A DNA stretch of 25,375 nucleotides from a virus, in the IMG/VR virus record IMGVR_UViG_3300035070_000305, positions 1 through 25,375 of that record; one strand, 5' to 3'. Numbering within the stretch: position 1 is the stretch's first letter; every line of letters starts with the position of its first letter. The position numbers were made by a program, and so were the translations under genes. The notes beneath the pieces were generated by a model, which was not told the DNA's origin, did no database searches, and was given only the letters and a program-made list of their open reading frames with translations. Below are positions 1-25,375 of the stretch, in pieces.

Positions 1-544
1 TTAAATCCAAAGGATGTGTTAAGTTTAAGTAAGCAGCACCTTCTACTATGCCTTGTTTATCTGGAACAGTTACAGATACTGCGGTGTGAGGAACATCTAC
101 ACCATTTACTCTAAACCACAAATAAGCATTATGAATTTGAGATAGGGGATTATTAAACCTTCCCATAAATGTTACATCATAATATCCTGCGTAATCCACT
201 GTAACTATATCGCTTGCTAATGACATAGCATAAGCACTTTCTGCTACTCCTAAAGCAACTCTAGTAGGTGTATTAGCAAGAAAGTTTTGTGTTGTATCGT
301 GTTCAAATAATCCATGAGGAAGCTGTACACCAGTTCCAGCTGCAGCAACACTTAATGGTGCAAGAAGTATAATAGACTCAAAGCCTATACGTTCGTTAAA
401 CAGTGTTGTAGTAGTAGCTCCGCCTGTGTTAAGCGTAATCTCCCCACTATTGTTAGACTTGCCTTCTACCAAGTTGTTCACCACTTCAGCAACTAAACGT
501 GGGTCACCACCTTGAAATGGTAGCTTACGATACATTCTAGTCAT
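1..544 (-). CDS. Tail-associated structural protein, C-terminus outside window (partial)
   Basis: Open for 181 codons from an ATG at 544 and running off the left edge. The N-terminus (MTRMYRKLPFQGGDPR, then LVAEVVNNLVEGKSNN) matches a virion protein family I associate with marine short-tailed phages, which usually lies next to the gp10-like tail gene. The second half (VDYAGYYDVTFMGRF, then NAYLWFRVNGVDVPHT) reads like a beta-rich C1q/TNF-like trimer domain, as in many phage receptor-binding or fibre tips. The ATG overlaps the stop of the upstream gene (TAATG), so translation is probably coupled. Role at the tail tip or tail hub is inferred. Confidence 0.7.
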   Translation of the reverse strand, partial: MTRMYRKLPFQGGDPRLVAEVVNNLVEGKSNNSGEITLNTGGATTTTLFNERIGFESIILLAPLSVAAAGTGVQLPHGLFEHDTTQNFLANTPTRVALGVAESAYAMSLASDIVTVDYAGYYDVTFMGRFNNPLSQIHNAYLWFRVNGVDVPHTAVSVTVPDKQGIVEGAAYLNLTHPLDL

Positions 545-1980
545 TAACGATTACCTTGTGGTTTTAACTCTACGTCTATTGCCATAGCAGTTGTCCAGTT
601 TCCTGTAGGCTGTACAGAGAATCGGTGATACCTACCAGCACTACGGAAGCTACATCTACCTTCTGAGGTTGCAGGCACATAAGCACTAAATTCAATAGAG
701 TCATCAAGCTCTCTACGGCTTGCTACGGCTACGTTAGCAGTACCATTATCTATTTGTGGTCTTGCTAGAGTTGCTACGGAGTTATAACCTACCTCTACGT
801 CTGTAGTTACTAATGTTGGGGTAATAGCTGTACCTGTAAATGTCATTACTTTAGCATCTTTAGCACCTGCAAATAAGAACTTCCCACCAACAAACAGTCG
901 TGAGTCTAACGATGCAGGCATAACATCTATGTCAGTGTAACCAAGAGAGGATGTTAGTCCTTCTAATGTTGTTCCTGTACTAGCAATAGTGCCTACTACA
1001 TCGGATATAGTTTCAGCTCTTGACCATTTTTGTAGTTGCCAATTGTAGATCAAGATGCTTCTAGTACCTTCTACGTTAGCGTAGTTCCATACTACTAAGT
1101 TTTTAATAGGGTCAACTGCTGCACTAATTGTGTTAATTTGTGTAAGGTCTGCATGGTCAAAGAAGTACCTATCCACTTTCTCTGTTCCAATACCATTAAC
1201 TGTTTGACCATCGGTGCTATACCAACCATCATCAGATAAGAAAAAACTTAGGTTACCATACTGTGCTACCGAGTTACCCTCTAAACAACCTAAACCACTA
1301 GAAATAGTATCAAACTGAAAGAATAGTGGAGAGCCAACATAAGATGCACGCACCAATGTCTTTTCTAAGAATATAATACCAAACTCCCCACCTGTTACTG
1401 CTTGAATGTTTCCGCCATCAGGAATGATCTGGTAGTCAGATTGTGATGTAGGACCAGACACCCAATCAGTTTCATCCGAAATATCCGACCACTGTACCTT
1501 GTCAAATTCATCGCCAGTAGAAATGTTCCCAGCAAATACAAAGTCCCTAACAATGGCTATATCTTTTGCTACAGGTGCTGTTGCAGAAACATCAGCAAAG
1601 ACTGTGGATACGCCAATAGTCCATGCTTGTATTATTTCAGAGTTGTTGGTAGCAAGCACCACTTGACCGAATTGCTCAAATTTCCATGTGCTGTTACCAC
1701 CATAGCCACCAGCTTTAGAGGCATCTGTTAAATTAAGTGTGGTGTTATCTAAAACAAATAGCTTTGTAGCACTGCCTGCAAACACCTGTACGTTATCACC
1801 ATACTTGGCTACAAAAACACTGTTAAGGTTTTCAGTAGCAGAGTTAGAGTAATCTTCTGCACTAGGAAATGCTCCGTATCCTACAGCTACAGGGAATACG
1901 TTTTTAGCATCATTTAGTGAGCCTGCATTAGCAGGTTGGTCTGGTAGCCATTCAGTAAACTGGATTCTTTGGTTAGACAT
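544..1980 (-). CDS. P22 gp10-like tail/stabilization protein (beta-propeller-like)
   Basis: 478 aa. It opens with IQFTEWLPDQPANAGSLNDA and continues with blade-like repeats of beta strands (VFVAKYGDNVQVFAGSATKL, WKFEQFGQVVLATNN, VAQYGNLSFFLSDDGWYSTD). A segment DKVQWSDISDETDW is typical of P22 gp10-like tail accessory or DNA-stabilization proteins that plug the portal exit and connect it to the tail. Length fits that family. It starts at an ATG overlapping the stop of the glycine-rich fibre gene and ends overlapping the next start, both as TAATG. The fold assignment is from pattern recognition; a general tail-hub protein is the main alternative. Confidence 0.72.
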   Translation of the reverse strand: MSNQRIQFTEWLPDQPANAGSLNDAKNVFPVAVGYGAFPSAEDYSNSATENLNSVFVAKYGDNVQVFAGSATKLFVLDNTTLNLTDASKAGGYGGNSTWKFEQFGQVVLATNNSEIIQAWTIGVSTVFADVSATAPVAKDIAIVRDFVFAGNISTGDEFDKVQWSDISDETDWVSGPTSQSDYQIIPDGGNIQAVTGGEFGIIFLEKTLVRASYVGSPLFFQFDTISSGLGCLEGNSVAQYGNLSFFLSDDGWYSTDGQTVNGIGTEKVDRYFFDHADLTQINTISAAVDPIKNLVVWNYANVEGTRSILIYNWQLQKWSRAETISDVVGTIASTGTTLEGLTSSLGYTDIDVMPASLDSRLFVGGKFLFAGAKDAKVMTFTGTAITPTLVTTDVEVGYNSVATLARPQIDNGTANVAVASRRELDDSIEFSAYVPATSEGRCSFRSAGRYHRFSVQPTGNWTTAMAIDVELKPQGNR

Positions 1981-2897
1981 TAATTTACTTGACCTCCTAG
2001 TATTGAGCCTGCTGTTATGATGTTAGTGTAAGAGATGCCATCTATTGCGTTACCAGCTGCTCCACCTGCATATAGTACATAACCAGCTTGTTGAGAACCG
2101 TTAGACCCAGCAAGACCTAGATTACCACCATTACCACCTGGTCTATCTGATCCAGTAGAGCCATAAGTAAAAGCACCGCCTGTTGTTAATGTTCCGTCAC
2201 CAGCTCTTCCTGTACAATATCTATCACAATTTACTCCTGCACCTATACCGCCATATCCAGCAGGTATAGCCGTGCTTCCAGTTCCAGTTGGGGGAGATTG
2301 TAGGTTAGCGTTTGTTGCATTATGATAACCACCTGCACCACCACCACCGTTACCAGCAGCGTGATAAACTACCCTTCCTGATCCACCACCACCTCCACCT
2401 CCACCACCACCTATAAGGTTGTTGTTGGTAAGGTTAAGTGTGTGTCTAGTGTAAATAGCTGTTCCACCAGGACTACCTGCGTAGCCAGTTCCTGCCCATC
2501 CTTCAGAGTTACTTCCTCTACCACCATTACCACCACGACCAGTAATGCTTGATCCGCTACTAACATTTAAGTTAATAATACTATTGGCTGGGAAAGACCC
2601 TACATTAAAAGCAGGGGATGTGTTAGATGTAGATACAATATTAGTTCCAGTATCCATAGTGACGTTAGCAATGATCTTGTAAGTCTTTGTGCCAATCTGT
2701 GATACTACTTGATTCCACAAATTAAAGTCTTGTACTAATCCAGTTAGGCTAACATTAACCTCTACAACATATGCCTCTTTCCATACACCGCCATCATTAA
2801 CAAATACTGCCTTTACTTCAGACCAAGTTCCACCTTGATTGATGTGGATAAAGTTAGACTTTTTATAAGTGCCATCATCTTTGACGTATATACTCAT
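1980..2897 (-). CDS. Glycine-rich adhesin/tail-fibre protein
   Basis: 305 aa from the ATG at 2897, which lies two bases after the previous stop; the longer reading from a TTG at 2915 was not chosen. Residues about 1-45 carry two copies of a small motif, HINQGGTWSEVKAVF and FVNDGGVWKEAYVV. Residues about 110-300 are an extended Gly/Asn/Ser-rich domain with GxGG patches and a run of ten glycines. Such domains resemble polyglycine-II sandwich adhesins like T4-type gp38. That comparison is inference; only the composition is seen. The gene has no strong ribosome site, so reinitiation after the upstream stop is likely. Confidence 0.7.
   Translation of the reverse strand: MSIYVKDDGTYKKSNFIHINQGGTWSEVKAVFVNDGGVWKEAYVVEVNVSLTGLVQDFNLWNQVVSQIGTKTYKIIANVTMDTGTNIVSTSNTSPAFNVGSFPANSIINLNVSSGSSITGRGGNGGRGSNSEGWAGTGYAGSPGGTAIYTRHTLNLTNNNLIGGGGGGGGGGSGRVVYHAAGNGGGGAGGYHNATNANLQSPPTGTGSTAIPAGYGGIGAGVNCDRYCTGRAGDGTLTTGGAFTYGSTGSDRPGGNGGNLGLAGSNGSQQAGYVLYAGGAAGNAIDGISYTNIITAGSILGGQVN
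2383..2412 (-). repeat. Run of ten glycine codons (GGN tandem repeat)
   Basis: On the minus strand this is ten consecutive GGN codons inside the glycine-rich adhesin gene, made mainly of GGT with some GGA. The plus strand reads as repeated CCA/CCT. Gain or loss of units would change the length of the glycine run without shifting the frame. Confidence 0.75.
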
Positions 2898-2899
2898 GA

Positions 2900-3370
2900 T
2901 TAAACAATATACCAAATATCGCCATTAGATCCACCTGTGGGGGAACTAGTAGATACCGTTCTTACTCCACCTGCGTTAGTACCAATGGTAACACCACCAA
3001 CAGTAGCACCTGTTATTGTTCCACCTGTTATGGCTACAGCGTTAGCGTTCTGTGCTGACATTGTGCCTAATGCTCCAGTCTTTGCTTGTACATAAGCTGT
3101 TGTTGCTATTCTTGTAGAGTTATCTGTAGCTAGTTGCGTAGGAGCAGTAGCATTACCAGTCAATACGGTAGTGCCGTTTACGGTAAGGTTACTTCCAACA
3201 ACCATGTTATCGCCATCAGCACCTGTAATCATATTCTTTAATTGTGCCATCAATTCTCTAATTGAGTTATTGATCGTACTGGGGGGACACCCTTCATTTA
3301 TGTTAATACCGTTAATATCGGTGTTGCCAGAAGCACTTGAATCGTATTCTGATATTTTAGTTTTTGCCAT
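2900..3370 (-). CDS. Short tail-fibre protein
   Basis: 156 aa. The N-terminus (MAKTKISEYDSSASGNTDIN, then NINEGCPPSTINNSIRELMA) is a widespread phage fibre attachment segment. The middle contains QLATDNSTRIATTAYVQ, a motif common in fibres. The tail, residues about 100-156, is repetitive Gly/Thr-rich sequence (AITGGTITGATVGGVTIGT) ending GGSNGDIWYIV. It is short for a complete receptor-binding fibre, so it may act as a connector or be trimmed. The ATG at 3370 follows an AAAGGATAACAC-type ribosome site. The neighbouring minus-strand genes are all fibre related. Confidence 0.75.
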   Translation of the reverse strand: MAKTKISEYDSSASGNTDINGININEGCPPSTINNSIRELMAQLKNMITGADGDNMVVGSNLTVNGTTVLTGNATAPTQLATDNSTRIATTAYVQAKTGALGTMSAQNANAVAITGGTITGATVGGVTIGTNAGGVRTVSTSSPTGGSNGDIWYIV

Positions 3371-3373
3371 GTG

Positions 3374-4093
3374 TTATCCTTTTAGTTTCCAATCGTTATC
3401 ACCTACTGTTGAATCTGTCCAAACACTACTTCCAGGAGCGGTAGTAGTCCATGCCTCTGTGTCATACGTTACATCAGTCCACTCCTCACCAAGTATGTAT
3501 CCTTCTGCGGTTACGGTATTTGTTGCGGTAATTGCAGCATCAGCAAATCTTGTTACGCTTGAGAAAGCAGTTATTGTTGCTATGCCTTCTACACTTGCAT
3601 GACCATTTGCAACCAATCCACCAAGAGCGGTTAACTCTGCTGTCCAAGTAATACTTGCATCACCAAAGGTTATTTTAAAGCCGTCTGCGGTTAATGTAGC
3701 TTCAGCAGCAATAGTTGCATTAGAGTATATAATAGAGCCTGAGAGAGCCACTGTGAGCGTTGCAGCACCACTTATGTCGCCTTCACCGAATGCTATATAA
3801 ACTGCATTAGAAGTAACTGTAGCTCTTCCAGTGATAGATCCGTTAGCATCGTTAACTAAACCACCTAATGCTGACACTAATGCTGTAGCAGTAATATCTC
3901 CTGATCCAAGACGTATTCTAATGCCGTCAGCTGTTAGCGTAGCTATAGCCGATATAGATCCTGATGAGCTTCTTACCCTTGTAGAGTTAGCTACAACTGT
4001 GCCTACACCTGTGATAGATGCAGAGCCTAGTTTGGCAACTGCTCCACCTGCGGTACTATAAGGAGCTTCCGAGAATGATTGAAAGCCAAACAT
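3374..4093 (-). CDS. Repeat-built tail protein with nine ~20-residue repeats
   Basis: 239 aa. After the leader MFGFQSFSEAPYSTAGGA, residues about 22-203 are nine head-to-tail repeats of 20-21 residues following the pattern G/A-x-I-x-x-x-A-T-x-T-A-x-G, for example GSISAIATLTADGIRIRLGS and ATIAAEATLTADGFKITFGD. Repeats 2-3 resemble repeats 6-7, which suggests an internal duplication. The C-terminus is Trp-rich (EEWTDVTYDTEAWTTT, SSVWTDS, NDWKLKG), a cap seen in related marine-phage proteins. It is probably a beta-solenoid shaft in the tail. The start overlaps the stop of the 51-aa gene (TAATG). No enzymatic motif is seen. Confidence 0.65.
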   Translation of the reverse strand: MFGFQSFSEAPYSTAGGAVAKLGSASITGVGTVVANSTRVRSSSGSISAIATLTADGIRIRLGSGDITATALVSALGGLVNDANGSITGRATVTSNAVYIAFGEGDISGAATLTVALSGSIIYSNATIAAEATLTADGFKITFGDASITWTAELTALGGLVANGHASVEGIATITAFSSVTRFADAAITATNTVTAEGYILGEEWTDVTYDTEAWTTTAPGSSVWTDSTVGDNDWKLKG

Positions 4094-4248
4094 TAATCAG
4101 CCTCTTCTGGTGTATTTCCTTCGGCTACCCATTCTAAATATTCTTGGTAGTCTGTGTTATTTGGGTCTGTTGGGATAGAAGCGTTGTCTGATAGTCTTAT
4201 AATTGATGTAACTTCATCTTGACCACTTCCAATATATAATTTATACAT
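4093..4248 (-). CDS. Small conserved phage protein, tail-fibre associated
   Basis: 51 aa. Sequence features include MYKLYIGSGQDEVTSIIRLS and DNASIPTDPNNTDYQEYLEW, ending VAEGNTPEEAD. I recognise this SIIRLSDNASIP...DYQEYLEWVAEGN pattern as a small protein encoded beside tail fibres in many phages. It may be a fibre-assembly helper, which is inference. The ATG at 4248 lies one base from the stop of the 393-aa fibre gene, and its stop overlaps the next ATG (TAATG). The length agrees with the family as I remember it. Confidence 0.75.
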   Translation of the reverse strand: MYKLYIGSGQDEVTSIIRLSDNASIPTDPNNTDYQEYLEWVAEGNTPEEAD

Positions 4249-4249
4249 T

Positions 4250-5431
4250 TTATAGCTCCGCACTAAAGATTAATTTTGAAGCAGTTGAGTTGTTCATGCC
4301 TAAAGCACACATTCCAGTTAGCCCTGACTTTTGAACGTCTACACCAATTGAACCTGATGCTGATTGATTTAAACTTATTCCTACAGCTGTTCCCCAGCTA
4401 TTAGCATGCCATGCTCTATAATGACTTAAAGTCCCAAAGCTTAAAGTAGGTCCAGCTCTCATAGTGACGGGTGGAAAAACAAAGCCTGTCATAAAGTTTG
4501 TAGCTTGTGATGGTCCAGTGGATAACCATTGAAAAGAAGTTTCTCCACCTAATACATAACAATACCTCTGACACAAATCTAATTGTGTTCCGTATTGTAG
4601 GTTCTCAAAGTCTGTAGCTGTAGTGCCTGCTTCTAGTTGTACGCCTGTGATTTGCCATGTTGCTGACGAGTTATTCATAAATGATACACATGATGATGTT
4701 CTTCTATAATTGCCAGAAATCCATGAATCAGTTGTAGCAGTTACAGAATCACTTCCATTGTCAAGATTAAATAAGGCTATTATTCCTGTACTATTATCTG
4801 ATAACCATGTTCCTATTGTAGGACCAGTAATTGTTATTGTTTTCTTTTCCCATGTATTTGCACTTACCACATTATATTCAGAAACAAAAGACCTAGTAAA
4901 GTCCCAATTATGAAAGGACACTGGATAAGTTCCAGTAATACTAGCTTTTACCCAAAAAGATAATGTAACTGTTTGTGCATTTGCAGTTCCCCAACCTAAA
5001 TGGGCAATATTATATCCTTCTATTCTTTGTCGTGGAGAAACAGAGTCACTACCAGTAAGAGTATCTGGTGTAGCGTTAGATGTTATTTTTAACGATTTAT
5101 TAAACCCTGCTGGAGCATCTATGACTTGTTGATATGTAACTTCAGTTGTCCCAAACATTTGTAATTGCCATCTGTCTGTTGTATATACATTAGCAGTTGC
5201 ACTATTGCTTACTCCAGCATTACGCTGGTCAATAGCCATATTACCATTGATAATAAGGTTCTTTGTGCCTGCGTAAGAGTTAGGTAGCCCTGTTAATTGA
5301 GAACCATTACCAGTTGTTGTTAGCAGTGTACCGCTACTTGCAGGAAGGTCTAATGTGTTAGTACCTGCAACACTAGGTGCTTGTATCGTTAGCTCACCAG
5401 AGGTATCGCCTTTTAGTTTAATTGATGCCAT
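4250..5431 (-). CDS. Tail-fibre protein (KNLIINGNMAIDQR family)
   Basis: 393 aa. Residues 1-50 are a phage attachment/collar segment (MASIKLKGDTSGELTIQAPS, then LDLPASSGTLLTT). KNLIINGNMAIDQRNAG at about 57-74 and TDRWQL mark the start of a jelly-roll carbohydrate-binding-like domain; WQITGVQLEAGTTATDFE and LDLCQRYCYVLGG are its usual closing motifs. The last 100 residues are a variable receptor-facing domain. The architecture is typical of phage side-tail fibres, so it probably binds a host surface glycan. It is followed by the 51-aa and repeat-protein genes. Confidence 0.85.
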   Translation of the reverse strand: MASIKLKGDTSGELTIQAPSVAGTNTLDLPASSGTLLTTTGNGSQLTGLPNSYAGTKNLIINGNMAIDQRNAGVSNSATANVYTTDRWQLQMFGTTEVTYQQVIDAPAGFNKSLKITSNATPDTLTGSDSVSPRQRIEGYNIAHLGWGTANAQTVTLSFWVKASITGTYPVSFHNWDFTRSFVSEYNVVSANTWEKKTITITGPTIGTWLSDNSTGIIALFNLDNGSDSVTATTDSWISGNYRRTSSCVSFMNNSSATWQITGVQLEAGTTATDFENLQYGTQLDLCQRYCYVLGGETSFQWLSTGPSQATNFMTGFVFPPVTMRAGPTLSFGTLSHYRAWHANSWGTAVGISLNQSASGSIGVDVQKSGLTGMCALGMNNSTASKLIFSAEL

Positions 5432-5440
5432 TATTCATCC

Positions 5441-5725
5441 TTATTCTGGTTTAGTTGGAAGTGTGACGTTATAAGGGGCATCTTCTTGTTCTGTAATATC
5501 CCGTAAGGATTGTCTGTATGTTGCCCATGCTGCTTTGTCTACAGTGCAGTCTGGTATTTGAGTCCAGTCTGAAGCTTCTAGCAACTGATTCCTTTGTTCG
5601 CGTAATTGTTCCCATGCTCGTGTTTCTGCCCCTGCTTCCCATGCTAGGTCACTTGCTTGAATTTCTGCAATTTCTTCTGCAGATAATTCTATACGCTGAC
5701 CATTAACTATTTTATGTTGTGCCAT
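5441..5725 (-). CDS. Phage tail assembly chaperone-like protein
   Basis: 94 aa. The segment REQRNQLLEASDWTQIPD followed by KAAWATYRQSLRDIT is the hallmark of small phage tail assembly chaperones (the Phage_tail_APC type family) that help fold or attach fibres. The N-terminus (QRIELSAEEIAEIQA) is helical and charged. It lies immediately after the 225-aa fibre gene and before the 393-aa fibre gene, so it may serve either. Length is typical. The start is an ATG preceded by an AAGGGT-like site. Confidence 0.82.
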   Translation of the reverse strand: MAQHKIVNGQRIELSAEEIAEIQASDLAWEAGAETRAWEQLREQRNQLLEASDWTQIPDCTVDKAAWATYRQSLRDITEQEDAPYNVTLPTKPE

Positions 5726-5734
5726 ATCCTACCC

Positions 5735-6412
5735 TTATGATTGATTTAACCCTAATACTGTAATTTTTCCTGCTACTAAAGTACCTGCTGACATTTTTAA
5801 TTGTATAGAATTTTCAGTTACTACCTCAGTGCGATGTGTACAAAACTTATACTGAGTAAAACTAGAGTTTGGTTGAAACGCCATAGAAGAAGTGCCTTGA
5901 GCAAGAGCGGTTGTATTAGAAAAGTCTCCACTAAGATTTATTTCACCTGTAATATCTCCATTTACACCACCTAATAAAAGATATGTCATGTCTTGAGGGG
6001 TAGAACTTGAGCCTGTATAAGTTCCTGTGGAACTCATCCTAAAGTTAGAACTTGACCTAGATGTATCAAAACTTGCTCCATTTTGACCAAAAAGCATTTG
6101 AAAATATGAGTTAGTATTACTTGGTTGAACACCACTTACGATTATTTTAAAAGCATCATACGATGTATAGGAACTAAAATCCACAATAACAGAAGCAGTA
6201 GAAGATAAATTTGTTCTTGATAAAACTGACCATGCACCACCACCAGGTAAGTCAGTTAGATTAGCTCCGCTGATTGCAGGTAATGCACCAGTTAATTGTT
6301 CTGCTGGAATTGTTCCAGATGTTGAAATATTCCCAGATACAATTAAGCCATTAGATACCGTTAAATTATCACTGGCATCTATGGTACCTATGCCGTTTAT
6401 TGTTATGCTCAT
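5735..6412 (-). CDS. Tail-fibre protein
   Basis: 225 aa. Residues 1-55 form a fibre neck (SITINGIGTIDASDNLTVSN, then GTIPAEQLTGALPAISGANL). From about residue 60 there is a beta-rich domain (WSVLSRTNLSSTASVIVDFS, then YDAFKIIVSGVQPS) ending AGKITVLGLNQS, a recurrent C-terminal receptor domain of small phage fibres. No catalytic motif is seen. It is one of several fibre genes in this operon, placed directly upstream of a chaperone-like gene. Confidence 0.75.
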   Translation of the reverse strand: MSITINGIGTIDASDNLTVSNGLIVSGNISTSGTIPAEQLTGALPAISGANLTDLPGGGAWSVLSRTNLSSTASVIVDFSSYTSYDAFKIIVSGVQPSNTNSYFQMLFGQNGASFDTSRSSSNFRMSSTGTYTGSSSTPQDMTYLLLGGVNGDITGEINLSGDFSNTTALAQGTSSMAFQPNSSFTQYKFCTHRTEVVTENSIQLKMSAGTLVAGKITVLGLNQS

Positions 6413-6426
6413 TCTGTTACCTCTAC

Positions 6427-6642
6427 TTAGTTAGCTATATCTTCTTTATCAAGTGATTCACGCAACATCTTTACAAACGCCTCACGACCAACAGATAGTT
6501 GGTCTAGGTTAAACTTTGTACCATTTATTTTTTTCTCTAAATCAGCCACGTGGTTTAAAATTGTTTGTTGTTCAGGGGTCATGTCTTCAAAGTGGTATTC
6601 TTTGTCATCAATCGTAATGGGTGTTTTTGTATTTTTAGCCAT
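6427..6642 (-). CDS. Small conserved phage protein with coiled coil
   Basis: 71 aa. It reads ITIDDKEYHFEDMTPEQQTI then LNHVADLEKKINGTKFNLDQ, the form of a small marine-phage protein I have seen near tail genes. Residues 22-65 are predicted mostly helical by eye, with heptad-like Leu/Ile spacing. The operon position, among other small proteins between two fibre genes, suggests a fibre or tail assembly helper. No function is established from the sequence. The ribosome site AAAGGAAACGAT precedes the ATG. Confidence 0.7.
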   Translation of the reverse strand: MAKNTKTPITIDDKEYHFEDMTPEQQTILNHVADLEKKINGTKFNLDQLSVGREAFVKMLRESLDKEDIAN

Positions 6643-6669
6643 TATCGTTTCCTTTAAAGTTAGTTAAAA

Positions 6670-6933
6670 TTAAGCTGTGTATGATGCTGCATCAGCGATT
6701 GCATTGTTTGCTTGAGTCATGTCTTCGTCACCCCACCATTCTTTTGCTACCATGATTCCAAGATGTTCTACGTTACGTTTTACGCAGTCTTTCTTTTCTT
6801 CATCTGTTTCGTCAGCCATTGCTTCGCCTGACATGACAGCATAAATAAGGTCAACGGAATCACCCATTGCTTTATAGTGCTGTGCTTTTTCTTCAGTGCT
6901 TGGTACATCTAATACTACATTTTCGTCTGTCAT
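6670..6933 (-). CDS. Small acidic protein of unknown function
   Basis: 87 aa, rich in Asp and Glu (MTDENVVLDVPSTEEKAQHY, then EAMADETDEEKKDCVKRNVE) with a KEWWGDEDMTQANNAI segment near the C-terminus. It resembles no family I can name beyond similar small genes in phage tail regions. The ATG follows AAAAGGAGAATAAAA, a strong ribosome site. It is one of four small genes (90, 77, 87 and 71 aa) between the large repeat fibre and the 225-aa fibre, so a chaperone or assembly role is plausible but unproven. Confidence 0.65.
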   Translation of the reverse strand: MTDENVVLDVPSTEEKAQHYKAMGDSVDLIYAVMSGEAMADETDEEKKDCVKRNVEHLGIMVAKEWWGDEDMTQANNAIADAASYTA

Positions 6934-6960
6934 TTTTATTCTCCTTTTAAGACAGTTAAT

Positions 6961-7194
6961 TTAAATAGTAAGCAGTTGAGCTGCCTTAAGTTCTTCTACA
7001 GTTGTCATACTATCTACTTGGTTAGTAGCGTCTCGTAATGCCTGTTTGTTTGCTACGATAGAAGATGTATCTGCACCTAATTCTAATGCTCGTTGAAACT
7101 CTACATCTAGTTTTTCTAGTAAAGGTTTACGCTCTTCACGCAATTTCTCTTTAGTAATGTCTTTTGCTTTATTGATGTTAACTTGGATTTTCAT
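6961..7194 (-). CDS. Small helical protein, possible tail assembly helper
   Basis: 77 aa. It opens MKIQVNINKAKDITKEKLRE and then has a long amphipathic helix with ALRDATNQVDSMTTVEELKA. The INKAKxI...R...K opening and the TTVEELKA close are like small phage proteins that cap fibre operons. It overlaps the end of the upstream 90-aa gene by 17 bases, which favours translational coupling. No catalytic residues are visible. Function unknown; assembly helper is inferred from context. Confidence 0.65.
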   Translation of the reverse strand: MKIQVNINKAKDITKEKLREERKPLLEKLDVEFQRALELGADTSSIVANKQALRDATNQVDSMTTVEELKAAQLLTI

Positions 7195-7450
7195 CTGTCA
7201 CTTCCTTTTCTGTTTGTTCTGCAAACCATGCGTCTGCACCAATACCTTGTCCATCAGGCGTTCCTAAATCTGTAGGGTTTAGTTCCCAAGCATTTCTAAA
7301 TGTTCTGTCACTTGGAACTTCGCTATCCTCTACTATCCAGTAATCTACACCCAAAGGTACATCTTTACGAGCAACTTCTTCAACTGCTAACTCACCTGTA
7401 GGAATAACTACTGCTACTCCACCTTCTTCTATTTTATATACTATTCTCAT
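7178..7450 (-). CDS. Small conserved tail-region protein
   Basis: 90 aa. It starts MRIVYKIEEGGVAVVIPTGE, continues VEEVARKDVPLGVDYWIVED and SEVPSDRTFRNAWELN. This exact pattern (RIVYK...GGVAVV.PTGEL...VARKDVP.G..Y.IVEDSE.P.DRTFR.AWE) is common in phage tail-fibre clusters, where it often accompanies fibre assembly chaperones. The last 25 residues are variable. It lies nine bases after the 572-aa fibre gene. Biochemical role unknown. Confidence 0.75.
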   Translation of the reverse strand: MRIVYKIEEGGVAVVIPTGELAVEEVARKDVPLGVDYWIVEDSEVPSDRTFRNAWELNPTDLGTPDGQGIGADAWFAEQTEKEVTDENPS

Positions 7451-7459
7451 AATTTATCC

Positions 7460-9178
7460 TTATCTAAATACTTGAACACAGTTAATTATATTATCTACAA
7501 GAGATAGGTTATAAGAGCCAGTCCCTATCCTTACGCTTGTAGTTTGCAAAACAGATGAATAACCTCGCTTTATGTTAATAGCACCATCACAGTTATTAGT
7601 TGATGTAGATATTTGAGATAATCCTCCAACCGAATAATTAACATCAGGCATAGCAGTAGCAAAATTAATGATGTAATTGCCTACACCAGTATCCGTAATA
7701 CTACTTACATTACCACTTGCTCTAATTGCTACAGTTCCTGTGCCATTAAAGTTTACCCATGCACGAGCAGAGTAAGATGGAGCAGAACCTGTAGCCGTAG
7801 ATAAAGATGCTGGTGATGGAACAGGATATAAGGTATTGCCATTACCCATTCTAACTTTATTAACACTAGCATTACCTATCGTTACTTCGTTAGATACAGT
7901 AGCAGAGGAAGTTTGTGCGTTGTATCCTATTACTATATTATTAGAACCTGTTGTTAGATTGTTAGCTGCATTTCTTCCTAAAGCTGTGTTAGTTCCGCCA
8001 GTTGCGTTATATAAAGCGTCACGACCAATCGCTGTATTATATGATGTAGTTGTATTAGTACGTAATGCATTTTTTCCAATTGCTACATTGGCAGTTCCTG
8101 TTGTGTTACTATAAGATGCTTGATAACCTACAGCAGTGTTATCATGTGCAGTGGTGTTGAGCTGTAAAGCCCCTGTTCCTACTGCTGTGTTTCGTATGCC
8201 TGTTGTTGTAACATCTAATGCTTGTCTACCTATTGCGGTATTTTCATATCCAGTGGTTACATTTCTTGCCGCAAAAGTTCCAACAGCAGTGTTATCATAG
8301 CCGCCATTATTATCATATAAAGCGTGCCAACCAATTGCCACATTATTAGATGAGGTTGTATTGGAAAATAAAGCCTGATAACCTATTGCTATGTTGTTAG
8401 ATGCTGTGGTGTTATTGTAGAGGGCTTCACGACCTACTGCTGTATTAGAAACACCTGTAGTCGTGTTATACAATGTTTGTTGACCGATAGCTGTATTTAG
8501 TGAGCCTGTAGTAATAAGATACCCAGCTCTCCAGCCAAAAGCCTCATTAACTCCTGTGGTATCTGAAAATAATGCTCCACGACCAACAGCCGTACAATAA
8601 CCATTAGTATTGCTATATAAAGATTGATAACCAACAGCTGTGCCTTCAACGCCTGTGGTGTTGTTACGCAATGCTAGAGTTCCTAAAGCAGTATTAGCTC
8701 CTCCTGTGTTTGTATAAGCAGCTTGATAACCAACAGCAACATTGCTATTTGAAACAGTATTAGAAAAAAGAGATTCACGACCAAGTGCTGTATTGAAAGC
8801 GCCTGTAGTATTATTTCTTGCTGCATTTTGCCCTATTGCTACTAAAGAACTTGCAGTAGTTGTATTTGACCCAGCTTGAAAACCTATGGCAGTATTTCCA
8901 TTTCCAGTAGATAAAGTTAATGCTGTGTGTCCAACAGCAGTATTCCATTGTGTTGAACCAGTTGCACTAGATAAAGCATTTAATCCTAAAGCGGTATTAG
9001 AAACTACACTATTAGCACCTTTACCGATAGTGAGTCCGTTGACATTAATATCTGATGCAAAGCCTGTTGCATTTAAATCAAGAATAGGTGTTCCGTTAGA
9101 CTGTAGCTCTATAACACCACTTGTGTCTGGAGTTATAATTAGACCATTAGTTGTATCTGCGTTTATTGTTGTTGCCAT
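7460..9178 (-). CDS. Large tail fibre with about 22 NTAVG repeats (YadA-head-like)
   Basis: 572 aa from the ATG at 9178 (MATTINADTTNGLIITPDTS); the longer reading from further upstream was rejected because the ATG forms a TAATG overlap with the previous stop. From about residue 70 to 440 there are about 22 repeats of 15-18 residues, NTAVGxxALxNNTTGxx, the left-handed beta-roll signature of YadA-type adhesin heads and many phage fibres. Each turn places conserved Asn/Thr and Gly at the corners. The last 115 residues (SYSARAWVNFNGTGTVAIRA, then YIINFATAMPDVNYSVGG) form a C-terminal domain frequent in phage fibres. It probably acts as a homotrimeric receptor-binding fibre. Confidence 0.85.
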   Translation of the reverse strand: MATTINADTTNGLIITPDTSGVIELQSNGTPILDLNATGFASDINVNGLTIGKGANSVVSNTALGLNALSSATGSTQWNTAVGHTALTLSTGNGNTAIGFQAGSNTTTASSLVAIGQNAARNNTTGAFNTALGRESLFSNTVSNSNVAVGYQAAYTNTGGANTALGTLALRNNTTGVEGTAVGYQSLYSNTNGYCTAVGRGALFSDTTGVNEAFGWRAGYLITTGSLNTAIGQQTLYNTTTGVSNTAVGREALYNNTTASNNIAIGYQALFSNTTSSNNVAIGWHALYDNNGGYDNTAVGTFAARNVTTGYENTAIGRQALDVTTTGIRNTAVGTGALQLNTTAHDNTAVGYQASYSNTTGTANVAIGKNALRTNTTTSYNTAIGRDALYNATGGTNTALGRNAANNLTTGSNNIVIGYNAQTSSATVSNEVTIGNASVNKVRMGNGNTLYPVPSPASLSTATGSAPSYSARAWVNFNGTGTVAIRASGNVSSITDTGVGNYIINFATAMPDVNYSVGGLSQISTSTNNCDGAINIKRGYSSVLQTTSVRIGTGSYNLSLVDNIINCVQVFR

Positions 9179-9666
9179 TATACGACCACCCATTTACTAG
9201 AAGCAGGAACAGTTACGGATACGCCACCAGATATAGTTACTGGACCAGCTGACATGGCGTTATAACCTGTAGGCACAGAATAATTTGCACCTACCGTTCC
9301 ATTGTTTACAAAGATACCGTTAGTAGCGCCCATCTGTGGAGCTACACCAGTATTGTTAGAGTCTTGTACTACAGCCTTTTCAGCAGGGTAAGTACAGAAT
9401 ACATCGCTAGTGCCAGCTAAAGTAATTTTAGAGCCAGCATTGCTAGACTCTAGTACGGTGTCCCTAGACAACGTTGTTCCTGACGATGTGTAAGTACCAA
9501 TACCTACTTCCCATTCACTACCCGATACTAACGTATAGTAGGTAGTATTAGCATCACCAATGACACTAAATGATTGGAAGCCTGCACTAGCACCAGCTAA
9601 TGTAACTGTGCCTGTACCTGTGGTAGCAGTAGTTTCCTTTACCCTATCTTTAAAGACGAGAGCCAT
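9178..9666 (-). CDS. Conserved virion/tail protein (ALVFKDRVKETTATTGTGT family)
   Basis: 162 aa. The N-terminus ALVFKDRVKETTATTGTGTV, then GFQSFSVIGDANTTYYTL and EWEVGIGTYT.SGTTLSRDTV, is a widespread phage structural module found near fibres and connectors. The C-terminus (GPVTISGGVSVTVPASSKWV) is a short repeat-rich cap. It probably links fibres to the tail hub, judged only from position between the 130-aa protein and the big repeat fibre. Its stop overlaps the fibre start (TAATG). Confidence 0.75.
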   Translation of the reverse strand: MALVFKDRVKETTATTGTGTVTLAGASAGFQSFSVIGDANTTYYTLVSGSEWEVGIGTYTSSGTTLSRDTVLESSNAGSKITLAGTSDVFCTYPAEKAVVQDSNNTGVAPQMGATNGIFVNNGTVGANYSVPTGYNAMSAGPVTISGGVSVTVPASSKWVVV

Positions 9667-9675
9667 GTGTTATCC

Positions 9676-10068
9676 TTACGCTAATTCTACGGTTAGGTTA
9701 CCAGTAGTGATCTTGAAAATATCACCTGAATCAATAGTTTTAGGAAGGTCTAATGCAGTGTGGTACAAAAGGTTGCCTCCAGATAATGCATCATTGATAC
9801 CTATCCAACCAACAGTACCCCATCCAGCAGTTGCAGTAGGGAAAGTAATATCTGCATCCGTAGCTACAAGACCTGTTGTGCCTGTTGCAGTATCAAATGT
9901 TACAACCGCTCTAGCGTATGATCCACCAGATACTTCTGCACCAGATGCATCATCACCAGGATTAGAAGTCCATAGTGATACATAGATTGTAGTAGGAGCA
10001 GTGTACGTTGTACCGTTCAATGTTCCGTTAAGTAGTGCGTTTTCCAAATAGTTTGACATTTCAGCCAT
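9676..10068 (-). CDS. Conserved tail protein (SNYLENALLNGTLNGTTYT family)
   Basis: 130 aa. The pattern MSNYLENALLNGTLNGTTYT, then PTTIYVSLWTSNPGDDASG, EVSGGSYARAVVTF, WGTVGWIGINDALSGGNLLY and a final KITTGNLTVELA is a common phage virion protein seen between head-tail adaptors and fibres. All-beta composition. The first ATG (10068) was used; a second in-frame ATG lies nine bases further in. It follows the adaptor gene by six bases. Exact role in the particle is unknown. Confidence 0.75.
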   Translation of the reverse strand: MAEMSNYLENALLNGTLNGTTYTAPTTIYVSLWTSNPGDDASGAEVSGGSYARAVVTFDTATGTTGLVATDADITFPTATAGWGTVGWIGINDALSGGNLLYHTALDLPKTIDSGDIFKITTGNLTVELA

Positions 10069-10074
10069 AGTAAA

Positions 10075-10698
10075 TTACCTCTTAGATATAGTTATAGATA
10101 GTGGTTGTGCAGGATACTCAGAGTCATCATCGCTTTTAATTACTGCGTTAAGACCTCTGTCATACATAGATGCCCATGTTTGTAATCGTTCATCGTTCAT
10201 AAGATAAGGTTCAGCCTCACCGAGTGATGCGTATAGCAACAAGTCAGGTGTGTAGGCTAACCATAAATTAGAAGGATTAGTGTCGCTTAAATAATCTGGC
10301 TGATAAAAGTAAACCATTTGAAGCGTGTAGTCTGAATCAGGTACAGGAGCAAATTGAAACTCAGAACCTAGCAATGTGTAATAGTTAGGAGCACCCTTGT
10401 AAGATGTGCCTGCGTTTCTAAAGAAGTTGCTAGTAGATAAGAACTCTATAGTCTTTACAGGGTTACCTTGTATATGTAAGTCTTTCATAGCAAGGAAGTC
10501 TGATGGCAAAGATACTGTAGAGTCACCTGTTGTAGCAACAGCAGTAGCTACTTTAAGCATTTGTCTTATGCGTAAATCTCTGCGTAGTCTATCTTCAGCT
10601 AGTCTAATAAACTCAGGTATCTGTGCAGTTAAATCAGTACGAGCTAGGTAGTCAGCTATCGTAGACTGTAGTGTAGTGTAGCTTGTAAAGAATGCCAT
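10075..10698 (-). CDS. Head-tail adaptor (connector) protein
   Basis: 207 aa. The N-terminal helical part (TTLQSTIADYLARTDLTAQI, then PEFIRLAEDRLRRDLRIRQM) with a central beta insertion (STVSLPSDFLAMKDLHIQGN) and the segment YTPDLLLYASLGEAEPYLMN are the usual layout of short-tailed-phage adaptors of the P22 gp4 / SU10 gp-type. Such proteins form a ring below the portal. Length fits. It starts with a TAATG overlap with the 107-aa gene, downstream of the capsid gene. Confidence 0.78.
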   Translation of the reverse strand: MAFFTSYTTLQSTIADYLARTDLTAQIPEFIRLAEDRLRRDLRIRQMLKVATAVATTGDSTVSLPSDFLAMKDLHIQGNPVKTIEFLSTSNFFRNAGTSYKGAPNYYTLLGSEFQFAPVPDSDYTLQMVYFYQPDYLSDTNPSNLWLAYTPDLLLYASLGEAEPYLMNDERLQTWASMYDRGLNAVIKSDDDSEYPAQPLSITISKR

Positions 10699-11021
10699 TA
10701 TACTGTGCCTTGTTTAGTTCTAAAGAACCTGTTGTCAGGATTGTTCAACCATGCTTTGAATCGTTTAGAATCTACTACGTGGAAGCCACGCATAATCTTC
10801 TGTTTGTTTAGTTCGTCTATTACCGTAAAAGGTATAGAAGCTATCTTGTTAGAGAACACGTCACCGTCACCCCATGTCGTGGATGATGTGTTGTACTCTC
10901 TTTTATTCTGTTCAATGATGTCAGTTATGTCTTGCTCTGTTGCAATAACAATACCGTCATCTGTGTTGTGTGCTACCGATTGTCTTTTCTTTGCTTTGTC
11001 TGTGCCTAATATTTTTGCCAT
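10698..11021 (-). CDS. Small head-region protein of unknown function
   Basis: 107 aa. Contains AKILGTDKAKKRQSVAHNTD, a Ser/Thr-rich middle (EYNTSSTTWGDGDVFSNKIA) and RGFHVVDSKRFKAWLNNPDN. The gene lies between the major capsid and adaptor genes, a place often taken by minor head proteins. I do not recognise a named family. It starts 20 bases below a very stable UUCG hairpin; an AGGAC ribosome site precedes the ATG. Confidence 0.65.
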   Translation of the reverse strand: MAKILGTDKAKKRQSVAHNTDDGIVIATEQDITDIIEQNKREYNTSSTTWGDGDVFSNKIASIPFTVIDELNKQKIMRGFHVVDSKRFKAWLNNPDNRFFRTKQGTV

Positions 11022-11040
11022 AATGTCCTCGTAAGGAGAT

Positions 11041-11056
11041 GCCCTCCGAAGAGGGC
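11041..11056 (-). promoter_or_regulatory. UUCG-tetraloop hairpin downstream of the capsid gene
   Basis: On the minus transcript, GCCCTC pairs with GAGGGC around a UUCG loop closed by C-G, the most stable class of tetraloop. It sits 16 bases after the capsid stop and 20 bases before the next start. No U-run follows, so it is not a classic terminator. It could be an RNA processing or stability element that raises capsid yield over downstream genes (inference). Confidence 0.7.
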
Positions 11057-11071
11057 TATCCTTTACTTACT

Positions 11072-12028
11072 TTAGATAGATAAGTCTGAAACGATTGCGT
11101 GTGCTGCTTCGTTCTTAACTTCTAATGTGTATTCAACTAAAAGCTGAGTCTTCTCAGAATCACCTGTTTTAGCTAGTTCATTAGTTTGGAAAGGACGTAA
11201 GAAAGCAGTAGCAGCGTACTCAGGATCAAGCACAAATGCTTGTTCACCTTGACCTGTTGTAGCTTCATCATCAGCAGTAGTGAATCTGTTAGGAACAACA
11301 GATAATGTACCGAAGTCTGATAGATATACGTCAGCTGCACCAACGATAGTAGTTTGCTTGTTAGCTGGAGCTGCATAGCGTTGCTCTGCAATACCTGCGA
11401 AAGTAGAAACTACTTGCTTTTGTGTTGGAGAAACCATTAGCACGGTTGGGTTACCACCGTTTGTGTAAGCTGATTTAACAGCAGACTTCAACATAGTTTC
11501 TGTAAATGCACCGTCTGTACCAGATACACGAGCTGTAGTACCTAGTGAACCAGCAGTACCAGTACCAACATAGTTAGTGTTTAGCCATGCTTGTAGTGAA
11601 CCAAGTGTACGTGCTGTTGATGAGTCACCAGCTGAAGCAGCTTGGTTAGCCAACATGATTTTTTCCATATCACGTTTTAGTTCTGAAGATGCTTTAGCAA
11701 GTTGATAAGCCTTCTCAGATTTTCTCCCAGCCTTGTCAATCGTCTCTTCGGAGCCAGCTATTGCGATAGTTTTTTGTGAGATTTGCGTTCTGTTACCAAC
11801 TCTTGTTGTAGGAGCTAGTGTAGCAGATGTAGCATCCGCACCCTCAACCGCAGCGTTAGCGATTGTAGCATCTGAAAGACTATCTGTTTGCCATTCATGA
11901 AGAACGCCAGTAGCTTTAGTTTTGCCAATAGATGACATGAAAGGTGTTTCTGTAGGGGAGATATCATAAATCATATCTGTGAGGTCTTCCCTGTTACCAA
12001 CTGATTGGTAGGTTTGATAAGTTGCCAT
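11072..12028 (-). CDS. Major capsid protein (SU10-like, HK97 fold)
   Basis: 318 aa. The N-terminus NREDLTDMIYDISPTETPFM, then SSIGKTKATGVLHEWQTDSL, and the stretch RVGNRTQISQKTIAIAGSEE are characteristic of the DUF5309/SU10 major capsid family. A long helical spine (KSEKAYQLAKASSELKRDME) and a C-terminal FLRPFQTNELAKTGDSEKTQ are also typical. It forms the icosahedral shell. Scaffold is directly upstream, and a UUCG hairpin follows the stop. The ribosome site AAGGAAATTT precedes the ATG. Family assignment is strong by sequence pattern. Confidence 0.9.
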   Translation of the reverse strand: MATYQTYQSVGNREDLTDMIYDISPTETPFMSSIGKTKATGVLHEWQTDSLSDATIANAAVEGADATSATLAPTTRVGNRTQISQKTIAIAGSEETIDKAGRKSEKAYQLAKASSELKRDMEKIMLANQAASAGDSSTARTLGSLQAWLNTNYVGTGTAGSLGTTARVSGTDGAFTETMLKSAVKSAYTNGGNPTVLMVSPTQKQVVSTFAGIAEQRYAAPANKQTTIVGAADVYLSDFGTLSVVPNRFTTADDEATTGQGEQAFVLDPEYAATAFLRPFQTNELAKTGDSEKTQLLVEYTLEVKNEAAHAIVSDLSI

Positions 12029-12041
12029 TGTTTAAATTTCC

Positions 12042-13049
12042 TTAAATAAAGTTTTCAAATAACTTAGCAGCATCACGCACTTTGCCTGAGCCTTTAAGTT
12101 GTGCTTTTTGTCGTTGTTTTACATCGTTGTTGCTTTTGGTTTGCTTAGTACCACTCTTAATCATCTTAGGAGCGTTGGCTACTTTCTTCTGAACACCGGG
12201 TTTAGATTTCTGTAGCTTGTCGTACATGGCTGCCTTATGCAACACAAGGACGTGACGTGAGTCATAGACCTGAGATAACTCTTGGTCTGTAAAACCCACT
12301 GATTTGCCGTAGTTACGAATCTCACTGCGGAGTTGTTCGCCTTTAGCTTTGTCTGAAAACTCTGGTAGGACTTCTGCAAGCTTTGCTGATTCCTGAGCTA
12401 TTTGTTTTTGCATGGCTTGAGCTCTATCCGCTTGTTGCTGTTGTGCAATGCGTTGTTGCTCGGCTCTTACTGCTTCCAATTGCTCTTTCTTCTCGGTCAT
12501 CTCTGCGACCTTAACTGCGTACCCTATCGGATCGTTTTCTTTCATACTTGCAATATCTTCTGGAGAATCGTTCATTGTTAGCAACTGTTCTACCGCTTGC
12601 AAGCGTTGAGCATATGTATCTCTAACTTGTTGAGCCTCAATAATAGCTTTAGCCTCAGCTTCTACAGCCTTCCGGTTTTCTGCTAACTCTTGAGTCTTTT
12701 TAGTGTAGTCTGATCCGAGTTGATAGCCAGATACTAATTCATCAAAGGTAACCTCTTTCTCTTCACCTGATGCTTTGACGGTGAATGTCTGTGGTGCTTC
12801 TTCTTCAGTCTCTTCCTCAACTTCGTTAGAGTCTTCAGCTTCATAAGTTTCCTCTTCGGATTGCTCTTCCGATTCTACTTCTTCTTCTGATGCTTCTAAA
12901 GTTTCTTCTACAACTTCCTCTGATACGCTTTCTGAATTATCCTTTACAGGGTTCTCTTGGCTATCTAAGAAGCTTTCAAATCCACTTACCGATTCACTTA
13001 CTGTTAGATTGCCACTTCCCTGTTCGGGAGTCATGGTTTCATCACTCAT
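12042..13049 (-). CDS. Capsid scaffolding protein
   Basis: 335 aa. Residues about 38-85 are very acidic (EEVVEETLEASEEEVESEEQ). Then comes a folded segment FTVKASGEEKEVTFDELVSG with GYQLGSDYTKKTQELAENRK, a long Gln/Ala/Glu-rich coiled coil (QLEAVRAEQQRIAQQQQADR), and a Lys-rich C-terminus ending KGSGKVRDAAKLFENFI. Acidic head, coiled coil and basic tail directly upstream of the capsid gene is the standard layout of phage scaffolds, with the basic C-terminus binding capsid subunits. Assembly factor, likely removed on maturation. Confidence 0.85.
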   Translation of the reverse strand: MSDETMTPEQGSGNLTVSESVSGFESFLDSQENPVKDNSESVSEEVVEETLEASEEEVESEEQSEEETYEAEDSNEVEEETEEEAPQTFTVKASGEEKEVTFDELVSGYQLGSDYTKKTQELAENRKAVEAEAKAIIEAQQVRDTYAQRLQAVEQLLTMNDSPEDIASMKENDPIGYAVKVAEMTEKKEQLEAVRAEQQRIAQQQQADRAQAMQKQIAQESAKLAEVLPEFSDKAKGEQLRSEIRNYGKSVGFTDQELSQVYDSRHVLVLHKAAMYDKLQKSKPGVQKKVANAPKMIKSGTKQTKSNNDVKQRQKAQLKGSGKVRDAAKLFENFI

Positions 13050-13102
13050 TTTGTATTACCTTTTATTCCTCTACGGGAGGTTACCGATTAGTAGGCAAAT
13101 GC

Positions 13103-13333
13103 CTATAATATCTTCCATGCCTTATCTTTGATCTCGCCAGTCATTGCGATAGATTCAAGATTAGACATAATCTCGTTAATGGATCTTATGCGTTGGTATG
13201 CGTATTCTCTTAACTCAGCTTCGTCATCACCAGAGTATTGGATCATCTGTAGCTGTGTGTCTTTCATTTCTTTCATGACTTCCTGGAACTCAGTGCTTCC
13301 CAGTATGTTTTGCATTGCTTCTGATAAAGTCAT
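13103..13333 (-). CDS. Small helical protein between portal and scaffold
   Basis: 76 aa, helical and charged (MTLSEAMQNILGSTEFQEVM, then AELREYAYQRIRSINEIMSN). Its start overlaps the portal stop (TAATG). Small helical genes in this position are common in P22-like portal operons; function is not known. The stop lies in a short palindrome (TAGGCAAATGCCTA) at 13092-13105. Confidence 0.65.
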   Translation of the reverse strand: MTLSEAMQNILGSTEFQEVMKEMKDTQLQMIQYSGDDEAELREYAYQRIRSINEIMSNLESIAMTGEIKDKAWKIL

Positions 13334-15489
13334 TACATACCTCTTTGAGTTACGTCATTGATCTTTTCTAATGCGTTCATAAGAACCTTGGTTCGGTTTA
13401 CTTCGTTAGCATCGTTATGTTTTTCAGCATCCATCATAAGTTCTAGCTCTTTCAATGCGAGTTCTTTAGTCTGTTGTATCTCTTTCATTTGCAACTCTAG
13501 TGCATCTTTCTGTGCCTTGAGTTCCATTTGCTCACGATCTAACTGTAGTTTAGCTTGGTCAGATTGCATCTTCATTTGAGCCTTCTGTATCTCTGCCTGT
13601 GCTAATGCTTCAGCAGCTTGTACTTGAGGGTCAGACTGTCCTTGTGATGCTTGCTGTGCCATTTGTTGAGCTTGTTCTTGACTAATATCCATTAGGAACT
13701 GTGAGTCATCTTTAAAGCCAGCCATGTTTACAAACTTAGCTAACGTGTCTCTGTATTGCTTGAGGTTAACTAAAGGATTGCCTAAGCCGTAGCCTTGGAT
13801 AATCTGTTCTTGTTTTTCTAAGATCATTTGCATAGTAGCCAACTGTTCTTGCTTGCTACCAGTACCAAGACCTACGTTGACTGAGATGTTGTATTCATTC
13901 TTCCATTCTCTTGGATCAAACGGCACGTACTTATTGTTAACTCTAATAATTCTTTCTTTCTGTTGATATTTACATACGAGGTGCAATATACCTTTAAATA
14001 ACGATGAGACACCTGTGTCTGCAAAGATACGTGCTACCAGTTCTAACTTACCTCCAGCTTGGCTTGTCATGGCTGCTACAGCGGTTGCTGTGACGTTTTG
14101 TAGAATATCTGGGTTAAGACCTTGCTGAGCATCAGAAACGCCTGTACGCTTCGCTTGAACACTATCTAAGTATTCCAACATAGGAAATGATTGATTAGCG
14201 TTAGATGTTACTTGCATAGGTACTAAAGCATTTGGGTTCTTAATCCTAATAACACCACCGGCAGTAGATGTTAATAAGTCATCCATATTGACCTGACCTT
14301 CTACTGCACCAACTCTATAGTTGTTAGTAAGGTAAAGATTATCTAACATCTGTCTTGTTATAGTTGACTTGATAAGCTGTATGTCCATAGTTCTATCAGC
14401 CAGTGATTGACCAAAGAACTTATGTGGAATTGGGATAGGACATACTGAATGGAATGGAACATAGTCACACTCTTCATCAGATAGTATTTCGTTAGAGGCG
14501 TAACATACCCGTCTCATCTCAGCTATACCGTCACCATCTAAATCTGTTTTGATGTAGCACTCATAGTATTCTACTTGTTGCAATGCAGGCTCTAGTGCTT
14601 CCATATCAGTAGGCAGTTCACCACGAGAGTATCGTGCAATCCTTTCTGGAGAGAAGTCTAGTGCATCACCAGTTGCTAATGAGTAAACCAAGTCTTCGTC
14701 ATAACCCATAGCTACTAACTCGGACCGTGTCATCATCTTACGGTGAGCAGTAAACTCTGAGTCTGCTATCGTTCTAGCTCGTTTAGATATTAAGAACTCT
14801 TCAGGTGGTACGTTTTCTACTCTTACTTGACCTTTATCTACCGTTCTTGATAGTTTAACGTCATGTGTTCTATTAACTAATGGAGGCACTTCCATCATCA
14901 TTGGCATACCCATCTCATCCATCATAGGTTGACCAGTCATAGGATCAACAGCAGGCTGAGGTTCTTGCTCAATCATTACTTCATTAGTCTTTTGTGATAC
15001 GACTTCAACATCCTCATCGGATGCTATCATTGCTAACTCATCGTCATTAAGATCATAATACTTTTCTGTTGTTACGTCTTTAGAGTCATCCCAGTATGCT
15101 TTAACTATTCCTACTTTTTGGAGCAAACCGTCTTTAAACCAGTCGTGCATAATAGCAAAGCCATTGTTATCTTTTTGGAAGATGTGATTAACGTAAGCGG
15201 TAGCCTGTTCTGCTGTCTCTTCGTCACCTTCATTCACTGGCTCAAATACCACTGCATCACTTGTAGACGTAAATATTTTCATCAGCTGACTCATAGCTCC
15301 GTCTACTGCTTCTGCCACTTCTCCAGTAACTATCTGTGACCTTCCAGCTACCTCATTGCCGTAACCCTCACGCAGATAATACTCTAGTGCTTCTTGGCGT
15401 TGGTCAGTTGTCTCTGTCTCTAGGTATCCAATAGAATCATTTATCTCAGATTCTAGGTACGCCTTTAGTTTGTTTTCATCTATTGCCAT
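13333..15489 (-). CDS. Portal protein, P22-like
   Basis: 718 aa, matching the roughly 700-aa P22-type portals. The N-terminus (SEINDSIGYLETETTDQRQE, then ALEYYLREGYGNEVAGRSQI and VTGEVAEAVDGAMSQLMKIF) is the P22-like portal signature. The centre has FFGQSLADRTMDIQLIKSTI and TRQMLDNLYLTNNYRVGAVE, the stem/clip region. Residues about 600-700 form a long Gln/Lys/Glu coiled coil, the barrel. It builds the dodecameric DNA channel at one capsid vertex. It directly abuts the terminase gene (stop and ATG adjacent) and overlaps the following start. Confidence 0.92.
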   Translation of the reverse strand: MAIDENKLKAYLESEINDSIGYLETETTDQRQEALEYYLREGYGNEVAGRSQIVTGEVAEAVDGAMSQLMKIFTSTSDAVVFEPVNEGDEETAEQATAYVNHIFQKDNNGFAIMHDWFKDGLLQKVGIVKAYWDDSKDVTTEKYYDLNDDELAMIASDEDVEVVSQKTNEVMIEQEPQPAVDPMTGQPMMDEMGMPMMMEVPPLVNRTHDVKLSRTVDKGQVRVENVPPEEFLISKRARTIADSEFTAHRKMMTRSELVAMGYDEDLVYSLATGDALDFSPERIARYSRGELPTDMEALEPALQQVEYYECYIKTDLDGDGIAEMRRVCYASNEILSDEECDYVPFHSVCPIPIPHKFFGQSLADRTMDIQLIKSTITRQMLDNLYLTNNYRVGAVEGQVNMDDLLTSTAGGVIRIKNPNALVPMQVTSNANQSFPMLEYLDSVQAKRTGVSDAQQGLNPDILQNVTATAVAAMTSQAGGKLELVARIFADTGVSSLFKGILHLVCKYQQKERIIRVNNKYVPFDPREWKNEYNISVNVGLGTGSKQEQLATMQMILEKQEQIIQGYGLGNPLVNLKQYRDTLAKFVNMAGFKDDSQFLMDISQEQAQQMAQQASQGQSDPQVQAAEALAQAEIQKAQMKMQSDQAKLQLDREQMELKAQKDALELQMKEIQQTKELALKELELMMDAEKHNDANEVNRTKVLMNALEKINDVTQRGM

Positions 15490-16746
15490 TTATACGATCC
15501 ATTGGTTATTTTGTTGTAAAGGCGTATCCCATGAGGAAGCCTCGTTAGACATGCCGTCAACCACTGCACAGACATAACGCCAGGCATCTGCACCATGACT
15601 ATACTCATCATGAAGCGGAGCACCAGGCTCTTGTGTTGTTTGGTTAATAGCTCTTCTATAATTCTTTAAGCATTCAATCAGTCGTTTGCTTTTATCAGCA
15701 TCAAAGTAAGCTCTGCTAAAGGTCATCCTTGCAAGCTTGATGCCTGTCTCTATATCAGATCTAGGTATGATCTCAGTGTCCCACCCTAGCTTCTGCATAA
15801 TCTCTTCAGCACTTGTGCCGTACTTAAAGTCTTTGTTTCTAGCATCATGGGGTAAGTACATCGTTCCCCAGTTGTGGTTTAACTTTCTCAACTGATCAGA
15901 GTAGCTGTCTAGTGTCCTGTGATCGTCTTCTATGTAGTCAATCACTCGGATCTCCGATAGTGATCTCTGGCATAGGATAATAGACATAGAATCATTCCAT
16001 CCTAAGTCCATAACCACGTGAGTCTTTAATAAGGCATCACTTGGTATGTTAGTTACTCGTCCTTCCTCTTGGGCTAATCGTATCTCATTGTGATAGATAG
16101 CACCGTCTGCTGCAGCTTTAGTGTCGCCTTCCCAGATGTTTGCATAGTCTTCTGGATTCTGAGACATACACCTGGCACGTTCAATCTCTAATACTGTAGG
16201 AAACCAAGGGTTATCAGAGTAGTTAACCTTCTCTATTCTAGCGTTGGGAGGCTTGTTAATGACGAAACGCTTGTAAGTCTCATCAGTGTCCATGTAAGGG
16301 TTAAACGTCACCCAGATCTCGCTGCCAGGCTTCCTGATCGTAGGGATTAATATGTCCCATGATCTCTTACTAACTGTTTGTGCTTCCTCTACCCAAACAA
16401 CCTCAACACCCTCAAAAGATTTTATACTTTCAACAGTGTTGGTTGCCAGACCTGCAAAGCTAAATTCCGTACCGTTGATACCTCGTATAGAAGTCTCTAT
16501 GACCTCGTAAAAGTCTCCAAGACCTAAGTCTTGTATCTGATCTTTAAGCAGCGTATGGACCGATTGCTTGATACTCTTCTGGACTTCCCTGGCACATAGT
16601 ATCCTCATCGGATCTTCTGTACCCTTAATCAATAACGCTCTAGCAAAGTTCCATGACTTACCAGAACCTCTACCACCGTAAGCTACCTTAAAGCGATGTG
16701 GTTCAAACAGCCATTTAAGTTTACTCGGAAACTTTTGATTGGACAT
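15490..16746 (-). CDS. terL: Terminase large subunit
   Basis: 418 aa from the ATG at 16746; the TTG one codon further was not chosen. Walker A GGRGSGKS at residues 24-31, Walker B VVWVEE at 116-121, and nuclease-domain acids in VVMDLGWNDS, YLPHDARNKD and HDEYSHGADAWRY. This is the ATP-driven packaging motor and headful or cutting nuclease of the Terminase_3/PBSX-like group. It overlaps the small-subunit gene by 26 bases and abuts the portal gene. All key motifs are present, so it is probably active. Confidence 0.93.
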   Translation of the reverse strand: MSNQKFPSKLKWLFEPHRFKVAYGGRGSGKSWNFARALLIKGTEDPMRILCAREVQKSIKQSVHTLLKDQIQDLGLGDFYEVIETSIRGINGTEFSFAGLATNTVESIKSFEGVEVVWVEEAQTVSKRSWDILIPTIRKPGSEIWVTFNPYMDTDETYKRFVINKPPNARIEKVNYSDNPWFPTVLEIERARCMSQNPEDYANIWEGDTKAAADGAIYHNEIRLAQEEGRVTNIPSDALLKTHVVMDLGWNDSMSIILCQRSLSEIRVIDYIEDDHRTLDSYSDQLRKLNHNWGTMYLPHDARNKDFKYGTSAEEIMQKLGWDTEIIPRSDIETGIKLARMTFSRAYFDADKSKRLIECLKNYRRAINQTTQEPGAPLHDEYSHGADAWRYVCAVVDGMSNEASSWDTPLQQNNQWIV

Positions 16747-17044
16747 CAATAAACTCTACTTTAAGGTTGTTGGTTAGTGAGCCATCGGAAGATGTAATAT
16801 CTGTTTGGCTTTGGACCTTACCTTCTATGCGATCTAGGACCATATCAATAGCTTTTGTATCGCCTTCTTCAGCTTTCTGCACTAAAGCTTCCATAACTCT
16901 TCTAGCTCTTAACGCATCATCCTGAGTAATAATCCTGTTCAGGGTATCTTTCAATAACCTATTCTTTTTACTAGAGAAGTTGTTTCCTAGGCTTGCTTCT
17001 CTAGCCTTCTCTCTAGCTAATGCTAATTGTTCTTCTTTATCCAT
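16721..17044 (-). CDS. terS: Terminase small subunit (probable)
   Basis: 107 aa. A basic N-terminus (ALAREKAREASLGNNFSSKK), then NRLLKDTLNRIITQDDALRA and RRVMEALVQKAEEGDTKAID with VLDRIEGKVQSQTD. The DALRAR...L...A..GD..AI..VLDRIEGKV pattern is that of a common small-terminase family in phages (DUF5681-like). Position directly upstream of terL supports recognition of the packaging site. Its stop is 26 bases inside terL. Confidence 0.8.
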   Translation of the reverse strand: MDKEEQLALAREKAREASLGNNFSSKKNRLLKDTLNRIITQDDALRARRVMEALVQKAEEGDTKAIDMVLDRIEGKVQSQTDITSSDGSLTNNLKVEFIDVQSKVSE

Positions 17045-17081
17045 AATTTTGTAAAGCTCTTACGAGTTATTTACCCCTATG

Positions 17082-17402
17082 TTATCTCATTTTTTGTAAA
17101 CGAATCATCTCTCTTACTTTCTCTATATCAAAGCCTTGTGGCATTGGAGTGTTACCTGAGTTTCTCATCTTTTGTTCTATCAGTTGTTCCGGAGTATGAA
17201 ATGCTCCATCTATAACATTGTTTGGTAATGGCATACCTTTTAAGTATCCCTCTTGAGGCATTTGATTCATCCTTTGTATGTATTCTATTGCTCCCTGATC
17301 TGGGTCTCCAGAACTATATATTTGATCTACTGCACCTGGTTGTGCCATTGCTGATCCACTTCCGGTAATCATTGCGATTAGTTGAGATAAGTAATCATTC
17401 AT
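17082..17402 (-). CDS. Hypothetical protein upstream of terminase
   Basis: 106 aa, Gln/Met/Pro-rich. MNDYLSQLIAMITGSGSAMA is followed by IYSSGDPDQGAIEYIQRMNQ and EQLIEQKMRNSGNTPMPQGF, and a C-terminal helix KVREMIRLQKMR. No named family recognised. It begins two bases after the stop of the DUF1289-like gene. The position suggests a structural or packaging-linked role, but nothing in the sequence proves it. Confidence 0.6.
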   Translation of the reverse strand: MNDYLSQLIAMITGSGSAMAQPGAVDQIYSSGDPDQGAIEYIQRMNQMPQEGYLKGMPLPNNVIDGAFHTPEQLIEQKMRNSGNTPMPQGFDIEKVREMIRLQKMR

Positions 17403-17403
17403 A

Positions 17404-17571
17404 TTATTTGCCTTCTTTTAATTGTTGCATTCTATATAGTCTTGCATCTCTTGATAACTTGAACCATTCGTCAATGTCATCGTAGGTTCTTTTACAGCTT
17501 ATGCACTTTGGTGTTCCGTTGCTGTCGTCTACTATCTTACACACCCCGTTACAAGGTGAGTCTTCTACCAT
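17404..17571 (-). CDS. Small zinc-binding-type protein, DUF1289-like
   Basis: 55 aa. Contains DSPCNGVCKI, then PKCISCKRTYDDIDEWFKLS and RDARLYRM. Four cysteines in two pairs (CNGVC and CISC) and the order PCxGVC...CxxCxRTxDEIxxW...SxxxR match the DUF1289 family of small bacterial proteins, thought to bind a metal. It overlaps the upstream 90-aa gene by seven bases. Function in the phage is unknown; a host-interaction or nucleic-acid role is possible. Confidence 0.72.
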   Translation of the reverse strand: MVEDSPCNGVCKIVDDSNGTPKCISCKRTYDDIDEWFKLSRDARLYRMQQLKEGK

Positions 17572-17837
17572 TTAACTTTGTCTGCCCAATATGCAGCTGA
17601 CATCTTTCCTTTTGCTATGTTTTTACCGTGCCTTGCCTTGAAAGACTTTTGTCTTGCTTTGTCTGAAGCAGTTTTTGGTTTGCTTCCTGCACCACTTACA
17701 CCTTGCTGACCAAACCGTATAAGTTTTTCTTTACTACCTTCCTTGGCTAGTACAGCGTGTGATTTTGTTTTGTGTCCAGGTGTACGTTTAGGTTTATTAT
17801 ACCCACTAAATGTTTCACTACCTTTTTTAATTGCCAT
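17565..17837 (-). CDS. Conserved basic phage protein (SGYNKPKRTPGH family)
   Basis: 90 aa, strongly basic. GYNKPKRTPGHKTKSHAVLA, then KEKLIRFGQQGVSGAGSKPK and KSFKARHGKNIAKGKMSAAY, ending WADKVKW. I recognise this as a highly conserved small protein of marine phages and occasionally bacteria, of unknown function. Composition suggests nucleic-acid binding. It overlaps both neighbours, with TAATG to the 51-aa gene and seven bases to the DUF1289-like gene. Confidence 0.75.
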   Translation of the reverse strand: MAIKKGSETFSGYNKPKRTPGHKTKSHAVLAKEGSKEKLIRFGQQGVSGAGSKPKTASDKARQKSFKARHGKNIAKGKMSAAYWADKVKW

Positions 17838-17992
17838 TATTTTTTCTTCTTCTTTACCGTCTTAGCTGCTTGCTTAAAGCTTTTAGCAGTTGGTGCACCT
17901 TTAGATCCTACCTTCCTCATTTTCTCACCAGATCCAGCGGCTATTCTTTTCTTTTTAGCTGCAATGTTTGCATACAGTCCACGTTTAGCCAT
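17837..17992 (-). CDS. Lys-rich 51-aa protein
   Basis: 51 aa with 15 Lys and 3 Arg. MAKRGLYANIAAKKKRIAAG is followed by SGEKMRKVGSKGAPTAKSFK and ends with KKKKK. Both ends overlap neighbours as TAATG. The motif MAKRGLYANI.AK..RIAAGSGEKMR is common among small marine-phage proteins. A DNA- or RNA-binding role, for example on packaged DNA, is inferred only from charge. Confidence 0.75.
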   Translation of the reverse strand: MAKRGLYANIAAKKKRIAAGSGEKMRKVGSKGAPTAKSFKQAAKTVKKKKK

Positions 17993-18084
17993 TACACACA
18001 ATCTCCTATTGCTTCAAACCATCTTTTTAGTTCTTCAAGTCTATCCTCTTGAGCTTTTGGCTCTTGTTCAGATGTACTCTCCAC
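17992..18084 (-). CDS. 30-aa acidic/helical mini-protein, GTG start
   Basis: 30 codons, GTG start at 18084 with an AAGGA ribosome site six bases upstream. The product (ESTSEQEPKAQEDRLEELKR, then WFEAIGDCV) is a single amphipathic helix. It overlaps the 49-aa gene by 17 bases in another frame and its stop overlaps the next ATG (TAATG). The good ribosome site and exact junctions make it a likely real gene. Function unknown. Confidence 0.55.
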   Translation of the reverse strand: MESTSEQEPKAQEDRLEELKRWFEAIGDCV

Positions 18085-18217
18085 GTTGTATCCTTATTGG
18101 TCCAATGTTAATTAAAAAGTATGTTACTGGGTCTTTTGAACCGTCCTCATACTCTATCTCTGCTTCGTAGAACTCAAACCCTAGGTTTAAGCCCCAGTAT
18201 ATATAGCAAGACCACAT
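18068..18217 (-). CDS. 49-aa hypothetical protein
   Basis: 49 aa: MWSCYIYWGLNLGFEFYEAE, then IEYEDGSKDPVTYFLINIGP and a close RIQRGEYI. Aromatic and beta-rich. It starts by TAATG overlap with the 19-codon gene and ends 17 bases inside the 30-aa gene. No family recognised. Tight packing in the leader of the late operon supports it as a gene. Confidence 0.6.
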   Translation of the reverse strand: MWSCYIYWGLNLGFEFYEAEIEYEDGSKDPVTYFLINIGPIRIQRGEYI

Positions 18218-18276
18218 TACTTTTTCTTACCTTTTCCGTAACCGCCTTTACCTTTCTTTTTTCCGCCACATTTCAT
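18217..18276 (-). CDS. 19-aa Lys/Gly mini-protein, first gene of the late operon
   Basis: 19 aa: MKCGGKKKGKGGYGKGKKK, nine Lys and seven Gly. A GGAG ribosome site lies six bases before the ATG and the stop overlaps the next ATG (TAATG). It follows the leader terminator directly. Small GK-rich peptides of this kind occur at the same place in related phages as far as I recall. It is too short for fold prediction; it could bind nucleic acid or act as a leader peptide that couples translation to the operon. Confidence 0.6.
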   Translation of the reverse strand: MKCGGKKKGKGGYGKGKKK

Positions 18277-18292
18277 ATTAGTCTCCGCAAAT

Positions 18293-18320
18293 AAAAAAAA
18301 CCCCACCGTTTAAGATGGGG
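18293..18320 (-). terminator. Intrinsic terminator/attenuator in the late-operon leader
   Basis: On the minus strand, CCCCATC pairs with GGTGGGG across a six-base loop (TTAAAC), followed by eight T. The stem has seven pairs including one G-U. It lies downstream of the proposed late promoter and 17 bases before the first late ATG, so read-through or antitermination would be needed for late expression. Confidence 0.85.
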
Positions 18321-18352
18321 TTACAAAGGAGGAGATACAGTCTCTGGACGAG

Positions 18353-18398
18353 ATTATACCTACCCCCCGATTTTACTACAGATTAACTTATATTGCAA
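18353..18398 (-). promoter_or_regulatory. Late-operon promoter region (two overlapping candidates)
   Basis: On the minus strand, TTGCAA (18398-18393), a 17-base spacer and TAAAAT (18375-18370) make a good sigma-70-type promoter. A perfect TATAAT also occurs at 18358-18353 but with a poor -35. Between them is a G6 run (18368-18363). Both lie between the two terminators and point to the late operon. TTGCAA sits in the palindrome TATTGCAATA. Confidence 0.6.
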
Positions 18399-18409
18399 TA
18401 GAGACAGGC

Positions 18410-18441
18410 AAAAAAAAAGGGAGAGTCCTCCAAGCTCTCCC
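18410..18441 (-). terminator. Intrinsic terminator ending the early minus-strand operon
   Basis: On the minus strand, GGGAGAG pairs with CTCTCCC (seven pairs, nine-base loop), followed by nine T. It lies 28 bases after the stop of the 35-aa gene and upstream of the late promoter, so it insulates late genes from early transcription. Confidence 0.88.
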
Positions 18442-18469
18442 CACCTACATAGCACCCTTAGCGTACTAT

Positions 18470-18577
18470 TTAGTCATAATAACCTGGCTCATGCCTTGGA
18501 TCATTATCTTCTTTCTCTTGTTTGTCTGACTCAATTTCATTTTCATCTCCGTGATAATCTCCGTATTGCTTTTCCAT
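18470..18577 (-). CDS. 35-aa acidic mini-protein
   Basis: 35 aa, rich in Asp/Glu: MEKQYGDYHGDENEIESDKQ, then EKEDNDPRHEPGYYD. The ribosome site AAAGGAGATACAC before the ATG is one of the strongest in the window, matching the stereotyped ACAAAGGAGA box. Last gene of the early minus operon, before the terminator at 18410-18441. No family recognised. High charge suggests a DNA-mimic or protein-interaction role, which is speculation. Confidence 0.65.
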   Translation of the reverse strand: MEKQYGDYHGDENEIESDKQEKEDNDPRHEPGYYD

Positions 18578-18593
18578 GTGTATCTCCTTTGTA

Positions 18594-18613
18594 GGGGTGG
18601 CTTACGCCACTCC
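18594..18613 (-). promoter_or_regulatory. GNRA-loop hairpin spanning a stop codon
   Basis: On the minus transcript, GGAGUGGC pairs with GCCACCCC (eight pairs, one G-U) around a GUAA tetraloop; the UAA of the loop is the stop codon of the 113-aa gene. The hairpin sits 10 bases before the SD of the 35-aa gene and has no U-run, so it may stabilise or process RNA rather than terminate. Confidence 0.6.
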
Positions 18614-18943
18614 CAATTTAATTAATGCTGAACGTACATCATACTCGGCGTTATTATGCTGTGAATTAATATGCGATTTCACACTACACCAACCAACAAT
18701 TCCTTTAGTCCAAACAATTTCATTATCTGTCCAGAATTTTTTATTCCTATTAGTTCTTGAACTGCAAACTTTAAATTCAATTACAGGGGTATAAAGTTCC
18801 TCTTGTCTGATTGAACTCCAATGTTCACGCATTTGCATAATGGCTAAGTTGTATGGTGTTGCTTTTAAAAACTCGTCACGGCAAGCTAAGTCATATGCCT
18901 GATCTTCTGTAATAAAAAGTCCGTGTATTCTGTTTGTGTCCAT
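18602..18943 (-). CDS. Hypothetical protein of the early operon
   Basis: 113 aa from the ATG at 18943, chosen because AAAGGAGATTTAAA precedes it; a longer reading from 18997 lacks a site. Contains MDTNRIHGLFITEDQAYDLA and WSSIRQEELYTPVIEFKVCS, then KFWTDNEIVWTKGIVGWCSV. Trp-rich C-terminal half. No family recognised. It has its own promoter candidate (18980-19007), so it may be expressed separately from the replication genes. Confidence 0.65.
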   Translation of the reverse strand: MDTNRIHGLFITEDQAYDLACRDEFLKATPYNLAIMQMREHWSSIRQEELYTPVIEFKVCSSRTNRNKKFWTDNEIVWTKGIVGWCSVKSHINSQHNNAEYDVRSALIKLGVA

Positions 18944-18979
18944 TTTAAATCTCCTTTGTTTAATTAACCTACAAAGAAA

Positions 18980-19007
18980 ATAATACACCTTTGACAAAAA
19001 TTGTAAA
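18980..19007 (-). promoter_or_regulatory. Promoter candidate for the 113-aa gene
   Basis: Minus strand: -35 TTTACA (19007-19002), 16-base spacer, -10 TATTAT (18985-18980). Each box is one base from the sigma-70 consensus. The -35 is half of the inverted repeat at 19000-19020. Confidence 0.6.
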
Positions 19008-19020
19008 GTTTTTTTACAAT
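19000..19020. promoter_or_regulatory. Inverted repeat, operator candidate
   Basis: ATTGTAAA and TTTACAAT form an 8-base inverted repeat with a 5-base spacer. It overlaps the -35 box of the promoter for the 113-aa gene and shares the TTGTAAA core with the palindromes near the Cro-like gene, so it could be bound by the same repressor (inference). Confidence 0.5.
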
Positions 19021-19033
19021 TTATTTTATAAAG

Positions 19034-19372
19034 TTATGAAACGTCCACTATTTTGCTAGTCCATCGGTTCTTAGAGTTCTTATGCCATCCTTCTACTAGG
19101 ATTATCCATCCAGCTTTTCTAAGATGCGATATAGCCTCCGAGTCTTTTATCTTGTTGATACGTGCTCGCATGTTGCTGTAACTCGTTACCTGGACGGCTA
19201 CAGTGGTCCCTACTTCGTCTATAGCTAAAATGTCTATAATAGTAAAAAGGTCTTTTCTTATTCCCTGCCCACCACGACCAAAAGGCGACCAGTGCTCAAC
19301 AACTTCAACTAGAGGGTAAACTCCCTCCGTCCTCATTCTTTTTAATGTCCGTTGTGTCGGTGATATTGCCAT
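19034..19372 (-). CDS. Nuclease-fold-like protein
   Basis: 112 aa. SPTQRTLKRMRTEGVYPLVE, then RKDLFTIIDILAIDEVGTTV and AVQVTSYSNMRARINKI, with KAGWIILVEGWHKNS. The order RTLKxLR, (R)KDLFxxIDILAID, VQVTS and GWxK is a frequent small phage/bacterial protein with a restriction-endonuclease-like core. The acidic residue is D47, but the second motif is Q61-V-T63 in place of the usual ExK, so catalysis is uncertain. It overlaps the preceding 61-aa gene by 68 bases. Confidence 0.65.
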   Translation of the reverse strand: MAISPTQRTLKRMRTEGVYPLVEVVEHWSPFGRGGQGIRKDLFTIIDILAIDEVGTTVAVQVTSYSNMRARINKIKDSEAISHLRKAGWIILVEGWHKNSKNRWTSKIVDVS

Positions 19373-19490
19373 GATTATCCTTTTTAAATTGTTGATCGTT
19401 AGGTTTCTGACCGAAGATCCGATCCCAGTTGTCCTGTAGTTTTTTGTCTGTTACTAATCCTGTTGGTCTTCTCCCACTACCTTTTCCCAT
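19305..19490 (-). CDS. Small conserved phage protein (MGKGSGRRP type)
   Basis: 61 aa: MGKGSGRRPTGLVTDKKLQD, then NWDRIFGQKPNDQQFKKDNH. The MGKGSxxRP....NWDxIFGxK start is a small-protein signature in many marine and other phages. The C-terminal half is polar and low-complexity and overlaps the nuclease-like gene in another frame by 68 bases, which limits its divergence. AGAGGA ribosome site six bases before the ATG. Function unknown. Confidence 0.7.
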   Translation of the reverse strand: MGKGSGRRPTGLVTDKKLQDNWDRIFGQKPNDQQFKKDNHGNITDTTDIKKNEDGGSLPSS

Positions 19491-19716
19491 TGCAAGTCCT
19501 CTCTATTTTACAGTTGTTGTGAATGTTGATTGTGCGTTTCTTTATATCTTCTGGCAAGTAAATGTAATCTTCCATCAAGCATCGTGTTGCTTTAGCCTCT
19601 GGTATGTTTAGATCAACATAAAATTGTGCTTGGTCGCAACTAGTAAAATGACCAATGTATTTAAAATGTTCTATTGGTGCGGTAACGCTTACCACTAATA
19701 CAAATTCAGCTATCAT
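19477..19716 (-). CDS. Small conserved hypothetical protein
   Basis: 79 aa: MIAEFVLVVSVTAPIEHFKY, then IGHFTSCDQAQFYVDLNIPE and KATRCLMEDYIYLPED. A hydrophobic N-terminus of about 14 residues and the pattern EHFxYIGxFxSCxxAxxY...TRCLxEDY resemble a small protein of marine phages. Three Cys (27, 46, 70) could make disulfides if exported. AGGAG ribosome site overlaps the preceding stop (TAGGAG). Confidence 0.65.
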   Translation of the reverse strand: MIAEFVLVVSVTAPIEHFKYIGHFTSCDQAQFYVDLNIPEAKATRCLMEDYIYLPEDIKKRTINIHNNCKIERTCNGKR

Positions 19717-19725
19717 AATTTACTC

Positions 19726-19971
19726 CTAGTAACTAATGATTCCTAGTGGTGTTGTTTCAATAACCGTTAATTCATCACCATAAACAAATGTTTGACCGGT
19801 GTTGCTTGGGGTTATCTCTAACCCTTGTGAACCGCTTTGATCTACAATTACCCTAACCTCTTGTGCATTGTCTACAATAGTCAATTGCCCATCATCAGGA
19901 CTGAAGTAATTTACTGAATCAGCTAAAGCTATTGGCGCATAAAACAATCCAACTAATAATATTTTATTCAT
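19726..19971 (-). CDS. Small secreted protein with a signal peptide
   Basis: 81 aa. MNKILLVGLFYAPIALADSV is a clear export signal: Lys3, hydrophobic core, and an ALA-D cleavage site near residue 17. The mature part (about 64 residues) is beta-rich and acidic (GQLTIVDNAQEVRVIVDQSG). AAAGGAGATGTT ribosome site. It is unusual in the replication block. It probably acts in the host periplasm or envelope, for example as an exclusion or cell-surface factor; that is inference. Confidence 0.68.
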   Translation of the reverse strand: MNKILLVGLFYAPIALADSVNYFSPDDGQLTIVDNAQEVRVIVDQSGSQGLEITPSNTGQTFVYGDELTVIETTPLGIISY

Positions 19972-19985
19972 AACATCTCCTTTGT

Positions 19986-20288
19986 TTATAAATTATCTAA
20001 TACCCATTCTAGCATTTCACTTTCTTTGCCGTACTTTTCTATCCACTGTTTTGGGCTTGCATGGAAAGCCTCGCCTGGCGGACCAGATTGATGATGGTGT
20101 TTACATAGGGGTAAGCACATATAGGAATTATTGCGTTGCGATATGCCCAATCCCTCTCTAATGTGATGTATGTTGCATGGAGGTGCATCAATTATGCCGT
20201 GATACTTACGACAAATGCAGCAGCCAGACTCTGCCAGTCTATTTAACCACTGCTTTTCGTCTTTAGTCTTACTTTTCTTTTTACTCAT
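19986..20288 (-). CDS. HNH-type endonuclease, Ref-like
   Basis: 100 aa from the ATG at 20288; the upstream hydrophobic extension is a NinB-gene shadow. Contains SGCCICRKYHGIIDAPPCNI, then HHIREGLGISQRNNSY and CLPLCKHHHQSGPPGEAFHA. The CxxC pair, NIHHIREG and PLCxxHH form a treble-clef HNH core, as in P1 Ref and phage Ref-like proteins beside NinB. Expected to be a metal-dependent DNA nuclease that aids recombination. It overlaps the NinB-like gene by eight bases. Confidence 0.8.
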   Translation of the reverse strand: MSKKKSKTKDEKQWLNRLAESGCCICRKYHGIIDAPPCNIHHIREGLGISQRNNSYMCLPLCKHHHQSGPPGEAFHASPKQWIEKYGKESEMLEWVLDNL

Positions 20289-20643
20289 AATCAAACCTAA
20301 AACCATAATCAGCAGCCCAAGCTTTAACGTCCTCAATGTATTCTTTAAATTCTTTTTTAGTCATTTTGCTGGTAGATGCAATGGTAGTAATTTTTATATT
20401 TTTTACCTGCTTCTCTTTGCCTAAAAGTTTATAAGTTAACACTTCGTGCATCTCTTCCCTGGAATCTAATCCAAAATAATTTGCCATTTCCGCAATCATT
20501 TTCCAGTAATATTCGTTGTGATCTGTAGACCTCTTAGGCTCAAAAGGCGTAACCACTACCCTCCAAATTTTACTGTTGTCTAGCTGGCTTAGTTTTTCTT
20601 TTAGCATACCCATGTTGTGTTTAGTTAAGTTAAAATCAATCAT
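20281..20643 (-). CDS. NinB-like recombination protein
   Basis: 120 aa. KIWRVVVTPFEPKRSTDHNE, YYWKMIAEMANYFGLDSREE and then KMTKKEFKEYIEDVKAWAAD and YGFRFDYE. The order RSxxxNxxYW..i.eva...., STxxmtkkEfxxYIexvxawAadxG fits the NinB/Orf family, which in lambda binds single-stranded DNA and replaces RecFOR in recombination. Length is close to NinB (146 aa in lambda). Eight-base overlaps with both neighbours. Context with a Ref-like gene is typical of lambdoid nin regions. Confidence 0.75.
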   Translation of the reverse strand: MIDFNLTKHNMGMLKEKLSQLDNSKIWRVVVTPFEPKRSTDHNEYYWKMIAEMANYFGLDSREEMHEVLTYKLLGKEKQVKNIKITTIASTSKMTKKEFKEYIEDVKAWAADYGFRFDYE

Positions 20644-20956
20644 CTTCCCATCCCATCTTTTTTCTTATTTCGTTTATCTTTTCCTTTGCAGATTCCTTAT
20701 CAATCTTAGGCTTCGGTAATTGTGGAGCAAAAGGCATTGATTTAGATCTGCATAGTATCAATATATCATAAGGTGTTGGCTTTGTGCTTGCTGCCTGTAC
20801 CCATGTATCAAAACTTGCTGCAACTGTCTTAAATGGATACTTTTCTAGCTTACTCCACCAGATCCTTAAGCTGTTTTTATCTGGTGACTGCTTTGAATAG
20901 ATAGCCATAACAGACTCTAGCATTTCCTTAAAACCTTTTTTATCGTAACTATCCAT
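20636..20956 (-). CDS. Helicase-loader-like protein
   Basis: 106 aa from the ATG at 20956, which forms a TAATG overlap with the initiator stop. MDSYDKKGFKEMLESVMAIY, then LRIWWSKLEKYPFKTVAASF and DTWVQAASTKPTPYDILILC. The pattern of a short helical domain ending PTxxDIL is like G39P/lambda P-type N-terminal domains that recruit replicative helicase. It directly follows a DUF1376 initiator-like gene, as O-P pairs do. The C-terminus is Lys-rich. Role inferred from pattern and position. Confidence 0.55.
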   Translation of the reverse strand: MDSYDKKGFKEMLESVMAIYSKQSPDKNSLRIWWSKLEKYPFKTVAASFDTWVQAASTKPTPYDILILCRSKSMPFAPQLPKPKIDKESAKEKINEIRKKMGWEDD

Positions 20957-21645
20957 TAGAATGTTACCTCCTCTGGTGGTTCGTCCTTCCATCTGTGTTG
21001 GTTTAGATAAGTTGCTGGATAAGGAACGTACTTGCCATTACTTTCAAACCAATCCTTACTAGCCTTCTGCCAAGACAAAGCATGCAGCACCTCATCAAGC
21101 TTAGGTTTCTGTTTTATCCATGACTCTAAAGCTTTAGCCCTGCTGACTTTCTTTGGATACAAACTCCAGAACTGCTCAAAATCATCATTGGTGAGCACAA
21201 GCTTTTTAGATGGTTTATGGTTCTTGGTTTTTGGTTTATGGTTTATGGTTAATGGTTCTTGGTTCTTGGTTAGCATACCATTTGCATTGCATGTGGTATC
21301 CATGTGCATTGCATGTGCATCTTCACCCTTATTCCACCTAGCATTTGAAGCCTTTACTTTCTTTTCAATTTGCGAATGGTACTCTGCAATCGCCACTTGA
21401 CAACGCTTATGCGTATACCCATCCTTAACTTCCATAAAGAAATCTTCCAGAACATTCTTGATAGCATTTTTTTCTTCCTCTGTATGAACTGACATTAGTC
21501 TGTAAAGTTTATCCAGATCTAACGGTAGTGGTTTTTCGTTTAAATAGTATTGGTCCATTAGTTGACGGTATACGCCATGCTCTAACAATGTTAGGTGTGC
21601 CGTGTCCCTTCGGTAGTCGCCAATGTTATGTTGGTAGTAGTGCAT
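20956..21645 (-). CDS. Replication initiator-like protein (DUF1376)
   Basis: 229 aa. Residues 1-75 (MHYYQHNIGDYRRDTAHLTL, then LEHGVYRQLMDQYYLNEKPL and KNVLEDFF) are the DUF1376 winged-helix type domain found in phage replication proteins. The middle (about 120-147) is low complexity with heptad repeats and encodes iterons. The C-terminal part (FEQFWSLYPKKVSRAKALES, then YVPYPATYLNQHRWKDE) is a domain seen in O-like initiators. AAAGGAGAAGAG ribosome site. Likely binds the origin iterons within its own gene. Confidence 0.78.
   Translation of the reverse strand: MHYYQHNIGDYRRDTAHLTLLEHGVYRQLMDQYYLNEKPLPLDLDKLYRLMSVHTEEEKNAIKNVLEDFFMEVKDGYTHKRCQVAIAEYHSQIEKKVKASNARWNKGEDAHAMHMDTTCNANGMLTKNQEPLTINHKPKTKNHKPSKKLVLTNDDFEQFWSLYPKKVSRAKALESWIKQKPKLDEVLHALSWQKASKDWFESNGKYVPYPATYLNQHRWKDEPPEEVTF
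21214..21269. repeat. Eight tandem 7-bp iterons, candidate replication origin
   Basis: Eight uninterrupted heptamers TTNNTGG on the plus strand: TTTATGG, TTCTTGG, TTTTTGG, TTTATGG, TTTATGG, TTAATGG, TTCTTGG, TTCTTGG. They lie in the linker of the initiator gene, as lambda iterons lie in gene O. Because seven is not a multiple of three, the coded peptide repeats every 21 bases (NHKPKTK). Confidence 0.7.
21284..21317. repeat. Direct repeat GCATTGCATGTG, two copies
   Basis: GCATTGCATGTG occurs at 21284-21295 and 21306-21317, 22 bases apart start to start (about two helical turns), directly beside the heptamer iterons. It may be part of the origin. Confidence 0.6.
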
Positions 21646-21659
21646 CTCTTCTCCTTTGT

Positions 21660-21827
21660 TTATGCCTGGTCCTTCATAATGTCTTCTATCTGAGCAGCCC
21701 TGTATTTAGGCAAATCTTTGTCTGGACTCTTAGAATAGTAATACACATTTTGCCTTGTTACGCCCAATGCTTCAGCCATCCGAGTGTTGTTATACCTAAA
21801 TAACTTAATCGCTTCGTTGTAAGTCAT
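21660..21827 (-). CDS. Cro-like repressor
   Basis: 55 aa from the ATG at 21827, with GAAGGA six bases before it. MTYNEAIKLFRYNNTRMAEA, then LGVTRQNVYYYSKSPDKDLP and KYRAAQIEDIMKDQA. A helix-turn-helix (MAEALGVTRQNVYYY) in a protein the size of Cro (about 60 aa), with the usual close LPxxRAxQIEdi. It is the first gene of the leftward operon, next to divergent palindromes, so it likely binds them as a dimer and controls both directions. Confidence 0.82.
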   Translation of the reverse strand: MTYNEAIKLFRYNNTRMAEALGVTRQNVYYYSKSPDKDLPKYRAAQIEDIMKDQA

Positions 21828-21867
21828 AATGTTTCCTTCGTAGTTAAAATTGCAAGATTGCCAGCCG

Positions 21868-21896
21868 AGTATAAAGTTTTGTAAAACAAATTGCAA
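21868..21896 (-). promoter_or_regulatory. Leftward early promoter
   Basis: Minus strand: TTGCAA (21896-21891), 17-base spacer, TATACT (21873-21868). The transcript would start about 21861 and lead to the Cro-like gene. The spacer holds the inverted repeat GTTTT-GT-AAAAC. The -35 hexamer is the same as in the late promoter candidate. Confidence 0.7.
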
Positions 21897-21933
21897 TTGA
21901 TAAAGTAAAAATAATTAAAATATTTGTACAAAT
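21876..21933. promoter_or_regulatory. Three palindromic operator candidates in the divergent region
   Basis: GTTTTGTAAAAC (21876-21887, 5-base arms), AATTGCAATT (21889-21898, perfect) and ATTTGTACAAAT (21922-21933, perfect 12-mer). The first two overlap the leftward promoter. The third lies just upstream of a possible rightward -10, TATGCT at 21943-21948. They are likely targets for the Cro-like protein. Confidence 0.6.
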
Positions 21934-21988
21934 GACAAATAGTATGCTAAGGTTACGTGTAAGTTAAAAAAAACAAAGGAGAAACAAT

Positions 21989-22105
21989 ATGTTTATTGAC
22001 TGGACTAAAGAATTAGAAGAGCTTTATAAATATGTGTTTGAGCAAGATCCAACAGAGATTGAAATGGAACTTAGAGCACAGGAGTATGAAAATGGACAGA
22101 GCTGA
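21989..22105 (+). CDS. 38-aa acidic protein, first rightward gene
   Basis: 38 aa: MFIDWTKELEELYKYVFEQD, then PTEIEMELRAQEYENGQS. The ACAAAGGAGAAACAAT ribosome site is strong. The gene is strongly helical and acidic. It overlaps the next gene by 14 bases. No family recognised; the leader position next to the divergent promoter suggests an early regulator or host-acting protein, which is inference. Confidence 0.65.
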   Translation: MFIDWTKELEELYKYVFEQDPTEIEMELRAQEYENGQS

Positions 22106-22217
22106 ATTTGACAGACTTATAAAAATCATTCAAGATTCGTCAAAAGATTTAAACGATTTATTAGACAAATTAGATGCAAGGGAGAAAGAAAATGAGCAAG
22201 AAATTAAAAACAGTTGA
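22092..22217 (+). CDS. 41-aa coiled-coil protein
   Basis: 41 aa: MDRAEFDRLIKIIQDSSKDL, then NDLLDKLDAREKENEQEIKN. GGAG lies seven bases before the ATG at 22092; an in-frame ATG at 22086 is only one base from the SD and is unlikely. It overlaps the genes on both sides (14 and 26 bases). Single helix with heptad spacing. Function unknown. Confidence 0.6.
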   Translation: MDRAEFDRLIKIIQDSSKDLNDLLDKLDAREKENEQEIKNS

Positions 22218-22701
22218 TATAAAGGGTAAAGCTTATGTCATGGTCAACGAACGTATAGCTTATTTCCGTCAGCTATACCCACAAGGTACAATTATTACTG
22301 AGTTGCTATCATCTGTTGATGGCACTCACACTTTTAAAGCTACAGCAATTAATGATGGTGTAATTTTAGCTACAGGTCATGCCTCTGAAAAAGATGGATC
22401 TACTTTTATCAACAAAACTTCAGCAATAGAAAACGCAGAAACCAGTGCAGTTGGAAGATGCCTTGGAATACTTGGAATTGGAATTGATGCCTCTATAGCT
22501 ACTGCTGAAGAAGTTGGTAACGCAGTAGCACAACAAGAAGCTAAGCCAGCAAAAAAAGCACCAAGTAAAAATATTGATGCCGTTAAAAAAGATATGGCAA
22601 AGGCTCACCAGGAAGGCGAGCTTAAACAATTTTTCTTTACATTAGATCCTGATACACAAGACGTGCTTAGGGAGTATGCGAATGACCTTCGCTCATCTTA
22701 A
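22192..22701 (+). CDS. Probable single-strand annealing protein (Rad52/Erf-like)
   Basis: 169 aa from the ATG at 22192 (GGGAG seven bases before). KGKAYVMVNERIAYFRQLYP, then TIITELLSSVDGTHTFKATA, TGHASEKDGSTFINKTSAIE and ENAETSAVGRCLGILGIGID. The order of a beta-rich core ending ETSAVGRxLGxLGIG is shared with phage annealing proteins of the Erf/Rad52 type. The next gene is an exonuclease, as in Red pairs. Residues 120-140 are a Lys/Ala linker, then a helical tail. Family call is inferred. Confidence 0.62.
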   Translation: MSKKLKTVDIKGKAYVMVNERIAYFRQLYPQGTIITELLSSVDGTHTFKATAINDGVILATGHASEKDGSTFINKTSAIENAETSAVGRCLGILGIGIDASIATAEEVGNAVAQQEAKPAKKAPSKNIDAVKKDMAKAHQEGELKQFFFTLDPDTQDVLREYANDLRSS

Positions 22702-23242
22702 AGATAACAGAAGGCATAAGGTTGTAACGGCTTCTAATGCTTGGAATGCTATTTATGATCGCAAGAAACTTTGGAGGGAGATGACGTTTAGAGCTGCTCC
22801 CTTCCAAGGCAATGAAATGACTCAGTGGGGAAATGACCATGAGCATGTTGCTATATCACAATTTGAAAAATTTATTGATGACATCGTTGAGCCTGGAGAT
22901 AAATTAGTTGTGCATCCAGACCTACCACTTGCTGGCACGTGTGACTTTATGTTGCATGGTGTATGCGGTGAGGTAAAGTGCCCGTTTACTCAAAGGATAT
23001 ATCCTGAAATACCTGAGCGGTACTACTTCCAGATGCAAGTACAGATGTTTGTTAATAACGCTATTGCATGCCACTTCGTTGTGTGGACTCCAAACGAGTT
23101 TCATACCGAGTTGGTGCAAAGAGATCAGGACTTTATTGACTGGTATATTCCTTTTGCAGAGGAATTTATTGGTTATGTAAACTCTGATAAAGAACCACCC
23201 AGGTGGAATAAGAAGCCTGTTTATCAACCAAAGGAGAAGTAA
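22682..23242 (+). CDS. YqaJ/lambda-type 5'-3' exonuclease
   Basis: 186 aa from the ATG at 22682 (GGAG seven bases before); an ATG six bases earlier is too close to the SD. QWGNDHEHVAISQFE gives E54, LAGTCDF gives D88 and GEVKCP gives E97-x-K99, the PD-(D/E)XK catalytic set. YYFQMQVQMFV is the QxQ motif of YqaJ/lambda exonuclease. It would chew 5' ends of double-stranded DNA to give 3' tails for the annealing protein. It overlaps that gene by 20 bases. Near the usual length for the family. Confidence 0.88.
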   Translation: MTFAHLKDNRRHKVVTASNAWNAIYDRKKLWREMTFRAAPFQGNEMTQWGNDHEHVAISQFEKFIDDIVEPGDKLVVHPDLPLAGTCDFMLHGVCGEVKCPFTQRIYPEIPERYYFQMQVQMFVNNAIACHFVVWTPNEFHTELVQRDQDFIDWYIPFAEEFIGYVNSDKEPPRWNKKPVYQPKEK

Positions 23243-23243
23243 A

Positions 23244-23966
23244 ATGAAACAAACTAATCAAGTCTTAATGACCAATGATTATGCTAAATTTAGTTATATA
23301 TCAGGAAACAGAAACGTAAATGATCTACATATCAGACGTTTAAAAGACTCTATACAAGAAAAGTACATAAGCGTACCAATTATTGTTAATGAGAAACACC
23401 AAATCATTGATGGTCAACATAGATTTCAAGCTATTAAAGAGTTAAATAAACCAGTTTATTATATTAAAGTTGATGGGCTGAAGCTTCCAGATGTGCATCG
23501 CTTAAATACTAATACTAAAAACTGGAGTGCCGATTCTTATCTGGATGGGTATTGTAAGTTAGGTAAGGAGCAGTATTTACTTTATAAAGATTTTAAAGAT
23601 AGGTTTGGTTTTGGTCACAATGAAACTCAAGCTTTATTATCCAACAAAAGTCGTATGGGAGGGACTAGAAACATAAAATTTAAAGACGGTACTTTTGTTA
23701 TTGAGGATTTAAATTTAGCAACAAGAAATGCAGAAAAAATAACTATGTGTTCTGAGTATTATGAAGGTTATAAAAGAAGATCATTTGTTTATGCCATGCT
23801 AGATTTGTTTGACAATGATGATTACAACCATGCAGAGTTTTTAAACAAACTATCGTTTCAGTCAGTTAAATTACAAGACTGTACAACAATAGATCAGTAT
23901 TTAGTTTTGATAGAAGATATTTATAATTTTAAAAGAACTAAAGCAACCAAAGTAAGATTTTATTAA
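23244..23966 (+). CDS. ParB-domain protein
   Basis: 240 aa. Residues about 15-75 carry a ParB/Srx-type N-terminal domain: GNRNVNDLHIRRLKDSIQEK, then SVPIIVNEKHQIIDGQHRFQ and AIKEL. The IIDGQHRFQAI motif is the CTP-binding/nuclease-like GxxR box. The remaining 160 residues (LNTNTKNWSADSYLDGYCKL, then HNETQALLSNKSRMGG) are known from phage proteins of this type but have no clear role. It lies between the exonuclease and the SSB-like gene with an AAAGGAG site, so it is probably linked to DNA processing. Confidence 0.78.
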   Translation: MKQTNQVLMTNDYAKFSYISGNRNVNDLHIRRLKDSIQEKYISVPIIVNEKHQIIDGQHRFQAIKELNKPVYYIKVDGLKLPDVHRLNTNTKNWSADSYLDGYCKLGKEQYLLYKDFKDRFGFGHNETQALLSNKSRMGGTRNIKFKDGTFVIEDLNLATRNAEKITMCSEYYEGYKRRSFVYAMLDLFDNDDYNHAEFLNKLSFQSVKLQDCTTIDQYLVLIEDIYNFKRTKATKVRFY

Positions 23967-23981
23967 TTAAGGAGAAATAAC

Positions 23982-24278
23982 ATGGCAGTATTAGGTGTAA
24001 GTTTAAGAATTGACGTAACAAAGATTGACAAAGAAAAGCTTTATAAAGGTGCTAAGGGTACTTACCTGGACGTAACTACTTTTATTGATACGGATACTCC
24101 AGACCAGTATGGCAACAATGGTATGGTAACTCAGTCAACTACACAGGAAGAACGTGAGGCTGGCGTTAAGGGTGCTATCTTAGGTAACAATAAAGTGTTT
24201 ATGAATAAAGGTGCTGAGGGATCAAGTACGCCTACAGCTGCACAAGATTTAGAACAGTTTGAGGATGCCCCTTTCTAG
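23982..24278 (+). CDS. SSB-like single-stranded-DNA-binding protein (candidate)
   Basis: 98 aa. SLRIDVTKIDKEKLYKGAKG, then TYLDVTTFIDTDTPDQYGNN and VKGAILGNNKVFMNKGAEGS, ending DLEQFEDAPF. A compact beta-rich core followed by a polar linker and an acidic tip ending in Pro-Phe is the layout of SSB proteins, whose tail (D-D-I-P-F in E. coli) recruits DNA repair proteins. Ordinary OB-fold SSB signatures are not evident, so the call rests on tail, size and the recombination operon. TTAAGGAGAAATAAC ribosome site. Confidence 0.55.
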   Translation: MAVLGVSLRIDVTKIDKEKLYKGAKGTYLDVTTFIDTDTPDQYGNNGMVTQSTTQEEREAGVKGAILGNNKVFMNKGAEGSSTPTAAQDLEQFEDAPF

Positions 24279-24288
24279 GGACTAAGGT

Positions 24289-24376
24289 TACACTGCCCTC
24301 AAGAGGCATATGCCTACCATTATAGTTTGGAATTGGTTCAGACTATAATGACATTGAGAACTTGAGGGTTAGTGTA
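24289..24376 (+). ncRNA. Three-way-junction RNA structure, candidate
   Basis: The outer stem joins TACACT-G-CCCTCAAG (24289-24303) with CTTGAGGG-TT-AGTGTA (24361-24376), about 15 pairs with one bulge. Inside are a short hairpin, the palindrome AGGCATATGCCT (24304-24315), and a 14-pair hairpin from CATTATAGT (24318-24326) to ACTATAATG (24342-24350) with loop ATTGG. Three wobble pairs are G-U only in the plus-strand RNA. It lies between the convergent SSB-like and pqqA-like genes, so it may be a transcription-end structure. No U-run follows on either strand. Folded by eye. Confidence 0.6.
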
Positions 24377-24385
24377 TTACATGTA

Positions 24386-24457
24386 TTACTTATTCATTAC
24401 ATACATTGTTACTTCAAAGCCAAATCTCATTTCTGTAGCTGATGGTTTTGTCCACAT
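24386..24457 (-). CDS. pqqA: PqqA-like peptide, precursor of the cofactor PQQ
   Basis: 23 aa. The peptide starts MWTKP and contains RFGFEVTMY, ending VMNK, close to bacterial PqqA (usually 22-24 aa, typically MWxKPxxxxLRxGFEVTMY). Glu15 and Tyr19, the residues that the radical-SAM enzyme PqqE cross-links to make pyrroloquinoline quinone, sit at the positions known for PqqA. AAGGA lies eight bases before the ATG. It is on the opposite strand to the genes on both sides and has its own TATAAT. No pqqB, C, D or E is in the window, so maturation would depend on host enzymes. Too short for ordinary gene callers. Confidence 0.85.
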   Translation of the reverse strand: MWTKPSATEMRFGFEVTMYVMNK

Positions 24458-24489
24458 AGTAGTAGTCCTTATTGGTTAATCAAGGCTCT

Positions 24490-24495
24490 ATTATA
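24490..24495 (-). promoter_or_regulatory. -10 box for the pqqA-like gene
   Basis: Perfect TATAAT on the minus strand, about 33 bases before the pqqA-like ATG. The matching -35 is weak (CAGTAC at 16 bases). A plus-strand TATACT overlaps it (24492-24497) with TTATTG 17 bases upstream, and could serve the membrane-protein gene. Confidence 0.5.
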
Positions 24496-24548
24496 CTCTT
24501 AATGAATAATTGTACTGATGGTTATAACATGACAAAGGAGTAAGGAAA

Positions 24549-24776
24549 ATGATGAGTTATAAATTGCACACTGAAAAGAAAAAAAATGGATGGTTAATAG
24601 TTGGAGTATTAGTTTTTTTAGGAGGTTTAATTTGGCTTGGTATTAATTCTATTCCAGACAAAGCTTACCATTGCCATAAGAATGGTTACTTGTTTGAGTC
24701 AATGAATGAAGCAAAAAACATTTTTACCAAAACTAAAAAAAGATGTATTAATATTAGAGACATAAAACCTCAATGA
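24549..24776 (+). CDS. Small single-span membrane protein
   Basis: 75 aa. A basic start (HTEKKKNG) is followed by WLIVGVLVFLGGLIWLGI at about residues 15-32, a single membrane span, then a polar tail with AYHCHKNGYLFESMNEAKNI and a Cys (68). ACAAAGGAG ribosome site with a second AAGGA nearer the ATG. Its last bases overlap the nuclease gene (ATGA). It is likely in the inner membrane with the tail outside; a superinfection-exclusion role is only a guess. Confidence 0.65.
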   Translation: MMSYKLHTEKKKNGWLIVGVLVFLGGLIWLGINSIPDKAYHCHKNGYLFESMNEAKNIFTKTKKRCINIRDIKPQ

Positions 24777-25213
24777 ACTCTTTTCGCAAAGACTTAGAAA
24801 GAGGGATTATTATTGAAAAAGAAGTGTTATCTATTCTTAAAATAAAATATCCTTCAGCAAGTCTAGTGGATAAATGGAAAGGTTACGATATATGGATACC
24901 GGAAATACATTGTGGTGTAGAAGTTAAGTATGATCCGATGAGTACATCTACAGGTAATATAGTGATAGAAATTGAGATGTATAACAAACCATCTGGTCTT
25001 ATGGCAAGCACTGCAAAGTATTGGGTGTTTTATGATGATCATCAATTTAGAATTATGTCAAAGGATGATATTATTAATTGTATTTTTTTAAACAAATATC
25101 AACACACAAGCTTTGTTGGAAAAGGTGATACAGTAGGTAAAAAAGCGTTCTTAGTAAAAAAAGAACATTTGTTTAAATATGGAAAAAAACTAGGAGATAA
25201 AAATGGCAGATAA
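24773..25213 (+). CDS. PD-(D/E)XK nuclease-like protein
   Basis: 146 aa. E15 or E17 in a helical start, D39 in KGYDIWIPE, and E50-V-K52 in GVEVKYD form the (E)...D...ExK catalytic pattern of restriction-enzyme-fold nucleases; a later NIVIEIEMYNKPSGLMAS and KYWVFYD are typical of such phage nucleases. It starts in an ATGA overlap with the membrane gene and ends 11 bases inside the DUF3310 gene. It probably acts on DNA during recombination or host DNA breakdown. Confidence 0.7.
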   Translation: MNSFRKDLERGIIIEKEVLSILKIKYPSASLVDKWKGYDIWIPEIHCGVEVKYDPMSTSTGNIVIEIEMYNKPSGLMASTAKYWVFYDDHQFRIMSKDDIINCIFLNKYQHTSFVGKGDTVGKKAFLVKKEHLFKYGKKLGDKNGR

Positions 25214-25375
25214 CATAAACCCGGAGCATTATAAGGCAGGTGGTATTGAAACTATAGAGTATCTGAAAGCCAAGTTAAGTAGTGCTGAATTTTATGGCTA
25301 CCTTAAAGGCAACGCCTTAAAGTACATTAGCCGGGAAGGTTTAAAGTCTGAAAAGCTTTTAGATAAGATTGAAGA
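25203..25375 (+). CDS. DUF3310 protein (partial, right edge)
   Basis: 57 codons visible before the window ends. NPEHYKAGGIETIEYLKAKL, then SSAEFYGYLKGNALKYISRE and GLKSEKLLDKIE. The HYK.GGIETIdylkaKl....f.G.lkGNalKYisR pattern is DUF3310, a family that includes T7 gp1.7 nucleotide kinase. Activity here is inferred from the family. It overlaps the nuclease gene by 11 bases and has AGGAG before the ATG. Confidence 0.85.
   Translation, partial: MADNINPEHYKAGGIETIEYLKAKLSSAEFYGYLKGNALKYISREGLKSEKLLDKIE

Follow-up and report, generated by a model that had tools for sequence, protein, structure and literature searches.

What stands between a phage recombination operon and a convergent pqqA gene where no ordinary terminator separates them? 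The question was raised by a 25,375-base IMG/VR viral record (the window, that is, the whole stretch of DNA analysed), in which the operon's last gene ends at 24278 and its convergent neighbour, the minus-strand pqqA, at 24386. A D-x-P-F-type C-terminal tip is a feature of single-stranded DNA binding proteins; since this tip is invariant in the aligned sequences of the 98-aa product of the upstream gene (17/17), we call the gene SSB-like, and the protein has no Pfam match. For the gap between the two genes, the original prediction had proposed an RNA with a 15-pair closing stem, a small palindromic hairpin and a 14-pair hairpin, lacking a U-run and hence not a normal terminator. Folding of 24289-24376 reproduced all three helices, namely P1 (15 pairs with one bulged base), P2 (a 4-pair palindromic hairpin of the GGCAUAUGCC type) and P3 (14 pairs), and the features of the locus are listed in Table 1. 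The upper part of P1 is GC-rich, and the stem encloses a branch of 40-58 nt. The plus strand folds at -40.1 kcal/mol (z -8.0), with 0/200 shuffles as good, compared with -30.4 (z -5.2) for the minus strand. A terminator scan of 23000-25375 found no terminator-like site, in agreement with the absence of a U-run, and by inspection 3-5 U occur in the 8 nt 3' of the GC part of P1.

Table 1. Features of the element and its neighbourhood in the window.
Feature	Position	Strand	Basis
YqaJ-type exonuclease gene, upstream of the 98-aa gene	22676-23242		
98-aa gene, SSB-like, last of the recombination operon before the element	23982-24278	+	D-x-P-F tip
H0, small hairpin across the upstream stop codon, CCCU-UUCU-AGGG, 4-6 pairs in the window	24269-24280	+	
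P1, 5' strand of the closing stem, UACACUGCCCUCAAG	24289-24303	+	Fold; two-sided changes at pairs 5 and 6
P2, small palindromic hairpin, AGGCAUAUGCCU, class A versions only	24304-24315	+	Covariation
P3, 14-pair hairpin, hypervariable arms, pairing always kept	24318-24350	+	Two-sided changes in 10/14 pairs
P3 apical loop, AUNGG, closing A-U pair invariant, kept in 21/21 versions	24332-24336	+	Alignments
J3, conserved unpaired 3' junction strand, ACAUUGAGAA	24351-24360	+	Alignments
P1, 3' strand, CUUGAGGGUUAGUGUA, bulged base at 24370	24361-24376	+	Fold, covariation
9-nt spacer to the pqqA stop codon, TATTACATG-like unit	24377-24385	+	
pqqA, 23 aa, convergent neighbour	24386-24457	-	Pfam PqqA, E 3e-11

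Searches of IMG/VR with the 98-aa protein, with pqqA and with DNA patterns of the element yielded 71 placements of 21 distinct versions, the window included, with several loci showing one and the same contig. Counted from the contig lists, the 20 further versions stand on other IMG/VR contigs as about 37 full-length copies plus two cut ones. Together the versions show one conserved RNA fold. On a model-fitted alignment, two-sided changes were found in 14 of the 33 pairs, and the 63 two-sided cells compare with 17.1 in shuffled controls, none of 500 shuffles reaching as high; the signal was lost when partners were slid along the same alignment. Compensatory changes, which the original prediction had expected to see in relatives, occur in each helix, P3 included; pairs 5 and 6 of P1 vary as C-G/U-A/A-U and U-A/C-G, and P2 appears as AGGC/GCCU, CGGC/GCCG and CAGC/GCUG. 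Its other test, folding energy against shuffled sequence, came out likewise: the plus strand is better than its shuffles in 21/21 versions, with a mean z of -6.1 vs -3.8 for the minus strand.

Base pairing in P3 also identifies the strand. Pairs were counted outward from the loop on unaligned, unfitted sequences as far as each version's outer P3 end, so that the count shows an asymmetry between G.U and A.C and not a fixed stem length; all 283 of the 283 cells in the 21 versions are standard pairs (208 Watson-Crick and 75 G.U), with no A.C and no other combination. The presence of 75 G.U with 0 A.C indicates that the selected molecule is the plus-strand RNA, as had been proposed from the wobble pairs of the window. 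On the minus strand these G.U pairs become A.C, and that strand therefore folds poorly in most versions. The three-way junction described for the window is correct there and does not extend to the family, because the P2 arm is present in only 7 of the 21 distinct versions, the others consisting of P1 plus P3; it is thus a special, minority form of the element. Conservation of the AUNGG loop and of J3, which reads mostly CAUUGAGAA across versions, suggests recognition by a protein or a tertiary contact.

The structured RNA family is well supported, and it is new to Rfam. A covariance model built from class A sequences alone recovers all other classes with E values of 3e-8 or better. No Rfam 15 family matched the element at gathering scores, and at a relaxed E-value the best match, RAGATH-9, lay on the other strand and below the gathering cut-off (14.7 bits vs 75.2). 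The proposal of a new structured plus-strand RNA is supported. No paper found in an open-access library appears, from its title and abstract, to describe it. A blastn search of the element against 50,697 phage records returned no copy, and a second covariance model (R2), applied to 196 further loci, revealed no distant relatives (best E 0.36). A sequence recurring in L355, L357, L359, L361, L362 and L365 was considered as a relative and dismissed, as it is unmatched by R2. When bacterial and archaeal genomes were scanned for the closing-stem pattern, only chance matches came up; five stretches from the genome-contig scan, taken up as candidate host-genome copies, fold differently and are chance, as are the extra matches of a relaxed viral scan. 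The probable hosts of the carrier phages are methylotrophs with a relationship to the marine OM43 clade.

The identity of the upstream gene differs between element loci. Of the 71 placements, 67 have a distance of 10, 11 or 14 nt between its stop codon and the element, the two on the L326 contig have 1 nt, and two gave no value. As the end of an upstream gene is the constant in the context, the element is a 3'-UTR element. Downstream, a minus-strand pqqA is the neighbour in all but two contigs, and the spacer from the element to the pqqA stop codon measures 9, 18 or 27 nt in 65/71 placements, partly in TATTACATG-like units. Nevertheless, pqqA is not an obligatory partner. The L326 copy is flanked, within an operon of co-directional genes that has no pqqA, by a 92-aa gene on one side and by a 15-codon frame repeating that gene's 3' end on the other; this rules out a dependence on pqqA and weakens the earlier suggestion of an antisense regulator near pqqA. 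L035/L096, with no pqqA in the 53 nt between the element and the contig end, are suggestive only, as the contig stops there; a viral scan for the L035 junction matched its own contig alone. Two 36-bp direct repeats of the gene's 3' end flank the inserted element at L326 953-1150; the second of them comes with a ribosome binding site and an ATG of its own and overlaps the start of the next gene. The relatives L333-L335 have the same site without the element.

An insertion between direct repeats with empty-site relatives (L333-L335) would suit a DNA element, in which a single-strand hairpin serves recombination (attC-like or IS200/REP-like) and no RNA is involved, and so would the bulged base in the closing stem, the differing neighbours and the exchange of inner sequence described below. 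We nevertheless regard this as very improbable, since the tolerance of G.U without A.C and the conservation of the loop fit an RNA better. By inspection, the element ends GGTTACAC...GTGTATTAC are not the RYYYAAC/GTTRRRY ends of an integron attC site. Moreover, in 19 records, which may be fragments, the element has one placement per record, the other matches within them being its own complement only; with one copy per record, it is not a dispersed repeat, of the REP/IS200 type or otherwise. The position in the L326 operon bears on another reading, a put-like RNA acting in cis so that RNA polymerase continues through downstream stops. Its phage origin, its size of about 70-90 nt and the further plus-strand genes past the element in the window are compatible with such processive antitermination, and HK022 putRNA, of which binding to the RNA polymerase beta' zinc-binding domain is a further defining feature, is likewise a phage cis RNA of similar size. 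However, putRNA consists of two adjacent, side-by-side stem-loops downstream of and near early promoters (PMC9378689), a feature that the element, whose helices are nested and which lies where a gene block ends, fails to show, and we consider this the least probable of the readings discussed here.

The element occupies a place where relatives often carry an ordinary terminator hairpin. In the cultured OM43 phage Venkman, a Methylophilales phage with the gene order of the window, a canonical plus-strand terminator, GGGGGCTAATCGCCCCCTTTTTTT (a GC hairpin plus U7), lies between the SSB-like gene and pqqA. By a simple scan, a canonical terminator is present on one or both strands in 96 of 164 distinct non-element pqqA 3' regions vs 5 of 23 element loci; at the latter, it is on the plus strand in 5/23 and on the pqqA strand in 0/23. 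The element thus stands where relatives use ordinary terminators, which indicates a natural swap of 3'-end devices at one locus. It shares with the Venkman terminator the position after the SSB-like gene facing pqqA and a GC-bearing stem, and it differs in having no U-tract, 33 pairs in three helices and a conserved loop and junction strand, as well as in being found within an operon (L326). The bidirectional stop once proposed for this site is not borne out, as the minus-strand fold is unconserved, a U-run is absent on either side, and none of the element loci has a canonical terminator on the pqqA strand. A non-canonical intrinsic terminator, with P1 and its large internal branch as the hairpin and UUAGUGUAUU as a poor U-tract, would at least act at the very site of the terminators in relatives. 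We judge it quite unlikely, given the few U that follow the GC part of P1, the negative scan, the copy inside the L326 operon and the proper U-tracts used by relatives on related hosts.

Our best reading, offered tentatively, is that the element serves in the 3' UTR as an RNA cap that defines the end of the mRNA and needs no U-tract. Acting in cis as a structured plus-strand RNA, it would belong to the 3' UTR of the phage recombination (SSB-like) transcript, and this transcript would end beyond it by Rho or by diffuse release of RNA polymerase. The 3' end would then be trimmed by 3'-to-5' exonucleases back to the very stable P1/P3 structure, which would cap and stabilise the mRNA and prevent the mature end from reaching into the convergent pqqA unit. 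The fold, the plus strand, the position 1-14 nt past the stop codon where both ends are measurable, and the terminators in relatives all argue for this reading. In E. coli, Rho-terminated mRNA is trimmed back to a stem-loop (PMC9927376), and the gal operon stem-loops left after Rho termination (PMC9927376) have in common with the element a stable structure without a U-run. Unlike them, the element is branched, shows conservation with covariation and has unpaired parts that are conserved as well; the roles of Rho and exonucleases are here predictions of ours.

Three observations stand against a cap. A plain protective stem needs neither a conserved loop nor a conserved junction strand. In L326, where the element lies within an operon, a true transcript end would cut off the downstream genes unless a promoter follows, and only a weak 9/12 promoter match, overlapping the element, is found there. 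Finally, the exchange of cores between near-clonal phages is unexplained by simple mRNA protection. Because a cap accounts for neither the conserved unpaired parts nor the core exchange, we retain two further readings. One is a small RNA of about 90 nt, independent or derived from the 3' UTR, acting in trans via the conserved loop and junction strand. Its compact and very stable fold with unpaired AUNGG and ACAUUGAGAA, and the presence of the same inner sequence in different genomic contexts, L326 included, are what such an RNA would show, and it resembles the small RNAs derived from mRNA 3' ends in its 3'-UTR origin and stable fold. It differs from those in having no U-tail, either for Hfq or as part of an sRNA terminator, and its processing is here a prediction. 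In addition, no conserved promoter lies upstream, the sequences 5' of GGUUACAC vary between loci, the stem is the most variable part and no conserved single-stranded seed exceeds about 10 nt; on balance, a trans-acting RNA is somewhat unlikely.

The second reading concerns the core. By inspection, the inner parts of the versions fall into four classes, A (with P2), B, C and D. Between L091 (class C) and L107 (class A), 13 of 8,019 positions are changed outside the element, whereas the element itself shows differences in 26 of 75 columns. L108 (B) and L105 (C) share 98% identity across 6.5 kb, with cores that differ. The P2/P3 core thus appears to be swapped as a block between near-clonal phages, as judged from these two close pairs, both dissected as contigs, in which mixed-strain assembly may have played a part. 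Block exchange is unusual for a structural RNA and is directly testable with paired phage genomes. The constant arms of 15-20 nt could serve as the recombination sites. As dozens of related phages keep the fold with changed letters and near-identical phages swap the core, the element almost certainly has some function, the role itself being predicted. The core might be a selected specificity determinant, an allele swapped by phages within a constant frame of P1, loop and J3, for example as a means of matching or evading competing phages or an RNA-directed defence of the host, or else to determine superinfection. Four core classes within a constant frame, and different classes in near-identical genomes, are in keeping with this. 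However, phage mosaicism over the conserved arms could give the same pattern without selection, the dissection covers two close pairs, alleles and flanks from strains that coexist could have been joined in metagenome assembly, and no partner molecule is known. We therefore hold such a role to be unlikely; if true, it would make this an RNA family with a constant frame whose core allele is swapped under selection.

Several further observations were made at the pqqA locus. Many pqqA phages have a hairpin of about 10-16 pairs across the stop codon of the SSB-like gene, covarying with the codons (L300, L202, L240, L259, L118 and others), and this long hairpin may be the terminator of those phages; H0 in the window (24269-24280) is its 4-pair remnant. 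Phage pqqA is already known from Lake Baikal viruses (PMC7678222), and at least 589 IMG/VR stretches encode PqqA relatives. Regions matching pqqA are not annotated as such in the published records of Venkman (L082, MT375522), MEP301 (L116), ctXG6705 (L118), P19250A (L119) and MEP401 and MEP402 (L117 and L120), where the features under the match read 'none' or 'hypothetical protein'. Two other conserved stretches accompany pqqA: CCCCGAAGGCATATCA...GGTCCTAAGGTGAATTC downstream of the gene in L135, L152, L159, L165, L247 and L298, with no Rfam family above cut-off for the L135 copy, and GGCGTAGATTTGGTAGTTGTTACATGTAACGC...GTCGGCTTAACCGCC, about 90 nt in the pqqA 3' region of L181, L182, L215, L249 and L286, with no Rfam match for the L181 copy. 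L181 also carries a tRNA-Tyr(gta) gene at 2327-2408, about 90 nt upstream of pqqA.
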